64,000 nucleotides of DNA. It comes from a virus. The DNA lies in the IMG/VR virus record IMGVR_UViG_3300026457_000013, positions 1 to 64,000 of that record, one strand, 5' to 3'. Shown here piece after piece: positions 1-64,000 of the stretch. Position 1 is the first letter of the stretch. Each line of letters opens with the position of its first letter. Both the position numbers and the translations under genes were made by a program. The notes beneath the pieces are model-generated. The model did not search any database. It saw only the letters and a list, made by a program, of their open reading frames with translations, and was not told the DNA's origin.

Positions 1-204
1 TGGCCAGTTGGTAGTTTCAGCGTCCTCATCATCTTCATCTTGTTCCTTAAAGTCGCTTATAACTACAAGGCTAACACCTGTATGACTGGCTAGCTCCTCA
101 ACTAGAGCTGCTATTTTGTGTAGGAGATCAACGTGATCATAGTGATCGTCTCCATCACACTCAAAACTAACACTTAATCCTGCATGTTTAAACTCTAGTT
201 CCAT
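1..204 (-). CDS. small acidic protein, 3' end outside window (partial)
   Basis: The first 68 codons of a minus-strand gene are visible, and the frame is open to the window edge. The start ATG has an AAAGGA ribosome site. The product is acidic, with a D/E-rich stretch near the visible end (EQDEDDEDAE). It lies directly downstream of the tmRNA coding piece. I do not recognise a family. Confidence 0.7.
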   Translation of the reverse strand, partial: MELEFKHAGLSVSFECDGDDHYDHVDLLHKIAALVEELASHTGVSLVVISDFKEQDEDDEDAETTNWP

Positions 205-229
205 TTTTATCCTTTGTGTTGTGTGGCGG

Positions 230-552
230 TTGTTGGCTAATAAGGTCAACCGCCTAAACCCCAGCCTAGCTTATGCTGCTAAGGCAAATACCTCATCGTT
301 GGCATTTATTTTGTTTGCGTCTACGGCCAGCTAGTGCTAACCCTACGGCTTCTGCATTGCCGAGTTGTCCACGTCTATACTCTTTACCCCGTCGAAACCT
401 GGTCTGGCCCATCAGAAGTATACTGCACTAGCCAGTTGAATACAGCCGACCAGTCTTCCTTATCAGTGAAGTGCAATATACTTCTGGTGGACCAGGCGGG
501 AGTCGAACCCGCGTCCGCAGTACTTTTCTATTAGTTTCATACAACTATAACT
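230..552 (-). ncRNA. ssrA: circularly permuted two-piece tmRNA (SsrA)
   Basis: On the minus strand the acceptor (3') piece comes first (about 552 to 485) and the coding (5') piece second (410 to about 230). The acceptor piece has the T-arm GCGGGTTCGACTCCCGC and ends in an encoded ACCA at 485. The coding piece begins GGGCCAG, which pairs over 7 bp (one G.U) with CTGGTCC of the acceptor piece, and is followed by the tmRNA signature GGTTTCGACGGGG. The pieces also share a P2-like helix (ACAACT with AGTTGT, TAG with CTA, AGTA with TACT). The tag reading frame is 318 to 271: ANKINANDEVFALAA then TAA, ending in the protease-recognised LAA. The interval 411-484 folds into a hairpin (TATACTTCTG with CAGAAGTATA) that would be excised. 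Known role of the family: rescue of stalled ribosomes with SmpB. The exact 3' end of the coding piece is uncertain; it ends near a GGCGGTTG/CAACCGCC hairpin. Confidence 0.93.
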
Positions 553-627
553 TGGTGCTGAATGTCGGATTTGAACTGACGACCTACCGCTTACAAGGCG
601 GTTGCTCTACCACTGAGCTAATTCAGC
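553..627 (-). tRNA. tRNA-Thr (anticodon TGT)
   Basis: A cloverleaf is visible: acceptor GCTGAAT/ATTCAGC, anticodon loop TTGTAAG, T-loop TTCAAAT, and an encoded ACCA. It abuts the tmRNA acceptor piece, so both probably come from one precursor. Confidence 0.93.
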
Positions 628-646
628 GAATACATAATAACCTGTA

Positions 647-670
647 TAGCCTAGTACGAATACTAGGCTA
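647..670 (-). terminator. perfect hairpin upstream of tRNA-Thr
   Basis: TAGCCTAGTA and TACTAGGCTA form a 10-bp stem around a 4-nt loop, between the end of the 710-928 gene and tRNA-Thr. There is no T-tract, so it may be a processing or mRNA-stabilising stem rather than a true terminator. Confidence 0.5.
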
Positions 671-709
671 ACAGCTTCTAATATGGTAAACGGTTGACTA
701 TTGTAACCA

Positions 710-928
710 TTAACTAATGATCTTTTGATGTTGGCAAAGTTCTTCAAAACAATCCCACAATTTATTAAATTTTACTTCATAAATAGTTTCTAGGCCAAGT
801 AAATAATTTTCAATTTGATCTTGGGTTGGTTTACCGTCCGAGATAAGTTCACGCAGATGTTTAATCTCAGTGACTACTTCCCAGTTTTTAAGTATTAATT
901 GTTCTAGGTCAAATCGGTCGTATTTCAT
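710..928 (-). CDS. conserved small phage protein, unknown function
   Basis: A 72-aa, mostly helical protein starting MKYDRFDLEQ and ending near FNKLWDCFEELC. This pattern (YDRFDLE..., then KLWD.FE near the C-terminus) resembles a small family I associate with T4-like and other aquatic phages, with no known function. Its start overlaps the stop of the upstream gene by 4 nt, so it is probably translationally coupled to it. Confidence 0.75.
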   Translation of the reverse strand: MKYDRFDLEQLILKNWEVVTEIKHLRELISDGKPTQDQIENYLLGLETIYEVKFNKLWDCFEELCQHQKIIS

Positions 929-1395
929 CGGTTTAGTATAAATTTTAGTCTGTCAGCTGCATAGCTTGCAGCAAAAGCGTCTGGTTTGATTAAGGCTTCA
1001 ACGTCACAAGTGCCACGAATATATCCTATGGCTTGTTGTAATACTACATTACTAGCATAGTTAACACTAGGGTTTATATCTAGGTGTACTTCTACGTGCC
1101 TGTCATCTATACAATCTTTTAGTTCTAAGTATAGCTGGCTGACCTTATAAACTTCAGTCATTAATCTAATATTAGGCCTATTTTTCTTTTGATCGTAATC
1201 ACGTTCACGCTCATAGTAGCCAAATATCTTACAGCCATGTTTACCGTCTATGTGTACTACAATGGCTAATGTATAGTCAGCCCACCATACTTTATCTAGT
1301 CTAACACGTTCACTGTCACAGCCTAGGTAGATTTTACTCTCTGGTGTACTTTGTCTAATGTACTCTTTTACTTCGTCTATATCAAACTGTTTCAT
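925..1395 (-). CDS. RNase H-like fold protein (YkuK/DUF458-like)
   Basis: A 156-aa protein. Acidic residues are spaced as in the DUF458/YkuK RNase H-like family: YLGCDSE near residue 24, HLDINP near 104, and KPDAFAASYAADR near 137-149. The family is predicted to have an RNase H-like fold, but its biochemical role is unsettled. The gene overlaps the next by 4 nt (ATGA) and is preceded by a perfect 12-bp intergenic hairpin. The family call is from motif memory and is not proved here. Confidence 0.7.
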   Translation of the reverse strand: MKQFDIDEVKEYIRQSTPESKIYLGCDSERVRLDKVWWADYTLAIVVHIDGKHGCKIFGYYERERDYDQKKNRPNIRLMTEVYKVSQLYLELKDCIDDRHVEVHLDINPSVNYASNVVLQQAIGYIRGTCDVEALIKPDAFAASYAADRLKFILNR

Positions 1396-1416
1396 GTCGT
1401 TCTCTTAGTATTCTAG

Positions 1417-1450
1417 TATGACTACTAGGTGCACAAAGCTAGTAGTCATA
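1417..1450. terminator. 12-bp perfect intergenic hairpin
   Basis: TATGACTACTAG and CTAGTAGTCATA flank a 10-nt loop between two minus-strand genes. There is no T-run, so RNA processing or mRNA 3'-end protection is as likely as termination. Confidence 0.45.
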
Positions 1451-1458
1451 GTGGAGTA

Positions 1459-1668
1459 CTATTCCTCAACGTACCTATAATTATTATTAAGTTCTCTATA
1501 CATTTGTTTGAAATTATCTCTAGCCTGTATAAAGTGTGTATATGCTTGAGCACCATTTGATGCTAATGCTAGCGATGCTGCTCCTAGATCATCTACTGCA
1601 CTCATCATTATTTCATAATCTTCTTGCTGTCTAGTACACCATGCCTCGTGAACTTTAATACTTTTCAT
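1459..1668 (-). CDS. hypothetical protein, 69 aa
   Basis: A short, mixed-charge, probably helical protein (MKSIKVHEAW...). It is separated from the upstream collagen-like gene by a single base, so it is probably in the same transcript. No recognisable motif. Confidence 0.6.
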   Translation of the reverse strand: MKSIKVHEAWCTRQQEDYEIMMSAVDDLGAASLALASNGAQAYTHFIQARDNFKQMYRELNNNYRYVEE

Positions 1669-1669
1669 T

Positions 1670-2323
1670 TTAAACCTGTGCCTGTCCTGTTATATGCCAA
1701 CTGTCGTTGAAAATTAGTGTTATTGATTCATATGGAGACTGTAACACGACCTCATCCCCATCATCTATCTTGTCGCCATTTTGTGTTACTATATAAATTT
1801 TTTTATTTCCAATTTGCTTTTGTTGTGCTTTGATTATAAGCATTTTGCCTAGTGGCGGATTTTGTGGTAAGTATATTTCTATACTTTTTTCGTTTAGTAC
1901 TCCTATGTAGCAGTCGTCTGGTTGGATATGGTAACTTTCACTAATAACTTTAGCTGGTAGTATGCAGCTCATTGTACCACTAGGGCCAGCTGGTCCTTGT
2001 GGACCTGCAACACCTTGTGGTCCTTGTGGACCTTCTACACCCTGCTCACCCTGCGGTCCTGGTGGGCCTTGTATGCCTGTGTCACCTTGCGGACCCATTG
2101 GTCCCTGCGGGCCTGCGTTACCTTGTGGGCCTTGTGCACCCTGCGGGCCTTGTGGGCCTGCAACACCTTGTGGTCCTTGTGGTCCTTCAGGGCCTGGTGG
2201 ACCTTGACCAGTACTGTTATTGATAATTACATCATTATCACTAGTAGTTTGTGGAATGTATACTGGAGTTGGTGGTGGAGCAAAATACCAGGGCGGTGGA
2301 AAGAAATATTGATTTTGATACAC
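1670..2323 (-). CDS. collagen-like protein with C-terminal domain
   Basis: I place the start at the GTG at 2323 because GGAGG sits 5 nt upstream; the longer frame from 2347 starts inside a hairpin. The 217-aa product has three parts. The N-terminus is aromatic and proline-rich (YFFPPPWYF). About 75 residues of Gly-X-Y repeats follow (GPQGPQG, GPAGP), then a roughly 85-residue C-terminal domain. Collagen-like tracts in phages usually form trimeric fibre stalks, so a virion fibre or decoration role is inferred. It sits away from the main fibre cluster. The high-GC repeats produce spurious open frames on the other strand. Confidence 0.85.
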
Positions 2324-2342
2324 AATAACCTCCAATAAATGT

Positions 2343-2367
2343 GCCACTAGACTTTTGGTCTAGTGGC
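2343..2367. terminator. 10-bp perfect hairpin between two minus-strand genes
   Basis: GCCACTAGAC and GTCTAGTGGC enclose a 5-nt loop, between the Gly/Ala-rich protein gene and the collagen-like gene. It lies 20 nt upstream of the latter's GTG start and has no T-tract. Confidence 0.5.
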
Positions 2368-2384
2368 TAGCACAGTTTTAGAGA

Positions 2385-3146
2385 TTATCTAATGTTTGTG
2401 TTTGTATTGACGGGGTTAGCGGTTAATGTGCCGCTGCCAACGTTAATTGCTTCGTTATTTGATCTGATGTTTTGTGCAAGGCCCCAAATAGCATTGTAGA
2501 GCTGACCCCACTGCTGCTGTTGTTGCTGTTGCTGTTGCATCTGGTTGATGTTGTTGGTTGTGGTAACTTCAACGCCACGAGTAGCTGCACCTGTGTCTAG
2601 CTTAGCTTGTAGCGCAATAATAGCTGCGTTAGCGTCTGTAAGTTGACGGTTTAGGGTCGCCTCATACTGTTGTGTGATAAGAGCACGAGTTTTATCACCA
2701 TCGTTAGTAATGTCTTTACTAAGCTCATAGCGATTTTCCATAACCTGCTGTTGCAGTCCATTGAGTTGTTGTGCTAGCACCATTGTACCGGCATTAACAG
2801 CTTCTTTAACGCCGTCAGTGCGGGCAGCTAAACTACTAGCAACATTATTTAACTGAGTTGTAATGCCAAGTGTTTGTGTTGCTTGGCTAGCTTCCATAGC
2901 TGCTACACTAGTAGACACGCTTTTGTCAACTTGACCAATAGCTTGCATTAAGCTCATGTTAGCTTGATCTTGCTCTGGTGGGTTACGAAGTGCAGCAGCT
3001 GCAGCAGCTCCGCCGTCATTGCCAAATAGGTTACCGTTGTTACGTAACAGTGATCCTAGGATCAGGCCGCCAATAAGACCACCACCGCCAAATAGGCCGT
3101 CGCCGCCACTCATCATCATACCAGCTGGTGTAATACTTTCTGCCAT
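2385..3146 (-). CDS. predicted virion-associated protein, Gly/Ala-rich N-terminus
   Basis: The ATG at 3146 is chosen because AAGGAG lies just upstream; an in-frame ATG at 3188 lacks one. The 253-aa product begins MAESITPAG. A glycine-rich hydrophobic stretch (FGGGGLIGGLILGSLL) and a run of alanines follow. The middle is a long heptad-like region, then poly-Gln (about ten Q near residue 205) and a tail ending NPVNTNTNIR. Together with the adjoining collagen-like gene this suggests a structural or fibre-associated protein. This is inferred from composition and context only. Confidence 0.6.
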   Translation of the reverse strand: MAESITPAGMMMSGGDGLFGGGGLIGGLILGSLLRNNGNLFGNDGGAAAAAALRNPPEQDQANMSLMQAIGQVDKSVSTSVAAMEASQATQTLGITTQLNNVASSLAARTDGVKEAVNAGTMVLAQQLNGLQQQVMENRYELSKDITNDGDKTRALITQQYEATLNRQLTDANAAIIALQAKLDTGAATRGVEVTTTNNINQMQQQQQQQQQWGQLYNAIWGLAQNIRSNNEAINVGSGTLTANPVNTNTNIR

Positions 3147-3191
3147 TTGAAACTCCTTGTTGTTATAATTATAATGGAGATTTGGCATGTG

Positions 3192-3239
3192 TTACTGGCA
3201 GGTAACTCATGCCAGTAAAAGTTACTCGTAAGGAGTAAC
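3192..3239. terminator. double intergenic hairpin
   Basis: Two stems occur in tandem: TTACTGGCA/TGCCAGTAA (3192-3218) and GTTACTC/GAGTAAC (3221-3239). The second overlaps the stop codon of the 3222-3485 gene. No T-tract on either strand. Confidence 0.4.
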
Positions 3240-3485
3240 TTCAGTAGGTGGACAACTGTTTGGATTATTATGTTTTACACGTCGCATATCTTCCTGAGGA
3301 ATAATGCTATTGTACTGATTCATTGTCATTTTTACAGTATCACTGGCTAGCTCATGTATTCGCTCAGCCATAAAATGTAAATCTTCGTCAGTAGTAGGTT
3401 CCTCTCTGATATATTCAAACAGTCGTAATAATAGGGGAATACTGAGCATAGCAAAGCGCTGCTCAGTTTTATATAATTCGTGCAT
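3222..3485 (-). CDS. hypothetical protein, 87 aa
   Basis: A mostly helical acidic protein with a basic start (MHELYKTEQRF) and a proline-rich C-terminus (CPPTEVTPYE). The ATG has an AAAGGT site upstream. Same-direction neighbours suggest an operon. No family recognised. Confidence 0.6.
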   Translation of the reverse strand: MHELYKTEQRFAMLSIPLLLRLFEYIREEPTTDEDLHFMAERIHELASDTVKMTMNQYNSIIPQEDMRRVKHNNPNSCPPTEVTPYE

Positions 3486-3527
3486 AGGTTACCTTTATTA
3501 TTTTTATTATTGAACCAAACTTATTTA

Positions 3528-3716
3528 TCAACTATAACCAGGATCTAGTTGATCTAATACATATTTATATATGCGTTTTCTTCCTTCGCTGGTATTCCAT
3601 AAATCATCTGGTATTTCACCATCAAATGCCTTATTAGGACTAGCCCACCAACGCTGTACTAATTCATCGCTGCCTAGTAATGCTTTTAGCATACGGTTTA
3701 CTTTATTTTCACTCAT
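3528..3716 (-). CDS. small hypothetical protein, 62 aa
   Basis: Start set at the ATG at 3716 (MSENKVNRML), preceded by AAGGAA; longer frames run into tRNA-Leu. The sequence is tryptophan-containing and partly basic (VQRWWASPNKAFDGEIPDDLW). It lies immediately downstream of two tRNA-Leu genes, probably in the same transcript. Unknown function. Confidence 0.6.
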   Translation of the reverse strand: MSENKVNRMLKALLGSDELVQRWWASPNKAFDGEIPDDLWNTSEGRKRIYKYVLDQLDPGYS

Positions 3717-3725
3717 TTTATTCCT

Positions 3726-3809
3726 TGGTGCCCTAGGGGAGACTCGAACTCCCACGCCTTTCAGCACTGGCTTCTAAGACCAGCGTGGCTACCATTACAC
3801 CACCAGGGC
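3726..3809 (-). tRNA. tRNA-Leu (anticodon TAG)
   Basis: Class II cloverleaf with a long variable arm: acceptor GCCCTGG/CTAGGGC, anticodon loop CTTAGAA, T-loop TTCGAGT, encoded ACCA. Confidence 0.92.
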
Positions 3810-3813
3810 TATT

Positions 3814-3899
3814 TGGTAGGGAAGACCGGAGTCGAACCGGTACGCCGTTAGGCGATTGATTTTAAGTCAATTTGTGTCTACCTGTTTCACCACATCCCC
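3814..3899 (-). tRNA. tRNA-Leu (anticodon TAA)
   Basis: Class II cloverleaf with a CGCC...GGCG variable arm, anticodon loop CTTAAAA and encoded ACCA. The acceptor stem (GGGGATG against CTTCCCT) carries one T-T mismatch and a G.U pair, so it is slightly degenerate. It pairs with the neighbouring Leu(TAG) to cover UUA and CUA, the leucine codons favoured by this AT-rich genome. Confidence 0.85.
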
Positions 3900-3902
3900 A
3901 AA

Positions 3903-4118
3903 CTAGACTTCAATACTGCCACGATCGTGTATAATGTATACGCGATTATAGCTGCCGCGTAAATATTCAATATCACGAATACTACAATATGGTCCAGATT
4001 CAATACGAAAGTCTTTAACCGAACGCCAATCCTGAATAATTTCTTCACGGGTTTGCATCCACTTTCGCCAAGGAGCTGGTGTTAAGTATAGGTTGTCAAG
4101 TAGTTGTTGTACAGCCAT
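3903..4118 (-). CDS. small hypothetical protein, 71 aa
   Basis: I choose the internal ATG at 4118 (MAVQQLLDNL) because AAAGGAAAG precedes it, rather than the upstream ATG at 4154. It has a tryptophan-rich N-terminal half and a conserved-looking end (YNRVYIIHDRGSIEV). Unknown function. Confidence 0.6.
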   Translation of the reverse strand: MAVQQLLDNLYLTPAPWRKWMQTREEIIQDWRSVKDFRIESGPYCSIRDIEYLRGSYNRVYIIHDRGSIEV

Positions 4119-4179
4119 TTGCTTTCCTTTACTGAGTAAAATAATATTATACATCCTAAAGGAAAATAAATCAACTGTA

Positions 4180-4212
4180 AAAATTTTGTTGCGGAGCCTA
4201 AGCCCCGCAACA
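4180..4212 (-). terminator. rho-independent terminator
   Basis: On the minus strand TGTTGCGG and CCGCAACA form an 8-bp stem followed by AAATTTTT, just after the stop of the 4214-4450 gene. Confidence 0.65.
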
Positions 4213-4213
4213 G

Positions 4214-4450
4214 TTATTTTGCTGCGTTGTTACCAACTACATAAGCCTCCATTGCTTTAGCTAAGTCAATAGCCTCTTGCGGAGTATATATTTGTGGCAT
4301 ATAAGTTGTATAGTTTTCTATGGGAACGCCTTGTTTAAGTTTATGCTCAAAAAATAGTTTTGCAAACTTTTTATGTGTGCGAAATTTTGTATCTAAGTAT
4401 TCCATTGCCTCTTCTAACAACTCCTCGCGTAATTCATGTATATCTGCCAT
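4214..4450 (-). CDS. small conserved phage protein (paralog A)
   Basis: A 78-aa helical acidic protein. It aligns with the neighbour at 4631-4855: ELREELLEEAMEYLDTKF against EIRAQLLAMSKDYLDKQF, and PQIYTPQEAIDLAKAM against PKMYTFEDVVEHAKKL. The pair is therefore a local duplication. The architecture resembles a small family I associate with T4-like aquatic phages, with no assigned function. Confidence 0.75.
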   Translation of the reverse strand: MADIHELREELLEEAMEYLDTKFRTHKKFAKLFFEHKLKQGVPIENYTTYMPQIYTPQEAIDLAKAMEAYVVGNNAAK

Positions 4451-4485
4451 TGTAGCCCCTTTTTATTTTTATTGTCGGCTAAGTA

Positions 4486-4653
4486 CTATGTCCAACTATT
4501 TTTATCGGTATGATAGTACCAAATTTTTTCTAAATATTCTACATCAGCCATAGTTTGTGGCTTGTGATCTTCTATAAAACGCTGTAACGAATAAGGCTGA
4601 TTAAAGTATTCTTGTATTCGTTGCCAAAGATCACTTACTATTAACGAAACCAT
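4486..4653 (-). CDS. small conserved phage protein, 55 aa
   Basis: The start is taken at the ATG at 4653 (MVSLIVSDLWQRI), which overlaps the end of the upstream gene by 23 nt; the longer frame runs antiparallel to that gene's composition. The motif QRFIEDHKPQTMADVEYLEK resembles small phage proteins with an 'xxxKNPQTPADVEyW' signature. Function unknown. Confidence 0.6.
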   Translation of the reverse strand: MVSLIVSDLWQRIQEYFNQPYSLQRFIEDHKPQTMADVEYLEKIWYYHTDKNSWT

Positions 4654-4855
4654 AGAGTTTTTTAGCGTGTTCAACAACATCTTCAAAAGTATACATTTTA
4701 GGAGCAAACTCCTGATACTTTTGCATAATGTCTTGGCCGTTTTTAGCCATTTCTTCAAAGGCTCGCTTAGTAAACTCTGTGTTAACTTCAAACTGCTTGT
4801 CTAGGTAGTCCTTGCTCATTGCTAATAGTTGAGCTCTGATCTCGAATGGATTCAT
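4631..4855 (-). CDS. small conserved phage protein (paralog B)
   Basis: A 74-aa protein, MNPFEIRAQLLAMSKDYLDK. It is homologous to the 4214-4450 product and has CGGAGA upstream of its ATG. Predicted all-helical. Together with the 4486 and 4788 genes it forms an overlapping minus-strand operon of short ORFs. Confidence 0.75.
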   Translation of the reverse strand: MNPFEIRAQLLAMSKDYLDKQFEVNTEFTKRAFEEMAKNGQDIMQKYQEFAPKMYTFEDVVEHAKKLYGFVNSK

Positions 4856-4967
4856 GTTTATCTCCGTGTTGTGTGTTGTTCATTAATCGCTGAGCTTTAC
4901 GCCACTTACCACTACGTGTAAGTTGTGTAGCCCAAAGTGCTTTGCAGATTATAGTGTACCAACTCAT
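4788..4967 (-). CDS. small basic protein, 59 aa
   Basis: The ATG at 4967 overlaps the upstream stop as ATGA, which argues for translational coupling. MSWYTIICKALWATQL then RSGKWRKAQRLM resembles the upstream 33-aa product (LEKSGQARAKRYL), so the two may be diverged tandem copies. The 3' end overlaps the next gene by 68 nt in another frame, which is unusual; a shorter product is possible. Confidence 0.5.
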   Translation of the reverse strand: MSWYTIICKALWATQLTRSGKWRKAQRLMNNTQHGDKHESIRDQSSTISNEQGLPRQAV

Positions 4968-5065
4968 TGCCAACCTCTATATGTTAAATAGCGTTTTGCT
5001 CTGGCTTGCCCACTCTTTTCTAACATAGTAAAAATGCGATTACACCAATAGCATACTTTTGCCAT
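4964..5065 (-). CDS. 33-aa miniprotein with CxxC
   Basis: The small ORF MAKVCYWCNRIFTML... ends in TGA overlapping the next ATG. A GGAGA site lies upstream. It contains CYWC and a basic stretch SGQARAKRYL. The coupling and ribosome site support expression. Function unknown. Confidence 0.55.
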   Translation of the reverse strand: MAKVCYWCNRIFTMLEKSGQARAKRYLTYRGWQ

Positions 5066-5086
5066 AGTAATCTCCGTGTGTTGTGT

Positions 5087-5146
5087 GCCAGTTTTGGCTA
5101 GACTGGCAACTAGTGTACCCTTAGGGTCTTAAGGATAATAGGGTAC
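5087..5146. terminator. intergenic stem-loops
   Basis: GCCAGT/ACTGGC (5087-5107) and GTACCCT/AGGGTAC (5115-5146) form two stems between the 5149-5331 gene and the 33-aa gene. They probably separate two minus-strand units. Confidence 0.4.
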
Positions 5147-5148
5147 AG

Positions 5149-5331
5149 TTAATTTACATTTTTGCCGGTTTTTTCTTTCCTGGTTTTTTCATTGGTTTGT
5201 AGCTCATTTTTCTCATTCTCCCTAGCATGTATAGCTCGTTCAGCGGCTTCACAAGCACCTAGTGTATCAAACTGGCAATTGCCGCGTTTGCCATACTTAT
5301 ATTTACCATTTGCACATTTATAACAAGGCAT
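5149..5331 (-). CDS. small Cys-containing conserved phage protein
   Basis: A 60-aa protein, MPCYKCANGKYKYGKRG. CxxC is followed later by NCQFDTLGAC, giving four cysteines, and the end is K/E-rich. The N-terminal CYKC.NGKYKYG motif is one I associate with a family in many T4-like phages. Metal binding is plausible but unproven. Its ATG overlaps the stop of the DUF2945-like gene by 1 nt. Confidence 0.75.
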   Translation of the reverse strand: MPCYKCANGKYKYGKRGNCQFDTLGACEAAERAIHARENEKNELQTNEKTRKEKTGKNVN

Positions 5332-5642
5332 TATAGTGGATCAATCTTAGTTAGGGTTTTTACTTTATGGCCTACAATAGTATCACTAGGTTTGTAGCCA
5401 TCGCCATCGCGTTGATATACACGTATTAATGCGCCTGGATCTTCTGGAGTGCCAGTAATCTTAAAGCTGCTACCAGGTATATCGGCTTCACCACTAGTAA
5501 TTATTCTGGTAATTTTACCGCGTGCTGTACCACCACTACTGTTCCAGCTAACGCTGTCACCACGTTTTACACTACCAGCTTTAGCCTTTTGTAGAGCATC
5601 AATCATGCTATTATAAAATTCTAGTTCGTAAATCTTATTCAT
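5331..5642 (-). CDS. DUF2945/TUDOR-like protein
   Basis: A 103-aa protein. After an N-terminal helix, residues 28-103 carry RGDSVSWNSSGGTARGKI, TGTPEDPGALIRVY and GYKPSDTIVGHKV. These match the DUF2945 'hypervirulence-associated TUDOR' pattern, a small beta barrel found alone or fused in phages and bacteria. The role is unknown. The GAGGAG ribosome site sits directly after the closing stem of the structured RNA at 5655-5840, so that RNA could control it. Confidence 0.75.
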   Translation of the reverse strand: MNKIYELEFYNSMIDALQKAKAGSVKRGDSVSWNSSGGTARGKITRIITSGEADIPGSSFKITGTPEDPGALIRVYQRDGDGYKPSDTIVGHKVKTLTKIDPL

Positions 5643-5654
5643 AATAACTCCTCA

Positions 5655-5840
5655 ATATTGGGGTATTCTCTGTTTACTGCCTAGGCCGCTAAGCCCGTGC
5701 CCTAAACTTACATAACTTCATGACGGTTTGCCGTACTTTAGGGTCAGACACGCTTACTAGCTACTACTCCGGTCTTCACTAGTAAGAGACTCTGCAATGT
5801 TCCAGCTCATCTGGCTACGAGCAGAGAATACCCCAATATG
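5655..5840 (-). ncRNA. structured leader RNA closed by an 18-bp stem
   Basis: On the minus strand ATATTGGGGTATTCTCTG (5840 side) pairs perfectly with CAGAGAATACCCCAATAT (5655 side). Inside are further helices: CTTACTAG/CTAGTAAG; CCCTAAA/TTTAGGG enclosing ACGG-CAAA-CCGT; and CCAG/CTGG. The element ends 2-3 nt before the ribosome site of the 5331-5642 gene. A cis-regulatory leader or a processed small RNA fits. No known riboswitch class is recognised. Confidence 0.7.
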
Positions 5841-5858
5841 GCCTAACACTAGGCCACG
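5841..5858 (-). terminator. hairpin after the UV endonuclease gene
   Basis: TGGCCTA and TAGGCCA form a 7-bp stem around GTGT, between the UvdE-like gene and the structured RNA. No T-tract. Confidence 0.4.
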
Positions 5859-5862
5859 TTGG

Positions 5863-6873
5863 TTAACCTATGGTTTTTGCAAATTGTTGACTAGCAAGAT
5901 TCTTTTGCTTTGACTCGCACATAATGTCAGCCCAACTACTATGCGTAGCAGCCCATGAATTTACTCTGTTATTCCAGTAGTAGTCACTATGTGCTCGCAG
6001 TTTAGCTGATGTAAAACCCATGCCTGTAAGAGACTTGTAGTCGGGCAACTCATCTGCTGTGTGGTCGACAAGCACATCTTCTCTGGATACTGAATAGTGT
6101 ATAACAGGTCTAATACCTCGCCACGAATCTTTAACCACTCTAATTCGCTTGTCGTCAGGCTCAATGTACTCTCCCTTGCTGTATATCCAGTGATGATGTA
6201 TGTCTAGAACTAGGGCACAGTGTTCTACAAGTTCTAAACTATGCTCTAGACCCCAGGTATATTCTGCGTTTTCGATTGTTAATATGTTGCGTGCTTCTGG
6301 ACTTAACTTTCTAAGTGCTGCAATAATCCCTTGTGGACCACGTTTGCCTCCAATATGAACATTGCACTTAAAATCCTGAAATTTCCTACCATAGCCCATA
6401 TAACGGGCGACGTCAGTATGATACTCAAACTCAACAATACTATTATCAACAATTCCATCATTTTCACTCGCTAGTACACAAAATTGACCTGGGTGGAAGC
6501 TTAACCGTACATCTTTACCTCGTGCTATATCCCCTACTTTGCCTAGATGTGTTTCTAGGTATTTAACTACATCACTTTGAAAGTAGAACCACATCCAATC
6601 TTCATGTGTGTAAGCTGGAAATAAATCACTGCTAATGCGAAACTGACGCTGATCCCTAGGCAGGTTACCAACCCACTCTACCTGTCGCTTCAGTGTTTCA
6701 CAGTTGTGATGTATAATTGTCCAGATTTTTTCTACTGCTTTGTCCCTAGTTTGCTTGTTAAGATATGTTAGTGTTGTAGTAGTTGTATTTAGTTTTTTGT
6801 CGGCTTTGTCGTGATCTGTTTGAATCTTGCAAGCAAAGCCGATGCGTGGCTGTGTTATATCAAATGTGTGCAT
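5863..6873 (-). CDS. uvsE: UV-damage endonuclease (UvdE/UvsE family)
   Basis: At 336 aa this is typical for the family. UvdE is a TIM-barrel, metal-dependent endonuclease that nicks DNA 5' of UV photoproducts and starts an alternative excision repair. Motifs seen in order: RIGFACK at the N-terminus, RISSDLFP near 80, RLSFHPGQFCVLAS near 125, VHIGG near 170, LTIENAEYTW near 200, and DIHHHW near 224, which supplies metal-ligand histidines. The start ATG is 1 nt downstream of the small Cys-rich gene stop with no clear ribosome site, so translational coupling is likely. Confidence 0.93.
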   Translation of the reverse strand: MHTFDITQPRIGFACKIQTDHDKADKKLNTTTTTLTYLNKQTRDKAVEKIWTIIHHNCETLKRQVEWVGNLPRDQRQFRISSDLFPAYTHEDWMWFYFQSDVVKYLETHLGKVGDIARGKDVRLSFHPGQFCVLASENDGIVDNSIVEFEYHTDVARYMGYGRKFQDFKCNVHIGGKRGPQGIIAALRKLSPEARNILTIENAEYTWGLEHSLELVEHCALVLDIHHHWIYSKGEYIEPDDKRIRVVKDSWRGIRPVIHYSVSREDVLVDHTADELPDYKSLTGMGFTSAKLRAHSDYYWNNRVNSWAATHSSWADIMCESKQKNLASQQFAKTIG

Positions 6874-6874
6874 T

Positions 6875-7042
6875 TTATTGTGGCCACTTGTTAAGTGGAC
6901 AGTGATTAGTAATTCGTTTAGCGTAAATACTTATTATTTTTTCTGTTTGCTGACATATATCCATGATCTTGTTATAGCTGCTGCAAGTATCGCAGATTTT
7001 TGTTCTAACATCGTATAATGTTTCTTGATTTTGTTGTTGCAT
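6875..7042 (-). CDS. small Cys-rich protein, 55 aa
   Basis: The ORF MQQQNQETLYDVRTKICDTC... carries CDTC, a further Cys, and ends HCPLNKWPQ. The CxxC...CPxxKW pattern resembles zinc-ribbon-like small proteins of aquatic phages. The predicted -10 (7048-7053) puts transcription start on or within a few nt of the ATG, so the message may be leaderless. It is followed 1 nt later by uvsE. Confidence 0.65.
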   Translation of the reverse strand: MQQQNQETLYDVRTKICDTCSSYNKIMDICQQTEKIISIYAKRITNHCPLNKWPQ

Positions 7043-7047
7043 TTTAT

Positions 7048-7076
7048 ATTATAGCAATTTTCTTAAACTTTTTCAA
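7048..7076 (-). promoter_or_regulatory. sigma70-type promoter for small Cys-rich gene and uvsE
   Basis: TTGAAA, a 17-nt spacer, TATAAT. The start codon lies only about 5 nt after the -10 box. Confidence 0.75.
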
Positions 7077-7084
7077 GTGTTAAT

Positions 7085-7300
7085 TTATAGTCCTATTAAC
7101 CTTACACAAATGGGGCAAATAGGATTATCATCTAGGTCTGGTACTAGTTGTTTAGACCAAACGCCACAGTGCGTACACTGATCTATATGTTTACTGAGCT
7201 CTTGTACATCTAAACTGTCCATGTCTATGCCCAGGTCTTTGCAGACCTGGTATAGTGGTTTATGTGTTTTATTTAGATGTTTTGTTAGTATTTGATACAT
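7085..7300 (-). CDS. zinc-ribbon-like small protein, 71 aa
   Basis: Two knuckles are visible near the C-terminus (CTHCG and CPIC), spaced about 22 residues apart with basic and acidic residues between. That fits a zinc ribbon. Its start overlaps the upstream diphosphohydrolase-like gene by 32 nt. Function unknown; a nucleic-acid or protein adaptor role is possible. Confidence 0.65.
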   Translation of the reverse strand: MYQILTKHLNKTHKPLYQVCKDLGIDMDSLDVQELSKHIDQCTHCGVWSKQLVPDLDDNPICPICVRLIGL

Positions 7301-7922
7301 CTACTTTATATCTATCGTCCAATTCAGGATGAGTTTTTTCAAATTCTAGTAAGAACATAATGCAGCAAGCGGCATGTGCAAGATGGCTTAGTCCACTTTC
7401 AGGATCCTTATCTTCACCATCGTTAAAGGCCATAATATGTCGCATAGCTGCGGCTAGTGGCCTTGACCAAACAAAGCCGTCGCGCCAATTGTGCGCGTGA
7501 TATTTATCAGCACCAAACTTTAACACTGCTGCTGTTTGATTTAGTGCTTCTGTACTCAATAGGTTAACAGGTAGCTTGTCACTATCAAACTTCAGGGCAC
7601 TACCAGTACCACTAGCAGTGCCGCCGGCACTACCACTACCGGTAATCGTACTATTAGTAAAGGTAATCTTACGCCAATCAAAAGGAATATTTTGTGGATT
7701 AGGATCGGTGTTTAGGTTAATGGTGTGTTGTGCACCCCAACCATCAAGTTTAATAACGTCTTCTTGATTAAGTGGTAAAATGTTTGTAGTTTCTAGTGTA
7801 GGTATAACACCCTCATAACCTGGATGATATGGTGCTTCTGCAACTAATTGTTTATAATCTGCATTATCTGCACTAGGCAGTTGTGGCTCTTTGTCAGTTG
7901 TGTAAATTTCGTATTTAGGCAT
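7269..7922 (-). CDS. dATP/dGTP diphosphohydrolase-like (DUF5664) protein
   Basis: A 217-aa protein. The N-terminal ~105 residues are low-complexity, including a Gly/Ser/Thr stretch (TGSGSAGGTASGTG). The C-terminal ~100 residues match the DUF5664 pattern: LKFDSDKLPVNLL, VLKFGADKYHAHNW, WSRPLAAAMRHI, and DPESGLSHLAHAACC with acidic metal-binding positions. Members hydrolyse dATP/dGTP in some phages and shape the nucleotide pool. The activity here is inferred. No purine-Z synthesis genes are visible in the window. Confidence 0.75.
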   Translation of the reverse strand: MPKYEIYTTDKEPQLPSADNADYKQLVAEAPYHPGYEGVIPTLETTNILPLNQEDVIKLDGWGAQHTINLNTDPNPQNIPFDWRKITFTNSTITGSGSAGGTASGTGSALKFDSDKLPVNLLSTEALNQTAAVLKFGADKYHAHNWRDGFVWSRPLAAAMRHIMAFNDGEDKDPESGLSHLAHAACCIMFLLEFEKTHPELDDRYKVDVSNTNKTSK

Positions 7923-7929
7923 AATAATA

Positions 7930-7947
7930 AGGGGGCTTATGCCCCCT
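7930..7947 (-). terminator. hairpin between hsp20 and diphosphohydrolase-like gene
   Basis: AGGGGGC and GCCCCCT form a 7-bp GC-rich stem followed by TTATTATT on the minus strand. It is a weak terminator or an mRNA-protecting stem. Confidence 0.5.
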
Positions 7948-7950
7948 GGT

Positions 7951-8352
7951 TTAGTTAATTGTAATCAACTTTGGTTTTTTACTCTCTGGAACAATTTGCT
8001 CTAGATAAATATTAAGCATACCGTCCTTATATTCTGCATGTTTAATTTTAATATGATCTTGTATATACAAGCTCTTCTCAAAATTACGCATTGCCAATCC
8101 TCTATACAGATAATGCTTATCTGCTTGCTCCACTTTACGACCGCGGATTGTCAATGTGTTCTCGTGAAGTTCTACTGTTAGCTCGTCCCGTCCAAAACCA
8201 GCAGCTGCTAACTCTACAAGCCAGTTGTCATCATCAAGTTTTACTACATTGTGTGGTGGATAAGTTTTAGTTGTTGCGCGAACATTATCCAGTTGATTAA
8301 AGATTCTGTCGAATCCGATTAATGCATGATTTACTAAATCTAATTGTGTCAT
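7951..8352 (-). CDS. hsp20: small heat-shock protein (Hsp20/IbpA-like)
   Basis: A 133-aa protein with an alpha-crystallin domain: VVKLDDDNWLVELAAAGFGRDELTVELHENTLTIRGRK, then FEKSLYIQDHIK and GMLNIYLEQ. It ends VPESKKPKLI. These are the class-A/IbpA features. It is an ATP-independent holdase for unfolding proteins and a recurrent gene in aquatic phages. The ribosome site AGGAG is buried in a hairpin (8358-8390) that could act as a thermosensor. It lies downstream of the outer-membrane-like gene after a 216-nt structured spacer. Confidence 0.93.
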   Translation of the reverse strand: MTQLDLVNHALIGFDRIFNQLDNVRATTKTYPPHNVVKLDDDNWLVELAAAGFGRDELTVELHENTLTIRGRKVEQADKHYLYRGLAMRNFEKSLYIQDHIKIKHAEYKDGMLNIYLEQIVPESKKPKLITIN

Positions 8353-8357
8353 TGTAT

Positions 8358-8390
8358 CTCCTTAAATTTCAAGCAAGATTTAGGCAGGAG
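8358..8390 (-). promoter_or_regulatory. candidate RNA thermometer over hsp20 ribosome site
   Basis: On the minus strand CTCCT, a GCC bulge and TAAAT pair with ATTTA and AGGAG around a 10-nt loop, sequestering the whole Shine-Dalgarno. The weak A/U half-stem plus bulge is typical of thermometers upstream of small heat-shock genes. Read directly from sequence; the function is inferred. Confidence 0.6.
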
Positions 8391-8568
8391 GAATGTTTTA
8401 CTAGCCGGCCCTCCCACTGCTAGTGTTTTTTAGCCACCGTCGGCAAAACGGCATATTTAAGGCGTAGCATAAGCGTCGCAACTAACATTGCCGTGTTAGT
8501 GTGTTGATGCCGCTGCTGTAGTTGAGTTGTCTATGCACTATTGCTAAATGAGCCAACTACCCAAACGC
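8391..8568 (-). other. structured intergenic spacer upstream of hsp20
   Basis: No ORF. Several short stems are visible on the minus strand: GTAGTTG/CAACTAC, CTAACA/TGTTAG and ACTAGC/GCTAGT. No -35/-10 pair was found, so hsp20 may be cotranscribed with the outer-membrane-like gene and this leader may hold further regulation. Confidence 0.45.
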
Positions 8569-9108
8569 TCAAAAACTTTTACGAAGTCCCAAACCCCAGG
8601 CACTTTCTTTTATATCTTGTGTACTTTTACTAACACCAATGTTAGCACTTAGGTCTTTTGTTAGTGGAGCACTTACGCCTAAAAAGGTAACTGTTTGTTT
8701 GGGATTGTGATCATCCCAGTTTACTCGTGTTTTAGCACCAGCATATGCATATAGTTTACCAATTGGCATACCGCCGCTAACACCTACTAGGCCATACTGA
8801 AAACTTTTGCTACCATTAAAGCCAAGATCGTGACCAACTCCTAGAAATGGGCTTAGCGGACCGATTTGTTTACTGGCTGTAAATTCTGCACTATGCACCA
8901 TACCACCACCATCAAAACTAGCTGTGCGAAGTTGCATCATAGTGTTTAGTCCCATAACAGGAGCTCCAACACGAACATAGTGTGCCTGACTATCTTTGCC
9001 ACCTTTAGCGTCTGCTTTAACTTGATCTAGATCATAGCTAACAAAACCAGCAGCTTGTGCACTACCAAATCCTAGTGCAATTAATGCGGTTAATAACGTT
9101 TTTTTCAT
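8569..9108 (-). CDS. secreted outer-membrane beta-barrel-like protein
   Basis: The ATG at 9108 begins a clear signal peptide (MKKTLLTALIALGFGSAQA, cleavage before AGF). The mature ~160 residues alternate polar and hydrophobic residues in short strands (AHYVRVGAPV, FLGVGHDLGF, FQYGLVGVSGG, LYAYAGAKTR). The chain ends in Phe (GLRKSF), the C-terminal signature recognised by the BAM insertion machinery. A phage-encoded outer-membrane protein could alter the host surface or block superinfection, as with lambda Lom-like proteins, but the role is inferred. It has its own promoter at 9142-9170. Confidence 0.75.
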   Translation of the reverse strand: MKKTLLTALIALGFGSAQAAGFVSYDLDQVKADAKGGKDSQAHYVRVGAPVMGLNTMMQLRTASFDGGGMVHSAEFTASKQIGPLSPFLGVGHDLGFNGSKSFQYGLVGVSGGMPIGKLYAYAGAKTRVNWDDHNPKQTVTFLGVSAPLTKDLSANIGVSKSTQDIKESAWGLGLRKSF

Positions 9109-9141
9109 TGACTGTCCTCTGTAGTTTAGGGTCAAGATAAT

Positions 9142-9170
9142 ATTATAACCCTAATAACAAAATTTTTCAA
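9142..9170 (-). promoter_or_regulatory. sigma70-type promoter for the outer-membrane-like gene
   Basis: TTGAAA, a 17-nt spacer, TATAAT. A TTTAGGGTC motif (9125-9133, plus-strand sense) lies in the leader. Confidence 0.75.
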
Positions 9171-9361
9171 GATAGGTTTTTTCGAGGTTTGAGCAAAGCA
9201 CCACAATCCCTTGTGTGCTTAATTTCACGGATTATGTCATAATTGATTTCTTTGGCTAATTTACTAAATGGATAGCGCCTACAATAATCCTCATAAGCAG
9301 GCAATAAGGTATCTACTATCAAATGTTCTAGTTCTGCTGTATAGTTTACAATTTTAGACAT
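9167..9361 (-). CDS. hypothetical protein, 64 aa
   Basis: The ATG at 9361 follows GGAGGAGTT. The product MSKIVNYTAELEHLIVDTLLPAYEDYCRRYPF is helical and charged with a basic end (LLKPRKNLS). It is the first gene of the minus arm, opposite the endolysin gene across a divergent promoter pair. Confidence 0.65.
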   Translation of the reverse strand: MSKIVNYTAELEHLIVDTLLPAYEDYCRRYPFSKLAKEINYDIIREIKHTRDCGALLKPRKNLS

Positions 9362-9380
9362 TAACTCCTCCATTTCCCCT

Positions 9381-9409
9381 ATTATAGCAGCCCGGCAAAA
9401 ACTTTTCAA
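9381..9409 (-). promoter_or_regulatory. sigma70-type promoter, minus arm
   Basis: TTGAAA, a 17-nt spacer, TATAAT. Its first 17 nt (CTTGAAAAGTTTTTGCC) are identical to the divergent plus-strand promoter at 9454-9482. Confidence 0.85.
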
Positions 9410-9453
9410 GACAATTTTTTTATAGTTTGGCGCCGCCCTGCCCATATTTTCAC

Positions 9454-9482
9454 TTGAAAAGTTTTTGCCATTCCGGTATAAT
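9454..9482 (+). promoter_or_regulatory. sigma70-type promoter, plus arm (endolysin-thyX)
   Basis: TTGAAA, a 17-nt spacer, TATAAT. It is divergent from, and sequence-related to, the promoter at 9381-9409. Confidence 0.85.
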
Positions 9483-9523
9483 AGGAAAGTTACAATTATT
9501 ATAGGATTTGACGAGGAAATACT

Positions 9524-10006
9524 ATGAACTATACTGCTATGTTGTTATTAGCAGTAGTATGTTTGCTTTTCCCTACCACAACTATTAAAACATTTACAGA
9601 TGCGCCCTTTCGTGCGTTTTATGTTGTACAACATACACAAAAAGACTTAATATGCCTAGCAAAAAATATATACTTTGAAGCAAGAGGGGAAGAACTAACT
9701 GGTAAGGTGGCTGTTGCACAGGTAACCTTAAACCGAGTACTACATGCTAGTAATTTTGAAAAAACGATCTGCAAAGTGGTCTATAGTAAAGACCAGTTTA
9801 GTTGGACTAATAATAGTAAGCATGTTATAAATGACCTAGCTCGCTGGGAAGAAAGTTTAAAAGTAGCACAAGGTGTGCTAGCAGGCAAACTATTTATAGA
9901 AAACTTTGATGCACTGTACTTTCATGCACAATATGTCAAACCACAGTGGCAAAAAACAAAACAATATTTAATTAAAATAGGTAATCACGTATTTTACACG
10001 GAATAA
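9524..10006 (+). CDS. SleB/CwlJ-type cell-wall hydrolase (endolysin) with N-terminal anchor
   Basis: A 160-aa protein. Residues 1-18 are a hydrophobic N-terminal segment (signal or signal-anchor). The rest matches the cell-wall hydrolase SleB domain: CLAKNIYFEARGE (catalytic Glu), GKVAVAQVTLNRV, QFSW, YFHAQYVKPQW and IGNHVFY at the end. Such enzymes cleave peptidoglycan glycan strands. In phages with an N-terminal membrane segment they serve as secreted or SAR-type endolysins. It is the first plus-strand gene, with its own promoter, and ends 1 nt before thyX. Confidence 0.85.
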   Translation: MNYTAMLLLAVVCLLFPTTTIKTFTDAPFRAFYVVQHTQKDLICLAKNIYFEARGEELTGKVAVAQVTLNRVLHASNFEKTICKVVYSKDQFSWTNNSKHVINDLARWEESLKVAQGVLAGKLFIENFDALYFHAQYVKPQWQKTKQYLIKIGNHVFYTE

Positions 10007-10007
10007 T

Positions 10008-10682
10008 ATGAACACAGCACATATTTGGTGGGCAACACCAGACATAGACAAAAATATAGCGCAAATTGCGCGTGTAAGTAATCCTAGCAACCAAATGAAC
10101 CAAGAATATCGCGGACTATTACAGTATATGATTAGGGAAGGCCATGTTAGTCCATTTGAAATGGTTAATGTTTGCATGGAAATTAATACAACACGCGATA
10201 TTGCTCGCCAAATACTACGCCATAGGTCGTTTAGTTTTCAAGAGTTTTCGCAACGCTATCAAACGGTTGAAGCGTTGGGTGCGCTAGATATATCACGCGA
10301 ACCAAGGCTGCAAGATAAAAAGAATCGCCAAAACAGCATACCACTAAACTACCTACAAGATAAAGATCGCATACTAGGGTCACAGTGGGAATATAGATTA
10401 AAAACTATAGCTGAGGATGCACAGCGACACTACGACTGGGCTATTAGTGCTGGTATTGCTAAAGAACAAGCCCGCGCAATCTTACCAGAAGGATTAACAC
10501 CTAGCCGTATGTATATGAATGGTACACTACGAAGTTGGATATTTTACTTAAAACAGCGACTAGACCCTAGCACTCAAAAGGAGCATAGGCTAGTAGCTAA
10601 ATGTGCATACAATGAGCTTTGTCATGTTGCACCTATTACAATGGAGGCTATGTTTGGAACCCAAGACAAGCTGGACACTTAG
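10008..10682 (+). CDS. thyX: FAD-dependent thymidylate synthase ThyX
   Basis: At 224 aa it is a typical ThyX length. The signature RHRSFSFQEFSQRY matches the ThyX motif RHRxxSxNExSxRY with Gln replacing Asn. Other family features are HVSPFEMVNVCMEI, LPEGLTPSRMYMNGTLRSW and the C-terminal CHVAPITMEAMF. The enzyme makes dTMP from dUMP using methylene-tetrahydrofolate and FAD, and supplies phage replication. The ATG follows the endolysin stop closely. Confidence 0.95.
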   Translation: MNTAHIWWATPDIDKNIAQIARVSNPSNQMNQEYRGLLQYMIREGHVSPFEMVNVCMEINTTRDIARQILRHRSFSFQEFSQRYQTVEALGALDISREPRLQDKKNRQNSIPLNYLQDKDRILGSQWEYRLKTIAEDAQRHYDWAISAGIAKEQARAILPEGLTPSRMYMNGTLRSWIFYLKQRLDPSTQKEHRLVAKCAYNELCHVAPITMEAMFGTQDKLDT

Positions 10683-10821
10683 AGTAGAAGTAGACGAGCA
10701 TGGCGAACCTTGTATTATATTACCAGACGACGTGATCGAACAAGTAGGCTGGAAAATAGGCGATATTATACGTTGGGTTAAACGTGATAATGATAGCTGG
10801 ATCCTAGAACGAATATCATGA
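10654..10821 (+). CDS. AbrB/SpoVT-like small protein, 55 aa
   Basis: Start assigned to the TTG at 10654, which has GGAGG 6 nt upstream; the alternative ATG at 10603 lies deep inside thyX. The product EPKTSWTLRVEVDE then CIILPDDVIEQVGWKIGDIIRW resembles the swapped-hairpin AbrB fold (LP.elle.lGwk.GD.l.w). It may bind DNA as a dimer. It overlaps thyX by 29 nt and the next gene by 4 nt. Confidence 0.7.
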   Translation: MEPKTSWTLRVEVDEHGEPCIILPDDVIEQVGWKIGDIIRWVKRDNDSWILERIS

Positions 10822-11207
10822 ATATTGTACTATACACGCAAGACTTTGAGCCTATTACTGTTATAGACTTACCAATGTGGTTATTAGATAAAGTAGATAG
10901 TGAAGGCTATGTAAAAGTAGCTGTACCTAAACGCCTAGACATAAAAAATATTGCAGAAAGTGCTGCCAGTGGTAGCCCACTACAAGAACTGTATGATACT
11001 ATTACTATAGTTGGCACTAGGTTGTACTGGCGAGATGGTACACCTAGAACTATTTATACAACTACTGCTAAAGACGAAGAACTTGCACTAGTGCTAAAAC
11101 CCAACTGGTTACCTGGTCAGCGCATGCAAATTAATAATTACCAAGAAGCTATTACATTCTTAGCAACCCAACTTAAACATCATATCAAGAAAAACGATCT
11201 TGACTAA
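10818..11207 (+). CDS. conserved phage hypothetical protein, 129 aa
   Basis: MNIVLYTQDFEPITVIDLP begins a protein with a beta-rich N-terminus and a C-terminal stretch NNYQEAITFLATQLKHHI. ATGA overlap with the AbrB-like gene indicates coupling. No function known to me. Confidence 0.65.
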   Translation: MNIVLYTQDFEPITVIDLPMWLLDKVDSEGYVKVAVPKRLDIKNIAESAASGSPLQELYDTITIVGTRLYWRDGTPRTIYTTTAKDEELALVLKPNWLPGQRMQINNYQEAITFLATQLKHHIKKNDLD

Positions 11208-11228
11208 TATGGTTACGGCCTGTATAAT
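11200..11228 (+). promoter_or_regulatory. sigma70-type promoter
   Basis: TTGACT, a 17-nt spacer, TATAAT. It overlaps the end of the previous gene and drives the operon from 11255. Confidence 0.8.
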
Positions 11229-11254
11229 ATATCTTTATTTACTGGAATACTAAC

Positions 11255-11479
11255 GTGAGAAAATACCGCACCAACAAGATTCCTAAATTGCAACCGCCCC
11301 CAGGCCGTGAAACGCCTTATATACCAAGTCGCGACAGCGGCACTGGTGTGGCGGCCAAGCGCGAAAATCCCGTATATACTGGTGGCAATATTATTGGTAT
11401 TGGTACACTACACAAGTCAAATGCTGTGCCTATCTTTAGCCAACAAGAGGCCCGTGACATCAGCGCTATGCGGAGATAA
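11255..11479 (+). CDS. small conserved phage protein, 74 aa
   Basis: GTG start. The product is basic and low in predicted structure at the N-terminus (MRKYRTNKIPKLQPPP). It then has YTGGNIIGIGTLHKSNAVPIF and EARDISAMRR, motifs I associate with a small protein in T4-like aquatic phages. Function unknown. Confidence 0.7.
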   Translation: MRKYRTNKIPKLQPPPGRETPYIPSRDSGTGVAAKRENPVYTGGNIIGIGTLHKSNAVPIFSQQEARDISAMRR

Positions 11480-11480
11480 T

Positions 11481-11663
11481 ATGCAACTGTCAAGAAAACA
11501 GATTAATCAACTGGCTGAGATTGCAGATCACTTTCAAGAAGTTAACGTATATGAATTATACGAAGAACACACGGGCATTGGGCCTGTTATAAAGGTAAAG
11601 TTTTCACTTTTTGGCAAAATGAGTGATACTAGCGTAGATATAACTGATGTGGAGAGTTGGTAG
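11481..11663 (+). CDS. hypothetical protein, 60 aa
   Basis: The ATG at 11481 follows GGAGATAAT. The product MQLSRKQINQLAEIADHFQEV has a helix then beta strands (GPVIKVKFSLFGKMSDTSVDI). It overlaps the next start by 1 nt. Confidence 0.65.
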   Translation: MQLSRKQINQLAEIADHFQEVNVYELYEEHTGIGPVIKVKFSLFGKMSDTSVDITDVESW

Positions 11664-11866
11664 TGAATATACCTGTACAAGCAAAGTTTATTGAGTGGTT
11701 TTATAACAAGTCCTTTCCTAGCTATGACAGTAAGCGAAACCGCAACGGTTTTTTAGGCGATATGTTAGACATGAATAAAATTGATCACGATGCACTGCAA
11801 TACTGGATACAAGAGGCATTTCATCAAGGTGCTAAGGCACAGCGTGAACTAGATAGCGAGAAATAG
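11663..11866 (+). CDS. hypothetical protein, 67 aa
   Basis: The GTG at 11663 is chosen because GGAGAG lies 6 nt upstream. Product MNIPVQAKFIEWFYNKSFPSYD. The C-terminal half (AFHQGAKAQRELDS) is helical. Part of a tightly packed operon; unknown function. Confidence 0.65.
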   Translation: MNIPVQAKFIEWFYNKSFPSYDSKRNRNGFLGDMLDMNKIDHDALQYWIQEAFHQGAKAQRELDSEK

Positions 11867-11867
11867 T

Positions 11868-12242
11868 ATGGGATCACTAAAACCAGGCGTACAGTACATA
11901 TACGAACATCGTGACGGTAAAGTATACGCTCGTGAAGCTGGTGCATCACCTGATACTGCTGTGGTTATAGGTGGAGATTGGAAACCAGATAGCCTAGAAA
12001 CAAAGCTGCACAAACTGGAGCAGGATATTGTGGAATTAAAACAACTTGTACAACGACTAGTGCCACCAGTTATGCCTGTTAATCCTACTACTTGGCGAAA
12101 GGGTTGCCAAGTATGTGGCATGACTACTGAAAGTGCTATGGGATATGTATGCTCAAACCCTAGCTGCCCTGTTCGCGTAACTAGTAGTAGAATTGTAACA
12201 CAACCAAGCGTATATATAGACCTAGACAGAGAACAAGCATAA
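11868..12242 (+). CDS. hypothetical zinc-knuckle protein, 124 aa
   Basis: A beta-rich N-terminus (KPGVQYIYEHRDGKVYARE) is followed by a coiled-coil segment (ETKLHKLEQDIVELKQLVQRLV). A putative zinc knuckle comes last: CQVCG, then CSNPSC. The coiled coil plus zinc knuckle suggests an oligomeric binding protein. No known function. Confidence 0.7.
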   Translation: MGSLKPGVQYIYEHRDGKVYAREAGASPDTAVVIGGDWKPDSLETKLHKLEQDIVELKQLVQRLVPPVMPVNPTTWRKGCQVCGMTTESAMGYVCSNPSCPVRVTSSRIVTQPSVYIDLDREQA

Positions 12243-12252
12243 AGGAACTAAC

Positions 12253-12903
12253 GTGAAAGTAATTATTGGCCCATATAGAAACTGGTTTGGCCCGTATCAG
12301 CTAGCTGACCTGCTTTGCTTGTGGGTCAAAGAAGTCAAAGACAAAGAAGGTAACCTAGACAAGCCACAGTGGGTACATCGTTTTGGCGAGTGGCTTGCTG
12401 AAAAGAAGGATGGCACTCCTACTCTACTACATAAGTTCTTATTATGGGTAGATAGCAAGCGTGAACGACAAGTGTATGTAAAGATTAATCCCTGGGATAC
12501 TTGGTCAATGGATCATACCCTAAGTCACATAGTTGTACCAATGCTCAAGCAATTGAAAGCAACTAAGCATGGTGCTCCACATGTAGATGACGAGGATGTG
12601 CCAGAGCATCTCAAGAGTACTAGTGCACCCCCAAAAGAGCATGATTATGACGTTGATGATAATCACTTTAAACGCTGGGACTGGGCACTAGATGAAATGA
12701 TTTGGGCTTTTCAGCAAAAACTGGATGATAATCCCGATGATCAGTTTTACACTCATCCTACACAAGAGGAGCGTAGTGGCAAAAGCTTTCAAGAGCAAAT
12801 TGAGCTGATTAAGGTTGACCGTGAAGGTTTAGACGCCTGGCAAGCTCGCAAAGCTAACGGCTATAGACTATTTGGCAAATACTACGAAGGATTGTGGGAC
12901 TAG
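12253..12903 (+). CDS. conserved phage hypothetical protein, 216 aa
   Basis: GTG start. Strong motifs IIGPYRNWFGPYQLADLL, WDTWSMDHTLSHIVVPMLKQLKATKHG, DDEDVPEHL and DDNHFKRWDWALDEMIW. They match a highly conserved, uncharacterised family I recall from many aquatic phages. The tail ends RLFGKYYEGLWD. The extreme conservation of the WDTWSMDHTL segment suggests an enzymatic or structural core, but nothing is established. Confidence 0.8.
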   Translation: MKVIIGPYRNWFGPYQLADLLCLWVKEVKDKEGNLDKPQWVHRFGEWLAEKKDGTPTLLHKFLLWVDSKRERQVYVKINPWDTWSMDHTLSHIVVPMLKQLKATKHGAPHVDDEDVPEHLKSTSAPPKEHDYDVDDNHFKRWDWALDEMIWAFQQKLDDNPDDQFYTHPTQEERSGKSFQEQIELIKVDREGLDAWQARKANGYRLFGKYYEGLWD

Positions 12904-12905
12904 CT

Positions 12906-13076
12906 ATGGAAATACTATTTGGAATTGGCATATTCTTTTTAGTGTGGGGTATAATTGTTTGGCGACTTAAAGTTGTGCAAGCCAGACAAGAACGTTGGGT
13001 TGATAGTGCTTACACTAGACCTAACTACACTAAATTTAGCGGTTACTGGGTTTGGCCTAAAAGTCCAGAAATATAG
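12906..13076 (+). CDS. single-pass membrane protein, 56 aa
   Basis: Start at the ATG at 12906. Residues 2-21 (EILFGIGIFFLVWGIIVW) form one transmembrane helix, followed by a basic tail, suggesting N-out/C-in topology. Unknown role. It precedes the tRNA cluster promoter. Confidence 0.65.
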   Translation: MEILFGIGIFFLVWGIIVWRLKVVQARQERWVDSAYTRPNYTKFSGYWVWPKSPEI

Positions 13077-13078
13077 TG

Positions 13079-13107
13079 TTGACACAATGGGTTAATTGCC
13101 CTATAAT
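13079..13107 (+). promoter_or_regulatory. sigma70-type promoter of the tRNA cluster
   Basis: TTGACA (consensus), a 17-nt spacer, TATAAT (consensus). It sits 12 nt before tRNA-Cys and is one of the strongest-looking promoters in the window. Confidence 0.88.
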
Positions 13108-13118
13108 ATATAAATATT

Positions 13119-13196
13119 GTGAGAGTGGCTGAGTGGTCAAAGGCAACGGTCTGCAAAACCGTACAATCATCGGTTCAAATCCGATCTCTCACTCCA
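13119..13196 (+). tRNA. tRNA-Cys (anticodon GCA)
   Basis: Acceptor GTGAGAG/CTCTCAC, anticodon loop CTGCAAA, T-loop TTCAAAT, encoded TCCA. Confidence 0.93.
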
Positions 13197-13201
13197 AATA
13201 T

Positions 13202-13286
13202 GGACAACGAGCAGCATTGGCGACTGCAGCAGACTGTAAATCTGTCACCTCTGGTATACGGGGTTCGATTCCCTGGTTGTCCACCA
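13202..13286 (+). tRNA. tRNA-Tyr (anticodon GTA)
   Basis: Class II variable arm, acceptor GGACAAC/GTTGTCC, anticodon loop CTGTAAA, T-loop TTCGATT, encoded ACCA. Confidence 0.93.
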
Positions 13287-13288
13287 AT

Positions 13289-13366
13289 ACCTCCTTAGCT
13301 CAGATGGATTAGAGCAGCGGGCTACGAACTCGCAGGTCGGGCGTTCGAGTCGCTCAGGGGGTGCCA
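13289..13366 (+). tRNA. tRNA-Arg (anticodon ACG)
   Basis: Acceptor ACCTCCT/AGGGGGT with one T.G pair, anticodon loop CTACGAA, encoded GCCA. The A34 would need the host deaminase TadA to read CGN broadly. Confidence 0.9.
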
Positions 13367-13368
13367 AT

Positions 13369-13442
13369 TCCGGTGTAGTATAATGGCAGTGCAACGGTCT
13401 CCAAAACCGTTAGTGGGGGTTCGATTCCCTCCACCGGAGCCA
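13369..13442 (+). tRNA. tRNA-Trp (anticodon CCA)
   Basis: Acceptor TCCGGTG/CACCGGA, anticodon loop CTCCAAA, encoded GCCA. Confidence 0.93.
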
Positions 13443-13487
13443 AATCTTTAATATGCTAGTTGTTTACAGCTGATATATTAAAGATTT
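13443..13487 (+). other. hairpin between tRNA-Trp and tRNA-Ser
   Basis: AAATCTTTAATAT and ATATTAAAGATTT form a 13-bp perfect stem with a ~19-nt loop. It is the only long spacer inside the tRNA cluster and probably a tRNA-precursor processing element. Confidence 0.6.
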
Positions 13488-13577
13488 GGAAAGCGGGCCG
13501 GATGGTAAGGCAGCGGATTGCTAATCCGTAGATTCACGAAAGTGGGTCACAGGGTTCGACTCCCTGGCTTTCCGCCA
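13488..13577 (+). tRNA. tRNA-Ser (anticodon GCT)
   Basis: Class II variable arm, acceptor GGAAAGC/GCTTTCC, anticodon loop TTGCTAA, encoded GCCA. Confidence 0.93.
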
Positions 13578-13584
13578 AATCAAT

Positions 13585-13659
13585 TCTGAGATAGCTCAGC
13601 GGTAGAGCAGTTGGCTGTTAACCAATTGGTCGTAGGTTCGATCCCTACTCTCAGAGCCA
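13585..13659 (+). tRNA. tRNA-Asn (anticodon GTT)
   Basis: Acceptor TCTGAGA/TCTCAGA, anticodon loop CTGTTAA, T-loop TTCGATC, encoded GCCA. Confidence 0.93.
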
Positions 13660-13665
13660 AACAAT

Positions 13666-13739
13666 CGCGGGTTGTTGAAAAGGTATCATGAAGGTCTCAT
13701 AAGCCCTCGTTCTAGGTTCGACTCCTAGACCCGCAACCA
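13666..13739 (+). tRNA. tRNA with CAT anticodon (Met or Ile2), C1-A72 mismatch
   Basis: Acceptor CGCGGGT/ACCCGCA pairs except the first position, C1 against A72, which is the bacterial initiator hallmark. The anticodon loop is CTCATAA. However the anticodon stem (AAGGT/GCCCT) has only two G-C pairs instead of the initiator's three consecutive ones. Identity as fMet, elongator Met or lysidine-modified Ile2 is therefore open. Encoded ACCA. Confidence 0.8.
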
Positions 13740-13740
13740 A

Positions 13741-13816
13741 TCCAGATTAGCTCAGTTGGTAGAGCAAACGACCGATAATCGTTAGGTCAGTGGTTCGAGT
13801 CCACTATCTAGAACCA
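13741..13816 (+). tRNA. tRNA-Ile (anticodon GAT)
   Basis: Acceptor TCCAGAT/ATCTAGA with one internal C-A mismatch, D-arm GCTCAGTTGGTAGAGC, anticodon loop CCGATAA, encoded ACCA. Confidence 0.88.
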
Positions 13817-13818
13817 AA

Positions 13819-13938
13819 ATATAGTTGAGTACATTAGCAGTTGGCGTTCAACCACCTGAAAATATAACCTTGCAAGGCAGCACGTTTAGGCAACGAGGTA
13901 CACGTTGCAAAAGTGGATGCTAGTGTACTCAACTATAT
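13819..13938 (+). ncRNA. structured RNA closed by a 21-bp stem, after tRNA cluster
   Basis: ATATAGTTGAGTAC continues with ATTAGCA and pairs along its whole length (one G.U) with TGCTAGTGTAC plus TCAACTATAT. Inside are hairpins GTTG-GCGTT-CAAC, CCTTGCAAGG and GCAACG/CGTTGC, and a CCAC/GTGG helix. It lies 2 nt after tRNA-Ile and 38 nt before the amidotransferase-like gene. It is either a processed RNA from the tRNA precursor or a leader of that gene. Confidence 0.7.
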
Positions 13939-13976
13939 TGCCCGTAGGCAACACCAACACACAACACGAGGATATT

Positions 13977-14612
13977 ATGAAAACTGCAAAGATACTAGTA
14001 TGTGATCCTTACCTAGAACTTGACTGTGCACATGCTGTTGCTAGTGCGCTTAAGCCTGAGTTTAAGGTACAGATGATTACCTTAGAAAATCTGCCGTTTG
14101 CTCTATATGATTGTGACCTCTTAGTAGTAGGTGGTGGTATTGGCGACAGCGATGTATTTGACGATGTTATGAGTCGTAATAATATTCGTGCGGTACAAGA
14201 TTATCTAGAAGCTGGTGGTAAATACCTTGGCATTTGCATGGGTGCTTACTGGGCCGGTGGACTATACTTTGACATTGTGCCACTAGCCATAGGACAGTAT
14301 GTGGTTACCCAAGACAATGGTATCGATCACGAAGACCCTACTATAGCTAAGATTAGCTGGCAAGGTGTAGAGCATAACATGTACTTTTACGACGGTTGCA
14401 CTTTTCACGCACCAACTAAGGACACTGAAATAGTGGCCAGATACGAAAATGGTTATCCTATGGCTGTTATCCAGGACAGGCAAATTGGTTTGATTGGTTG
14501 TCATCCTGAAAGTGAGCCATGGTGGTTTGATGATTTTGATGTTAACTATTACAGCCCAGAACATAATAGGTTACTCAAAGATTTTGCAATTAGACTAGTC
14601 TGTGAAGCATAG
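13977..14612 (+). CDS. class I glutamine amidotransferase-like protein
   Basis: The ATG at 13977 follows CGAGGA; longer frames run into the structured RNA. The 211-aa product has LLVVGGGIGDSDVF near 45-58. The nucleophile elbow YLGICMGAYWAG (Cys near residue 86) is next, and GLIGCHPESEPWW near 178 supplies the His and Glu of the triad. The fold resembles the N-terminal domain of biotin-protein-ligase-like GATases. The substrate is unknown; phage members may help modify nucleotides or proteins. The 14602 gene starts inside its last codons. Confidence 0.8.
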   Translation: MKTAKILVCDPYLELDCAHAVASALKPEFKVQMITLENLPFALYDCDLLVVGGGIGDSDVFDDVMSRNNIRAVQDYLEAGGKYLGICMGAYWAGGLYFDIVPLAIGQYVVTQDNGIDHEDPTIAKISWQGVEHNMYFYDGCTFHAPTKDTEIVARYENGYPMAVIQDRQIGLIGCHPESEPWWFDDFDVNYYSPEHNRLLKDFAIRLVCEA

Positions 14613-14742
14613 CTGGCAACTGCACCTGTACAACATTTGTTGGGCAGGTGTTTTCCTATTTATAGGCTACTACTTTAGCTGGACTTATCTACTACTAGCA
14701 CTATACATGGTAGCTGCTATAGCTATACTATGGACTGGCTAA
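14602..14742 (+). CDS. two-helix membrane miniprotein, 46 aa
   Basis: A GTG at 14602 overlaps the 3' end of the amidotransferase-like gene by 11 nt. VKHSWQLHLYNICWAGVFLF... contains two hydrophobic segments (about 11-24 and 27-45) and ends AILWTG. The overlap and uninterrupted hydrophobic pattern support a real gene, possibly holin-like. No ribosome site is clear. Confidence 0.55.
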   Translation: MKHSWQLHLYNICWAGVFLFIGYYFSWTYLLLALYMVAAIAILWTG

Positions 14743-14750
14743 TTTTATAC

Positions 14751-14779
14751 TTGACCCACAACCTCAATAGTGTTATAAT
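14751..14779 (+). promoter_or_regulatory. sigma70-type promoter
   Basis: TTGACC, a 17-nt spacer, TATAAT. It drives the operon from 14803 that includes pstS. Confidence 0.85.
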
Positions 14780-14802
14780 ATAATATTACTTGGAGGAATA
14801 AC

Positions 14803-15006
14803 GTGGCAGGCTATACCAAAGAATTTTTAGTTGATGCATATTTATGGCGATTTACTAAAATACCTAGTATTACTATAGATCGATTACTTGACCTTGAGCG
14901 TATTGCTATCAATACTTATGATAAATATGGTAAAGACAAGTTTCGCGACTATGCTAGCCTAGATGCGGAGTATATCAGAAACTATAAAGCTAGTTTAGCA
15001 CGATGA
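14803..15006 (+). CDS. small conserved phage protein, 67 aa
   Basis: GTG start with GGAGG upstream. The product MAGYTKEFLVDAYLWRF, with YDKYGKDKFRDYASLDAEYI, matches a short uncharacterised family I associate with T4-like aquatic phages. It overlaps the next gene by 4 nt. Confidence 0.75.
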   Translation: MAGYTKEFLVDAYLWRFTKIPSITIDRLLDLERIAINTYDKYGKDKFRDYASLDAEYIRNYKASLAR

Positions 15007-15200
15007 GTAAAATAGTATTATTACACGACGTATATGCTATCAAAGAACAAAAAGAGCGTGAGCTAGCTTACTATCGCGAACAACTTGAGATTATACATCA
15101 AAAATTAGTGTGGATTGAGCGTGAGTACAAATTAACCAAAGATATAATTAAAATGATAGAACAGGAATCAGTTGTACAGCTGATACCTAAAAATGATTAG
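15003..15200 (+). CDS. small coiled-coil conserved phage protein, 65 aa
   Basis: MSKIVLLHDVYAIKEQKERELAYY continues as one long helix with heptads to about residue 55. The same MSKI.fLqDVfAl...Q.rEL pattern is familiar from other phages. Role unknown. Overlaps the next start by 8 nt. Confidence 0.75.
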   Translation: MSKIVLLHDVYAIKEQKERELAYYREQLEIIHQKLVWIEREYKLTKDIIKMIEQESVVQLIPKND

Positions 15201-15384
15201 TAGATATGTTATAGTAGAAAGCGCAAGCATTGACCGGCTAGTCTTAGAGGTCAATGCATTATTACGTGCAGGTTGGATACCACAAGGCGGTGCGGCTAAA
15301 AATGAAACGCACTATATTCAAGCAATGATTAAACTGGAGAAACATGAAGCGGTTGTTAACACTCATCACAGCACTAACTATTAG
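15193..15384 (+). CDS. DUF1737-like protein, 63 aa
   Basis: The pattern YVIVESASIDRLVLEVNALLRAGWIPQGGA then YIQAMIK matches the short DUF1737 family (beta-alpha-beta around a 'GW...GG' turn), common in phages and bacteria with no known function. Its 3' end overlaps pstS by 41 nt. Confidence 0.75.
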   Translation: MISRYVIVESASIDRLVLEVNALLRAGWIPQGGAAKNETHYIQAMIKLEKHEAVVNTHHSTNY

Positions 15385-16354
15385 TGCCACAGCACAAGCA
15401 GCAGACATTACTGGAGCAGGTGCAACATTTCCTTACCCTATTTATGCTAAATGGGCAGAGGCCTACCATAAACAAACTGGTGTTGGTTTAAACTATCAAA
15501 GCATTGGTAGTAGTGGCGGTATTCGTCAGATTAATTCAAAGACAGTAACATTTGGTGCTACAGATGCTCCGGTTAAGGGTGAGGACTTAGATAAAAATGG
15601 TCAAGTTCAGTTTCCAGCAATTATTGGTGGCACTGTACCTGTAGTCAATCTTGAGGGATTTAAGCCCAATGAACTAAGAATAACAGGTTCAGTACTTGCT
15701 GAAGTATATATGGGTATAGTCACCAAGTGGAATGATCAAAAGTTGCTGGCACTAAATCCTGGTAAAAAGTTACCAGATCAAACAATTACTGTAGTGCATC
15801 GTGCTGATGGATCGGGCACTACTTTTAACTTTACAGACTATCTTAGCAGTGTTAGCCAGGAATGGTCAACTAAAATAGGTAAAGGTGCTGCTGTTAAGTG
15901 GATTCCACAAACTGCTGTAGGCGGCAAAGGTAATGAAGGGGTAGCAGCTAATGTTACTAGAATTAAGGGTTCTATTGGCTATGTAGAGTATGCATACGTT
16001 AAAAAGAATAACATGACTAGCTTGCAACTGCAAAATAAAGCAGGTAACTGGATTAGTCCAGATGATGCAAACTTTGCAGCTGCCGCACTAGCGGCGGATT
16101 GGTTTAGTGTACCTGGTATGGGGTTGAGCATTGTTAATCAAGCTCATAAAGATGCCTGGCCAATTTCTACTGCTAGTTTTATTGTAATGTACAAGGAACC
16201 ACAGGATAAACGGGCTAGTCAAGAAGTCGTCAAGTTTTTTGACTGGGCATTTAAAAACGGTGCAAAACTAAGTGCAGAACTTGACTATGTACACCTGCCA
16301 GACAAATTGCAGCAGGATATTCGTCAACGAGTTTGGTCACAGTTTAAACACTAG
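15344..16354 (+). CDS. pstS: phosphate-binding periplasmic protein PstS
   Basis: A 336-aa PstS of full bacterial length. It has a signal peptide (MKRLLTLITALTISATAQA, cleavage before ADI). The mature start ITGAGATFPYPIYAKWAEAY and NYQSIGSSGGIRQI bear the ligand-binding Ser/Gly residues; FGATDAP and HRADGSGTTFNF provide the other phosphate-contact motifs. In bacteria PstS captures phosphate for the PstCAB transporter. Phage copies, known from marine cyanophages, are thought to raise phosphate uptake during infection. The ATG has CTGGAG upstream. No other pst genes are present. Confidence 0.96.
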   Translation: MKRLLTLITALTISATAQAADITGAGATFPYPIYAKWAEAYHKQTGVGLNYQSIGSSGGIRQINSKTVTFGATDAPVKGEDLDKNGQVQFPAIIGGTVPVVNLEGFKPNELRITGSVLAEVYMGIVTKWNDQKLLALNPGKKLPDQTITVVHRADGSGTTFNFTDYLSSVSQEWSTKIGKGAAVKWIPQTAVGGKGNEGVAANVTRIKGSIGYVEYAYVKKNNMTSLQLQNKAGNWISPDDANFAAAALAADWFSVPGMGLSIVNQAHKDAWPISTASFIVMYKEPQDKRASQEVVKFFDWAFKNGAKLSAELDYVHLPDKLQQDIRQRVWSQFKH

Positions 16355-16410
16355 TAAGCATCACATTGCCTAGCGTGCTAGGCAGTCTAATGTTTACCAG
16401 GGAGAGTAAT

Positions 16411-16593
16411 ATGAAACACATTATGGTTGATCCGCCCAGTGGCTGGGCCTATGGCTTTCCTAAATTGTGGGACGGTGAGGAGCCACTAGACATTTGGCTA
16501 TTTAAGCACGGCTATCCCAATGAAGATATTGCATTTGCACTAAACTACTTACGCATGTGGCCTGTGGAGGATGATCGTGAAACAGTGGTTTGA
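16411..16593 (+). CDS. small conserved phage protein, 60 aa
   Basis: The ATG at 16411 follows GGGAGAG. The N-terminus MKHIMVDPPSGWAYGFPK matches a short family I recall from aquatic phages (MVDPPSGW.YGFPK). Function unknown. It overlaps the next gene by 17 nt. Confidence 0.75.
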   Translation: MKHIMVDPPSGWAYGFPKLWDGEEPLDIWLFKHGYPNEDIAFALNYLRMWPVEDDRETVV

Positions 16594-16810
16594 GGAGTTT
16601 AAACGTAGCTGGCATGACAAGAGTTTTGTGTGCAGCATGGCTGCTTTTGTGCTAGGCTATGGAGCACTAGCACTGTTAGGATTGTTACTTAGCGACAAGC
16701 TGTTTTTGGCTGTAGTATGCGGTATAGCTGGCTGGCAGCTTGCTGCCTGGGCTAGCGGTTTAGGTCCAGAATTACTTCAGCTGTTACAACGACTAAAAAT
16801 ACTCCGTTGA
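16577..16810 (+). CDS. membrane protein, 77 aa
   Basis: The GTG at 16577 is chosen because GGAGG lies 7 nt upstream; the ATG at 16571 is too close. A basic N-terminus (VKQWFEEFKRSW) is followed by two hydrophobic helices (about 20-40 and 44-60). Two-helix topology and size fit a holin-like protein, but no lysis partner is adjacent. Confidence 0.6.
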   Translation: MKQWFEEFKRSWHDKSFVCSMAAFVLGYGALALLGLLLSDKLFLAVVCGIAGWQLAAWASGLGPELLQLLQRLKILR

Positions 16811-16835
16811 CGTATGTGGGCTTTGTCTGTATAAT
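16807..16835 (+). promoter_or_regulatory. sigma70-type promoter, first of a tandem pair
   Basis: TTGACG, a 17-nt spacer ending TTGTCTG, TATAAT. The same pattern recurs 86 bp downstream. Confidence 0.8.
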
Positions 16836-16892
16836 TATATTATTGATTGGCAGACAACCAATAAAACCAAATAAACAACTAAAAATATTCAT

Positions 16893-16921
16893 TTGACGGG
16901 TTAGGTGATTGTCTGTATAAT
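16893..16921 (+). promoter_or_regulatory. sigma70-type promoter, second of a tandem pair
   Basis: TTGACG, a 17-nt spacer ending TTGTCTG, TATAAT, with AAATATTC upstream. It drives the first HTH-like paralog. Confidence 0.85.
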
Positions 16922-16959
16922 CATATTATTGATTCGCAAACAACCCAAAGGAAAAACAA

Positions 16960-17268
16960 ATGGAAAACAAAGCACAAAACTATACCGCTGAGCAGACCCA
17001 GTTGATTGTTGAGCAGTATAAGCAGGGTACTCCTGTTGAGCAGATTGCACAGATGATTGGCAAAACTACCCGCAGTGTTGTTGCCAAACTTAGCCGTGAA
17101 GGTGTTTATGTGGCTAAGAGCAAGGCTACCGGCGGTGTGCGTGTTAAGAAAAGTGATCTTGTTGAGCGCATTGCTAATCGTGTTGGTGTTCCTAGCGAGG
17201 TGTTTGAGAGCCTGGAAAAAGCCAACCACGAAGTGCTTGAGCACTTAGCAGCAAAGCTTGATGCCTGA
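16960..17268 (+). CDS. HTH-like small DNA-binding protein (paralog 1 of 4)
   Basis: A 102-aa protein. Residues 7-55 resemble a helix-turn-helix: YTAEQTQLIVEQYKQG, VEQIAQMIGKTTRSVVAKL, SREGVYVAK. The C-terminal half is helical (ESLEKANHEVLEHLAA). Three more copies lie at 24850, 26169 and 29664. All share IGKT.RSvvAKLSrE.VYVaK and a final 'sLtKaN' helix. DNA binding is inferred from the HTH pattern. It is a stand-alone transcription unit with a tandem promoter and a strong terminator, so it is probably abundantly expressed. Confidence 0.8.
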   Translation: MENKAQNYTAEQTQLIVEQYKQGTPVEQIAQMIGKTTRSVVAKLSREGVYVAKSKATGGVRVKKSDLVERIANRVGVPSEVFESLEKANHEVLEHLAAKLDA

Positions 17269-17273
17269 TCTTG

Positions 17274-17298
17274 GAGCCAGCATAGCTGGCTCTTTTCT
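17274..17298 (+). terminator. rho-independent terminator
   Basis: GAGCCAGC and GCTGGCTC form an 8-bp stem around ATA, followed by TTTTCT. Confidence 0.88.
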
Positions 17299-17312
17299 AT
17301 TCTAGGACAGTT

Positions 17313-17612
17313 ATGAAAATTATTATTACCACACAAGTTTACAACAATTATGGAACTAAAAATGATCCCTACTGGAAGGCTAAAGGTAGTGGTGATTATG
17401 TAGTCCAATTACCTTGTGATTATACCGAGGAGGATGTTAAGCGTAAAGTAGAACTAGCCAAGGCTGTTATCGAATTGCATAATACGCCAATGTGGTGGGA
17501 AACCTGGCTGGGCTATCATGTGGTTGAGGATAATGTACTCACAGACTTTGAGTCGCAGCAACTAGAGTGGGATGGTAAAATAGAATTTCCAGCAGAGGTA
17601 TTAAATGTTTGA
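17313..17612 (+). CDS. conserved phage hypothetical protein, 99 aa
   Basis: MKIIITTQVYNNYG is followed by DPYWKAKGSGDYVV and a C-terminal DFESQQLEWDGKI. This layout resembles a short phage family with the start 'MKIIITTQVYENYG'. Function unknown. Overlaps the next gene by 8 nt. Confidence 0.75.
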   Translation: MKIIITTQVYNNYGTKNDPYWKAKGSGDYVVQLPCDYTEEDVKRKVELAKAVIELHNTPMWWETWLGYHVVEDNVLTDFESQQLEWDGKIEFPAEVLNV

Positions 17613-17985
17613 CGATGAATTAGCAAATAGTTTTAAGTTGTGGGAGCTGGAGCTTGAAGAAGATCACAGCAAGTTCTGGAATGGTTTAAGCAAAGATGAT
17701 CAGCTTAAGGCATTTTGCAGTGTTATGCGACTCCTATACAAAGCTGAAATTGAGGAACATGGTAGCTATCGCTATACCCTCTATGACGTATTCGGTTTTG
17801 GGCCGGAGAGTTATGCACAAGCACAAATGAGTGGTTTCTTAGCCATACACAACGCTATCTGGGACGGTGAGCGATTAGGCCAACTAATAGATAAACTGGA
17901 AGATCGTGTTGCTGCTGGTTTTAATGAAGATGTAGAAAAGGTTAAGCAAATCTTTATCAACTTTAGGAAAGATCAATGGATGTAA
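17605..17985 (+). CDS. conserved phage hypothetical protein, 126 aa
   Basis: An acidic helical protein with LSKDDQLKAFCSVMRLLYKAEIEEHGSYRYTLYDVFGFGPESY and a run FLAIHNAIW. This pattern recurs in many aquatic phage genomes without an assigned role. Overlaps the next gene by 10 nt. Confidence 0.75.
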   Translation: MFDDELANSFKLWELELEEDHSKFWNGLSKDDQLKAFCSVMRLLYKAEIEEHGSYRYTLYDVFGFGPESYAQAQMSGFLAIHNAIWDGERLGQLIDKLEDRVAAGFNEDVEKVKQIFINFRKDQWM

Positions 17986-18314
17986 CTAAAATTGTAATTA
18001 ACCGAGACTATGGCAGGTTTGACATTAGCGATGAGGGCTACAGTTTTATTGCTAAACGTAAGGGTTGGCAACATGCCTGCAACGACTACGATCAAAGCTA
18101 TTTTATTACGGCTAAAAGCGCTAGGCCCCTATATGCTGATGATCTTAGCCGTGATGATCCAGACCTAGTTCAATGTCTAGAAACACTGGGCGATGCCGCT
18201 AATGGCAACCACAGCGAACTTAAAATTGTTGAAATACCCAGTGACGTTGACTGGATGATCTGTGAGTATGATGGTATCGAGTGGATAGCAGAAACGCACA
18301 GGACTTGGCGATGA
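17976..18314 (+). CDS. conserved phage hypothetical protein, 112 aa
   Basis: KIVINRDYGRFDISDEGY, RDDPDLVQCLETLGDAANG and ELKIVEIPSDVDWMICEYDGIEWIAE match a conserved family in phages and some bacteria (RcyGgF.LS..A, vEIPdgveW.i.eYDG.E.i.E). No known function. Stop overlaps the next ATG (ATGA). Confidence 0.78.
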   Translation: MDVTKIVINRDYGRFDISDEGYSFIAKRKGWQHACNDYDQSYFITAKSARPLYADDLSRDDPDLVQCLETLGDAANGNHSELKIVEIPSDVDWMICEYDGIEWIAETHRTWR

Positions 18315-18532
18315 CACCTAACATAGTCAAGCAAGTATTAGAATTATATAGCCAAGATATTGCTAAGGTTACTAAACTAACCAACAGTGATATTTTGGCT
18401 ACAAGTGTTTTTAAGCTGCGAGATTATGAACTTGCCACGCTACTTCAAATGATATATAATAAAGGTATGACTGACACCTTAGACAGTTTAGAAAGTGACG
18501 TAGAAGATATAGGTAGAAGTCAGTACGATTAA
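18311..18532 (+). CDS. hypothetical protein, 73 aa
   Basis: The ATG at 18311 overlaps the upstream TGA. A helical protein with an acidic C-terminus (LDSLESDVEDIGRSQYD). No family recognised. Confidence 0.65.
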   Translation: MTPNIVKQVLELYSQDIAKVTKLTNSDILATSVFKLRDYELATLLQMIYNKGMTDTLDSLESDVEDIGRSQYD

Positions 18533-18543
18533 AGGAGAATAAC

Positions 18544-19107
18544 ATGGCCAATTGTTGGCTTATCAGTGACATGCATTTTGGTCATGCTAATATTATAAAA
18601 TTTACCAGGCACGACGGCACTTGGCTGCGTCCCTTTAGTAGTGTTGAAGAGATGGACGAATACATGATCGACAACTGGAACAGTGTTGTCAATAGTAAAG
18701 ACCGTGTATACATGCTAGGTGATGTAGTTATCAATCGTAAAAACCTACATGTGTTGGGCAGACTTAGCGGACGTAAGGTGTTGATCAAAGGCAATCACGA
18801 TATTTTTCCTGCTGAAGAATACCTCAATTACGTAGATGATGTTCGTGGTTATCATGTACTTGACGGTATGCTGTTGAGTCATATACCAGTACATCCAGAT
18901 AGCCTACAGCGATTTGGCTGTAATATTCACGGACACCTACACTATCGTGAGGTTGTACTAGCAGGTGATAAAGTTGACCCTAGATATTTTAACGTAAGTG
19001 TAGAACGTGTTGACTATACTCCAATCAGCTTTGAAGAATGTAAGCGTATAATTAAATTTCGTGGTGGTCATGTAGGCTTCCACGAACACGGTGAAAGGGC
19101 AATGTAG
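18544..19107 (+). CDS. calcineurin-like metallophosphoesterase
   Basis: A 187-aa protein with the full metal-site set in order: ISDMHFGHANII, YMLGDVVIN, KGNHDIF, LLSHIPVHP, HGHLHYR. The family includes phosphodiesterases and RNA or 2',3'-cyclic phosphate hydrolases. In phages such proteins often sit in nucleotide-metabolism or RNA-repair settings, but the substrate is unknown. The ATG has AGGAGAATAAC upstream, and the stop overlaps the next GTG start. Confidence 0.9.
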   Translation: MANCWLISDMHFGHANIIKFTRHDGTWLRPFSSVEEMDEYMIDNWNSVVNSKDRVYMLGDVVINRKNLHVLGRLSGRKVLIKGNHDIFPAEEYLNYVDDVRGYHVLDGMLLSHIPVHPDSLQRFGCNIHGHLHYREVVLAGDKVDPRYFNVSVERVDYTPISFEECKRIIKFRGGHVGFHEHGERAM

Positions 19108-19376
19108 TGGCATATTATATCAGAGACGGTGAATTAGTACCTGTAGCTATTCCATTAAATCAACGTGTTAAGATTGGCAAGTACTACGAACCACCACAAC
19201 TAAGCTATCTTAGCAATGACCAGCTGTGGATACAAGATGTTTATGTGTTCAAGCAAATTCCCTGGTATATGATTAAAAATCGCTATGAACGTTACCTACT
19301 ATACGCTACCTTATACGGTGCTATAGTAGTAATGCTAACCATGATTGGCCGATATTGGCTAGGAGCACCCAATTGA
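19107..19376 (+). CDS. membrane-anchored hypothetical protein, 89 aa
   Basis: GTG start. A soluble N-terminal ~60 residues (IRDGELVPVAIPLNQRV) are followed by one hydrophobic helix (LLYATLYGAIVVMLTMIG) near the C-terminus. That topology is tail-anchor-like. Function unknown. Confidence 0.65.
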   Translation: MAYYIRDGELVPVAIPLNQRVKIGKYYEPPQLSYLSNDQLWIQDVYVFKQIPWYMIKNRYERYLLYATLYGAIVVMLTMIGRYWLGAPN

Positions 19377-19573
19377 ACAAACAATTAGTAGAAACTTATC
19401 GTCGCCGGAGTTTTGCTAGGTTTATGAAGAATGAAACCAACTATGAACTCCTAGTGCAACTTGTAGTTGAAGATTGCCTGGCAATTATAGAAGCTAATAA
19501 GTCACCTAATAAAGTGGCAATGACCAATAAGATTAAACAACACTTTGGAATCAGTCATGGAACAGAAGTATGA
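19373..19573 (+). CDS. hypothetical protein, 66 aa
   Basis: The TTG at 19373 is chosen because AGGAG lies 7 nt upstream. The product MNKQLVETYRRRSFARFMKNETNYELLVQ is helical with a basic N-terminus. It overlaps both neighbours. Confidence 0.6.
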   Translation: MNKQLVETYRRRSFARFMKNETNYELLVQLVVEDCLAIIEANKSPNKVAMTNKIKQHFGISHGTEV

Positions 19574-19721
19574 AACTATCGAGGTTGAGTTAACTGACGA
19601 AGAATTTTTACAAATAGCAAAACTTGCACACGATCTAGACGTTACCTTTAACAAAATGGTAGAGCGTATTCTGTGGGATGAAATTAATAAACAAGGCGAT
19701 CTTTTTAGTGGAGATGCGTAG
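19557..19721 (+). CDS. ribbon-helix-helix-like protein, 54 aa
   Basis: MEQKYETIEVELTDEEFLQIAKLAHDLDVTFNKMVERILWDEI shows a short strand then two helices, the Arc/MetJ layout (A.e.ditFN.mve.il). Likely a dimeric DNA-binding protein. Overlaps the upstream gene by 17 nt and the next GTG by 1 nt. Confidence 0.65.
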   Translation: MEQKYETIEVELTDEEFLQIAKLAHDLDVTFNKMVERILWDEINKQGDLFSGDA

Positions 19722-20029
19722 TGGATCAAGAGATTATTGACGCAATTAACAGTGCTCTTAAACCAAATCAACAACCACAAACACCCACAAAATTGTCGCC
19801 AAGATTTAAGGCACTGGCTAGGGAATGTGGCTTTGTATTTTGGAATAGTGAACCACACGGCCCTGGGCCTGGACATATTGACTGGAGCTGTGATTATACT
19901 AGTGAGTTTGAACACTATAGCCGTGAACTTGTAATCTGGACTTGTGAACTAATGCGGCAGGAGATTGTACGCGACTACTTGTTTAGATCAAGTGAAAATA
20001 CATATAAGCACCTAGTAGTTCAAGATTAA
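19721..20029 (+). CDS. conserved phage hypothetical protein, 102 aa
   Basis: GTG start sharing its G with the upstream stop. It has LSPRFKALARECGFVFW, WSCDYTSEFEHYSRELV and CELMRQEIV. The G-rich turn GPGPGHIDWSCDY looks conserved. It is the last gene before the first giant RNA. Confidence 0.68.
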   Translation: MDQEIIDAINSALKPNQQPQTPTKLSPRFKALARECGFVFWNSEPHGPGPGHIDWSCDYTSEFEHYSRELVIWTCELMRQEIVRDYLFRSSENTYKHLVVQD

Positions 20030-20039
20030 AAATTTTATC

Positions 20040-20069
20040 TTGAACTTGTAGCCCAAACCTTGCTATAAT
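20040..20069 (+). promoter_or_regulatory. sigma70-type promoter of giant RNA 1
   Basis: TTGAAC, an 18-nt spacer, TATAAT. Predicted start near 20076, immediately before the AGTCAGTG strand of the first domain. Confidence 0.8.
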
Positions 20070-20075
20070 ATTATT

Positions 20076-20792
20076 ATAGTCAGTGAGGAAAGTAAAGCCT
20101 GACAAGGCCCACAGCTTTAAATGACATTTTGCCACGCTTAGTAAATATTTTATCTTATACAAAATGTGCATTGTAGCGACCACTGACTGTACTTGGCAGT
20201 ATCCTAATGGCTAATAATCTACAGGAGAAATCAACGATAAAAAATCTTAGTTGCTTCCAACAACTAAGCGCGATATAGCCAGCGTTAGGGGCTTTAGGTT
20301 AGTTGCCAAACCTCCCACTGGGCAGACATCCAGGTTTAGGGTAAAACGGTAACGGAGTCTACCTTACTCCGACTAAGGTATGGACAGAGTAACAGCTCAA
20401 GCTAGGGCCATGTGGAAGTGGTGGCTAGCCAAATCCTCTGATGATTCATTGCGATATGATGAAACCCTAAACCCACAAGGTTGACGCTGTGGCCTTCAAT
20501 TGCCGCACCTGCCGCGGTTTAGGGTAAGGATAATAAGGCCCGATAAGCTTGCTGTCACATTCCCTAGTGGCTAGCGGCCAATGTCGAGGCGGGTGAGAGT
20601 CCCGTCAACTAAAATATGTGAGTGATGGTGGACTACGCATAAGGTTATTTGAGACCTGCGGACTGTCGTCCAATAGTAACAAGACAATATGATCCAGTTT
20701 AGGGACTGGTATCATATTCAAGCACACTGGTCGCCTCGTCAAGTGTGTTTGAATATGATTTTTCTTTGGCAGCCACTTGGCTGCCGTTTTTG
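20076..20792 (+). ncRNA. giant structured noncoding RNA 1 (~717 nt)
   Basis: There is no convincing ORF in any plus-strand frame between a promoter (20040-20069) and a rho-independent terminator (20768-20792). Long-range helices can be read directly. AGTCAGTG (20078-20085) with CACTGACT (20181-20188) closes a first domain. ACCCTAAACC (20464-20473) pairs with GGTTTAGGGT (20516-20525). An 18-bp hairpin with one G.U lies at 20711-20759, and CTTAGTTG/CAACTAAG is near 20250. The size, phage setting and nearby tRNA cluster resemble the GOLLD and ROOL classes of large ornate RNAs. The class is not proved from sequence reading. It shares GATCCAGTTTAGGG (20691-20704) with giant RNA 2. Confidence 0.75.
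20768..20792 (+). terminator. rho-independent terminator of giant RNA 1
   Basis: GGCAGCC, loop ACTT, GGCTGCC, then GTTTTTG. Confidence 0.88.
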
Positions 20793-20804
20793 TCTGGAGA
20801 ACAA

Positions 20805-21047
20805 ATGTATACATGTAAAGTTGTTAACAGCTTAACTAGTGCCGTTGTTGATGAGTTTGAGGTTGACTATCTTTACGAAGCTAGACTAAAGTTTAGCAGG
20901 TGGCATGCAGATGCAGACCCAACACAATACGATTGTCACGTCTACGACGAGTTTGGCGATGCCATAGACTTTACCAGCGATATTGATAGTAGTGTGTACG
21001 AGCCTAGTGAGTACGATGAGTGGATGAGTTATGACCCAGATTGTTAA
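20805..21047 (+). CDS. acidic hypothetical protein, 80 aa
   Basis: The ATG at 20805 follows GGAGAA; the longer frame starts inside the giant RNA. The product is strongly acidic (EVDYLYEARLKF, YDEFGDAIDFTSDIDSSVYEPSEYDEW). Transcription may be read-through from giant RNA 1, since no separate promoter is visible. Unknown function. Confidence 0.65.
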   Translation: MYTCKVVNSLTSAVVDEFEVDYLYEARLKFSRWHADADPTQYDCHVYDEFGDAIDFTSDIDSSVYEPSEYDEWMSYDPDC

Positions 21048-21285
21048 ACTTGCCAAAGAGCACGGTGCTACACACAAGGCAAACCTAGGTGTTTATCAGT
21101 TCTATGAATATGAATGGGTCAACTATAATAATGCCCTAGTTGAAGTAGCGCTAGAGGCATTACAAGACTTACGCGGATATTCGGGCGTTGGCGCCGACGG
21201 CAATCCACTGTGCACCCACAGTTGGAACAGTGCACTGCTTGCAGCTGAACAGCTTATCAAGGAGCGCATCCTTGGCACTGTATAA
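21031..21285 (+). CDS. hypothetical protein, 84 aa
   Basis: MTQIVKLAKEHGATHKANLG continues with FYEYEWVNYNNALVEVALEAL and a cysteine/histidine turn (NPLCTHSWNS). Overlaps the upstream gene by 17 nt and the next by 14 nt. No family recognised. Confidence 0.62.
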   Translation: MTQIVKLAKEHGATHKANLGVYQFYEYEWVNYNNALVEVALEALQDLRGYSGVGADGNPLCTHSWNSALLAAEQLIKERILGTV

Positions 21286-21556
21286 ACACTTATGCCCAGA
21301 CTGGGACTTCCTAGAAATAGACGATGAGTGTGAGGAGTTTAATACTTGTACATGCAAGATAGATAGTAGTGGTCAAACAGCTAAATTTACCGCTGGCACT
21401 AAAGTACTAGTACTGCCAAATCAAATGCAGGCTACTGTTATCAAACAGCACCTAAGCTATGACGGGCCTGAGAGTTTTTGGGGCAATGTACTAGTAGAGT
21501 ATAACGATGGTATTCGTGGTACTTGCAATAATTGGCAACTAAAATACATAGAGTAA
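21272..21556 (+). CDS. conserved phage hypothetical protein, 94 aa
   Basis: The TTG at 21272 is favoured by AAGGAG upstream. The product MALYKHLCPDWDFLEIDDECEEFNTCTC carries four Cys in the first 30 residues. A basic/beta part (KVLVLPNQMQATVIKQHL) follows. The start resembles small phage proteins of the 'CPDWDfmeID' type. Unknown role. Confidence 0.65.
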   Translation: MALYKHLCPDWDFLEIDDECEEFNTCTCKIDSSGQTAKFTAGTKVLVLPNQMQATVIKQHLSYDGPESFWGNVLVEYNDGIRGTCNNWQLKYIE

Positions 21557-21559
21557 AAC

Positions 21560-21646
21560 ATGGATCATGACAACCACGGCTACAAGCGCACTATAATTTT
21601 TGTGTTACTGTTACTCTCACTCGTATTAGCCATGTTATTCGGCTAA
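21560..21646 (+). CDS. 28-aa single-helix membrane miniprotein
   Basis: MDHDNHGYKRTIIFVLLLLSL... is a charged N-terminus followed by one transmembrane helix. It lies 4 nt after the upstream stop. The composition suggests a real miniprotein, but the ribosome site is weak. Confidence 0.45.
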   Translation: MDHDNHGYKRTIIFVLLLLSLVLAMLFG

Positions 21647-21661
21647 ACGGAAAATATTCTC

Positions 21662-21690
21662 TTGAAGTGCCGGCCTAACCAGTGTATAAT
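21662..21690 (+). promoter_or_regulatory. sigma70-type promoter
   Basis: AAATATTCTC, TTGAAG, a 17-nt spacer, TATAAT. It drives the 21715 gene. Confidence 0.82.
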
Positions 21691-21714
21691 ATTTATATAA
21701 TGTGAGGAGCGACA

Positions 21715-21915
21715 ATGACTATTGAAGTGTATACACGTAAGGCTAAATTTGCCGAACTTAGTGCATATTGCCTTCACGCTAGTGATGGTGATTTTATGGA
21801 GGTATGTGAGTGGAGTAATGGTGAAGGGTTTGATGTTACCATCAACAACCGTACCCTGCAGTTCACATATGGCCAGTGGGACTGTTTACGAGTTTTGGTA
21901 AATTATAAAGACTAG
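21715..21915 (+). CDS. hypothetical protein, 66 aa
   Basis: A GAGGAG site precedes the ATG. Product MTIEVYTRKAKFAELSAYCL, then FDVTINNRTLQFTYGQWDCL; small alpha/beta. A monocistronic unit between two promoters. Confidence 0.62.
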   Translation: MTIEVYTRKAKFAELSAYCLHASDGDFMEVCEWSNGEGFDVTINNRTLQFTYGQWDCLRVLVNYKD

Positions 21916-21925
21916 AAATATTCAC

Positions 21926-21954
21926 TTGATTTGTTGGTCAGAAGTCTGTATAAT
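21926..21954 (+). promoter_or_regulatory. sigma70-type promoter
   Basis: AAATATTCAC, TTGATT, a 17-nt spacer, TATAAT, followed by the structured leader at 21965-22045. Confidence 0.82.
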
Positions 21955-21964
21955 ATTATTTATC

Positions 21965-22045
21965 GGTTAGAGAACAATCGCCAGAGAGTACAACCAACTA
22001 ATATTCGGGCTAAGCTATGACTTAGCAGCGGTACTCCCTCTAACC
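21965..22045 (+). ncRNA. structured leader RNA of the 22077 gene
   Basis: Nested stems: GGTTAGAG with CTCTAACC (closing), GAGTAC with GTACTC, and hairpin GCTAAG/CTTAGC. It starts about at the predicted transcription start and ends 32 nt before the ATG. It could be a cis-regulator or a small RNA. No known riboswitch motif. Confidence 0.65.
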
Positions 22046-22076
22046 CTAGACAAATAGCAAATTACAAGGAGCACCT

Positions 22077-22370
22077 ATGCGATTCAAGTATACTGCAAAG
22101 AAGCCTAGCCGAGATCAGCTTGCTGGCATGAGTGCTAGCCAATTTAAGACCATGTTAAAGCGTAAGGGTTTTAAGGTTGATCGTGACTTCTTTAAGATAG
22201 GTGCAATGGCTAAGCGTGGTAACAGACTGTATCGCTTTCGTTACTGGGCATACCCTGATTTCTTTGTAGACATTAGCTGCCCTCTCGATGAATTTGATCG
22301 TTGGGCTAATAGTGTGGACAGTACCATTAACTTCTACAACTTCATCGAAACACAAACACTAAAGCAGTAA
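22077..22370 (+). CDS. basic hypothetical protein, 97 aa
   Basis: A lysine/arginine-rich product, MRFKYTAKKPSRDQLAGM, with KTMLKRKGFKVDRDFF and YRFRYWAYPDFFVDI. The basic charge suggests nucleic-acid association. The ATG has CAAGGAGCA upstream. No family recognised. Confidence 0.65.
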   Translation: MRFKYTAKKPSRDQLAGMSASQFKTMLKRKGFKVDRDFFKIGAMAKRGNRLYRFRYWAYPDFFVDISCPLDEFDRWANSVDSTINFYNFIETQTLKQ

Positions 22371-22380
22371 AAATATTCAC

Positions 22381-22409
22381 TTGAAGTTTATGTTCCCACA
22401 GTGTATAAT
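22381..22409 (+). promoter_or_regulatory. sigma70-type promoter of giant RNA 2
   Basis: AAATATTCAC, TTGAAG, a 17-nt spacer, TATAAT. Predicted start near 22416. Confidence 0.85.
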
Positions 22410-22415
22410 ATTATT

Positions 22416-23484
22416 ATTGAGTGACAAGTTTAGGGCGAACCAGGGCCAACATTAATCTGTTGGATAAGTTCTTAATCTGTGTTGAAAACACCCTTAACAC
22501 AGACCCCACGAATGGCAGATGGTCGTTGTTAAATGTGGATACTAAAAATATCCGCTCCTGAAAGGTGCAAATCCTAAAAGTATAGTCGGGCGAGAAGGCC
22601 GGGCAATCCAAGGAGATCAACCAAGGGCTATATGCAGAGTGCCAGGTAAAAACAACATTGACCAACCAACCTATTTGTATAATCACCGGCTTGATCCCAT
22701 GCAACTGGTGGTTATACAAATGTGTTGAAATCTGTGGCCAACGTGCTTGCGTAGCTAACCTGCTGCGGAACGGACGCACATGGTGGAAGCTGCAACCACC
22801 CTAAAGGAACCAGCCCCCTAGTTTGTCAATAGTTATAGGGGTTAACCAAAAGACCTGTTACCGTAGCATATACGTAGTTATGCGTTATCTAACACGAGAG
22901 TTAGAAACCAGTGGAGCCGATTCTGCGAAAGCATGGCGGCCACCCACTACATGCCAGTAGCTCAAACGTGCTCAGAGCAAAGGTGTGCTAGAAATAAGCC
23001 CTCTAGCCTGGCCAACAATTCAAACACAGTGCAGAGTGAACATTAGCCTATAGCTAGCTGCCAGCAACTAAAAACAGTGCGTTGCTAAGGTTTGAAACCG
23101 ATCCAGTTTAGGGTCGGGGTTTAGCAGTAACCTAAAACTGCTTGTGCCCTAAGGGGCCAATGCGCCAACAATAAATGGCAAGGCTATAACCACAGTGCCT
23201 GGTTAGTCGCGTTCTTATAATTGTTAATAGCCCTCAACGCAGGGTAATCTAGGTGCAAATCCTAGACGCGCTAGTTGCCCATCTTGGCTGGAACCCAAGA
23301 CCTAAAGCAACTAAGAACAGCAAATGTTCGTGGCATCAACTACACCGACTTACGACGACTCGCAATCGTCTAGAGTGTAGACAAAGATGAATGGTGGTCG
23401 TAGTAGCACTACATAAAAGTAATCCACCCCATTAAACCAAAAACAGCGCAGTTCAAAAGCCCGCCTTGTGCGGGCTTTTGTTTA
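22416..23484 (+). ncRNA. giant structured noncoding RNA 2 (~1.07 kb)
   Basis: About 1,069 nt lie between a near-consensus promoter and a strong terminator without a plausible plus-strand gene. Many stems are visible. TTGTATAATCACC pairs with GGTGGTTATACAA (about 22673-22720). Others are CCCCTA/TAGGGG near 22815-22840, CTAAC-ACGA-GAGTTAG near 22890, TGC-GAAA-GCA (a GNRA tetraloop) near 22925, GCAAC/GTTGC, and TCTAGG/CCTAGA around TGCAAAT. GGTGCAAATCC occurs twice (about 22563 and 23252), the second copy closed like a tRNA T-arm. It shares GATCCAGTTTAGGG (23100-23113) with giant RNA 1. It is a candidate for a GOLLD/ROOL-like or new class. Confidence 0.75.
23455..23484 (+). terminator. rho-independent terminator of giant RNA 2
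   Basis: AAAAGCCCGC, loop CTTGT, GCGGGCTTTT, then GTTT. Confidence 0.9.
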
Positions 23485-23502
23485 TCTAAAAGGCTATAAA
23501 AC

Positions 23503-23715
23503 ATGTCTCAAGAATTAACCAACCAGCAACTAAAAGACCTTAACGACGATGTCCAAGAATTCATCGACAAGCTAAGGATACACTACAACGACGATACCCT
23601 AGCCATTGCAGCAGCACTAACGCAGTGGGGGCTAAGGCTTTACAAGAGTGAGCTGAGCACACCAGAATTCTACCAACTATTAGTCTACACAATTGAAACT
23701 AACCGCTTCCTCTGA
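23503..23715 (+). CDS. hypothetical helical protein, 70 aa
   Basis: MSQELTNQQLKDLNDDVQEFIDKL is followed by LAIAAALTQWGLRLYKSEL; all-helical. It starts 19 nt after the giant RNA terminator with no own promoter seen, so expression may depend on read-through. A GACCCTAAA motif overlaps just past its stop. Confidence 0.6.
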   Translation: MSQELTNQQLKDLNDDVQEFIDKLRIHYNDDTLAIAAALTQWGLRLYKSELSTPEFYQLLVYTIETNRFL

Positions 23716-23750
23716 CCCTAAACCTCAACAACCCTCACTAAAAAATTCAC

Positions 23751-23780
23751 TTGTTTTTGCTTATGCAAATGTGATATAAT
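23751..23780 (+). promoter_or_regulatory. sigma70-type promoter
   Basis: AAATTCAC, TTGTTT, an 18-nt spacer, TATAAT. It precedes the structured RNA at 23802-23920 and the 24040 gene. Confidence 0.7.
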
Positions 23781-23801
23781 TTATTATAAATTGAAAAAAT
23801 T

Positions 23802-23920
23802 TAGAATTAGCAGCTGTACAGTGCAACTAGTACAAAACTCTGGGGGGTGTCCTGGCAAGGGGGGATCCAGGGGGCTTTGTGCTAGGTAGCTCGCAACCGG
23901 TACAAGGCTAGCTAATTCTA
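23802..23920 (+). ncRNA. structured RNA with G-rich core
   Basis: TAGAATTAGC (23802-23811) pairs with GCTAATTCTA (23911-23920). Inside, CTAGTACAAA (23827-23836) pairs with TTTGTGCTAG (23876-23885, one T.G). The core holds CCTGG/CCAGG and two runs of six G. A second hairpin GAGATTT/AAATCTC follows, with the AGGGTC motif as its loop. It lies in the leader of the 24040 gene. Confidence 0.65.
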
Positions 23921-23933
23921 GAGATTTAGGGTC

Positions 23934-24039
23934 AAATCTCGAACCTTAAAAAGAGCAAATATAAAAATTAAAGCAAATTTTCCCACCCCCCAAAAGTGCT
24001 CCAGCCCTAGCAAAACCACAACTAACCAAACAAGCTAAA
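23934..24039 (+). other. A-rich leader without features
   Basis: About 100 nt of A/C-rich sequence between the structured RNA and the 24040 ATG. No stem, promoter or ribosome site of note is visible. Confidence 0.4.
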
Positions 24040-24789
24040 ATGTATATTAGACAGCAAGATATAAAAACCTTAGAACTGGATCACCTAGCCAATCAAGCTA
24101 CTGAATCAATTGAAACCTGGGTAAAAGACAACAATCTTTGCAACCATGCTAGCTGGCTACTACCACAGCTGGTAAATTGGTTTGGCAGCTGGCAACTCTA
24201 CAATGACGGTAAAACTACTGTAGCCAAAAATTGCACCAATAATTGGGCTCGTGCCATTTATAGGATTAGTCGTGTAAAGCGTAGCTTGCTCATTAGAACA
24301 CAAACTAAACTGCCACAGTATGGGCAGCTAACTCCACTCCTTATGTTAGGATTTAAGCGCTATCAAGGTTATAGCTATGAACAATTTCGTGAAATCGAGG
24401 GCTTAGAGTGGTTGCTGGAACCTGATTTATATGAATCACTAGTAAATATAGAGCCTATAGACCTTAGCCAAAACAGACTACTAGCTATACGCACTCAAGG
24501 GTTAATTACAAAAAGCGGATCAAAAACTGGTGAGCTTAAAAATCCAGAGAGTACTTGGTCACTAACAGGTATCAAGGACACTGAATTAGGCAACTACCCT
24601 AAACTTGTGCAAACTATGGTTTGTCAAATTTGGCTAGCACATCCCAAGCATCGTAACAGTGACATGATCTTAGACCCTAATAATTGGGATGCAATGCCTA
24701 AACCATTAATAGATGATACAAGCGGCATTGTTAGTGTATCCAAGGAATCGACCAAGGTGCTAACACGCGAGATATTGCCATGGGACTAA
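24040..24789 (+). CDS. hypothetical protein, 249 aa
   Basis: A mixed alpha/beta protein with many Trp (WLLPQLVNWFGSWQ, NNWARAIYRI, GLEWLLEPD) and a Ser/Lys-rich middle (GLITKSGSKTGELKNPESTW). The C-terminal part (MVCQIWLAHPKHRNSDMILDPNNWDAMPKPL) is reminiscent of conserved uncharacterised phage proteins, but I cannot name one. The ATG lacks a clear ribosome site. It is the largest unknown in the 9-25 kb arm. Confidence 0.65.
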   Translation: MYIRQQDIKTLELDHLANQATESIETWVKDNNLCNHASWLLPQLVNWFGSWQLYNDGKTTVAKNCTNNWARAIYRISRVKRSLLIRTQTKLPQYGQLTPLLMLGFKRYQGYSYEQFREIEGLEWLLEPDLYESLVNIEPIDLSQNRLLAIRTQGLITKSGSKTGELKNPESTWSLTGIKDTELGNYPKLVQTMVCQIWLAHPKHRNSDMILDPNNWDAMPKPLIDDTSGIVSVSKESTKVLTREILPWD

Positions 24790-24849
24790 TTATAGTTGAT
24801 AGTTTAGTTACTAACAATTTTAATAATATAACGATTTAGGGTCAAAATT

Positions 24850-25161
24850 ATGAAATACAACAAGGAACTAACTGACAAGATTGTGGAGCAGTATAAAAGT
24901 GGTCAAACCGCTAAACAAATAGCAGAAGGTCTTGGCGTCGCTGACCGTAGCATAATTGCCAAGCTGAGCAGTTTGGGTGTCTACCAAAAAAAGACGTATG
25001 TCAACAAACGTGGTGAGGTGCCCATCAAGAAGTACGAGATGATCGAACGATTGGCCGAATTGTTGGAGGTGCCAAGCGATCAGCTGGAGAGTTTGGAAAA
25101 AGTCAACAAAAACGTACTTAAATTGCTTGAAAACCGCTTATCTGACCCTAAACCGCAATAA
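24850..25161 (+). CDS. HTH-like small DNA-binding protein (paralog 2 of 4)
   Basis: A 103-aa protein. TDKIVEQYKSGQTAKQIAEGLGVADRSIIAKLSSLGVYQKK aligns with the HTH part of the 16960 copy, and ESLEKVNKNVLKLLENR with its C-terminal helix. This is the most divergent copy. It lacks the YTAEQT start and replaces GKT.RS with GVADRS. A TTTAGGGTC motif lies in its leader (24835-24843), another follows its coding end (25144-25152), and a strong terminator comes after. Confidence 0.78.
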   Translation: MKYNKELTDKIVEQYKSGQTAKQIAEGLGVADRSIIAKLSSLGVYQKKTYVNKRGEVPIKKYEMIERLAELLEVPSDQLESLEKVNKNVLKLLENRLSDPKPQ

Positions 25162-25192
25162 TCGTCGATAATCCAGCTAAATTCTAGCCAAT

Positions 25193-25220
25193 AAGCCCTG
25201 CCTTGTGCAGGGCTTTTTTA
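25193..25220 (+). terminator. rho-independent terminator
   Basis: AAGCCCTGC, loop CTTGT, GCAGGGCTT, then TTTTT. The loop is identical to that of the giant RNA 2 terminator. Confidence 0.9.
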
Positions 25221-25267
25221 TTGTGTGACATAGTGGGTTTCTGCGGTTTAGGGTCAGAATTATTTAC

Positions 25268-25297
25268 TTGACTTGGGTCAGGGATTTGCACTATAAT
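25268..25297 (+). promoter_or_regulatory. sigma70-type promoter into a repeat-containing noncoding stretch
   Basis: TTGACT, an 18-nt spacer, TATAAT, preceded by GCGGTTTAGGGTC. No plus-strand gene follows; the downstream ~200 nt hold direct repeats and promoter module B1. Confidence 0.7.
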
Positions 25298-25321
25298 GTT
25301 GGCGCAGACCCCCAAGATTTT

Positions 25322-25387
25322 GCACTTGTGGAGTTTTGGCACTGGCGCAAGCTCAAAGTTTAGCACTTGAGTTTTTGCACTGGCGCA
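25322..25387. repeat. imperfect direct repeat with GCACTGGCGCA
   Basis: Two copies of GCACTTG...GAGTTTT(G/T)GCACTGGCGCA lie at 25322-25349 and 25363-25387. They are in a gene-free stretch of the 25.2-25.8 kb intergenic region. Function unknown; iteron-like. Confidence 0.5.
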
Positions 25388-25497
25388 GCACCACTGGTGG
25401 TGTGCTAAGTTCTAGAACGTATAATGTTATGGACCCTAAACCGTTATGGTTTATATAATTTAGCATGGTTACAGAAATTGGTACGTTATAGAAACTA

Positions 25498-25580
25498 ACC
25501 GACCAGCGGCGGCTTAGGGTCGACAAACGGTGGCATTTTCGCTTGACACCCACGCAAATTTTATGGTAAAATTTGGCGCC
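25498..25580 (+). promoter_or_regulatory. repeated promoter module B1
   Basis: Box A CCGACCAGCGGC, box B CGACAAACGGT, TTGACAC at 25543, an 18-nt spacer, TAAAAT at 25567, then GGCGCC (25575-25580). It is one of five modules with the same order and nearly identical spacing, all on the plus strand among minus-strand genes. Confidence 0.8.
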
Positions 25581-25622
25581 ATATCGTTATAAATTATATA
25601 AATCATAACCTGGCCAATCGAC

Positions 25623-25726
25623 CCGACCAGTGGCAGTTAGCGGCTGATGAACGGCAGGAAAAACGCTTGACACCCGCGCAATTATACTAGTATAATTGGC
25701 GCCACCGCTATAAAAAATATAGCGGT
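25623..25726 (+). promoter_or_regulatory. repeated promoter module B2 with start-site hairpin
   Basis: Box A CCGACCAGTGGC, box B TGATGAACGGC, TTGACAC at 25667, an 18-nt spacer, TATAAT at 25691, GGCGCC (25698-25703). Next come hairpin ACCGCTATA/TATAGCGGT (25704-25726) and a terminator (25761-25790). The predicted transcript is about 90 nt with no ORF. Confidence 0.82.
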
Positions 25727-25760
25727 GCAAATTCTATATTTTATAACCGTTATGTGAAAA

Positions 25761-25790
25761 ATAACGGCCCGCTCGGGGCCGTTATGGTTT
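25761..25790. terminator. bidirectional rho-independent terminator
   Basis: AACGGCCC and GGGCCGTT form a strong stem. T-rich tracts lie on both sides (GGTTTTT on plus, TTATTTTT on minus). It ends both the short B2 transcript and the 25799-26113 gene. Confidence 0.85.
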
Positions 25791-25798
25791 TTAGAATC

Positions 25799-26113
25799 CT
25801 AGTCTACCAAATCCATTTCCAGCATGTTATCAATTATATAACCTGGAAGCTTGGTAGTTTCGCAATTCATATAACGCTCTAGGGCTAAGAACTCGCCAAT
25901 CTTGCGATCAAACTTGTCATTATCAGCGCACCAAGCAAAGCTAACGTCATAAAATTTAGCATGACGCGCATTGTGCGCACAAGGCATGGCCACAAGAGCG
26001 AATCCGTTTTCATCACCCATAGGTGCGCGAGTGTGGACAATTCCGCCAGATTCTAGAACGTAGGCAAGCAAGTCCTTACGAATGATTTTTTGGTTTTTGG
26101 TCATTTTTTCCAT
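25799..26113 (-). CDS. hypothetical protein, 104 aa
   Basis: MEKMTKNQKIIRKDLLAYVLESGG is followed by RAPMGDENGFALVAMPCAHNARHAKFYDVSFAWCADNDKF. Cys/His-containing, alpha/beta. The ATG has AAAGGAACT upstream. No family recognised. First gene (3'-most) of the minus-strand segment. Confidence 0.62.
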   Translation of the reverse strand: MEKMTKNQKIIRKDLLAYVLESGGIVHTRAPMGDENGFALVAMPCAHNARHAKFYDVSFAWCADNDKFDRKIGEFLALERYMNCETTKLPGYIIDNMLEMDLVD

Positions 26114-26168
26114 AACAGTAGTTCCTTTTAGAGTTTAGAACGGAACGGGTTTTGGCCCGTTCCAGTTT

Positions 26169-26495
26169 TTACAGCGGTTTGCTGTTAGCTAAAGCATCGA
26201 AAATCGCTTTAAGAGCCGACTTGTTAGCCTTAGTTAGCGATTCTATATCGTTTTCCGATAGGCGAAGAATCGCGCCGATTGCATCGGCCGTTACATCTTT
26301 TTTAACGGGCTTTTCGCCAGTTTTTGTAACGTACTGTTTTGCAACATAAACTTTCTCGCGCGAAAGTTTCGCTACAATCGAACGAACGGTTTTACCCATA
26401 GCCGAAGCAATATCTTCGACCTTGACGCCCGCCTGATAGTCCGCTATAATTTTAGCGGTTTGCTCGGCGGTATAGTTAACGGCTTTTTCTGCCAT
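26169..26495 (-). CDS. HTH-like small DNA-binding protein (paralog 3 of 4)
   Basis: The ATG at 26495 follows AGGAG. The 108-aa product YTAEQTAKIIADYQAG, VEDIASAMGKTVRSIVAKLSRE, VYVAKQY is very close to the 29664 copy (shared GKTVRSIVAKLSREKVYVAK, LSENDIESLTKANKSAL). It reads away from promoter module B3 with its own TATAAT near 26548-26553. It is a candidate regulator of the modules (inference). Confidence 0.8.
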   Translation of the reverse strand: MAEKAVNYTAEQTAKIIADYQAGVKVEDIASAMGKTVRSIVAKLSREKVYVAKQYVTKTGEKPVKKDVTADAIGAILRLSENDIESLTKANKSALKAIFDALANSKPL

Positions 26496-26504
26496 TGCTA
26501 TAGC

Positions 26505-26600
26505 TCCTAGAACTGTTGCAGTTTCGACCCCATGTCCCCTGCAACAGAACCCATTATACACCTATCTGCCTGGCAGATTGTCGCCCTAGCGACAATTGGC
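26505..26600 (-). promoter_or_regulatory. minus-strand control region of HTH paralog 3
   Basis: TATAAT sits about 43 nt downstream of the palindrome TTGTCGC-TAGG-GCGACAA. A structured leader follows (CTGTTGCAG...CTGCAACAG). The same palindrome-to-minus-10 spacing occurs at about 29340-29385 (TTGTCGC-TTGGAC-GACA, TATACT, then CTGTTGTAGGGC). No standard -35 at 17 nt is present, which hints at activator dependence. Confidence 0.6.
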
Positions 26601-26630
26601 CTACCATTCATCAGGTGGATCAGCGGCAAC

Positions 26631-26760
26631 CCCACCCGACCAGCGGCAGACTGCATCCGACGAACGGCACCCCGCAGGGCTTGACACGCAGGCAAAAATT
26701 ATGATATAATTATATCATAATTTTGGCGCCATCGCTCTAAATTCTATAACTTAGAGCGAT
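26631..26760 (+). promoter_or_regulatory. repeated promoter module B3 with start-site hairpin
   Basis: Box A CCGACCAGCGGC, box B CGACGAACGGC, TTGACAC at 26681, an 18-nt spacer, TATAAT at 26705, GGCGCC (26725-26730). Next come hairpin ATCGCTCTAA/TTAGAGCGAT (26731-26760) and a terminator at 26771-26799. The predicted RNA is about 80 nt and noncoding. Confidence 0.82.
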
Positions 26761-26770
26761 ATAATAAAAA

Positions 26771-26799
26771 ATATAGCGGCTTGTGCCGCTATATTTTTT
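26771..26799. terminator. bidirectional rho-independent terminator
   Basis: ATATAGCGGC, loop TTGT, GCCGCTATAT, then TTTTTT. It serves the short plus transcript from B3 and the convergent minus-strand SprT-like gene. Confidence 0.85.
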
Positions 26800-27187
26800 A
26801 TAACGTCCTCACAATTGGTTCGTTTTTATTTATATAATATTCATGGGTTGCGCTTGGTGGCAAGCCATACTCTAGCATCATGCGCCGCCAATCAGGGCCA
26901 TGCCAAAAGTCTGTGGGGTCTTCGCCATTAATTATATAATCTGCAACATGGATTAGCTCATGCGGTACAATAACGCAAAGCATCTCGGCTTTATAACGGT
27001 TAAAAAACTTGCTAGCAAATTCTACCTCATGCACCTCGCAGTGTGCGAGGCCCGCAGTGCGATACATGCGATTGCTAATTCTAACTTTTGGAACGCTATG
27101 CGTTTTTAGTTCTGGCCACAATTCTTGCATAGCAGTCCAGTGTAGGGTAACAGCGGCTGTTACAACTTTTATCAACGAATCGGCCAT
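26798..27187 (-). CDS. SprT-like zinc metalloprotease
   Basis: A 129-aa protein. The zinc motif HELIHVADY (HExxH) lies near residue 77, with HGPDWRRMMLEYGLPP following, as in the SprT/Spartan-like domain where the third ligand sits in 'GxxW'. SprT-type proteases cleave DNA-protein crosslinks in eukaryotes, while the bacterial/phage forms are less studied. The start overlaps the PQ-loop gene by 16 nt. Role in infection unknown. Confidence 0.82.
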   Translation of the reverse strand: MADSLIKVVTAAVTLHWTAMQELWPELKTHSVPKVRISNRMYRTAGLAHCEVHEVEFASKFFNRYKAEMLCVIVPHELIHVADYIINGEDPTDFWHGPDWRRMMLEYGLPPSATHEYYINKNEPIVRTL

Positions 27188-27423
27188 AATTTATACCTCG
27201 CAATAATTGTTACAAGAAATAGATTGACGATATAGTTTGCTATAAGAATCATATCGCCTTTGGGCACGATATAGACTGTCATGGAAACCATACCAGTCCA
27301 CCACATTGTTATAAAACCTAGTGTAAGCCCGTCTGAGTTTTTAGAACGATAGGATTCAATGGCTTGGGGCAGGGCCGAAGCCCCAAGCAGTATAGAACCT
27401 AGAACGCCGAATGTATCAAACAT
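27172..27423 (-). CDS. PQ-loop (SemiSWEET-like) membrane protein
   Basis: The ATG at 27423 follows AAGGATC. The 83-aa product has three predicted membrane helices (about 4-20, 36-52, 58-76) and the PQ motif ALPQAIESYRSKNSDGLTLGF in helix 1/loop. Length and layout fit a single PQ-loop unit, as in SemiSWEET transporters, which dimerise. Transport of a small metabolite is possible but the substrate is unknown. A host-type transporter of this kind is unusual in a phage. It overlaps neighbours at both ends. Confidence 0.78.
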   Translation of the reverse strand: MFDTFGVLGSILLGASALPQAIESYRSKNSDGLTLGFITMWWTGMVSMTVYIVPKGDMILIANYIVNLFLVTIIARYKLWPIR

Positions 27424-28108
27424 TGTAATGATCCTTGACCTGAAATTTTTTCCAATCATAGGGCTCGATCTTATCGCGCCAACCTTTAGAACGTACAATT
27501 TTTTGTAGGATTGGAATCTCAAAATCGCGGGCATCCTCAAGGGCAGTGTGGGGTTCAGTAGTAAGATTACCAGTTACAAAACCTGCAACAGTCTCGGCAT
27601 CAGTCTTGAACGTCATATTACCTTTATCGGTCGCATTATTAAAACGATGATTGTCGAGCACAAAACGCTTATACTTTTTGGAACGGCAGATGTTACCTAC
27701 AGCGGCTTGCCAAAGGCAAAAGCGGCTAGTGAAAGAATCTAGAACGATACCAGAGTTAGCACATTTGCTAGCGTCGAAGGCGAGATTGTATGCGGTTAGA
27801 ATAGGGTCATAAGTACCGATACATTTATTAATCCAATTATTTATAGCGGTTACCGACGCAAGCATACGTGTACCAGAATCTAGCATGTTCTGATAATTAG
27901 CACGACGACGCTCAAGGTTAGCAGAGGCCCAGAAACCGTTATTGTTTTTGTCATGGAATAAGGTTGCAGGGTCATAGAACTCACGAACTAGAACGCTACA
28001 ACTATTGTAAATCTTGCCGTGACGGTCACAAACCACAATGGCAAAATCCATAACGGTATCGTTGATAGTCGTTTCAGTATCTAGAACAGCGAAGTATTGT
28101 CGTTTCAT
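27416..28108 (-). CDS. DnaQ-like DEDD 3'-5' exonuclease
   Basis: A 230-aa protein with the exonuclease motifs: VLDTETTIND near residue 8 (ExoI, D and E), YNLAFDASK near 107 (ExoII) and HTALEDARDFEIPIL near 187-201 (ExoIII, DEDDh with the His). Fold and motif order match the DnaQ/RNase T superfamily. It probably degrades or proofreads nucleic acid in replication or repair. The 3' end overlaps the PQ-loop gene start by 8 nt. Confidence 0.88.
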   Translation of the reverse strand: MKRQYFAVLDTETTINDTVMDFAIVVCDRHGKIYNSCSVLVREFYDPATLFHDKNNNGFWASANLERRRANYQNMLDSGTRMLASVTAINNWINKCIGTYDPILTAYNLAFDASKCANSGIVLDSFTSRFCLWQAAVGNICRSKKYKRFVLDNHRFNNATDKGNMTFKTDAETVAGFVTGNLTTEPHTALEDARDFEIPILQKIVRSKGWRDKIEPYDWKKFQVKDHYNV

Positions 28109-28209
28109 AATTTATAACCTAGTAAATGTGACAGAACCCCTAGTATACCACAAAATCCGCGCAAGTGCCAGTTTTGGCTGCCGCCCATCGGCTGTGGGCC
28201 GCCGCACAT

Positions 28210-28327
28210 CCGACCGACCAGCGGTCGCCAGGAGCCGACGAACGGTCGGCCCGGGCCTTGACACGCCTGCAAAAATTATGGTATAATTTTTGGCGCCATG
28301 GCTATAAATTTTATAATTTATAGCCAT
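28210..28327 (+). promoter_or_regulatory. repeated promoter module B4 with start-site hairpin
   Basis: Box A CCGACCAGCGGT, box B CGACGAACGGT, TTGACAC at 28258, an 18-nt spacer, TATAAT at 28282, GGCGCC (28292-28297), hairpin ATGGCTATAAATT/AATTTATAGCCAT (28298-28327). A parS-like site follows at 28340-28355. Confidence 0.82.
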
Positions 28328-28339
28328 AACGTGGAACAG

Positions 28340-28355
28340 TGTTCCACGTGAAACC
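28340..28355. other. parS-like ParB-binding site
   Basis: TGTTCCACGTGAAACC matches the bacterial chromosomal parS consensus TGTTNCACGTGAAACA at all but the last base. An inverted half-site (ACGTGGAACA) adjoins it at 28329-28338. No ParB gene is visible in the window. Confidence 0.7.
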
Positions 28356-28558
28356 TAAACTTTGTGCAAACTATCCCAAATTGCAAGATTACGCTGTGCC
28401 ATTTTTTGGTACAATTCAGCGCCTACCAAGTGGCCGCGACTAATATCGTTTCTAGAATATTGTAAATATCGTTCTGCATTTTCTAACAACATGCGACTAG
28501 CAAGTTTGTGCCAAAACGTAGAACGATTGGCTAGGTCTTTCCAATATTGCTCGCTCAT
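28355..28558 (-). CDS. hypothetical protein, 67 aa
   Basis: A helical protein, MSEQYWKDLANRSTFWHKLAS, ending AIWDSLHKV. Its stop codon overlaps the parS-like site. It overlaps the upstream gene by 4 nt. Confidence 0.6.
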   Translation of the reverse strand: MSEQYWKDLANRSTFWHKLASRMLLENAERYLQYSRNDISRGHLVGAELYQKMAQRNLAIWDSLHKV

Positions 28559-28740
28559 ACTAATTCCTCAGGTAAACTGTTATATTCTTTATAAAGGCTA
28601 TCGTACATTCTAATAACCCAACCTATATCGTTCCAATCGCTAACCGTTCCAAAATCTGGACGATAGCCGTATATATCAAAATACAGATCGCAAAATTTGT
28701 CCTGCATTGCCCAAAGTTCTATAGCCTTTACATTTTTCAT
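28555..28740 (-). CDS. hypothetical protein, 61 aa
   Basis: The ATG at 28740 follows AAGGAC. Product MKNVKAIELWAMQDKFCDLYFDIYGYRPDFGTVSDW. The LY..iYGyRP segment is common to several small phage proteins of unknown function. Confidence 0.62.
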   Translation of the reverse strand: MKNVKAIELWAMQDKFCDLYFDIYGYRPDFGTVSDWNDIGWVIRMYDSLYKEYNSLPEELV

Positions 28741-28741
28741 A

Positions 28742-29218
28742 TCAATGTCCTTGTTTGCTTGGAACATAAACGCCCCTAATGTTAAAGTAATCACAAACCG
28801 CTTTAAGATATGCTACATTATCCTCATAAAATACAGCGTCATTAAAATGATAACCTAAATTGCTATACAATTTGAAAATCCGTTTTAGTCCTTCAATCTT
28901 GAGAGTAGCACCAGAACGGTTATCATTTTCATTACGGCTAACTATATGGTCAGGTGTACCTAGTCTGCTATAAATAAATGCACGATCAGGGTTCCGCAAA
29001 ATGCGGGCAGTAGCAATAACAACAATACAGTAGGGATCATCGAGATCGTTTTTATATTGTTCTGCAAGTGGTAACAGTGAATCCTCCAGTGCGCGATATT
29101 CATTAGCACGCCAGTAGTCGAGGTCAATGCGCTCAATACCGTTATCAACAATGGTACGATACCTGTGCATACTGCAAACGATTGTGCCATCCATGTCATA
29201 GATTGCTATCCTTTTCAT
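28742..29218 (-). CDS. HAD-superfamily phosphatase
   Basis: A 158-aa protein. Motif I IYDMDGTIVCS (nucleophile Asp8) is at the N-terminus. Motif II VIATARI lies near 68-75. A C-terminal FYEDNVAYLKAV supplies the acidic motif. It resembles phage 5'(3')-nucleotidases or the phosphatase half of polynucleotide kinases. The substrate is not determined. Confidence 0.82.
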   Translation of the reverse strand: MKRIAIYDMDGTIVCSMHRYRTIVDNGIERIDLDYWRANEYRALEDSLLPLAEQYKNDLDDPYCIVVIATARILRNPDRAFIYSRLGTPDHIVSRNENDNRSGATLKIEGLKRIFKLYSNLGYHFNDAVFYEDNVAYLKAVCDYFNIRGVYVPSKQGH

Positions 29219-29408
29219 AACCTATATCCTTATAAAGTCTAGAATGTTGTAAGGTTTAACTTGTCTGCCCTTGCCCTATCGGCCCTATCCGAGGGTAGGC
29301 GGGGTTACTAGCCGCCTAGAGTCATGCCCTACAACAGAAACAAGTATACCTGAATTTTTGAGGTCAAATGTCGTCCAAGCGACAATTGCCTACCATCCAT
29401 ACCTTACA

Positions 29409-29535
29409 GCCTGCCACACATCAGCCGACCAGTGGTCGACCCTACCCGATGAACGGCGGCCCTGGGGCTTGACACGGCTGCAAATTATATGCTATAATTT
29501 GGCGCGTCAGCGCTCTAAGTTCTATAACCTAGAGC
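29409..29535 (+). promoter_or_regulatory. repeated promoter module B5 with start-site hairpin
   Basis: Box A CCGACCAGTGGT, box B CGATGAACGGC, TTGACAC at 29469, an 18-nt spacer, TATAAT at 29493, GGCGCG, hairpin GCTCTA/TAGAGC (29512-29535). A parS-like site follows directly at 29538-29553. Confidence 0.82.
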
Positions 29536-29537
29536 AG

Positions 29538-29553
29538 TGTTTCACGTGAAACT
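29538..29553. other. parS-like ParB-binding site
   Basis: TGTTTCACGTGAAACT matches the parS consensus TGTTNCACGTGAAACA at all but the last base, with a fully palindromic 14-bp core. It lies about 1.2 kb from the first such site and occupies the same position relative to a promoter module. Confidence 0.72.
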
Positions 29554-29663
29554 GTATCGTGCTAAAAACCATAGCATGCCCATAACGTACAACCACAGCA
29601 TCATCATAATAATGTTTCTATAATTCATATCGTTATAGTAGGGGCTTGCGCCCCTACCCCTTG
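29554..29663. other. gene-free stretch
   Basis: AT-rich spacer between the parS-like site and the stop of HTH paralog 4. A short stem (GGGGC...GCCCC near 29641-29659) may terminate paralog 4. Nothing else is seen. Confidence 0.4.
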
Positions 29664-29990
29664 CTAGTCGGCAGATTGCCTGATAAAATCGCTGATTGCA
29701 CGCAGTGCGCTCTTGTTAGCTTTCGTTAACGATTCTATATCGTTCTCTGAGAGCTTGAGAGCTGCGCCGATAAAATCAGCGTGAACGTCTTTTTTGATGG
29801 GGCTTTCGCCGTTCTTGGTTCTATATTCTTTAGCGACGTAAACCTTTTCACGGCTGAGCTTTGCTACAATTGAGCGAACAGTCTTGCCCATTGCTTGTGC
29901 AATTTGCTCAACGCTAACACCGGCCTGATAGTCGGCCACAATCTGAGCAGTTTGCTCAGGGCTATAATTAGGGGCTTTGGCTGTTGCCAT
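29664..29990 (-). CDS. HTH-like small DNA-binding protein (paralog 4 of 4)
   Basis: A 108-aa protein: YSPEQTAQIVADYQAG, VEQIAQAMGKTVRSIVAKLSRE, VYVAKEY. It is near-identical over the HTH with the 26169 copy. The ATG follows AGGAGTAG. It has a consensus-like promoter (30024-30052). Its C-terminus SENDIESLTKANKSALRAI is the second conserved block of the family. Confidence 0.8.
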   Translation of the reverse strand: MATAKAPNYSPEQTAQIVADYQAGVSVEQIAQAMGKTVRSIVAKLSREKVYVAKEYRTKNGESPIKKDVHADFIGAALKLSENDIESLTKANKSALRAISDFIRQSAD

Positions 29991-30023
29991 TTCAGCTACT
30001 CCTGTTGTGTTGAAAGAAACTCT

Positions 30024-30052
30024 AGTATAGGCTAGTTGTAGTGCTAAGTCAA
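30024..30052 (-). promoter_or_regulatory. sigma70-type promoter of HTH paralog 4
   Basis: TTGACT, a 17-nt spacer, TATACT. Confidence 0.8.
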
Positions 30053-30059
30053 GTAAAAA

Positions 30060-30240
30060 ATCTTACCGCTCGTCGGCCAGTAACTACCATTGGTCGGCTT
30101 AACACAGTTATAAACTTTACTACAAGTTTTGTGCTAAGTTATAGAACTTATACCGACCAGGGGCGGTTGTTAGACTTTATATAACTTATAGCGGTGGGGC
30201 CCTCGCTTACGGCCTATCATTAAAAATTTTTCGAAAAGAC
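30060..30240. other. partial copy of the intergenic module
   Basis: Contains box A in both orientations (ACCATTGGTCGG near 30089 and CCGACCAGGGGC near 30163) and the string TGTGCTAAGTTATAGAAC, shared in part with 25403-25418. No TTGACA/TATAAT pair follows, so this looks like a degenerate sixth module. Confidence 0.5.
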
Positions 30241-30270
30241 CAAGGTGCCAAATCCGACCCTAAACCGTAC

Positions 30271-30315
30271 CAACAGCCACAACAGCCACAACAGCCACAA
30301 CAGCCACAACAGCCC
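30271..30315. repeat. 9-bp tandem repeat CAACAGCCA x5
   Basis: Four exact copies and a fifth ending CCC, just upstream of the small-terminase promoter. No ORF runs through it. Position next to the terminase genes makes a packaging-site or terminase-binding role conceivable. Confidence 0.7.
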
Positions 30316-30336
30316 ACTGCCCAAAAAATTTTCAAC

Positions 30337-30366
30337 TTGCCTAACAACTACCACCCATGATATACT
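30337..30366 (+). promoter_or_regulatory. sigma70-type promoter of the packaging operon
   Basis: TTGCCT, an 18-nt spacer, TATACT; weaker than the early promoters. Confidence 0.6.
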
Positions 30367-30386
30367 CCAATAAACTGGAGAAACCA

Positions 30387-30857
30387 ATGACTACACACCT
30401 ACCAGCCGAAACCCTACAAATCTCACCAGAAGCACTGGAAGTAGCCAACTGCTATCTTCAGCTTAATGATGCTAAAAGGGTAGCCCATGAACTAAGCCTA
30501 CATCCAGACCAAGTCACACAAATCTTAGGTCGCCGCGAGGTCAAGCAGTATATTGACCAAGTATTCTTTGACATGGGCTACAACAACCGATTTTTAATGC
30601 GTCAGGCAATGGATGCACTAATCAAGCAAAAGTTTTCTGAGTTGGAGGAAGCTGGTGTTGGATCTAGCAAAGATATTGCAGACTTATTACACCTGTCGCA
30701 TAAAATGTCAATGGATCTCCTAGACAAGCAATTGCAGCTGGAAAAGCTGCGCACACAAGCTCCAGGCCCACAAAAGCAGGTGAACGTGCAAATCAATGAT
30801 GATGGCAGCAAGTATTCGCAGCTTATACATAAACTTGTGAGTGGAGACGGCATATGA
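30387..30857 (+). CDS. terS: terminase small subunit (predicted)
   Basis: The ATG at 30387 follows GGAG. The 156-aa product has an N-terminal helix-turn-helix-like region (LNDAKRVAHELSLHPDQVTQILGRREVKQYIDQ) typical of DNA-recognising small terminases. Long helices for oligomerisation follow, ending in a basic/polar tail. It lies immediately upstream of the large terminase. It selects phage DNA and hands it to the motor. Family by context plus HTH pattern. Confidence 0.78.
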   Translation: MTTHLPAETLQISPEALEVANCYLQLNDAKRVAHELSLHPDQVTQILGRREVKQYIDQVFFDMGYNNRFLMRQAMDALIKQKFSELEEAGVGSSKDIADLLHLSHKMSMDLLDKQLQLEKLRTQAPGPQKQVNVQINDDGSKYSQLIHKLVSGDGI

Positions 30858-30952
30858 GTGCCCTATGGTTCACCCTAAACTGTATCGGCCTTAGCATCTT
30901 AATAACAATAGCACTAGCGGAACTCATCCATGCTCGTAGTAAGCAGAAATAA
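30854..30952 (+). CDS. 32-aa membrane miniprotein between terS and terL
   Basis: MSALWFTLNCIGLSILITIAL... is one transmembrane helix plus a charged tail (ELIHARSKQK). The ATG overlaps the terS stop (ATGA) and its end overlaps terL by 23 nt in another frame. The coupling suggests it is translated; function unknown. Confidence 0.5.
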   Translation: MSALWFTLNCIGLSILITIALAELIHARSKQK

Positions 30953-32219
30953 CGTAGAAACAGAGTACATTAAGGAGTTTGATCCTACCAAGCGATTTAT
31001 CAAACTGCCTATCGACAACTACTTACGACTCTTAAATCTATACGATACCATCAACAGGCCCCAAATCGCACTAATCAATAGTGTTAATGATCCACAGTAT
31101 AGGTTTATCTGTGCTGCACTTGCCAGACGATTGGGCAAAACATACATAGCCAATGTTATAGGTCAGCTGGTTACACTAGTACCCAACAGTAATGTACTTA
31201 TCATTAGCCCTAACTATAATTTGAGTGCAATCAGTTTTGAGCTGCAGCGTAGGTTAATCAAGCATTTTGACCTGGAAGTAACCCGTGATAACCTCAAGGA
31301 CAAGATTATTGAGCTCAGCAATGGATCAACTATCAGAATGGGATCTATTAGCACAGTGGATTCAACAGTTGGTCGTAGTTATGACCTTATAATATTCGAC
31401 GAGGCTGCACTTAGTGAGCATGGCGAGGACGCATTTAACATTGCCTTACGCCCTACACTAGACAAACCATCGGCAAAAGCCATATTTATTAGCACACCAC
31501 GTGGTAAAAACAACTGGTTTTCAAAGTTCTGGTCGCGTGGATTTGACCCTAACTTTCCAGAGTGGGTTAGTTTGCAGGCAGATTATTCGGAGAATAGCCG
31601 CATGGCACAGTCGGATGTTGATGAAGCACGTAGATCCATGTCGAAGTCGGAGTTTGAGCAGGAATATATGGCAAGTTTTACTAGTTACTTAGGCCAAATT
31701 TATGAAGGGTTTAAGCCTGAGTATATCCTAGACCAACTACCAGACCTGCGCGGTGAAGCTATTGCTGGTGTAGATGTAGGATACAAGGATGCCACTGCCT
31801 GGGTTAACATAATATACGACTATAATACCGACTGTTTTTATGCTGTAGAAGATTATTTGGAGCCAGAGCGTACTACTAGAGAACATGCCGAACATTTTCA
31901 TAGAATGATAGATAGTTGGAGTATACAAACTGTATTTATTGATAGTGCAGCAGCACAATTTGCTGCTGACCTAGCTTACAACTACGATATTGCTACTACT
32001 AAAGCTAAAAAAGACGTACTTGCAGGCATTGCATACGTGCAAACACTAGTCCAGCAAGGCAGATTTAGGGTACACAGAAATTGTCACCACGTTATAGCTA
32101 TGCTAGATGCTTATCAGTGGGATAACCGCGAAAATTTAGCGCGTGAACGTCCTAAACACAACGAGTACAGTCACATGGCTGATGCTGTTCGTTATGCACT
32201 ATACAGTTATGTAGTATAG
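30930..32219 (+). CDS. terL: terminase large subunit
   Basis: A 429-aa ATPase-nuclease motor. The ATPase part has the Walker-A-like ALARRLGKTYIA near 65 (deviant P-loop), adenine/coupling region SISTVDSTVGRSYD, Walker B LIIFDEAAL near 155, and the C-motif FISTPRG. The RNase H-fold nuclease part has AGVDVGYKDAT near 281, VFIDSAAAQF near 341, and HMADAVRYALY at the C-terminus. It translocates DNA into the prohead and cuts it at headful or cos ends. No clear ribosome site; probably coupled to the upstream ORFs. Confidence 0.93.
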   Translation: MLVVSRNNVETEYIKEFDPTKRFIKLPIDNYLRLLNLYDTINRPQIALINSVNDPQYRFICAALARRLGKTYIANVIGQLVTLVPNSNVLIISPNYNLSAISFELQRRLIKHFDLEVTRDNLKDKIIELSNGSTIRMGSISTVDSTVGRSYDLIIFDEAALSEHGEDAFNIALRPTLDKPSAKAIFISTPRGKNNWFSKFWSRGFDPNFPEWVSLQADYSENSRMAQSDVDEARRSMSKSEFEQEYMASFTSYLGQIYEGFKPEYILDQLPDLRGEAIAGVDVGYKDATAWVNIIYDYNTDCFYAVEDYLEPERTTREHAEHFHRMIDSWSIQTVFIDSAAAQFAADLAYNYDIATTKAKKDVLAGIAYVQTLVQQGRFRVHRNCHHVIAMLDAYQWDNRENLARERPKHNEYSHMADAVRYALYSYVV

Positions 32220-32908
32220 GGTACTTTCCAGCCTTTGTATTGTTTTTTATGTCCACGCAATACTTCGCCTAATGAGCCGTGGTTTAAATTATGCTCTCTA
32301 CAAAAACCCCTAAGACTGGGCTTAATGTCATAAATAATATTATCAGGACTTATTATTTGAGGATAACCTGTAGTTTTAATATTTTTCGCAACCTTTCTCT
32401 TAGTACCCTTTAACTCTAAAAGTAATTTATATTCTGCTGGATACAAATTTTTTAACCAACTATGTGATGCGCCACTAGAAACATCTGCTAATGCTCCGCG
32501 GCTAATACCTGTTATTTCTATAATTTCTCTATGAGTTAATTTATTATCTACAAGATAGTGAAAAACTTCTATAATTAAGTCATTACTATATTTTGCGTTG
32601 CCGGCATTTTCACCATATAAATCCTGTCTATTTGTAAAACTTTTAAAAGCATTAAACCCATTATTTACAGAATCATATATTGCAATAGCTTCTTCTTCTA
32701 TAGAATCTAATTCATCAACAGTACATTCAACCAAAATTTCTAAGTTTGGCATACCAAATTCATTGTAAGCTTGCTGTAATTTTTTTCTGCTTTTTTGATT
32801 TTTTAGCGAAGTTTTATGGCTAATATATCTGCGCTCAATATCTATAGATTGCCCTATGTATACTTTATTAGTTCCACAAAAATTTAATTTATAAATGCCA
32901 ACTGTCAT
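32207..32908 (-). CDS. GIY-YIG homing endonuclease (free-standing)
   Basis: A 233-aa protein with an N-terminal GIY-YIG nuclease: VGIYKLNF then NKVYIGQSIDIERRYISHK (Arg), with a catalytic Glu near 75. Repeated DNA-binding modules follow (HREIIEITGISRGALADVSSG, CREHNLNHGSLGEVLRGHKKQYKGW, NUMOD-like). It is AT-richer than its neighbours, oriented against the virion operon, and its stop overlaps terL by 13 nt. All of this fits a selfish insertion between packaging genes. Confidence 0.9.
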   Translation of the reverse strand: MTVGIYKLNFCGTNKVYIGQSIDIERRYISHKTSLKNQKSRKKLQQAYNEFGMPNLEILVECTVDELDSIEEEAIAIYDSVNNGFNAFKSFTNRQDLYGENAGNAKYSNDLIIEVFHYLVDNKLTHREIIEITGISRGALADVSSGASHSWLKNLYPAEYKLLLELKGTKRKVAKNIKTTGYPQIISPDNIIYDIKPSLRGFCREHNLNHGSLGEVLRGHKKQYKGWKVPYTT

Positions 32909-32940
32909 TGTACTAGTCCTCTAAAAAGTTTATATAATCC

Positions 32941-33037
32941 ATTTTACAGGAATGATTAAAAATTTTCAAGTAGTAAATTTTATTAGTAGCAAAGTAAAAT
33001 TTACTACTTGACATTTTTGTATCTTTTAAGTTATAAT
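32941..33037. promoter_or_regulatory. divergent promoter pair sharing a 15-bp inverted repeat
   Basis: Minus: TTGAAA (32964-32969), 17 nt, TAAAAT (32941-32946), for the GIY-YIG gene. Plus: TTGACA (33008-33013), 18 nt, TATAAT (33032-33037), for the HNH-like gene and portal. AAGTAGTAAATTTTA (32968-32982) and TAAAATTTACTACTT (32995-33009) form a perfect inverted repeat touching both -35 boxes. It could act as an operator or hairpin. Confidence 0.75.
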
Positions 33038-33062
33038 AGCTAAAATCGTGGAATAATATTTT

Positions 33063-33524
33063 ATGGCAGTAAATACTAATAAACGTATACCAATAAAGCA
33101 TATACGAGACAAAGCTAAAAGCGCATATGAAAAGCAATCTCACTGCTATATTTGTGAAAGCCAAAAAGAACTTGAATTACATCATCTACACAGCCTTACA
33201 TATTTATTAGAAGCGTGGGTAAATAAAAAAGGTTATGATATTAGTACTGATGAAAAAGTTCTAGCAATTCGTGATGAGTTTATTGCAGAGCACCGTGTGG
33301 AAATATATGATCTAGTTTTTACCTTGTGTAACAAACATCATGTACAACTGCATGGAATTTATGGTAAATCACCAATACCTAGCTCTGTACCTAAACAACA
33401 GCAATGGATAGAATTGCAGCGTAATAAATATTTAAGTGGTCAGCAAGATTTTCGTGGTAGTAGCTATGGCTCCTATTTTGCACAGTTCACAGGGGACTTA
33501 GATGGTACTAGAAAGATTACGTGA
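33063..33524 (+). CDS. HNH-like endonuclease next to terminase
   Basis: A 153-aa protein. CYICESQKELELHHLHSLTYLL supplies a zinc-binding CxxC and HH, and TLCNKHHVQLHGIYGK completes a CxxxH pattern, as in HNH/ββα-Me nucleases. HNH proteins between terminase and portal genes assist DNA cutting in some HK97-like phages; here that is inferred. It overlaps the portal gene by 23 nt. Confidence 0.72.
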   Translation: MAVNTNKRIPIKHIRDKAKSAYEKQSHCYICESQKELELHHLHSLTYLLEAWVNKKGYDISTDEKVLAIRDEFIAEHRVEIYDLVFTLCNKHHVQLHGIYGKSPIPSSVPKQQQWIELQRNKYLSGQQDFRGSSYGSYFAQFTGDLDGTRKIT

Positions 33525-34674
33525 GTGGGTAGTTGAAAAACTAAATCCTGCTCAAATACGCATTAGTGAAGGGGAGGGTAGTAGTGTAGGTAGTACACAG
33601 CCTATAAGCTATAGATTCTACTTTCGTGATATAGACTGTGTAAACACTAGTGTTAACAAGGTAGTTGCCGCTTGCGCTAGCCTTGATTACGATATAAAAG
33701 ACAAACAACATGAAGGTGTAATAGCTGGATTACGTCAAAAGACCCTAAACACACTACTTAACTTTAGACCAAATCCCTATCAGAGTGCACAGGAGTTTCG
33801 CCGCAGTTTATTCACAGATTTCTTATTAGACGGCAATGCCTTTGTGCATTTTGATGGTACATTTATGTATCACCTGCCAGCAGAAAATGTGGAAATATTA
33901 ACTGACAGCAAAACGTTTATTAGTGGCTATAAGTATAATGGCGAAATTTTGTTCCGCGAGAGTGAAGTATTCTACTTTCGTGATGTAAATTCGGAGAGTA
34001 TCTATCGCGGGCAGAGCAGGTTATCGGCTGCGCGTCAAAGTATAGATACACTATGGAACATGCACGAGTTTCAGCAAAACTTCTTTAAAAATGGTGCTAT
34101 ATTTGGCATGGCACTAACCACAGAAAATACACTGTCACAAGCTGCTAAAGAAAAAACCTATCAGTACTGGGCACAGCGATATAATCCGCGCAGTGGTGGA
34201 CGTCGCCCAATTATTCTAGATAGTGGATTGAAGCCTGTTAAATTGCAGGACAATGACTTTCAAGACCTAGACTTTGATAAAGCTATTGCACGCCACAGCG
34301 AGCGCGTAATGACAACCATAGGTGTACCGCCTATATTATTGCAGGGTGGTAACAATGCTAACATTGCCCCTAATCTTAAACTATTTTACCTGGAAACTGT
34401 ACTGCCAATCGTTAGGTTATATGTTTCCGCAGTGGAAAGATATTTTGGATATGACGTGGCAGAAGTAACCAATAATGTTAGTGCACTACAGCCAGAATTA
34501 AAAGACGTAGCAGCTTATCATAGCACACTAGTTAATGGCGGCGTTATAACTCCTAACGAAGCCCGTATAGAATTACGGTATCCAACCATAGCTGGAAATG
34601 ATACCCTAAGAATACCTGCTAACATTGCAGGTTCAGCAGCCAATCCATCAGAGGGTGGTAGGCCTAGCAACTAA
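33502..34674 (+). CDS. portal protein (HK97-like)
   Basis: A 390-aa protein matching the phage portal family. It has NTSVNKVVAACASLDYDI, NPYQSAQEFRRSLFTDFLLDGNAF and FYFRDVNSESIYRGQSRLSAAR. HSERVMTTIGVPPILLQGGNNANI, a typical C-terminal wing, then ELRYPTIAGNDTLRIP. The dodecameric portal is the DNA entry channel and terminase dock at one capsid vertex. Position between HNH/terminase and protease/capsid fits. Confidence 0.92.
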   Translation: MVLERLREWVVEKLNPAQIRISEGEGSSVGSTQPISYRFYFRDIDCVNTSVNKVVAACASLDYDIKDKQHEGVIAGLRQKTLNTLLNFRPNPYQSAQEFRRSLFTDFLLDGNAFVHFDGTFMYHLPAENVEILTDSKTFISGYKYNGEILFRESEVFYFRDVNSESIYRGQSRLSAARQSIDTLWNMHEFQQNFFKNGAIFGMALTTENTLSQAAKEKTYQYWAQRYNPRSGGRRPIILDSGLKPVKLQDNDFQDLDFDKAIARHSERVMTTIGVPPILLQGGNNANIAPNLKLFYLETVLPIVRLYVSAVERYFGYDVAEVTNNVSALQPELKDVAAYHSTLVNGGVITPNEARIELRYPTIAGNDTLRIPANIAGSAANPSEGGRPSN

Positions 34675-34684
34675 GAGGAGTAAG

Positions 34685-36685
34685 ATGGATATAAAAAACA
34701 AAGTACTCTATTTTGACAGCAAGTTTACTGCCAAGGCTGCCGGCGAGGACGATGACAGTATCATGATTGAAGGTTATGCTTCTACTAATGATCGGGATCG
34801 TCAAGGCGATGTAGTGCCAGCAGGAGTTTGGAAGTCAGGTATGGTAAACTACCTGAAGAATCCAATCATCTTAGCATATCATAATCACACAATGCCAATT
34901 GGCAAAATGGTTGATTATAAAGCTGATGAGCATGGACTGTGGATTAAAGCACAGATTCCCAGTGAAGTTGGCGATATTTACAAGTTGATCAAAAAGGGTA
35001 TATTAAGCGCATTTAGTATTGGGTTTAGGGTCAAAGATGCTGAGTATGAGCAGGCCAGTGAAACCTTTATGATTAAAGATCTAGAACTACACGAAATCAG
35101 TGTAGTTAGTGTACCTGCAAATCAAAACACACTATTTAGTTTAGCCAAGGCATTTGATAGTGCCCAAGAGTTCGAGTTATTTAAACAGCAATTTGCCGAT
35201 GTTAGCGAATCAGCTAAAGGGCTAGAGTCCTCTACAAACGCAAATAGCGAAACCAAAAAGGAATGGAACATGGATCCAAAAGAGTTAGAAAAATTATTGG
35301 CCGACGCTGCTGCTAAGGCTGCTGCTGAAACAGCACGTGCTGTTGTAGAGGCTCAAACTAAAGCTGCTGAAGAAGCGCAGCGTAAAGCTGATGAAGAAGC
35401 ACAGCTACAAGCTAAAATTAAGGCTGCTGTTAGCGCAGTTCAAACAGTTGACACAGGTGCAGAAAAGCTATTAGCTGAAGTTGAAAAGCGCTTAGCCGAG
35501 CAAGCTGACAGCCACAAGAGCGCCCTAGAAGGTCTAGAGAGTGCACTACGTGAAAAAGCTGCTGAGCTAGAAGCTATTCAAAAGAGCCGTATGCAGTTTA
35601 GTGATGTTAAGAGCAGCGACGGTGGTGCTACATACGCAGAAAAAGAAGCAGCTGTATTTATCAGCAAGATCACTAAAAAGCCTATCGAAGAAACCAAGTA
35701 TGCCAAGAGCCTAGTACAAAAGTACGCTAGTGGCGGTACAGCTGGTGCTGCTGGATCGGGTGGTGGAGCAGGTGGTGCAGTTCGCCTACCAGGTCAAGTT
35801 TGGGAACTAGAAGTTAGCACCAACATGGAAAACGAGATTCGTCGTCAGCTAGTTGTTGCTGGTACAATCCGTCAGATCAACATGCCACAGCCTTTCATGA
35901 AGCTGCCTATCAATCCAGATGCTGGTGCAGATGCAACCTGGGTAGCAAACAGTGATTTTGGTGCTGCAGCTAGCAGTGGTACAGCTCGCACACATGCGCT
36001 CAAAGACATTGAGATCAGCAGCGCTAAGCTAGCTACCAAAGAGTACATCGCCTTTGAAGAAGAGGAAGATGGTCTTATTGCCCTAGTACCTATCATCCGC
36101 GATGCAATCACACGTCGTATGGCTAAGACACTAGACAAGTCTATGCTCCTAGGTAATGACGTTGGTGCTACAACATATGCGGCTGGTATCAATGGTCTAG
36201 CATTTTATGATGGTAGCGCTACAAGCAGCCCAACAGTTGCAGTTGGTGGTACTGGAGCAACAGGATTTACATTTGCTAAATTCCAGGCTGCTCGTCGTGC
36301 ATTAGGTGTTTGGGGCTTAGAGCCTAGCGAATTAATCTGCTTTGTTAGCCAAGCAGCATATTATGATCTACTAGAAGATGCTACTTTCCAAAGCACAGAC
36401 AAGATTAGTGAGTCACGTAACACACTAATTACTGGTCAAGTTGGACTAATCGCCCAAACTCCAGTTGTTGTTAGTGCACAAATGACAGGTGCAGCTGCTA
36501 ACGATGCACTAGCCGTTATAGTTAACCCACGCAACTTTGTTGTTGGTAATCATCGTGCAATGCGTATTGACACAGATGACGAAGTTATCAATCAGCGTCG
36601 TGTTATCGTTGCTAGTATGCGTATCGCTATGAGCCGCTTAACAAGCAATGAAGGTAGTGGTGTTGTAACAGTTCGTTACGTTTAA
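34685..36685 (+). CDS. fused prohead protease, scaffold and major capsid protein
   Basis: The ATG at 34685 follows AGAGGAG. The 666-aa polyprotein has three parts. Residues 1-~170 are an HK97 (S78) prohead protease (IEGYASTNDRDRQGDVV, ILAYHNHTMPIGK with catalytic His, LSAFSIGFRV with catalytic Ser, HEISVVSVPAN). Residues ~195-310 are an Ala/Glu-rich coiled coil like the HK97 delta/scaffold domain. Residues ~345-666 are the HK97-fold major capsid (RLPGQVWELEVSTNMENEIRR, DAITRRMAKTLDKSMLLG, VVSAQMTG, VVTVRYV). Normally protease and capsid are separate genes. A possible internal start at 35270 (see findings) could make capsid without protease. Confidence 0.9.
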   Translation: MDIKNKVLYFDSKFTAKAAGEDDDSIMIEGYASTNDRDRQGDVVPAGVWKSGMVNYLKNPIILAYHNHTMPIGKMVDYKADEHGLWIKAQIPSEVGDIYKLIKKGILSAFSIGFRVKDAEYEQASETFMIKDLELHEISVVSVPANQNTLFSLAKAFDSAQEFELFKQQFADVSESAKGLESSTNANSETKKEWNMDPKELEKLLADAAAKAAAETARAVVEAQTKAAEEAQRKADEEAQLQAKIKAAVSAVQTVDTGAEKLLAEVEKRLAEQADSHKSALEGLESALREKAAELEAIQKSRMQFSDVKSSDGGATYAEKEAAVFISKITKKPIEETKYAKSLVQKYASGGTAGAAGSGGGAGGAVRLPGQVWELEVSTNMENEIRRQLVVAGTIRQINMPQPFMKLPINPDAGADATWVANSDFGAAASSGTARTHALKDIEISSAKLATKEYIAFEEEEDGLIALVPIIRDAITRRMAKTLDKSMLLGNDVGATTYAAGINGLAFYDGSATSSPTVAVGGTGATGFTFAKFQAARRALGVWGLEPSELICFVSQAAYYDLLEDATFQSTDKISESRNTLITGQVGLIAQTPVVVSAQMTGAAANDALAVIVNPRNFVVGNHRAMRIDTDDEVINQRRVIVASMRIAMSRLTSNEGSGVVTVRYV

Positions 36686-36691
36686 TTAAAC

Positions 36692-36752
36692 TTAGGCAGG
36701 GTTCATACGAGCCCTGTCTCTAAAGCCTGATCTAGCAGGTTTTAGAGACACA
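36692..36752 (+). terminator. twin hairpins after the capsid gene
   Basis: GGCAGGG/CCCTGTC near 36693-36718, then TCTCTAAAGCCTG with CAGGTTTTAGAGA. The latter lies just before the ribosome site of the next gene. No T-tract; these could tune downstream expression or stabilise capsid mRNA. Confidence 0.5.
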
Positions 36753-36761
36753 GGAGGATTT

Positions 36762-37325
36762 ATGGCTGACCTAATTACTAGAACAGATTATAAAAAATAT
36801 CTTGGTATTACTACTAATAATAGGGACGCTGAAATTGACCTGCTAATTCCAAAAATTAGCCAGCTTATTAAAACCTATTGTCGCAGAACTTTTGTTGATT
36901 ATTATAACGATTTAAAAACAGAGGTTTATAATGGTGGATTCAATAAAATCCTATTACAAGAAACCCCTGTAGTAACTATAGATAGTTTTAGCATAAGCAC
37001 AGACTATGGTCAGACTTATACTGCCCTAACAGAGTTTACCGATTATGTACTAGACGGTGATATATTAGTTTCATTAAATTCATATGGTTTTCGCGAGTAT
37101 TTACGTGGTTATCAAATTGTATATTATGGTGGTTATGATACTGTACCAGAAGATTTACAATTAGCTGCATTTGATCTGCTAGAATATTATACAAAAAATA
37201 ACAGCGCTGTGCATGTAAATCGTGACGTAACTCCAAACGTAACGCAAATACAGTATGTTGCTAGTACAAATTTTCCAGCACATATTAAGCGGGTATTGGA
37301 TCAGTATATTGCGGATTATGCGTAA
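36762..37325 (+). CDS. head-tail connector (gp6-like)
   Basis: A 187-aa protein. The N-terminal LITRTDYKKYLGITTNNRDAEIDLLIPKISQLIKTYCRRTF is the helical signature of gp6/gp15-type adaptors that ring the portal. The C-terminal half is beta-rich, ending in helices (EDLQLAAFDLLEYYTKNN). GGAGG precedes the ATG. It follows the capsid gene, as expected for adaptors. Confidence 0.78.
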   Translation: MADLITRTDYKKYLGITTNNRDAEIDLLIPKISQLIKTYCRRTFVDYYNDLKTEVYNGGFNKILLQETPVVTIDSFSISTDYGQTYTALTEFTDYVLDGDILVSLNSYGFREYLRGYQIVYYGGYDTVPEDLQLAAFDLLEYYTKNNSAVHVNRDVTPNVTQIQYVASTNFPAHIKRVLDQYIADYA

Positions 37326-38905
37326 TGAGTATAGCTCAGTTTTCACCAATACTGCGAGCGCGTATAATTGACATTTATGGTGATAAGAATAATAAAGTAG
37401 ACCTAGCTAGTTTTAAGAAATTAACTAGAAAAGAATTGTTTAAGGCAGTAATAGATACTAAGGATATTAGAAAGCGATTCCAAAGTAAAGATTACCATAC
37501 TTCTAGTTTAACGCTAGAAGGCATTACAGCACTAAATAGAAAATTAGTAGATAAACTAGAAGATGAAAAAACTAAAGAAATAGTTGCTAGTCTACTAAAT
37601 AACGATAATTTTTTTACTACATTTGTAGGTTATATAGAACAAACAGAAACAGTTAAAGAATATGGTGCTGGAGATTTTAGAATAGAAAAAGTACCTGAAA
37701 AGAAATTACGAGATTATTTTATACAGTTTATAAGTGATAAAATACCTGGACTACCTGCTGCAACATTACAATTACTCAAAGATAATGTTGAGAGTGGTCA
37801 CTTAGCTGGAATATTCTTTTTAAAAGCTAAAGTTGCGCTTGGTATACAAGCCAAGTTTAGTCAAGAAGTTAGTGCTACATATAGAGATTTTACTATTTCT
37901 ATGCCAGGTCTCGAAGATCAAACAGCTATAAATGCACTAGAAAGTGTACTAAAAGCTATTTTAGATGCGGATTTTTTAACCAGTAATTTAATTACAGAAT
38001 CCCAAGTATTTATAGATGCAGTAAAAAATGTTCTTGGTGATAATCCTAGTTTAATTACGGAGTTACAGTTTCAAGAAGATAATAAAAAAGCTGGAGATTT
38101 ATTACAACAAGCAGGGCGTCAATTAAATAATTTAATTAAAGCAGCTAGTGCTAGAGAGGAATCGGCCGCTGAAGCGGCAATCAGCAACTTAATAGCAACC
38201 TTAAAACCTGTAGTTCAAGAAATTTTAGCTAAAGCAGAAGAACTAAAATCTCCGCTAAGTGAGCAAGGTTTGTACGATCCAATTGTTAAAAATGCAAAAT
38301 TTTTAAGCGAGCAGTTAATTAATACGCCTGGCTCAATAACTATTAAAGATGGTATAGCTAAGCAAATAGGTGAAGTAATAAAAACAGGCAAATCTACTAA
38401 AACACAGTCTGTTAAAATAAAACCAAGACCTATTAAACAAAAACATAAAGAAGTGTTAGATATTAGTCAACCTGTTAAAGAGTTTAAGCAAGCAGCAGAT
38501 AAGCTAAAGCAAGCTATAAAAAAGACAAAAATGTCTGCTAATACTAGAGTTGTAGCCTCTAAAATTGCGGCTAAAGAAACTTCTTTAAAAACTTTACAAG
38601 AGTTATTATCAGCCCACCTTATCAAAACTGTAAAACAAAACATGGGTAACGGCAGTAGACGTGATGTACTAAACTTACGTAGCGGTAGATTTGCTGAAAG
38701 TGTAGTAGTAGAAAGACTAACTCAAAGTCGTGAGGGAATGATAACCGCATACTATAATTATATGCGTAATCCATATGCAACTTTTAGCGGTGGCGGCAAG
38801 CAGCAGTATCCTAGAAGCAGAGACCCTAAACTGCTAATAAGCAAAAGTATACGCCAACTAGCCACACAAGCTAAAATAACTAAGTTAAGGGCCGTATTAG
38901 TATGA
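37325..38905 (+). CDS. putative neck/virion structural protein, 526 aa
   Basis: A predominantly helical, K/E/A-rich protein with a long central coiled region and a basic hinge (KIKPRPIKQKHKEVLD). The last ~110 residues look like the head-closure/tail-completion type (KQNMGNGSRRDVLNLRSGRFAESVVVERL, YYNYMRNPYATFSGGGKQQYPRSRDPKLLISKSIRQLA). Shorter phage neck proteins consist of that C-terminal part alone, so this may be a fusion. Function inferred from position. Confidence 0.6.
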   Translation: MSIAQFSPILRARIIDIYGDKNNKVDLASFKKLTRKELFKAVIDTKDIRKRFQSKDYHTSSLTLEGITALNRKLVDKLEDEKTKEIVASLLNNDNFFTTFVGYIEQTETVKEYGAGDFRIEKVPEKKLRDYFIQFISDKIPGLPAATLQLLKDNVESGHLAGIFFLKAKVALGIQAKFSQEVSATYRDFTISMPGLEDQTAINALESVLKAILDADFLTSNLITESQVFIDAVKNVLGDNPSLITELQFQEDNKKAGDLLQQAGRQLNNLIKAASAREESAAEAAISNLIATLKPVVQEILAKAEELKSPLSEQGLYDPIVKNAKFLSEQLINTPGSITIKDGIAKQIGEVIKTGKSTKTQSVKIKPRPIKQKHKEVLDISQPVKEFKQAADKLKQAIKKTKMSANTRVVASKIAAKETSLKTLQELLSAHLIKTVKQNMGNGSRRDVLNLRSGRFAESVVVERLTQSREGMITAYYNYMRNPYATFSGGGKQQYPRSRDPKLLISKSIRQLATQAKITKLRAVLV

Positions 38906-39342
38906 CAAAACGAACACAAATAGTAAGCGCCCTAGCTGAAAAATTTAAGATTATAGACGGTACAGCTCCTTATATAACAGACTTAAAAAATCAAAGCTTT
39001 GCCAAACTAAAATTCTGGGATGAGATTAATGACTTTCCTGGAGTATATTTAACACCAGGAACTGAATTGCGTGAATATCATCCTGCAGATTTTGCCTGGG
39101 GCATGCTTGGAGTATGTGTAAAAGTTTACTGTAAAAGTGAGGATAGTTCTCAAGAACAACTAGAGCAACTATTAGCTGATCTAGAAACTTGCATAGATGC
39201 AAATCGTCAATTAGTATATGATTCAACAAATGCTTATACAACAACAGAAATATTAATAGACTCAATAACTACGGACGAGGGCCTATTAGCTCCCTATGCA
39301 GTTGGCGAGATTAACTTACAGGTCAGATACCAGATTATGTAA
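38902..39342 (+). CDS. putative tail terminator/completion protein
   Basis: A 146-aa alpha/beta protein: MTKRTQIVSALAEKFKIIDG, FPGVYLTPGTELREYHPADFAWGMLGVCVKVYCK, and a C-terminal strand GEINLQVRYQIM. Layout and position before the tail tube match lambda gpU-like tail terminators. ATGA overlap with the upstream gene. Confidence 0.68.
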   Translation: MTKRTQIVSALAEKFKIIDGTAPYITDLKNQSFAKLKFWDEINDFPGVYLTPGTELREYHPADFAWGMLGVCVKVYCKSEDSSQEQLEQLLADLETCIDANRQLVYDSTNAYTTTEILIDSITTDEGLLAPYAVGEINLQVRYQIM

Positions 39343-39420
39343 GCAACCGTATTCATAAAGCCTGGTACAGATAAACGTCTAGTCAAGGCTAGCTGAATAC
39401 CCATAAAAAGGGATAAAAAC

Positions 39421-40668
39421 ATGAGTTTTAATTTACTTCGTAATAGTAGAGTGTTTTTTACTACTGCAGTAGGTGATACAGGTTCTGCTCTAGGAGTTAT
39501 TGGTGGAGCTCTAGCAGTTGGCGGTAATGCTGTAATTAGTAATACTAATACCCGTGAAATTCAAGTATTAGACGGTTTTGGGTTTAGTCAAAATACTACG
39601 TCGGAAACAGTTACACTAAATGAAACAGGTGCTGTACCTGTACGTGGACAGCGTACTTTCAACACACAGCTAGATCCTGTTGATTTTAACATGACTACTT
39701 ACATTCGTCCATATGACGACAACACTATTCTTACAGCTGAAGAAAGTGTATTGTGGAACGCAATGTTTGCTGTTGATCCAATTGGTGGAACTAATCCAGC
39801 TTGGACAAACGGTGATAGTACAGTTACTCCAGAAACTCCTGCCACTGTAGTAGCTACAAATAGTAACAAGCACCAGCTACAACGCTTTGGTTTAATTGTT
39901 ATTATGGACACAGCATGCTTTTTAATTGATGATTGTGTGTTAAACACAGCAACTATTGATTTCGGTATTGACGCTATTGCCAGCATTGCTTGGGCAGGAC
40001 AAGCTAAAGCAATTAGACCAGTTACCGGCCCAACAGCAATTGGTAGTGGCACATTTACTGGTAGTGGCATATTTAATGCTAGTACATTTACACAAAAGAT
40101 TACTACAGCTGCGTTTATTGCCAACAAGCTTAGCACCTTTACACTACAGGCAGGCCTGGGCAGTCCAGGAACACCCCCTGCTACAACTACCTATTACAAC
40201 CTACCCATTACTGGTGGTAACCTAACAATTAGCAACAACGTTAGTTACTTAACACCTGCTAACCTGGGTATTGTTAACAATCCAGTTACATATTTTGCTG
40301 GTACACGTGCAATTAGTGGTAGTGTTACAGCATATCTACGTAGTGGTAGTGCTACTGGTGCCAATAATACTAGCGACCCAAGCACTGGACGTAAACAAAC
40401 TATACAATTGCTACAAGATTTGCTAGCAGGTAGCAGTACCACAGTAGATCCTAGATTTTACATGAAACTTGTAATTGGTGGTTCTACCGCTAATGATCGT
40501 GTAGAAATCGAAATGCCTGGTGTAGTGCTTACTATTCCAACAGTTGCTACTGAGCAAGTTATTAGTACAACTATTAACTTTACGGCTCAAGGTACTGATA
40601 CAATTGGTGGCGTTCGCAACTTTGATCTTGAAGAAGCTAACGAAATTAACGTCAAATATTACGCATAA
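39421..40668 (+). CDS. major tail tube protein
   Basis: A 415-aa, Thr/Ser/Gly-rich beta protein starting MSFNLLRNSRVFFTT, with VLDGFGFSQNTTSETVTLNETG and RTFNTQLDPVDFNMTTYIRP. It lies directly before the tail assembly chaperones and tape measure, the invariant siphovirus order. At 415 aa it is longer than the classic tube proteins. The central insertion (repeated SGTFTGSGIFN-like strands) may be a surface Ig-like domain. Confidence 0.82.
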   Translation: MSFNLLRNSRVFFTTAVGDTGSALGVIGGALAVGGNAVISNTNTREIQVLDGFGFSQNTTSETVTLNETGAVPVRGQRTFNTQLDPVDFNMTTYIRPYDDNTILTAEESVLWNAMFAVDPIGGTNPAWTNGDSTVTPETPATVVATNSNKHQLQRFGLIVIMDTACFLIDDCVLNTATIDFGIDAIASIAWAGQAKAIRPVTGPTAIGSGTFTGSGIFNASTFTQKITTAAFIANKLSTFTLQAGLGSPGTPPATTTYYNLPITGGNLTISNNVSYLTPANLGIVNNPVTYFAGTRAISGSVTAYLRSGSATGANNTSDPSTGRKQTIQLLQDLLAGSSTTVDPRFYMKLVIGGSTANDRVEIEMPGVVLTIPTVATEQVISTTINFTAQGTDTIGGVRNFDLEEANEINVKYYA

Positions 40669-40720
40669 GTTTTATCAACCGAGACCGGTATAATGCCGGT
40701 CTCACTAACCTTAAAAACAA

Positions 40721-41137
40721 ATGGCAGATCTTAGTTTAAAATCTTTATTAGTACCCTCTAAAAGTGTTGAGGTAGAATATCCTGGTATGCCAGGTTTTAT
40801 TATTGATGTGGCTTTTTTAAGTCGTGAAACACTTATTAATATTCGCAAAAAAGCTACAAAAACTACGTTTAAAAATCGTCAACCTCAAGAAGAATTAAAT
40901 GACGATCTTTTCCTACAACTATATGTAGAAAATGCTGTAAAAGGCTGGCGTGGTTTAAAAATTAAATACTTAGAACAATTAGCACCTGTAGAAGTTGCAC
41001 ATCTTGACCAAGAAGATGAGCTAAACTTTACTAGTGAAAACGCACTATATTTAATGAAAAATAGTGGTAATTTTGATAGCTTTATTAGTGAGCAGGTTAC
41101 AGACCTGGGAAACTTTTCCAAGAACAGCTCCAAGTAG
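40721..41137 (+). CDS. tail assembly chaperone, gpG-like
   Basis: A 138-aa zero-frame product (MADLSLKSLLVPSKSVEVEYP...). It contains the slippery heptamer GGGAAAC at 41107-41113 in the correct X XXY YYZ phase. A -1 slip continues into the open frame that ends at 41508. In lambda-like phages the G and GT proteins fold and recruit the tape measure before tail polymerisation. Confidence 0.85.
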   Translation: MADLSLKSLLVPSKSVEVEYPGMPGFIIDVAFLSRETLINIRKKATKTTFKNRQPQEELNDDLFLQLYVENAVKGWRGLKIKYLEQLAPVEVAHLDQEDELNFTSENALYLMKNSGNFDSFISEQVTDLGNFSKNSSK

Positions 41138-41508
41138 TCGAATCTCAGCTAGCCAATTATTTTGAAAATTTAATGGTTGGTGGCGTTACAAAAGAAATGT
41201 ATCTTGAGATGTGCTCTATGATGGGTTCAGAGCCTGTTGAAAGCGAAATTCCAGTTGAACTAGATGATATGCCACTAGAAGTGCAGCAAGCAATGTTAGT
41301 TTATCGTATGCTGCGTGATGAGTGGGAAGGTTTTAGTGGATCGTACCTAGGCAAAAGCTATATTGGACTAACAGAAATATTGCAGTATACAGAAATAGAG
41401 CCTAGTGATCACAAATTAATAGTTATGCTTATTAAAACGATTGATAGCATACGAAGCCAACAAATAGCTAAATATAGAGAACAAAAGAAGCCTGCTAGCA
41501 GTAGTTAG
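40721..41508 (+). CDS. tail assembly chaperone gpGT-like, -1 frameshift product
   Basis: Reading 40721-41113 then shifting -1 gives 131 plus 131 residues. The -1 frame is open from the slip site (KLFQEQLQVVESQLANYFENL) into MVGGVTKEMYLEMCSMMG and ends QKKPASSS. The ATG at 41173 has no convincing ribosome site, which supports frameshifting rather than an independent start. Confidence 0.85.
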
Positions 41509-41516
41509 TAGGCTTT
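41488..41516 (+). terminator. rho-independent terminator after tail chaperone
   Basis: GCCTGCTA pairs with TAGTAGGC (one mismatch), then TTTTTTATT. It overlaps the stop of the frameshifted gene. Confidence 0.7.
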
Positions 41517-41539
41517 TTTATTACTAGAAATTTTTGCTA

Positions 41540-41568
41540 TTGACATTTATTTACCCTTGTGCTATAAT
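41540..41568 (+). promoter_or_regulatory. sigma70-type promoter for the tape measure
   Basis: TTGACA, a 17-nt spacer ending CCCTTGTGC, TATAAT. The spacer end plus -10 (CCCTTGTGCTATAAT) is shared exactly with the promoter at 56141-56169. Confidence 0.85.
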
Positions 41569-41609
41569 TGGTGTAAATCTGTGCAAATCTTACTAAGCCT
41601 GGAGTAAAT

Positions 41610-44600
41610 ATGGCAGGTAATAAAATAAATATTGACTTAAGCGTTCAAGATCAGTCTAGTACTATAAAACAACGTACTAACGATGCCAAACAGCTTAATA
41701 ACGAGCTAGAAAAAGCTCAAAGATTGATGACCGGAACTAAATCTGGCAGTAGAGCTATGCGCGCAAGTTATGGTGGCGTGGCAGGTGGGGAGGTTGAGGA
41801 GTATAATCGTGCACGTGGTGCTGCTGGAGTAGGCGGTGCTAGCGCACGTGATTTTGCAGACCAAGCTCGTGGCCTTGGTGGGTTAGTAAGATTATATGCT
41901 ACCTATGCTGCTAATATATTTGCTGTTACCGCTGCATTTAGTGCACTGCGTGAAGCAATGCAAACAGATATTATGGTTAAGGGCTTGCAACAACTAAGTG
42001 CTGCTAGCGGCACTTCCATGGGCAGCTTAGCCAAACAGTTTAGTGACGTAACAGACGGGGCTATTAGTTTTCGCGAATCTATGCAAGCAACTGCTAAAGC
42101 AGTAAGCAGCGGATTATCTAGCTCACAGTTTATTGAATTAGGCAAAGTAGCTAAAGGTGCTAGTCAGGCATTGGGCTTAGATATGAGCGATGCTGTTAGC
42201 AGACTTACTCGCGGTATTACTAAGCTAGAACCTGAATTATTAGACGAACTTGGATTGTTTACAAAAACAGGTAAAGCTGCAGAAGAGTATGCTCGCAAAG
42301 TAGGTAAAACTGAAGCCCAGCTAACAGATTTTGAGCGTCGTCAAGCTTTTGCAAATGCTGTACTAGAAGAAGGACGTCAAAAATTTGGCGAAATAGCGCA
42401 AGCCGGTAATCCATATGATAAACTACTAGCACAATTAAAAGATGTTGCACAAAGTATACTAAGCACAGTTAATAGTATTATTACTCCTATAGCTAAATTA
42501 TTAGCAGACAATACTGGGCTTATAGGTGCAGCTATTGCACTAGCCGCTATAAAGATTACCAAGCAAGCTATACCAGCATTAACTAGCTGGCAAGCTGGAT
42601 TAAAGGACGCTGCAAAAGCTGCTAAAGATCGCATGGGCGATGTTAATGAAGCGTTTCAAGGGGTATTCTATAGTAAAACAGCTGCAGCTGCTGGAATACC
42701 TGAGTTAGAAAAACAGCTAAAAGCCGCACAGCAAAGCCTTACCAAATCTGTAACAGATAAGCGTACACTAGAAAGTAGTAGCTTTAAACAAGTAACTACT
42801 GCTAAAGAATTAAGCGATAAAGACCGATTAAAACTAGCAAAAGATATTGATAAATATGAAACTAGTACAGTAAAGCACAGACAAGATCAAGTTGCAGCTG
42901 CTAAAGAAGTATTGCGAATTGATAGTGAAATTAAAAATATTAGAAATCAACTTAATGCTGCCTATGATAAAACCAACGATCAAATGGATAAGCAAGCTAA
43001 GTTTGGTAGTGCTATTTGGCAACGTGAACAGCTGACCCGAGCTGCACGTCAACGTTATGCTGAGCTAGAAATACGTAGTCGTGTAGCAGAAAATGTTGAT
43101 ACAATGGGCGTACGCGGAGCTGTGCAGGAACTATACAAAGAAACCGCAGCTAGTAAAGATCTTAGCAAAATGGGTAAGTTTAAAACAGTTACGCTAGGTA
43201 CATTAGCCGCCGTAACTCGTGGTATAGAAATAGCTGCCAGTGCATTTAGCAGATTCTTTTTTGTAATTGGTGCAGCAGTTGCAGTATTTCAGGTGCTTGA
43301 TAGTATATTTAGTAAAAACAACGAGCAAACACAAGCACTAAATAAAAGCTTGGATATACTCAATGATACCACCCAAACAGCCAAAGATACTGCTGATAAG
43401 TATAAAGACAGTATTAGTGGCGATGCTATAATAGCTTTTAGTAATAGTCTAGACGAGTTAACACAATCACTAAAAAATGTTACTAAAGGATTCATAGAAG
43501 CACAAGAAGCTGCAGGATATTGGGATTTTATTTGGGATCGTATAAAAGATGTAACGCCATTTGTTGACAGTTTGCAAGAATCAACCTCAAAAAGCATTGG
43601 TAAAAGTTTAGTAGCAGCTATAAAAAGTGTACCTGAAGGCCCAATGCGAGACGAGCTTAGTCAAAAGTTCTTTAAAACACTAAAGCTGGGCGATACTGCA
43701 CTAGTTAATACAGAAACATTTACAAATGCACTAAAAGGCTTAGATGCAGAAACATATGGCAAAGTTATACAACAGCTTGGTGTGGATCAGGCCGGTGTTA
43801 ACGAAAAATTTAAAGAAAGCACTATTTATTTAAGAGACTTAGAATCTAGTACTGAAGCTGCTACAAAAGCTCAACAAGCTTTTAATAATAGTTTAAAGGA
43901 TACTAGTCCCGTAGCACAATTTTTTAGAACTAGTATTAGTCTTGCAGACACACTATCTAAAGCACTAAAACAAGTAGACTTTAATGCTCAATTAGGTGCA
44001 TTAGACAAACTGTCTAAAGTAGATCTAACAATTTTTGATCCTAGTGTAGCACTGGAAATAGCCAAGCAAGTAAATGCTTATAAAGATGCCGCGCCTAGAT
44101 ATAAAGAACTAACTAGTATCGCTGCTGATGCAGAAAAAGAAGTAGCTAGACTAAATCAAATGATAATTGATTCACAGATAATAGACCCGTTTACTGGTTT
44201 AGTTTATGTGGACCCTAAACTGCAAAAAAGTGTAAGTGAAGTTGAAGACACACTGAATAAGGCCAAAAAAGCCGCCGAAGATTTAAAAGAAAAAACTAAA
44301 CAAATAGCGAATGAAACACAGCTACTAATAGAAAAGAGTGTTGGAGCCACTATTGCTAGAAGTTTAGATGCGTTTAGTACAAAATTAAGACAAGCAGTTG
44401 TAGAACAGCAAAAATACATATTAAGTAAATTTCCAGTTAGTACTGAAGCAGGCATTCAGCTAAGCAATAAGTTAGCCAAAGAACAAATTGATCTAGACTT
44501 TAAATTGATAAACAGCCAAGAAATGCTTAGTGCTTCTCAAGATTTACTACGCATACAAATTCAGCGTCTAGCAGATATTGAAGAACTAAAAAATCTACCC

Positions 44601-46790
44601 AAAACCGCAGAAAATATACCGCGCGCAGTAAAATTAGCAGGCAGAATTGGTGAAGCTGGCAGAGCAGAAGAGCTATTTTCTGGCGGAACATTAGCAGAAC
44701 TAAGATCAGCAGCTATTTATAATCCAGCACTTTATGCGTTAGTAGAGCGCAGACAAAAGCTAGCACTAGCTCAACAACAAAAAGGTATTAAAAGTTCTAT
44801 AGAAGATTTTAATACTGCACTTGCTGATATTGCACTAGCAGCCGATGATAAAATAAAAGTATTAAATACTTTTATAAAAGGATTAGAAAATAGTATTAAT
44901 TCTGTTGTTACCGATACTGAGTATGGTATAGGAACAAAGTCCGTCATGTTGTTACAATTGGCAGAGATCCAGCGCAAAAAGTTAGTGGAAGAAGGCCAAA
45001 AACAAGTAGATATTGCCATTAGAACTGGCAGAGAACTAGTTTCTACTGCTAAAGGTGATACCAATAAGACATTGGCACAAGAAGCTGCCAATGAATTAGA
45101 ACGTAGAGCTCGATTAGAAAGCCAGATTAATTTAGAACTATTTGATCAGTCTGAAAACATAAGACAAGTAAATCAAAATAATCAAGACTACCTATCAATC
45201 TTAGATATAAAATATCAAAAATTAGACAAAGAGCTAGCTTTACAGCGCGAGTTAAGAAATTTAGAAACACTAAGACTAGATAATAGATTAAAATTAGAAG
45301 AAGAACTATTAGGTCAAGCAGATAGATTTAAAATATTAACTGATGACCAAATCAGAAATCAACGTAAACGTATACAAGAACAAAGAATAGAACGAGAATT
45401 AGCAAATAATTTATTTCAATTACAAGAAAGCAGAGCACAAGCAGCTAGAGATGCTGTAAAATCTGGCGGAATTGGGGACGACTCAGGAGCAGCTACTCCA
45501 CAACAAATAAGAGCAAGCGAAGCATATGCACTAGAACTAGACCGACTAAGCGCACTAGAAAAACAATATAAACTAACAGCCGAAGGCCAACGACAGCTAC
45601 TAGAAGCACAAAATCAATTTACACTACGCGAAGAGGCATATGCAGATGCATTTGTTCGTAGCTTTGATCGCATGACTGATGCCGTAGTAGAGTTTACAAA
45701 AACAGGCAAACTTAACTTTAAAAATCTAATAAATAGTTTCTTAGAGGACTTATTGCGATTTGAGGTTAAAACTGCTATGCAGCAAACTCTTAGTAGTTTA
45801 GGCGGCGGAATGGGCCTAGCCAAAACCGTACTAGGTCGTGTTGGCCTAGCCAGTGGCAAGCAAACACCAGAAACTATGCTGCAGCCTAAGGGCACTGAAG
45901 GCGATCCACTATATGTTTCAATAGTCGGACCAAGCATATCAAGCTATACTGGCTTAGGTAGACAGCCAGGAAAACCTGCGCCTATAGTTAGTAGAGATTC
46001 TCCAGATTTTTATACTGGCAGGCAGTTTGAGGCAGATTTACCAACACCAAATACTAGTGAACTATTAGCTGCTAATCGCATACCTTTTATAGTTAGTGGA
46101 GCCGAAGGCCCGTTTATTTATACAGATGTTAGACCAGAACAAAAAACGTTTGAAGAAAAAAAGTTTGAGGTATTAGGCAGTAAAGTAACACGCGAAAGTT
46201 TAGTTTTTGGCGAGCGCTGGGCGGAGGCAGTAACTCCTTCAATAGAAAGAGTTAGTGAAAATCTTAAACGTAGTTTTACTGTAAATCCTCAAGCTCTTGC
46301 TGATAGCATGATTGAGGGTTTCGAAGGCGGCTTCCAAGGCTTAGCTAGTATAGTGCAAAGAACCGCATTACAAGCTGGTGGAAGTTTGCTTGGTGGTTTA
46401 TTTAAGAGTTTACTTGGTGGTGGAGGAGGTTATGGCTCAGCATATGATGCACTATTAAATCCAGGACTATTTGGTGGTGTATTTGCTAAAGGCGGATCAC
46501 TATCAAGTGGAGAATGGGGTATTGCAGGAGAAGCAGGACCCGAAATCGTAACAGGTCCAGCAACTGTGTATCCTATGCAAAATACTAGCCAAGGTAAAGT
46601 TGAAGTTGTTGTAAACAACTACAGCAATGCTAGTGCAGAAACTCGTGAAACTACCGACAGTCGCGGTAATCGTCGCATTGAGGTAATCGTTGGTGAAATG
46701 GTAGCTGGTGAAATGTCTAGATCAAACAGCGCTGTACAGCAGTCACTAACAAATAATTTTGGTGCTAGACCAATGGTAGCAAGGAGATAA
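41610..46790 (+). CDS. tail tape measure protein
   Basis: The largest gene, 1,726 aa. It begins AGNKINIDLSVQDQSSTIKQ and continues as long helical/coiled regions rich in A, K, E and Q. Hydrophobic patches include YAANIFAVTAAFSALREAM near 105, LIGAAIALAAIKIT near 305, and FFFVIGAAVAVFQVLDSIF near 550. The C-terminal part is Gly-rich (GGSLSSGEWGIAGEAGPEIVTGP, a motif common in tape measures) with LLRFEVKTAMQQTLSS. With the family rule of about 0.15 nm per residue it would set a tail of roughly 250 nm. It may also help DNA pass the envelope. Confidence 0.93.
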   Translation: MAGNKINIDLSVQDQSSTIKQRTNDAKQLNNELEKAQRLMTGTKSGSRAMRASYGGVAGGEVEEYNRARGAAGVGGASARDFADQARGLGGLVRLYATYAANIFAVTAAFSALREAMQTDIMVKGLQQLSAASGTSMGSLAKQFSDVTDGAISFRESMQATAKAVSSGLSSSQFIELGKVAKGASQALGLDMSDAVSRLTRGITKLEPELLDELGLFTKTGKAAEEYARKVGKTEAQLTDFERRQAFANAVLEEGRQKFGEIAQAGNPYDKLLAQLKDVAQSILSTVNSIITPIAKLLADNTGLIGAAIALAAIKITKQAIPALTSWQAGLKDAAKAAKDRMGDVNEAFQGVFYSKTAAAAGIPELEKQLKAAQQSLTKSVTDKRTLESSSFKQVTTAKELSDKDRLKLAKDIDKYETSTVKHRQDQVAAAKEVLRIDSEIKNIRNQLNAAYDKTNDQMDKQAKFGSAIWQREQLTRAARQRYAELEIRSRVAENVDTMGVRGAVQELYKETAASKDLSKMGKFKTVTLGTLAAVTRGIEIAASAFSRFFFVIGAAVAVFQVLDSIFSKNNEQTQALNKSLDILNDTTQTAKDTADKYKDSISGDAIIAFSNSLDELTQSLKNVTKGFIEAQEAAGYWDFIWDRIKDVTPFVDSLQESTSKSIGKSLVAAIKSVPEGPMRDELSQKFFKTLKLGDTALVNTETFTNALKGLDAETYGKVIQQLGVDQAGVNEKFKESTIYLRDLESSTEAATKAQQAFNNSLKDTSPVAQFFRTSISLADTLSKALKQVDFNAQLGALDKLSKVDLTIFDPSVALEIAKQVNAYKDAAPRYKELTSIAADAEKEVARLNQMIIDSQIIDPFTGLVYVDPKLQKSVSEVEDTLNKAKKAAEDLKEKTKQIANETQLLIEKSVGATIARSLDAFSTKLRQAVVEQQKYILSKFPVSTEAGIQLSNKLAKEQIDLDFKLINSQEMLSASQDLLRIQIQRLADIEELKNLPKTAENIPRAVKLAGRIGEAGRAEELFSGGTLAELRSAAIYNPALYALVERRQKLALAQQQKGIKSSIEDFNTALADIALAADDKIKVLNTFIKGLENSINSVVTDTEYGIGTKSVMLLQLAEIQRKKLVEEGQKQVDIAIRTGRELVSTAKGDTNKTLAQEAANELERRARLESQINLELFDQSENIRQVNQNNQDYLSILDIKYQKLDKELALQRELRNLETLRLDNRLKLEEELLGQADRFKILTDDQIRNQRKRIQEQRIERELANNLFQLQESRAQAARDAVKSGGIGDDSGAATPQQIRASEAYALELDRLSALEKQYKLTAEGQRQLLEAQNQFTLREEAYADAFVRSFDRMTDAVVEFTKTGKLNFKNLINSFLEDLLRFEVKTAMQQTLSSLGGGMGLAKTVLGRVGLASGKQTPETMLQPKGTEGDPLYVSIVGPSISSYTGLGRQPGKPAPIVSRDSPDFYTGRQFEADLPTPNTSELLAANRIPFIVSGAEGPFIYTDVRPEQKTFEEKKFEVLGSKVTRESLVFGERWAEAVTPSIERVSENLKRSFTVNPQALADSMIEGFEGGFQGLASIVQRTALQAGGSLLGGLFKSLLGGGGGYGSAYDALLNPGLFGGVFAKGGSLSSGEWGIAGEAGPEIVTGPATVYPMQNTSQGKVEVVVNNYSNASAETRETTDSRGNRRIEVIVGEMVAGEMSRSNSAVQQSLTNNFGARPMVARR

Positions 46791-46791
46791 T

Positions 46792-47154
46792 ATGCCTATT
46801 CCTGTATGGCCAGTAACATTGCCACAAAGTCCTCAAAAAGACTTTCAAGAAACTATTGGCATAAATATTGTTCGTTCTAGTATGGATGCAGGTCCGGCCA
46901 AGCAGCGATTGCGTGGCCGTAGACCTAGTATGCTAAGTTTAAGTTTTATAATGACTACCAGCCAAACACAAACACTAGAAACTTTTGTAAACACCGACCT
47001 GCTAGGCGTAAAGCGATTTACATTTACACATCCTAGAACTGGTGCTAGCGTTGAGTGTAGGCTAGTGCCGCAAGGCGATGGACAATTTTTTACGCTTCAA
47101 TATCGTGCGCCAGGATACTGGCAAACTAACTTACAATTTGAAGTATTACCATGA
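46792..47154 (+). CDS. minor tail protein (gpM/DUF2460-like)
   Basis: A 120-aa protein: WPVTLPQSPQKDFQETIGINIVRSSMDAGPAKQRLRGRRP and GYWQTNLQFEVLP. This matches the small distal-tail protein that follows the tape measure in lambda-like siphoviruses. AAGGAGATAAT precedes the ATG. Overlaps the next gene by 4 nt. Confidence 0.8.
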   Translation: MPIPVWPVTLPQSPQKDFQETIGINIVRSSMDAGPAKQRLRGRRPSMLSLSFIMTTSQTQTLETFVNTDLLGVKRFTFTHPRTGASVECRLVPQGDGQFFTLQYRAPGYWQTNLQFEVLP

Positions 47155-47708
47155 GTAGACTGAGTACACTATCCGCAGACGCTATACGCGCTATGTTTTC
47201 GTCTGAAACAGACGAGCAATTAATTATGCTTGTAACTATTACAGATCCAGAAGATCTAGCAAATCCTATACGTTTAGCAGATGGATTTACTCAACGACTT
47301 ACTGGAGCTACAGCTACAACAAACACTATTACAGGCGATACTACTGATAGTGAAGTAATTTATGGCGTTATAAGTAACAGCCTTAGATATGTATTTTTAC
47401 CAATGCAAATTACCCTACCCACAGAGCAAGAAACTGGGGTAGGAAATTGCTCAATTGTATTTAATTATGTTACACAAGAAGCAATCTATTTAATTAGACA
47501 ACACCTTACAAAACCAGCTGAAGTAAATATACAATTAATACTAGCTAGTGATCCTAACTACATAGAAGCTAGTTTTCCTAAATTTTATATTACCAACGCC
47601 ATTTATAACGCTGAAAGTATACAACTACAACTAGAAATGATTAGCTTTAGTCGTGAGCCTTTTCCTAACTTTAACTTTACACCATTATATTTTCCAGGAT
47701 TGTTCTAA
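47151..47708 (+). CDS. DUF1833 tail protein (gpL-like)
   Basis: A 185-aa beta-rich protein with LVTITDPEDLANPIRLADGF, YLIRQHLTKPAEVNIQLILASDP and MISFSREPFPNFNFTP. The DUF1833 pattern is typical of the distal tail. It lies between the gpM-like and the NlpC/P60-tip fusion genes. Stop and next ATG overlap by 1 nt. Confidence 0.85.
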   Translation: MSRLSTLSADAIRAMFSSETDEQLIMLVTITDPEDLANPIRLADGFTQRLTGATATTNTITGDTTDSEVIYGVISNSLRYVFLPMQITLPTEQETGVGNCSIVFNYVTQEAIYLIRQHLTKPAEVNIQLILASDPNYIEASFPKFYITNAIYNAESIQLQLEMISFSREPFPNFNFTPLYFPGLF

Positions 47709-50700
47709 TGAATTATAATAAATATATTGGCTTACCATATAAAGAAAATGGTAGAAGCACACAAGGTGTAGACTGCTGGGGATTAGCCAGACTATTTTAC
47801 AAGCACGAGCTAGGCATAGAATTGCCTAGCTATACAGAATTATACGCTGGCAGCTATGACCCTAAGGTTGTAGCTGCTATTGACTATTATAAGGATGGTT
47901 GGGAGCCAGTTGCTAACCCACATCCAGGTGACCTATGTTTGTTCAATATCCTAGGCGAACCAGCTCATATTGGCATATACATAGGCGATCAACGATTTAT
48001 ACACAGCAGAGATGGTTTAGATAGCGTAATTGAACGCCTAGATAACTTTAGCTGGAAACGCAGACTACTAGGATTTTACAGATATAAACCTACTAGCATT
48101 ATAGCTACTGGCAAACCGCATCCACTGCAGTGGTCTAATACTGTACTAGAAGGTGTGCGTGTAGGTACTACATGCAGCGAATTCGCTAGCTATATTATTG
48201 ATAAGTATAAGCTAGGCAAACGACTAGCTAATAAGCTGCTGTTAACTATAGACGGTGTAATAGTACCACAAGAACAGTGGAATACTACAATTATTAATGC
48301 TGGACAAAATATCAACTATAGAGTAGTTGCTCAAGGACGTCAAGGATTACGCCTAGTATTAATGATTGCAGTATTTGTAATCTCTCAAGATCCAGTAATA
48401 GCTGCAAAAGTAGGTGCTGCAGTTGGCGGCACTGCCGCAGTTGGCAGCGCAATTATACAAATTGCTGGTACTGTACTCATCAACGCAGCATTTCCTATTA
48501 GACCCCCTGAGGTAAAAGATCCAGGACAAACAATTGGTGCTAGCCTATTTACTGGCAGTCAAAATCAAGCCAACCCATTTGGTGCAATTCCAGTAGTACT
48601 TGGACGCAATCGTGTTACTGGTGTACTAGGTGCAACACCATATATAGAAACACTAACCAATACCAACCTACTACACTTATTAATCATCTGGGGATTTGGC
48701 CCACTGCAAGTTGATGAAAATACTATTAGTGTTGGTGCTACACCGCTTAGTGAATTACATAGTGACAAACTATTATATAATAACACAGAGGTAGCTTATA
48801 CACTAGGTGGATTAACTACTGAAACTCAAGCACAAGCAGATACCTTTAACAGCTATTATCCTAGCGATGTACAACAACTACCAGCTAGTCCAGTTGAACT
48901 TGTAAATAATAACAATGACGGAAATCCTTGGACACTAGTAACATTTACACAACCAGCTACTAGCATTGATGTTGCCTTTAATTTTCCTGAAGGTTTGCGG
49001 GCTATTTATACCAAAGATGGTAAAACAGACAAGTTTAATGTTAGCCTAGGAATTGAAATTGTACCTGCTAATCAAGTACAAACTAATCCTAACCTAGATA
49101 GTACCGCTAGTAGTAATATTGATTATTATAATTTAAGCAGCAGTAAAACTGAGCAGGTAGATGTACCGCAACTATGGGTTATTAATGAAACTACTTCAGC
49201 TACTATTTATCAACGATTTACTGCTTGTTTGCGACCAAATGCAGACAGCTTAACTATATTTGCCGGAGCTGCTAGCGATACTAATAGTAGTAATCCTAGT
49301 GCAGCTTATAAGTCCTATTTAAATAGCACTGCATATACTCAACTATTAGGCACACAGCGTGACTTTATTTTTGAACCACAAATTCCCAGCGGGTATTTAC
49401 GACTGTACAGCTTTACACTAGACAGCGGTAATAACATATCTAATCAAACAGATCATACTAGTGGTTATACCACGCTGGTCAAAAGCGGCCTTAACTTTTC
49501 ACTAACACAATCTACTAAGCAAGACTATAGTAGTGGTGGTGCAGAAACACTTTTCTTACCAGCATTTAATATTACGGTTAGCGCTGGTAGTTTAACTAGC
49601 ACAACACTTAGCAGTGCTAATGCTGTAACACAACTAACTGTATTTAACAGTAGAACTAATTTTGCCAACATAACAAACGTTACTAGAACTGATGATATTT
49701 GGCATAATTTTTTAAAGCAATACGGCGTTTGGGGCACTGCAGATATATCTACTAGCGTTAGCTTTGATCAACAAACAACATTTACTGCTCCATATGATGG
49801 TACCTACCTATTAGATTTTTCAGCTGATGATTATGGCCAGGTATACATTGATAATGTTACAGTTGGTACTAGTACACCAGTAGTTAGTGTAAGCAAAAAC
49901 TTTAGAAGCTTTACTACCAAAGAAGTCTACTTAGGTGCTGGTACGCATACTATTAGAGTTACTGCTACTAGCGCTCAAGCAGTTGGAAATACGGGACAAT
50001 CATCAGCAGGTATAGCTTGTGTAATTAGATTTGTTTATGATGGTGTACAAAATGTACTACCAACACGCGGTTATAAAATAATTACAATTAGCAGAAATTA
50101 CAAAGATGCATTTAACTATGTATATAAACTAGAAAATATACCTAGAAATACTTATGCTGTACGTGTTAAACGTATTACCAATGATGACCCAGAACAAATA
50201 GCAGACTGGCGTGTAGCTTCTAGAGTATCGCTGCAGGTAGTTAGTGCATATGACAGTATAGATAATCCACCACTTAAACCACTGCCTAAACGAAAACTGC
50301 GAAATAATAGCGGTACAGTAATTGCAGAAGAGCCGCGTAATTTAGCTAGAACTGCTATTAAGGTACAAAGTACTAATAAAGTAAATGGTACGCTGCAAGG
50401 CGTAAATGCTATGGTACAAACTATAGCAAAAATAAATATTGCTAGTAACGGCACTTATACGTATGGTGCAACAAATAATCCAGCAAGTTTATTTGTGCAT
50501 GTACTACAACATACTGCTAATAGTTATAGTGTTAATGACAGCGAAATAGATTGGCCTACTATAGCCAGCTGGTATAATTTTTGCAATGCTAATTCAGCTG
50601 CTGAGTACAAGGTAAACTACAACCAACCTATATTAGCCTATAATAACGTTATATCTAGTACGCAAAATTTAATGGAATTGCTACGCGATATTTGTGCTGC

Positions 50701-52447
50701 AGGTATGGCTAGTCCTACTTATGTTAATGGTAAGTGGAGTGTTGTAATAGATAGACTTAGATCACATACTATTCAACATTTTACTCCACATAACAGCTGG
50801 GGATTCGAAAGTACAAAAACATTAGTTAGAATACCAGATGCATTTAGAATAGCATTTGCAAACGAAACTAAAGCTTATCAAGCTGACGAAATCATTGTTT
50901 ACAACTATGGTTACGGCGAAACAGATGGTTATATAGTTACTAGCGGCAGTTTTGTTACCGGCAGAACGTATAAGATTACTAAACTGGGAACTACTACGCA
51001 ACAGCAGTGGAATACTGCGGCAGGTACTAGTGGTGTAGTTTATGTAGTAGGCGATACCTTTGTAGCAGCAGCTAGTGGCAGTGGAAATGGTCAAGCATTT
51101 ACTACACAAGGTACTAGTGGCAGAGCTGTTAAAGGTGCGGAAATATTTGAACAACTAACACTACCTGGTGTAACTAATCCAGATCAAATTAGATATTTTG
51201 CAAGCTGGCACCTAGCACAATTAAAACTGCGACCCGAAACTTACTCACTAAATAGTGATTTTGAGTACCTAGTATGTACACGCGGTGATTTAGTAAAAGT
51301 AACACACGACGTTCCGCTCTGGGGCGTTGGATCTGCTAGAATTAAAAGTATTAGTGGAAATACTATAACGCTTACTGAAGCAGTGCTGTTGGATAGTACC
51401 AAATCTTATAGTATAACTATTAGAACTAATGCACTTACAACTACTGAAGGTTCTGGATCAGTTACTAGAGCTATTCAAAATGTAGGTACTAGTAACTATT
51501 ATACTACAGTTACTACTACAACTAGTTTTACTGGTGTAGAAGCCGATAATCTAGTAATGATTGGCGAAAACAATAGTGTTAGCCAAGATCTTATAGTACT
51601 TAGTGTTGAACCTACTTCAAACGTAAGCGCCAGATTGGTGTTAGCTGATTATAGTCCTGATATTTATACTAAAGACTTAGATAACGAATATATACACTTT
51701 AATTCTAATATCACGCTACAAAATACAGATATAGTAAAAAATACTATTATTAAAGCACCCAAAGTAACAAATGTTTCTAGTAACACCTATTACAGCACAG
51801 AAATATCTAATGGCAACTATGCTAATACAACCATTATTAGCTTTAGTAATCCTACGGATTTAACAGCTAATACAACGCATGTTCAGCTACAAGTAATTGA
51901 ATCGAACAGTGTATTCAACGACCTAGATCCACAAAATACATATTTGGTTAATAAGGATACTGGCAGTTTAACAGTTGTTGGACTCAAAACCGGTTATACT
52001 TATAAAACTCGTGCTAGGTATTCTAATAGTACTGCTAGTGTGTTTGGTCCCTGGAGCGATGAACAGATATTTTATGTAGATGGTAAAAGTGATAATCCGT
52101 TTGCTGTTACTGATGTGGCTATTACGTTACAAGGTACTAATATTATAGTTAAACCTATAATTACTGGTACTGAACCAGCAAACCATAAAACATATGTATT
52201 TAGACTATATAGAACAACTAGTAGCGGTAGTGCAGATTTTTGGACAACTAGCTGGGATAGTACAAATATGCTAGAAATACAAAGTAGAACACAAGCAGTA
52301 TTTAATCTACTAAACTTGCCTAGAGATACTGGCAGAATAAGTAGTAGTGGAGTTAATTATAGAATAGCTTGCAGAGCACTAGATAACACTGATGTTTATA
52401 GTACTACTAGTGCTGTAGGTAGTATAAAGATTCAGACCTTACAGTAA
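47708..52447 (+). CDS. NlpC/P60 peptidase-tail tip (gpK-I-J-like) fusion
   Basis: A 1,579-aa protein. Residues 1-~135 are an NlpC/P60 peptidase: GVDCWGLARLFY (catalytic Cys near 23), GDLCLF, PAHIGIYIGDQRFIH (His near 89). Residues ~155-260 contain a ubiquitin-like/membrane-interacting segment (LMIAVFVISQDPVIAAKVGAAVGG), equivalent to gpI. From ~290 on it is the gpJ-like host-specificity hub (NPFGAIPVVLGRNRVTGVLG, LHLLIIWGFGPLQVDENTISVG) with fibronectin-like repeats at the C-terminus. In lambda these are three genes (K, I, J). The fusion places a wall hydrolase directly on the tip. Confidence 0.87.
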   Translation: MNYNKYIGLPYKENGRSTQGVDCWGLARLFYKHELGIELPSYTELYAGSYDPKVVAAIDYYKDGWEPVANPHPGDLCLFNILGEPAHIGIYIGDQRFIHSRDGLDSVIERLDNFSWKRRLLGFYRYKPTSIIATGKPHPLQWSNTVLEGVRVGTTCSEFASYIIDKYKLGKRLANKLLLTIDGVIVPQEQWNTTIINAGQNINYRVVAQGRQGLRLVLMIAVFVISQDPVIAAKVGAAVGGTAAVGSAIIQIAGTVLINAAFPIRPPEVKDPGQTIGASLFTGSQNQANPFGAIPVVLGRNRVTGVLGATPYIETLTNTNLLHLLIIWGFGPLQVDENTISVGATPLSELHSDKLLYNNTEVAYTLGGLTTETQAQADTFNSYYPSDVQQLPASPVELVNNNNDGNPWTLVTFTQPATSIDVAFNFPEGLRAIYTKDGKTDKFNVSLGIEIVPANQVQTNPNLDSTASSNIDYYNLSSSKTEQVDVPQLWVINETTSATIYQRFTACLRPNADSLTIFAGAASDTNSSNPSAAYKSYLNSTAYTQLLGTQRDFIFEPQIPSGYLRLYSFTLDSGNNISNQTDHTSGYTTLVKSGLNFSLTQSTKQDYSSGGAETLFLPAFNITVSAGSLTSTTLSSANAVTQLTVFNSRTNFANITNVTRTDDIWHNFLKQYGVWGTADISTSVSFDQQTTFTAPYDGTYLLDFSADDYGQVYIDNVTVGTSTPVVSVSKNFRSFTTKEVYLGAGTHTIRVTATSAQAVGNTGQSSAGIACVIRFVYDGVQNVLPTRGYKIITISRNYKDAFNYVYKLENIPRNTYAVRVKRITNDDPEQIADWRVASRVSLQVVSAYDSIDNPPLKPLPKRKLRNNSGTVIAEEPRNLARTAIKVQSTNKVNGTLQGVNAMVQTIAKINIASNGTYTYGATNNPASLFVHVLQHTANSYSVNDSEIDWPTIASWYNFCNANSAAEYKVNYNQPILAYNNVISSTQNLMELLRDICAAGMASPTYVNGKWSVVIDRLRSHTIQHFTPHNSWGFESTKTLVRIPDAFRIAFANETKAYQADEIIVYNYGYGETDGYIVTSGSFVTGRTYKITKLGTTTQQQWNTAAGTSGVVYVVGDTFVAAASGSGNGQAFTTQGTSGRAVKGAEIFEQLTLPGVTNPDQIRYFASWHLAQLKLRPETYSLNSDFEYLVCTRGDLVKVTHDVPLWGVGSARIKSISGNTITLTEAVLLDSTKSYSITIRTNALTTTEGSGSVTRAIQNVGTSNYYTTVTTTTSFTGVEADNLVMIGENNSVSQDLIVLSVEPTSNVSARLVLADYSPDIYTKDLDNEYIHFNSNITLQNTDIVKNTIIKAPKVTNVSSNTYYSTEISNGNYANTTIISFSNPTDLTANTTHVQLQVIESNSVFNDLDPQNTYLVNKDTGSLTVVGLKTGYTYKTRARYSNSTASVFGPWSDEQIFYVDGKSDNPFAVTDVAITLQGTNIIVKPIITGTEPANHKTYVFRLYRTTSSGSADFWTTSWDSTNMLEIQSRTQAVFNLLNLPRDTGRISSSGVNYRIACRALDNTDVYSTTSAVGSIKIQTLQ

Positions 52448-52456
52448 GGAAAGTAT

Positions 52457-55400
52457 ATGGCATTAACAATTACACCAGGTCCAAAATCTTTAGAATTATA
52501 TTTTACTGTACCCACAGGCAAGATATATATTGATGATGATACTAACAGTCCTCTATCTACTCAGGTAGAGGAATTAGTACAGCGCGATGACCTAGTTAAC
52601 TTAAAAGTTTGGGCTAGTACAACTAGTGGTTTTACACCAGATGCTAGTACACTAAAATATGACGCTACTTTTCAAAGCAAGCTAACACTAACAGATTTAT
52701 TAGCTAATACAACCTATTATGTAAAGTACGCCTATATTAGTAAAATAGATCCTGATAGTTATACTATATCAGCTCAATCAAGTGCTACTACAGAAAGCGG
52801 AGTAGCACTACTAACACTTGACCCTACTGATTGGGCTTTTATTTTTGATAATAATTTGGCTACCACAGCCAATTATCCCGCTAGTATTACGTTTACCGCA
52901 AATAAACAAAATATAACAGGTGCAGTAACATTTACAGCTACTGCATATAATAGTAGTAATACTAGTTTAGGCAGTATTACACTAACTGGCACCGGCGATA
53001 TTAGAACACTTACTGCAGCTAACTTTAATAGCTTAGGCACAACTACAGTTAGATATGTAAAAGTAGTTGCTACGCTAGGAACACTTAGTGATACTGTGAC
53101 TATTTGGCGTGGTGATAATGGTAGTGATGCACTAACATTTTTATTAACTAATGAATCACATACAGTACCAGCAGATAGTAGTGGTAGTGTAACTAGTTAT
53201 ACTGGTGCAGTTACATATGCTGCAATATTTCGTGGCATTACTAATGAAACAAGTTTATGGACTATTACTAAAAGTGATGGGACCGGTTTAACGACCACAT
53301 TAACTGGCACAGGCACTAGTAATATAACGCTTACTGTCAACACATTAGCTAGTGGAACAGATAGTGCAATTAGCACAATTACTGCTACTAGAACAGGTTA
53401 CCCTACATTAACAAAAGACTTTTCTATTAGTAAAAGTAAGGCGGGTACTAATGGAACCAATGGTTTACCAGGAGCCACAGGTCCAACCGGCCCACAAGGT
53501 AATCCAGGCAGTGCCGGTACAACTGGACTAGAGGGTATACGTACTATAACAGCCTATAGATTACGTAGTCAAAGTGATGCACTACTAACAACAGCACCCA
53601 GCAATACTAGTGGTGCAACCGCTCCTGTAGATTATAGTCTAACAGCACCTAGTGCTACAGTTGGTCAAGTAGTTTGGTATAGTTTTGGCAGATATAATCC
53701 TAATGCTACTACCTTAGAAAGCATACCAGCAAATACTACAATATGGAGTGTACCAATTGCTGCTAGTGTATTTCAAGATATACGCAGTGATAACTGGACT
53801 GGAGGCACACCTAGTGGCGGTACATTTACTAGCAATACAGGATATTATTTAAACAGAACTGAAGGAAGCTTATACGCTACTAATGCATATTTACGTGGTC
53901 AATTAGTAACAGGTGTAAGTGGTGCTCAGCGCATTGAAATAAATAAAACTGATGCTAATAAAGTAGCTATTTATAATAATTCCGATGAATTACTAGGTTA
54001 TTTTGGTGGTCTTGGAACAAGCGCTTCACCATTACTAAATCTTACTCCAGTATTAGGACTTTTTAATGTTGTATATGGAGCTATAACCGTACTTCCAAAT
54101 CCTGCTGGTACAATAGGCGAATCCGCCGCTTATTTTGCTAGAACTATAGACTCAACAATTACTAGCGAACTAGGCAGTTGGACTACCAATTATGGCGTAA
54201 CAGTAAAAAAAGGTGCCTATGGTTCCGTTAATTATGGATACCTAGCACAAGGATATTTAGGATACTCTGACTCATCTAGTTATAGTGCGGCCGGTAGATT
54301 TTATAATGCTCAAGGTGGTACAGAAGTTTCAATTGGTGATTCAGCCGGATATGCATTAAATATTCGTAGCGGAACTTTTAGATATGGTAGTGTAACTATT
54401 AGTGCGCCACCTAATAATACTACAACATATTTACGTGCTGATGGTACTTGGAGTAGTGTTTCTGGTTTACCTAGTGGTGGCACAGCTACACAAGTATTAA
54501 TTGGTAACGGTACTTGGACTGATAGTCCACAACTTGTAAATCCTGCTGCAAGTGGTGGTTATTATGGTATTAGTGCTGGAGTTAGTAAGAAAATCTTAGA
54601 CTATGACAATAGTGCTATGGCAACTATTGTTGGCAGAGAGATAACTAATGGTGGCTTTGTAATAACCAGTAATGCCGTTAGACCATTACAATTACGCAGC
54701 ACAGCAGTAACAGATCTAGGAACTACCAGTGGTGGCGACTACACTTTTAGAAACTTTGGTTGGGGCGGGTACCTAATACCTCCACCACCAGGCGGCACTG
54801 GCTCATTTTTACGAAGTGATGGTACCTGGGGCACAGCCAGCGGGCCACAAGGACCTACAGGTCCAACAGGGCCGCAGGGCATAGCCGGTCCAACAGGCCC
54901 ACAAGGTACGCAAGGTACGCAAGGAGTAGCAGGTCCTACAGGTCCACAAGGTACGCAAGGAGTAGCAGGTCCTACAGGTCCACAAGGTACGCAAGGTACG
55001 CAGGGCACTCAAGGTACACAGGGAGTAGCAGGTCCTACAGGTCCTACAGGTGCAACTGGTACGGTTAGTGCCGGTACACTTACTTCTAACCTTACATTTC
55101 AAAAAGATGTACCCCAAATACTATTAAGATCAGCAGGTGCTGCAACACAGTGGTATATAGGTGCTAATATCAGTGATGGTGTAAATGACGGAATTCATAT
55201 TGGTCAAGGTACAGGCATTGGCGGAACGCTAAGAGTAAATATAGATTATTTAGGTCGTATTAAAGTTCCAGAAGTATATAATACTACAGTAACAGGTCGC
55301 GATGTTTATGTAGATAGTTCAGGTATGCTTGGTTACTTAAGTTCAACACGTGCTAGTAAGACTAACATTAGCCCATTACCTAATACTAATTGGATATATA

Positions 55401-55654
55401 ATCTGCAGCCAATAACTTTTAATTTTAAAAAGAAAGATAAGCTTGGTAGATATACTAGTGATATAGAAACAGATATACAATATGGTTTAATTGCTGAGGA
55501 TGTAGAGTTGGTAAATGACGAATTATGTATTTATGATATAATCGACGGTAAAAAAATTCTACAAGGTATTAGTTATTCAAAACTTATAGTTCCACTAGTA
55601 AAAGCAATTCAAGAGCTCAAATTAGAAATTGAATTGCTAAAAACACAAGTATAA
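52457..55654 (+). CDS. tail fibre with collagen-like tract and C-terminal chaperone
   Basis: A 1,065-aa protein. The N-terminal ~340 residues are Ig/fibronectin-like beta domains. A short collagen stretch lies near 340-355 ([10 protein letters not shown]). After receptor-binding beta regions a second collagen tract occupies about 795-865 ([10 protein letters not shown] repeats). The C-terminal ~100 residues ([43 protein letters not shown]) match the peptidase S74 intramolecular chaperone that trims itself after trimerisation. It follows the tip gene and is probably a receptor-binding fibre. Confidence 0.88.
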
Positions 55655-55668
55655 ATATTGGAGTTAAA

Positions 55669-55971
55669 ATGAATTGGTCAATTATTAGATTAGAGGTTAA
55701 ACCAAGTTACAATAATTTGCAAGATGTTGTAGTTTTAGTAAATTGGATGCTTACAGCATCTAACAATGGTGTTACAGAAACTATAGAAGGTATTACACTA
55801 GTTGATCCACCAGGTGAAGTGTTTGTAGCCTATGAAAACTTAACACAAAATGAAATTTTTGATTGGGTATGGAACAAAATAAGTAAAACTGGAACAGAGG
55901 AATTATTAACTCAAAGAATACAAGATAAAATTACACCACCAACCGTTAATAAACCACTACCGTGGAACTAA
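55669..55971 (+). CDS. conserved phage hypothetical protein, 100 aa
   Basis: MNWSIIRLEVKPSYNNLQDVVVLVNWMLTASN is followed by ITLVDPPGEVFVAYENLTQNEIFDWVW. It resembles a small protein family often found next to fibre genes. Function unknown; perhaps a fibre cap or assembly factor. Confidence 0.7.
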   Translation: MNWSIIRLEVKPSYNNLQDVVVLVNWMLTASNNGVTETIEGITLVDPPGEVFVAYENLTQNEIFDWVWNKISKTGTEELLTQRIQDKITPPTVNKPLPWN

Positions 55972-56100
55972 ACAAATAAATTATATTAGATAATTAAAAA
56001 ATTTTACATAACAAAACTACTATGACCTGGCGACTGAGCTGACTAAACCAACTTGGATACCGCAAAAGGGTCTATAAAGAACTGAAAAAGTTCACGGTAA
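55972..56100 (+). other. intergenic segment with possible structured 3' UTR
   Basis: About 130 nt between the 55669 gene and the terminator. A GAACTG-AAAA-AGTTC hairpin is seen near 56078-56092. No ORF. Confidence 0.4.
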
Positions 56101-56137
56101 TGCCCTGCTTAATATTGATTAAGCAGGGCATTTTTTA
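56101..56137 (+). terminator. strong rho-independent terminator of the virion block
   Basis: TGCCCTGCTTAA, loop TATTGA, TTAAGCAGGGCA, then TTTTTT: a 12-bp perfect stem. Confidence 0.95.
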
Positions 56138-56140
56138 TAG

Positions 56141-56169
56141 TTGACAACCTCTTGCCCTTGTGCTATAAT
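56141..56169 (+). promoter_or_regulatory. sigma70-type promoter of the fibre/adhesin block
   Basis: TTGACA, a 17-nt spacer, TATAAT (both consensus). It shares CCCTTGTGCTATAAT with the tape-measure promoter. A second TTGACA at about 56203 has no -10. Confidence 0.88.
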
Positions 56170-56293
56170 ATACAAGAGTCAAAAAAGGTTTAAATATTTT
56201 TACTTGACAATAAGCAGTGCCACTAAAACACAGTTGGCAGCCTAGCTACAACTAAACTTGTATCTTAATCACTGCTAACAAATAGGAGCTGCA

Positions 56294-56638
56294 ATGGAAG
56301 TCGTAGAAAATCACAGCCTGGTACAAACAATTAGCGTAGCAGCTATGGCTATAATTGCACTATCAGTAGGAGTGCAAAAATTATTAAAAGACTGGCGTAG
56401 TACTGATGCAGAAACAAGTGTAATCAAGATGATGCATGAAGAGTTGGAGCGCATGGGCCAGCATAATAGTAAGCTTACTGAAGAATTAACTAAGCTACAA
56501 TTAGATATAGTTGAATTAAACAGTCAACTAACTAAACTTAGCATTGAAAATAATAAGTTGCAGGAAGAAATTGCTGCGCTTACTACGGAGTTAAATAGTT
56601 TTAAGAAACTGGCAGCTCTTAGAAAGGTAAAGGTCTAG
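56294..56638 (+). CDS. membrane-anchored coiled-coil protein (holin/spanin-like?)
   Basis: A 114-aa protein. One hydrophobic helix lies near residues 9-28 (VQTISVAAMAIIALSVGVQKLL). A long heptad-repeat coiled coil follows (about 42-105, LERMGQHNSKLTEELTKLQLDIVELNSQL). Membrane anchor plus coiled coil resembles an i-spanin or a phage-tail-associated membrane protein. It lies far from the endolysin gene. Function open. Confidence 0.65.
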   Translation: MEVVENHSLVQTISVAAMAIIALSVGVQKLLKDWRSTDAETSVIKMMHEELERMGQHNSKLTEELTKLQLDIVELNSQLTKLSIENNKLQEEIAALTTELNSFKKLAALRKVKV

Positions 56639-56639
56639 T

Positions 56640-57239
56640 ATGGTTCCTGCAAAAGTTAATTATAAAATTTATCAGGGTACTACCTTTAAACAAGTATATC
56701 GCTGGGAAACCGATACCAAGTATTATGCTAATGTACAGTCTATAAGTAAGAGCGGACCTTGTATAATTACTACTAGTGCCGCACACAGTATACCACCTGG
56801 ATGGCGTATTAGAATTACCAATGTTGGTGGTATGAAAGAAATTAATAGTACTGGTGATGATGATTATCATTTTGTTAATAATGTTACAGCCAGCACATTA
56901 ACTGTTAATAGTATTAATAGTAGTGGCTATACTAATTATACTACTGGCGGAACAGTAGAGTATTATGCTCCTTATCCGCTGCAATACTATAGTGCTGTAT
57001 TACAAATTAGAGCAAATGTTAATAGTGATACAGTTATACTAGCACTAAATAGTGGAGCTGGTGGAGGCATTGTACTAGATACAAATAATAGTACAATAAC
57101 AGTTACATTAACTGCTCAACAAACAGCGCAATTTAACTTTACTACTGCCGTTTACGGCATGGAATTAACAGATACTAGTGGCAATGTAACTCCGTTTATT
57201 GCTGGCAATATAACTGTGGTAAAGGATGTAATACGATGA
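56640..57239 (+). CDS. virion structural protein, 199 aa
   Basis: A beta-rich protein: [50 protein letters not shown], and [12 protein letters not shown]-type strands. The IYQGTTF...W start is one I associate with small fibre/baseplate proteins placed before collagen-like fibres in other phages. It overlaps the next gene by 4 nt. Confidence 0.7.
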
Positions 57240-59785
57240 GTATTGTACAAACTAATACCAGCACTATTGTAATTGATAATACACAAACCAGAGTTATTGC
57301 CGGCGGCATGATGGGCCCAACTGGGCCAGCCAGTACCGTAGTCGGTCCCACAGGGCCAACAGGTGCTCAAGGTATTGCAGGTCAGGGTATTAGTGTTAAA
57401 GGTACTGCAGCTACAGTAGCTGGTCTACCTAGCAGTAATAATCAAGATGCTGACGCCTATATAGTAACACAAAATAATCACCTATATGTTTGGCAGGCTA
57501 GTACTAGTACTTGGATTGATGCTGGTGCTATTGTAGGACCACAAGGTGCTACAGGTGCTATAGGCCCAACAGGTGCCACAGGCGTTATGGGTCCCACAGG
57601 TGCAGCTAGTAACATAGTAGGACCTACAGGTGCTACAGGACCCACAGGACCAACAGGAGCAGCTAGCACTATAGCAGGTCCTACAGGACCTACAGGTGCT
57701 CAAGGTAACACAGGACCTACAGGTGCTCAAGGTGCAGCTAGTACTATAGCAGGACCTACAGGTCCACAAGGTCAAGGTGTACAATTAAAAGGCAGTGTTG
57801 CTACTGTTGTGCAATTACCTGCTAGTAATAATACAGTAGGTGACAGTTATGTTGTTACTCAAGATGGTCACCTATATGTATGGACAGGTAGTACCTGGGC
57901 AGACAGCGGTCAAATACAAGGTGCCACAGGCCCTACAGGTGCACAAGGTCAACAAGGTGCTACAGGTCCTACAGGTCCTACAGGGCCAGTAGGTATACAA
58001 GGGGTACAAGGCCCAGCTAGCACAGTGCCTGGCCCTACAGGTAGCACAGGACCTACAGGTGCACAGGGTATACAAGGGGTACAAGGCCCTGCCAGCACTG
58101 TGGCAGGCCCAACAGGACCTACAGGTGCACAAGGTATACAAGGTGTTCAAGGCCCAGCTAGTACAGTAGCAGGACCAACAGGGCCTACAGGCAGCACTGG
58201 ACCTACAGGAGCTCAAGGTGCAGCTAGTACAGTAGCAGGACCTACAGGACCTACAGGTGCTCAAGGTAACACAGGTCCACAAGGTGCAGCTAGTACAGTA
58301 GCCGGACCAACAGGGCCTACAGGCCAACAAGGTCAACAAGGTCCAGCAGGCCCAACAGGTAGTGCTAGCACTGTAGCAGGTCCTACAGGTCCCACAGGTG
58401 CAGCAGGTGCTCAAGGTATAGCAGGCACAGCAGGTGCAGCAGGTCCCACAGGCCCTACAGGAGCCAGCGGCGCTAGTGGCAGTCAAGGTGTGCAAGGGCC
58501 TACTGGTGCACTTGGACCACAAGGTCCTACAGGACCCACAGGTGCCAAAGGCAATGATGGTACCAGTGTACAAATTATTGGTAGTGTGGCTAGTGCAAGT
58601 AATATACCAGGATACCCTAATACGCATACAGGTGCTATAGGCGATGCTTACTTAGTAACCGCTGACAGTCATCTTTGGGTATGGACAGGTACTACGTGGC
58701 AAGATGTAGGAGTAATTAGTGGACCAACAGGTAGTACAGGTCCTACAGGTGCCACAGGTGCAGCTAGTACAGTAGCAGGTCCTACAGGTCCTACAGGTAA
58801 TACTGGTCCACAAGGTATTAATATTACACTGCGTGGCGAAGTTGCACAAGTAGCTAACCTACCAGCCAGTAATAACACAGTTAATGATGCCTACATTGTT
58901 ACTAGCACTGGACACTTATGGGTGTGGAATGGCAGTAACTGGTTTGATGCTGGCACAATTGTTGGACCACAAGGTCCTACAGGACCAGCTAGTACTGCAC
59001 TAGGTCCTACAGGTGCTCAAGGTCTGCAAGGTCCAGCAGGACCTACAGGTCCCACAGGTGCTATAGGTCCACAAGGTGTTGTTGGTCCTACAGGTCCTAC
59101 AGGTCCACAAGGTGCGGCTAGCACAGTAGCTGGTCCTACAGGTGCTCAAGGTGCACTTGGTCCCACAGGACCCACAGGTGCACAAGGTGCAGCTAGCACA
59201 GTAGCAGGTCCTACAGGTCCTACAGGTAGTATAGGTAATACAGGCAACACTGGTCCAACAGGACCAACAGGCCAACAAGGTACAGTAGCATTTACTTTTA
59301 GCGATACTGCACCAGTTAGTCCACAACTAGGTGATAGATGGATTGAAAGCAGTACTGGTATTGAGTATACTTATATAAATGATGGTAACTCACTACAGTG
59401 GGTAGAAACTAGAAACGGTTCACTAATTGGACCACAAGGTCCTACTGGCCCTAGTCAAAATCTTACACCCTATACTAGCGCAAATACTGGTGCGTTCAAT
59501 CTTAGTAACAGCAATTATCAAATTTGGGCAGTTACTGGCGGTAATTACACTGTAAGTTTTACTAATTGGTTGGCTAGTGGTCAACTAACAGAATTGTTAA
59601 TAGAAGCTCAAAATGTACAATCTAGTGGTGCAGTGATTACTTGGCCTACAATAAACTGGATTAAGAGTGATGGCTCACTAACTACAACTTTTAGTCAATC
59701 TGGCATAGTTTTAACTAACTTAGACTTTATATTAATTTGGTCCAGAGATGGCGGAACCACTATTTATGGAAAGGTTATTAGATAA
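57236..59785 (+). CDS. collagen-like fibre with alternating beta modules
   Basis: An 849-aa protein. Collagen tracts ([23 protein letters not shown]) alternate with at least four copies of a ~45-residue module, each with 'LP.SNN...DaYiVT..gHLyVW.gs.W.DaG'. Clear copies lie near residues 50-95, 180-222, 440-485 and 533-580, and a variant near 680. The C-terminal ~100 residues form a non-collagen cap ([19 protein letters not shown]). Trimeric fibre architecture is inferred. Highly repetitive DNA may make this locus variable. Confidence 0.87.
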
Positions 59786-59830
59786 TGAATAATACGCTTT
59801 CTATAAGAGTTATTAAGCATTGGAAAAATT

Positions 59831-61591
59831 ATGCCAGATATTAATTTTCCATCAAATCCTAGTGTTAATGATACCTATAGCTTTAATGGACGTACTTGGA
59901 AATGGAACGGCAAAGGCTGGGAATCATTAAACACAGGTCAAGGAGTTCAAGGACCAACTGGGCCAACTGGTCCGGCTAGTACAGTAGCAGGCCCTACAGG
60001 TGCACAAGGTATAGCAGGTCCTACAGGTCCTCAAGGTGCAGCTAGTACAGTAGCTGGTCCCACAGGGCCACAAGGTAGTGCAGGAGCAGCAGGACCTACA
60101 GGTCCTCAAGGTGCAGCTAGTACTGTAGCAGGTCCAACAGGACCACAAGGTAGTGCAGGTCCTACAGGTGCTAGTGGAGCAGCAGGACCCACAGGACCAC
60201 AAGGTACAGCAGGCAGTGCAGGACCCACAGGACCACAAGGTACAGCAGGCAGTGCAGGACCCACAGGACCACAAGGTACAGCAGGTACAGCAGGTCCTAC
60301 AGGTGCACAAGGTACAGCAGGCCCTACAGGTGCAGCAGGTCCAACAGGTGCCATAGGACCAACCGGTGCACAAGGTGCAGGCAGCGCAGTTAGTGTTAGT
60401 GATGAAGGCACACTGTTAACTAGCAACGTAACTAGCTTTAATTTTGTTGGCAGCGGAGTAACCGCAACTAATACTAGTGGAGCAGTTACAGTTACAGTTA
60501 GTGGTGGCGGTGGTAGTGGAGCTACTTATGCTATTAGTGCTGAAACAGCCACAGGCGGTGCTAACTTACGATTAACTGGCAGCGATGCTAGCACAGACGA
60601 CGTTAAATTACAGGCTGGCGATAATGTAACCATTACTAGAAACGACGCAAATACTATTACTATTGCTAGTACTGGTGGTGGGGGTGGTAGCAGTGGACCA
60701 GTCTTAGAAACTAGCCAAACTATTACTACACCATATATAATTACTAATGGTAAAAACGCGCTAAGTGTTGGACCAGTAACTATTGGTGCAGGTGCTAGTA
60801 TTACTATACTACCAGGTCAACGTTGGTTAGTAGCTGGCGATACTGGCATGTCTAGCAGTGTTACTGGTGTAGGAGGTGCTAGCGGCACTGTGCAAAGTGT
60901 AAATATATCTGGTGGAACCACAGGTCTTACAGCGACTGGCGGACCTATAACCACTACAGGAACTATTACGCTTGCTGGTACTTTAATTCCTGCAAATGGT
61001 GGTACAGGACAAACAACTTTTACTAATGGTCAATTATTAATTGGTAACTCTACCGGCAATACACTTACTAAAGCAACCCTAACCGCTGGTTCAGGCATAG
61101 ATATTACTAATGGTAATGGTTCTATTACAATTGCTTTATCGGCTGGTGGTGGGGTAGCATATTCAACTTATACGTATACCGGAGACGGTAGTACAACCAC
61201 ATTTGCCGCCGTTAGCGGAATTACTGTAAATAATATTCTAGTATTAGAAAACGGTGTTACACAAGTACCAACTACTGATTATACTGTTTCAGGTAGTAAT
61301 GTAGTATTTACCACTGCTCCTGCAACCGGTGTGAACATTCAGATTCGTGTAATGGGTGGAGGCGGTGGCGGTAGTGTACAGCAAATATCAACTGGTGCTG
61401 GATTAACTGGCGGACCAATTACTACTACAGGAACTGTTAGCCTTGCCACCAGCGGCGTTACCGCAGGCAGTTATACAAATGCTAATATTACAGTAGATAC
61501 TTATGGTAGAATTACTTTAGCAGCTAACGGTAGCGGTGGTGGAATAACAACAGGAAAGGCTATTGCCATGGCAATGGTATTTGGAGGATAA
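59831..61591 (+). CDS. collagen-like fibre, 586 aa
   Basis: The N-terminal module [33 protein letters not shown] is a single domain of the same kind as in the upstream fibre. A collagen tract follows (about 37-185, [13 protein letters not shown]). The rest is beta-rich, with [18 protein letters not shown] as in phage fibre tips and Gly-rich turns. Probably part of the adhesion apparatus with its neighbours. Confidence 0.85.
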
Positions 61592-61592
61592 T

Positions 61593-61964
61593 ATGGCAGC
61601 ACCAAATATAGTCAATGTTACAACCATTATTGGTAAAACCGTTGGTAAGGCCCTTACTGCAAGTTTATTAGATATAGTAACTAATAGTGCAGCCAGTAAT
61701 AAAGTATTTAAGATAAATAGTATTATTGTGTCTAACGTACACGGAACTAATAACGCCGAAGTTAATGTAGTATTTTATGATAGCAGTGAAGGTGCTGGAA
61801 CAAATTTTTATCTAGCTAAAACAATAATTGTACCTGCCGATTCCAGCCTTGTAGTTATTAGCAAAGATGCTAATATTTATCTAGAAGAAGGTGATATAGT
61901 TCGTGCACAAACTACAGCTACTAGCCTACTAGAAATAGTAGTAAGTTATGAGGAGATTAGCTAA
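61593..61964 (+). CDS. putative virion protein, 123 aa
   Basis: The ATG at 61593 follows GGAGGATAAT. A beta-sandwich-like sequence ([70 protein letters not shown]). This layout is typical of small phage fibre-associated decoration proteins. Overlaps the next ATG by 1 nt. Confidence 0.7.
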
Positions 61965-63985
61965 TGCGCGGTAATGGCGGCATTATTGGAGCTGCTAATC
62001 AACCAACCGTTAGCTCTGCTAAAGGCATTTGGTCTTTAATGGAGCAACTAGTAGCTAAGCAAAGCGGCACTTGGCCAGTATTTGGCTACACCGTCATCCA
62101 AACCTTTACAGCTACCAGTACGTGGACTTGCCCTGCTGGGGTGACAGAGGTTGAGTATTTGGTTGTCGCTGGTGGGGGTGGGGGTGGAACGGGGATAGGC
62201 GGTGGCGGCGGTGCGGGTGGATTTAGGACGGGAACAGGTTTATCTGTCACTGCGGGAACTGATTACACTATTACTGTTGGTGGAGGCGGCGCTAGATCAA
62301 CAGGCTCGCCTGGAACTATTGGCAATAATGGTACGGATAGTTCTATTGCTGGATCGCCGATTACGGAAAACCCCTCTGGAGCCGGTACAAATACTTTCAA
62401 GGCTTATGGCGGTGGCGGTGGCGGTGGTTTTCTTGTTCCGGGAAGTCCTGCTCCTTACGGAACCGTAACGGGTGCTAATGGTGGTTCTGGGGGTGGAAGT
62501 TCGCATACAGGAAATTCATCTTCTGGAAATGGAAATACACCATCAACATCTCCTTCGCAAGGGTCAAACGGCGGTGTTGGTTCTGGCCCTGGCACTTCCT
62601 ATGCAGCAGGAGGTGGCGGGGGTGGTGCTAGTGGCGCAGGAAGTGCAGCGGCAGCGGCCACGAGTTCGGCTGGCGGGAATGGTGGCGCAGGAACAGCATC
62701 AACTATTTCTGGAAGTAGTGTTACTTATGCTGGTGGCGGCGGTGGAGGAACGAATACGGTTTCTCCAAAAACTGGCGGCACTGGCGGCACTGGCGGAGGT
62801 GGAAATGGTTCAGCTACTGCTAGTGTTGCTGGAGGCGACGGCACAGCAAACACAGGTGGTGGGGGTGGTGGTGGTTATGGTGATACTCCTGCTAACAAAA
62901 CAAACGGCGGCACAGGCGGCTCCGGTATCGTCATCCTAAAGTACACCGTACCTAGCCAAACCGTCTTTGTATTCAAAGGCACGACTACGTGGAAATGCCC
63001 GACAGGTGTAACCAGCGTTGACTATCTTGTGGTTGCGGGTGGCGGTGGTGGTAATGGATATTATGCCGGAGGAGGGGGCGCTGGTGGCCTTCGTACTGGA
63101 ACAGGATTAAGTGTTACAGCAGGAACCGACTACACAATCACTGTCGGCGGTGGCGGGGGTTATAACACAAACGGTTCCAATTCAGCCTTTGGCCCTATTA
63201 CTTCACTCGGAGGTGGTTTTGGGGCTCGTGGCGGTGGAAATTTTGGTGGTAACGCAGCCAGTTCTGGGGGTTCTGGTGGTGGTGGTGGGTCAACAAGTGC
63301 ATTTACAGCAGCTGGAACAGGGAACCCATCTGCATCCGGTACGGCATCGTCTATTTCTGGAACTACGCTTACTGTTGGTGGGACAGTAACAAATACATTT
63401 TTAGTTGGAATGATTCTTAGCGGAACTGGTGTAACTGCTGGAACCACAATAACAGCTCTAGGAACAGGAACAGGCGGAGCGGGAACATATACTGTTAGCG
63501 CAAGCCAAACTGTTTCAAGCACAACAATTACAGGCGCTTTAAGCGGAACAGGTATTAGCGCAAGACAGGGCTATGATGGAGGATCTTCTGCTGGCCCTAG
63601 CGGTAATTATGGTTCGGGCGGCGGCGGCGGATCTGGTGGGGCCGGAGCAAATGGTGGGACGGTTGGTGGTAATGGTGGGGCGGCAACGGCATCTAGTATA
63701 ACCGGCTCTTCCATATATTATGCTGGCGGTGGTGGTGGAGCTGTTGCTAATGGTTCTGGGTATTCAATGGGTTTAGGTGGAGGAACATCAACTACTTCAC
63801 AAAAAGGTGGCGGCGGGGATGGAAGTATTAGTGGAGTTAGTTCCGGATTTACATTAACCGCCGCTACGCCAGGAACTACAAATACCGGAGGCGGGGCTGG
63901 TGGCGGCAGTGGGCAGCTAAACCCAAATAATGATGTAGCAACAAACGGCGGCTCCGGTATCGTCATCATAAAAATAAATCAATAA
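61964..63985 (+). CDS. glycine-rich tail adhesin (polyglycine type)
   Basis: A 673-aa protein. A short N-terminal adaptor (~45 residues, [23 protein letters not shown]) matches the virion style. Two tandem Gly-rich domains follow, each starting 'TF.at.[23 protein letters not shown]' (near 47 and 330) and continuing with [27 protein letters not shown], then long poly-Gly runs. The last residues '[11 protein letters not shown]' close the domain. Such polyglycine sandwiches act as receptor adhesins in T2/S16-type phages. From about 62,100 on codon use turns GGG/GGC/GCG-rich, unlike the fibre genes, which suggests recent acquisition. Confidence 0.87.
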
Positions 63986-63993
63986 GAGGGTCT

Positions 63994-64000
63994 ATGACAA
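63994..64000 (+). CDS. next gene, start only
   Basis: An ATG ACA with GAGGG upstream begins a new gene 9 nt after the adhesin stop. It continues beyond the window; a further fibre or assembly gene is likely. Confidence 0.5.

Follow-up and report, generated by a model that had tools for sequence, protein, structure and literature searches.

The minus strand of the window, the 64,000-base stretch of viral DNA analysed here, carries at positions 225-552 a tmRNA gene that is complete and circularly permuted (two-piece); the record comes from an uncultured T5-like aquatic phage whose lineage is widespread. The preferred reading, to which we give a probability of roughly 85%, is that the gene encodes a working and selected tmRNA of the betaproteobacterial type (beta-type) which supplies ribosome rescue during infection. 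Phage permuted tmRNAs have already been published for marine phages, and the element is a new case of a known gene type; the surprising part is a probable gene slot in the middle of the gene, which is a feature of relatives at the same locus and of other phages, not of the window itself.

Structure of the gene

The first-pass annotation of this DNA had proposed a circularly permuted phage tmRNA with the acceptor half first and had suggested a search with permuted covariance models. This search, performed with Rfam, yielded RF04321 (tmRNA_permuted) with 114 bits against a gathering threshold of 47 (E 1.7e-21; positions 546-271, full model 1-213) and RF01850 (beta_tmRNA) with 96.5 bits against a threshold of 84, the latter being the best of the older permuted models and the best match within the clan. 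The subtype is betaproteobacterial (beta-type, RF01850). A permuted tmRNA was also predicted by ARAGORN (180-577, minus strand) and the record carries phage genes, which bears the proposal out. The minus strand folds with a z-score of -5.45, and 0 of 100 shuffles were equally stable.

The acceptor and T arm, the signature, P2 and a tag, all listed in the annotation, were located as follows (all on the minus strand). The acceptor piece (485-552, 68 nt) was delimited from the RF04321 alignment, the sequence and the pair count. It comprises the 5′ strand of the outer P2 (546-541), which pairs with 368-363 at 6 of 6 positions, the T arm (512-496) and the acceptor 3′ strand CUGGUCC (495-489), which pairs with GGGCCAG (410-404) at 7 of 7 positions, and it ends with A488 (A73) and an encoded CCA (487-485). 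The intervening segment (411-484, 74 nt), presumed to be excised, is a hairpin in which 484-470 pairs with 429-415 at 15 of 15 positions; it is closed by a UGAU box immediately before the coding piece. The coding piece (225-410, about 185 nt) starts at G410 with the acceptor 5′ strand GGGCCAG, which includes the G of G3-U70, and continues with GGUUUCGAC, the inner and outer P2 strands, the tag and a 3′ hairpin. The signature GGTTTCGAC is found at 399-391, the inner P2 at 391-385 and the 3′ side of the outer P2 at 368-363. An AUAAAU box (304-309), with U at -5 and A at -4, stands before the resume codon and is kept in phage and bacterial copies. The tag frame GCC...TAA (271-303), as placed by ARAGORN and by alignment to the beta_tmRNA consensus, encodes ANDEVFALAA (303-274) and ends with a stop codon (273-271). 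Downstream of it (225-263), a 3′ hairpin is formed by 254-248 and 231-225 (58.8% of alignment cells paired, in a poorly aligned region), together with a likely pseudoknot between UGGGGU (263-258) and ACCUUA (246-241; 85.7% of cells paired). All AlaRS identity elements are present, namely G3-U70 (GGG 410-408 with UCC 491-489), A488 and the CCA at 487-485.

Source phage and related tmRNAs

The source, IMG/VR virus record IMGVR_UViG_3300026457_000013, comprises 82,252 bases and is a fragment. It is identified as phage by a terminase, a portal protein and a capsid protein fused to an S78 protease, and the tail and terminase relatives are T5-like (cultured Vibrio and enterobacterial phages, 31-48% identity). 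The fused protein of 686 aa (34625-36685, plus strand) contains prohead protease (S78) and HK97-type capsid domains. Among the other genes carried by the phage are those for a periplasmic-binding-type protein (PBP_like_2; 15344-16354, plus strand), a UvdE UV endonuclease (5863-6873, minus strand) and an Hsp20 chaperone (7951-8352, minus strand).

ARAGORN found 11 tRNA genes in the window, one of which, tRNA-Thr(TGT) (553-627, minus strand), ends with an encoded CCA (555-553) directly abutting the acceptor piece. Judged from this arrangement, tRNA-Thr and the permuted tmRNA are probably co-transcribed, so that 3′ processing of the tRNA-Thr would create the 5′ end of the acceptor piece. The tRNA-CCA-AGTTAT junction is common to seven further loci (L204, L205, L206, L208, L225, L226 and L228) and is also present in Stenotrophomonas phage Marzo, there after tRNA-Leu. 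The next gene downstream (1-204, minus strand; ATG 204-202, Shine-Dalgarno sequence AAAGG 215-211) runs off the contig start. A search for a sigma-70 promoter gave no clear candidate (4 matches, 3.8 expected).

Because the contigs of terminase relatives may miss the locus, many of them ending near the terminase (44 such records yielded no tmRNA), the window gene at 2385-3188 was used as the query for neighbourhoods instead. Among the 80 neighbourhoods retrieved, a tmRNA lies near the homologue of this gene in ten loci, in seven of them directly after tRNA-Thr. The Rfam cut-off was exceeded in 29 of 47 related or pattern-found records, and a blastn comparison of the coding piece with cultured phages gave zero matches. 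Phage copies had been called rare in the first-pass annotation, which the counts contradict: 53 two-piece phage tmRNAs had been reported by 2022 (PMC9004378), and phage permuted tmRNAs are judged common because each of three pattern scans of viral contigs, with three different spacer lengths, gave at least 120 permuted-tmRNA stretches. A published count lists 79 unique phage tmRNA sequences in a database.

The annotation had also proposed a comparison with host-lineage tmRNAs as a test of acquisition. No acquisition is visible among the copies sampled: the mature RNA of the window shares 80-97% identity with those of the nearest phages, as against at most 74% for the Burkholderiales copies. 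The permuted cut-off was exceeded in 14 of 250 Burkholderiales genomes. The exact tag preceded by AAAT had zero matches in genome contigs, and a search with a 16-base pattern returned mostly chance matches, so that neither pointed to a host lineage. In a quick tree built from the mature pieces, the window falls within a supported set of T5-like copies; deeper origins are not separated in it.

A side observation concerns the Gallionellaceae genome G092 (L465:9747-10730), in which a standard ssrA (tag ANDEKYALAA) is followed, about 280 bases further along the bacterial chromosome, by a permuted ssrA (tag ANDENFAMAA); this pair is possibly an intermediate or a transferred copy.

With the betaproteobacterial two-piece tmRNA (RF01850; RF04321) the window shares the gene order, the acceptor stem with G3-U70, the T arm, P2, the resume region AUAAAU|GCC AAC GAU GA, the 3′ hairpin with a CCUU-type loop and the hairpin of the intervening segment. 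It differs in an extra hairpin upstream of the tag, and identity is 74% at best. The intervening segment measures 57-143 nt in phages (74 nt in the window) but 24-33 nt in seven of the eight Burkholderiales copies sampled, a comparison restricted to Rfam-found copies because pattern scans fix the length and are hence biased. The ssrA of the OM43 methylophage Melnitz (PMC9004378) is likewise a two-piece tmRNA on an aquatic lytic phage, but it is of the alphaproteobacterial type and accompanied by a glutamine riboswitch, whereas that of the window is of the beta type in a T5-like phage. Beta-type permuted tmRNAs are also found in Stenotrophomonas phages (Menderavirus: Marzo, Yut2 and Bhz51; 119 bits in Marzo), where the gene again adjoins tRNA-Thr and the acceptor piece directly follows a tRNA CCA; some GenBank records annotate this copy as tmRNA or SsrA. 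These phages belong to a different group with T4-like neighbours, their tag is VAANDDSYTVRIAA or ANDDSYTVRIAA, and their tRNA-Thr lies downstream of the tmRNA, whereas it lies upstream in the window. Mycobacteriophage tmRNAs are also phage-borne, those of the Bxz1 group being standard and that of DS6A tRNA-like only; the DS6A copy lacks the tag part, unlike that of the window. The tmRNAs of the Bxz1 group are not permuted.

Conservation, proposed function and tag

The pairs of the named structure were counted in 24 aligned phage copies and compared with shuffled and slid-partner controls. Of all cells, 91.2% were paired, as against 79.3% after shuffling and 42-47% with the partners slid. Changes on both sides occurred in 39 of 58 pairs, and the covariation score was 0.381 as compared to 0.178 for shuffles, 0 of 500 of which reached the real value. 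In the three helices that join the halves, pairing was 100% (acceptor), 100% (outer P2) and 98.6% (inner P2); 11 of their 19 pairs show changes on both sides, and G3-U70 was retained in 24 of 24 copies. Loss of this pairing in related phages had been named beforehand as a refuting result; the pairing survives, with compensatory changes. The helix of the intervening segment was 95% paired, with double changes in nine of its ten pairs, and a terminal helix of at least 8 pairs was present in 90% of 121 distinct segments as against 2.4% of shuffles. Because the helices across the halves stay paired through many compensatory changes, the permuted gene is under selection.

With identity, anatomy, cross-piece pairing, intact tag and synteny in relatives observed as described, the following course is proposed from the anatomy and by analogy with known permuted tmRNAs. 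One precursor transcript would contain tRNA-Thr and the permuted tmRNA, and the intervening segment would fold as a hairpin extending the acceptor stem. Cleavage by RNase P ahead of G410, together with 3′ processing at the end of the encoded CCA (485), would release the 68-nt acceptor piece and the coding piece of about 185 nt, which would be held together by the acceptor stem and P2. The RNA would be charged by the host AlaRS via G3-U70 and brought by SmpB to ribosomes that have stalled on broken messages. The SmpB would have to come from the host, since a phage-encoded SmpB (PF01668) was found in 0 of 22 phage records, all of them possibly fragments (10 of 14 control genomes were positive). 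ANDEVFALAA would then be added to the stalled products and recognised by host proteases. The likely benefit would be that a rescue tmRNA and phage tRNAs are kept supplied while host transcription and host RNA fail.

Instead of rescue, the gene might serve the re-tagging or selective degradation of host proteins, with tags tuned by swapping. The targeting of host proteins was raised by the authors of the Melnitz study (PMC9004378), and near-identical genes do differ in the tag and 3′ module (mostly ANDEVFALAA, but ANDEHFYQEFKLVA in L206 and ANDDYFYQDLKLAA in L225). The tags are still ordinary degradation tags, however, and nothing points to a choice of target, so that we regard this explanation as improbable. 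It is considerably less probable that the gene is a captured host gene hitch-hiking in a tRNA cluster and useless to the phage: the tmRNA genes do sit in a mobile, tRNA-rich stretch and are missing from the records of some relatives, but every joining helix shows compensatory changes across divergent phages, the tags are intact, and the sampled bacterial copies are more distant than the phage copies. A decoy role, in which SmpB is titrated or trans-translation of the host is blocked (the proposal made for mycobacteriophage DS6A), is very unlikely, too; a phage tmRNA without a tag frame is known to inhibit tmRNA when expressed (PMC11915505, PMC4131195), whereas the tag frame, stop codon and resume box of the window are intact and conserved. 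A functional tmRNA supplying rescue thus remains the preferred reading.

Based on sequence comparison, the resume codon is assigned to GCC at 303 and the tag to the ten residues ANDEVFALAA. The local rule for resume codons, U at -5 and A at -4 (PMC2481249), cannot by itself separate the candidate starts in the window sequence because U-A at -5/-4 precedes both GCC 303 and GCA 318. Among 93 distinct upstream sequences, 83 keep U(-5) and 85 keep A(-4) before a GCN-AAY-GAY start. In 22 copies a GCAAA does occur upstream within 40 nt but is out of frame, and in 38 of 107 there is none within that distance. In L226, a close and near-identical gene with the same tag, the corresponding GCA AAT TGA places an in-frame stop in the proposed extension, and the beta model (RF01850) aligns the resume codon at GCC 303. 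Resumption at GCA 318, which would give the 15-residue tag ANKINANDEVFALAA of the first-pass annotation, is therefore hardly credible: the UAGAC before GCA 318 also satisfies the local rule and the frame is open in the window copy, but the extension is interrupted in L226, the start box is not retained in L207, L277 and L005, many copies lack the upstream GCA or have it in another frame, and the beta consensus begins the tag at GCC.

Most tags in related phages are of the ordinary degradation type, with LAA or something similar at the end. In L206 (5608-6017) and L225 (8292-8681) the tag and 3′ hairpin have been swapped as a module in a gene otherwise near-identical to that of the window. Phage permuted tmRNAs repeatedly have predicted tags that are very long, about 28-31 residues (e.g., ANADTFDFSAMSFTGNTVRGAANESRFALAA) as against the usual 10 (L021, L030, L063, L076, L609, L753 and others).

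The intervening segment as a probable gene slot

In close relatives, some parts of the tmRNA gene have been exchanged and the remainder kept. Compared with the window, L205 is 93% identical on the acceptor side (including tRNA-Thr) and 92% identical in the coding piece, but its intervening segment measures 143 nt as against 74 nt and contains a 52-codon open frame that has a Shine-Dalgarno sequence (L205:7652-7818). As judged from these frames, the slot is empty in the window and filled in this close relative. An open TTG frame in the 74-nt segment of the window was considered as a gene and rejected, as it has no ribosome-binding site, its openness is at chance level and segments below 85 nt show no excess of led frames.

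A total of 313 distinct phage segments was collected, and open reading frames that span 25 codons or more and are led by a ribosome-binding site were counted in them and in shuffles of the same segments; the criteria were set after the first examples had been seen, and the data are metagenomic fragments. Led frames were at chance level in segments of 50-85 nt (2 of 121; 5.6 expected), whereas they were found in 14 of 30 segments of 125-145 nt (1.35 expected) and 17 of 24 segments of 145-200 nt (0.6 expected). Segments longer than about 95 nt often carry a frame of 25-50 codons with the Shine-Dalgarno sequence right after the encoded CCA. The 49 led frames in segments of at least 85 nt (those of L614, L633, L660, L674, L514, L609 and L604 among them) fall into 29 unrelated clusters. 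In 37 of the 49, the start lies 11 or 12 nt downstream of the CCA. The stop codon is the UGA within the UGAU box in 17, falls in the mature coding piece in 24 and comes earlier in 8. Weighted substitutions by codon position were 74 at third positions versus 52 and 34 at the others, and pN/pS was 0.37 in frame versus 0.78 and 1.4 in the other frames, in within-cluster comparisons that share ancestry. Purifying selection was thus seen in the coding frame only. The slot frame of L738 matches PHROG 13558 (E 9.8e-13) as well as small reading frames from 56 records of cultured phages, which indicates that real phage genes have entered the slot, and L743 holds a homologue of the L205 frame. The tmRNAs around slot frames were above the Rfam threshold in 12 of 12 cases tested, and the hairpin, whose 5′ arm contains the Shine-Dalgarno sequence, is retained around them. 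Of 399 Burkholderiales genomes, eight had short segments, and the single long match was not tmRNA-like.

In one virus contig (L481:1485-1650 = L055:6851-7016), a complete tRNA-Asn(GTT) takes the place of the intervening segment; the surrounding tmRNA has a tag beginning ANNIDTAANNIVAFSRL, resembling cyanobacterial tags.

From the reading frames and their substitution patterns, it is likely that the slots carry translated genes, and likewise that the segment of phage permuted tmRNAs is a cargo slot for small genes, whose production is possibly coupled to tmRNA maturation. A regulatory coupling of this kind is speculative and rather doubtful; it is suggested because the processing hairpin has the Shine-Dalgarno sequence as its 5′ arm. 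Of the 49 frames, 17 end within the UGAU box at the predicted RNase P site; where the frame stops inside the mature coding piece (24), cleavage by RNase P would leave a nonstop message, itself a substrate of tmRNA. This logic resembles that of ArfA. The open-licence papers searched contained no mention of genes within the segment between the halves of a two-piece tmRNA.

A widespread, uncultured T5-like lineage thus probably keeps a ribosome-rescue RNA of its own, with the tag now corrected to ANDEVFALAA. In phages, the stretch that two-piece tmRNA precursors have been assumed to discard often appears to be a small gene, or even a tRNA. If these genes are translated, one transcript would give rise both to a rescue RNA and to a small protein whose expression would compete with, or depend on, the processing of the tmRNA.
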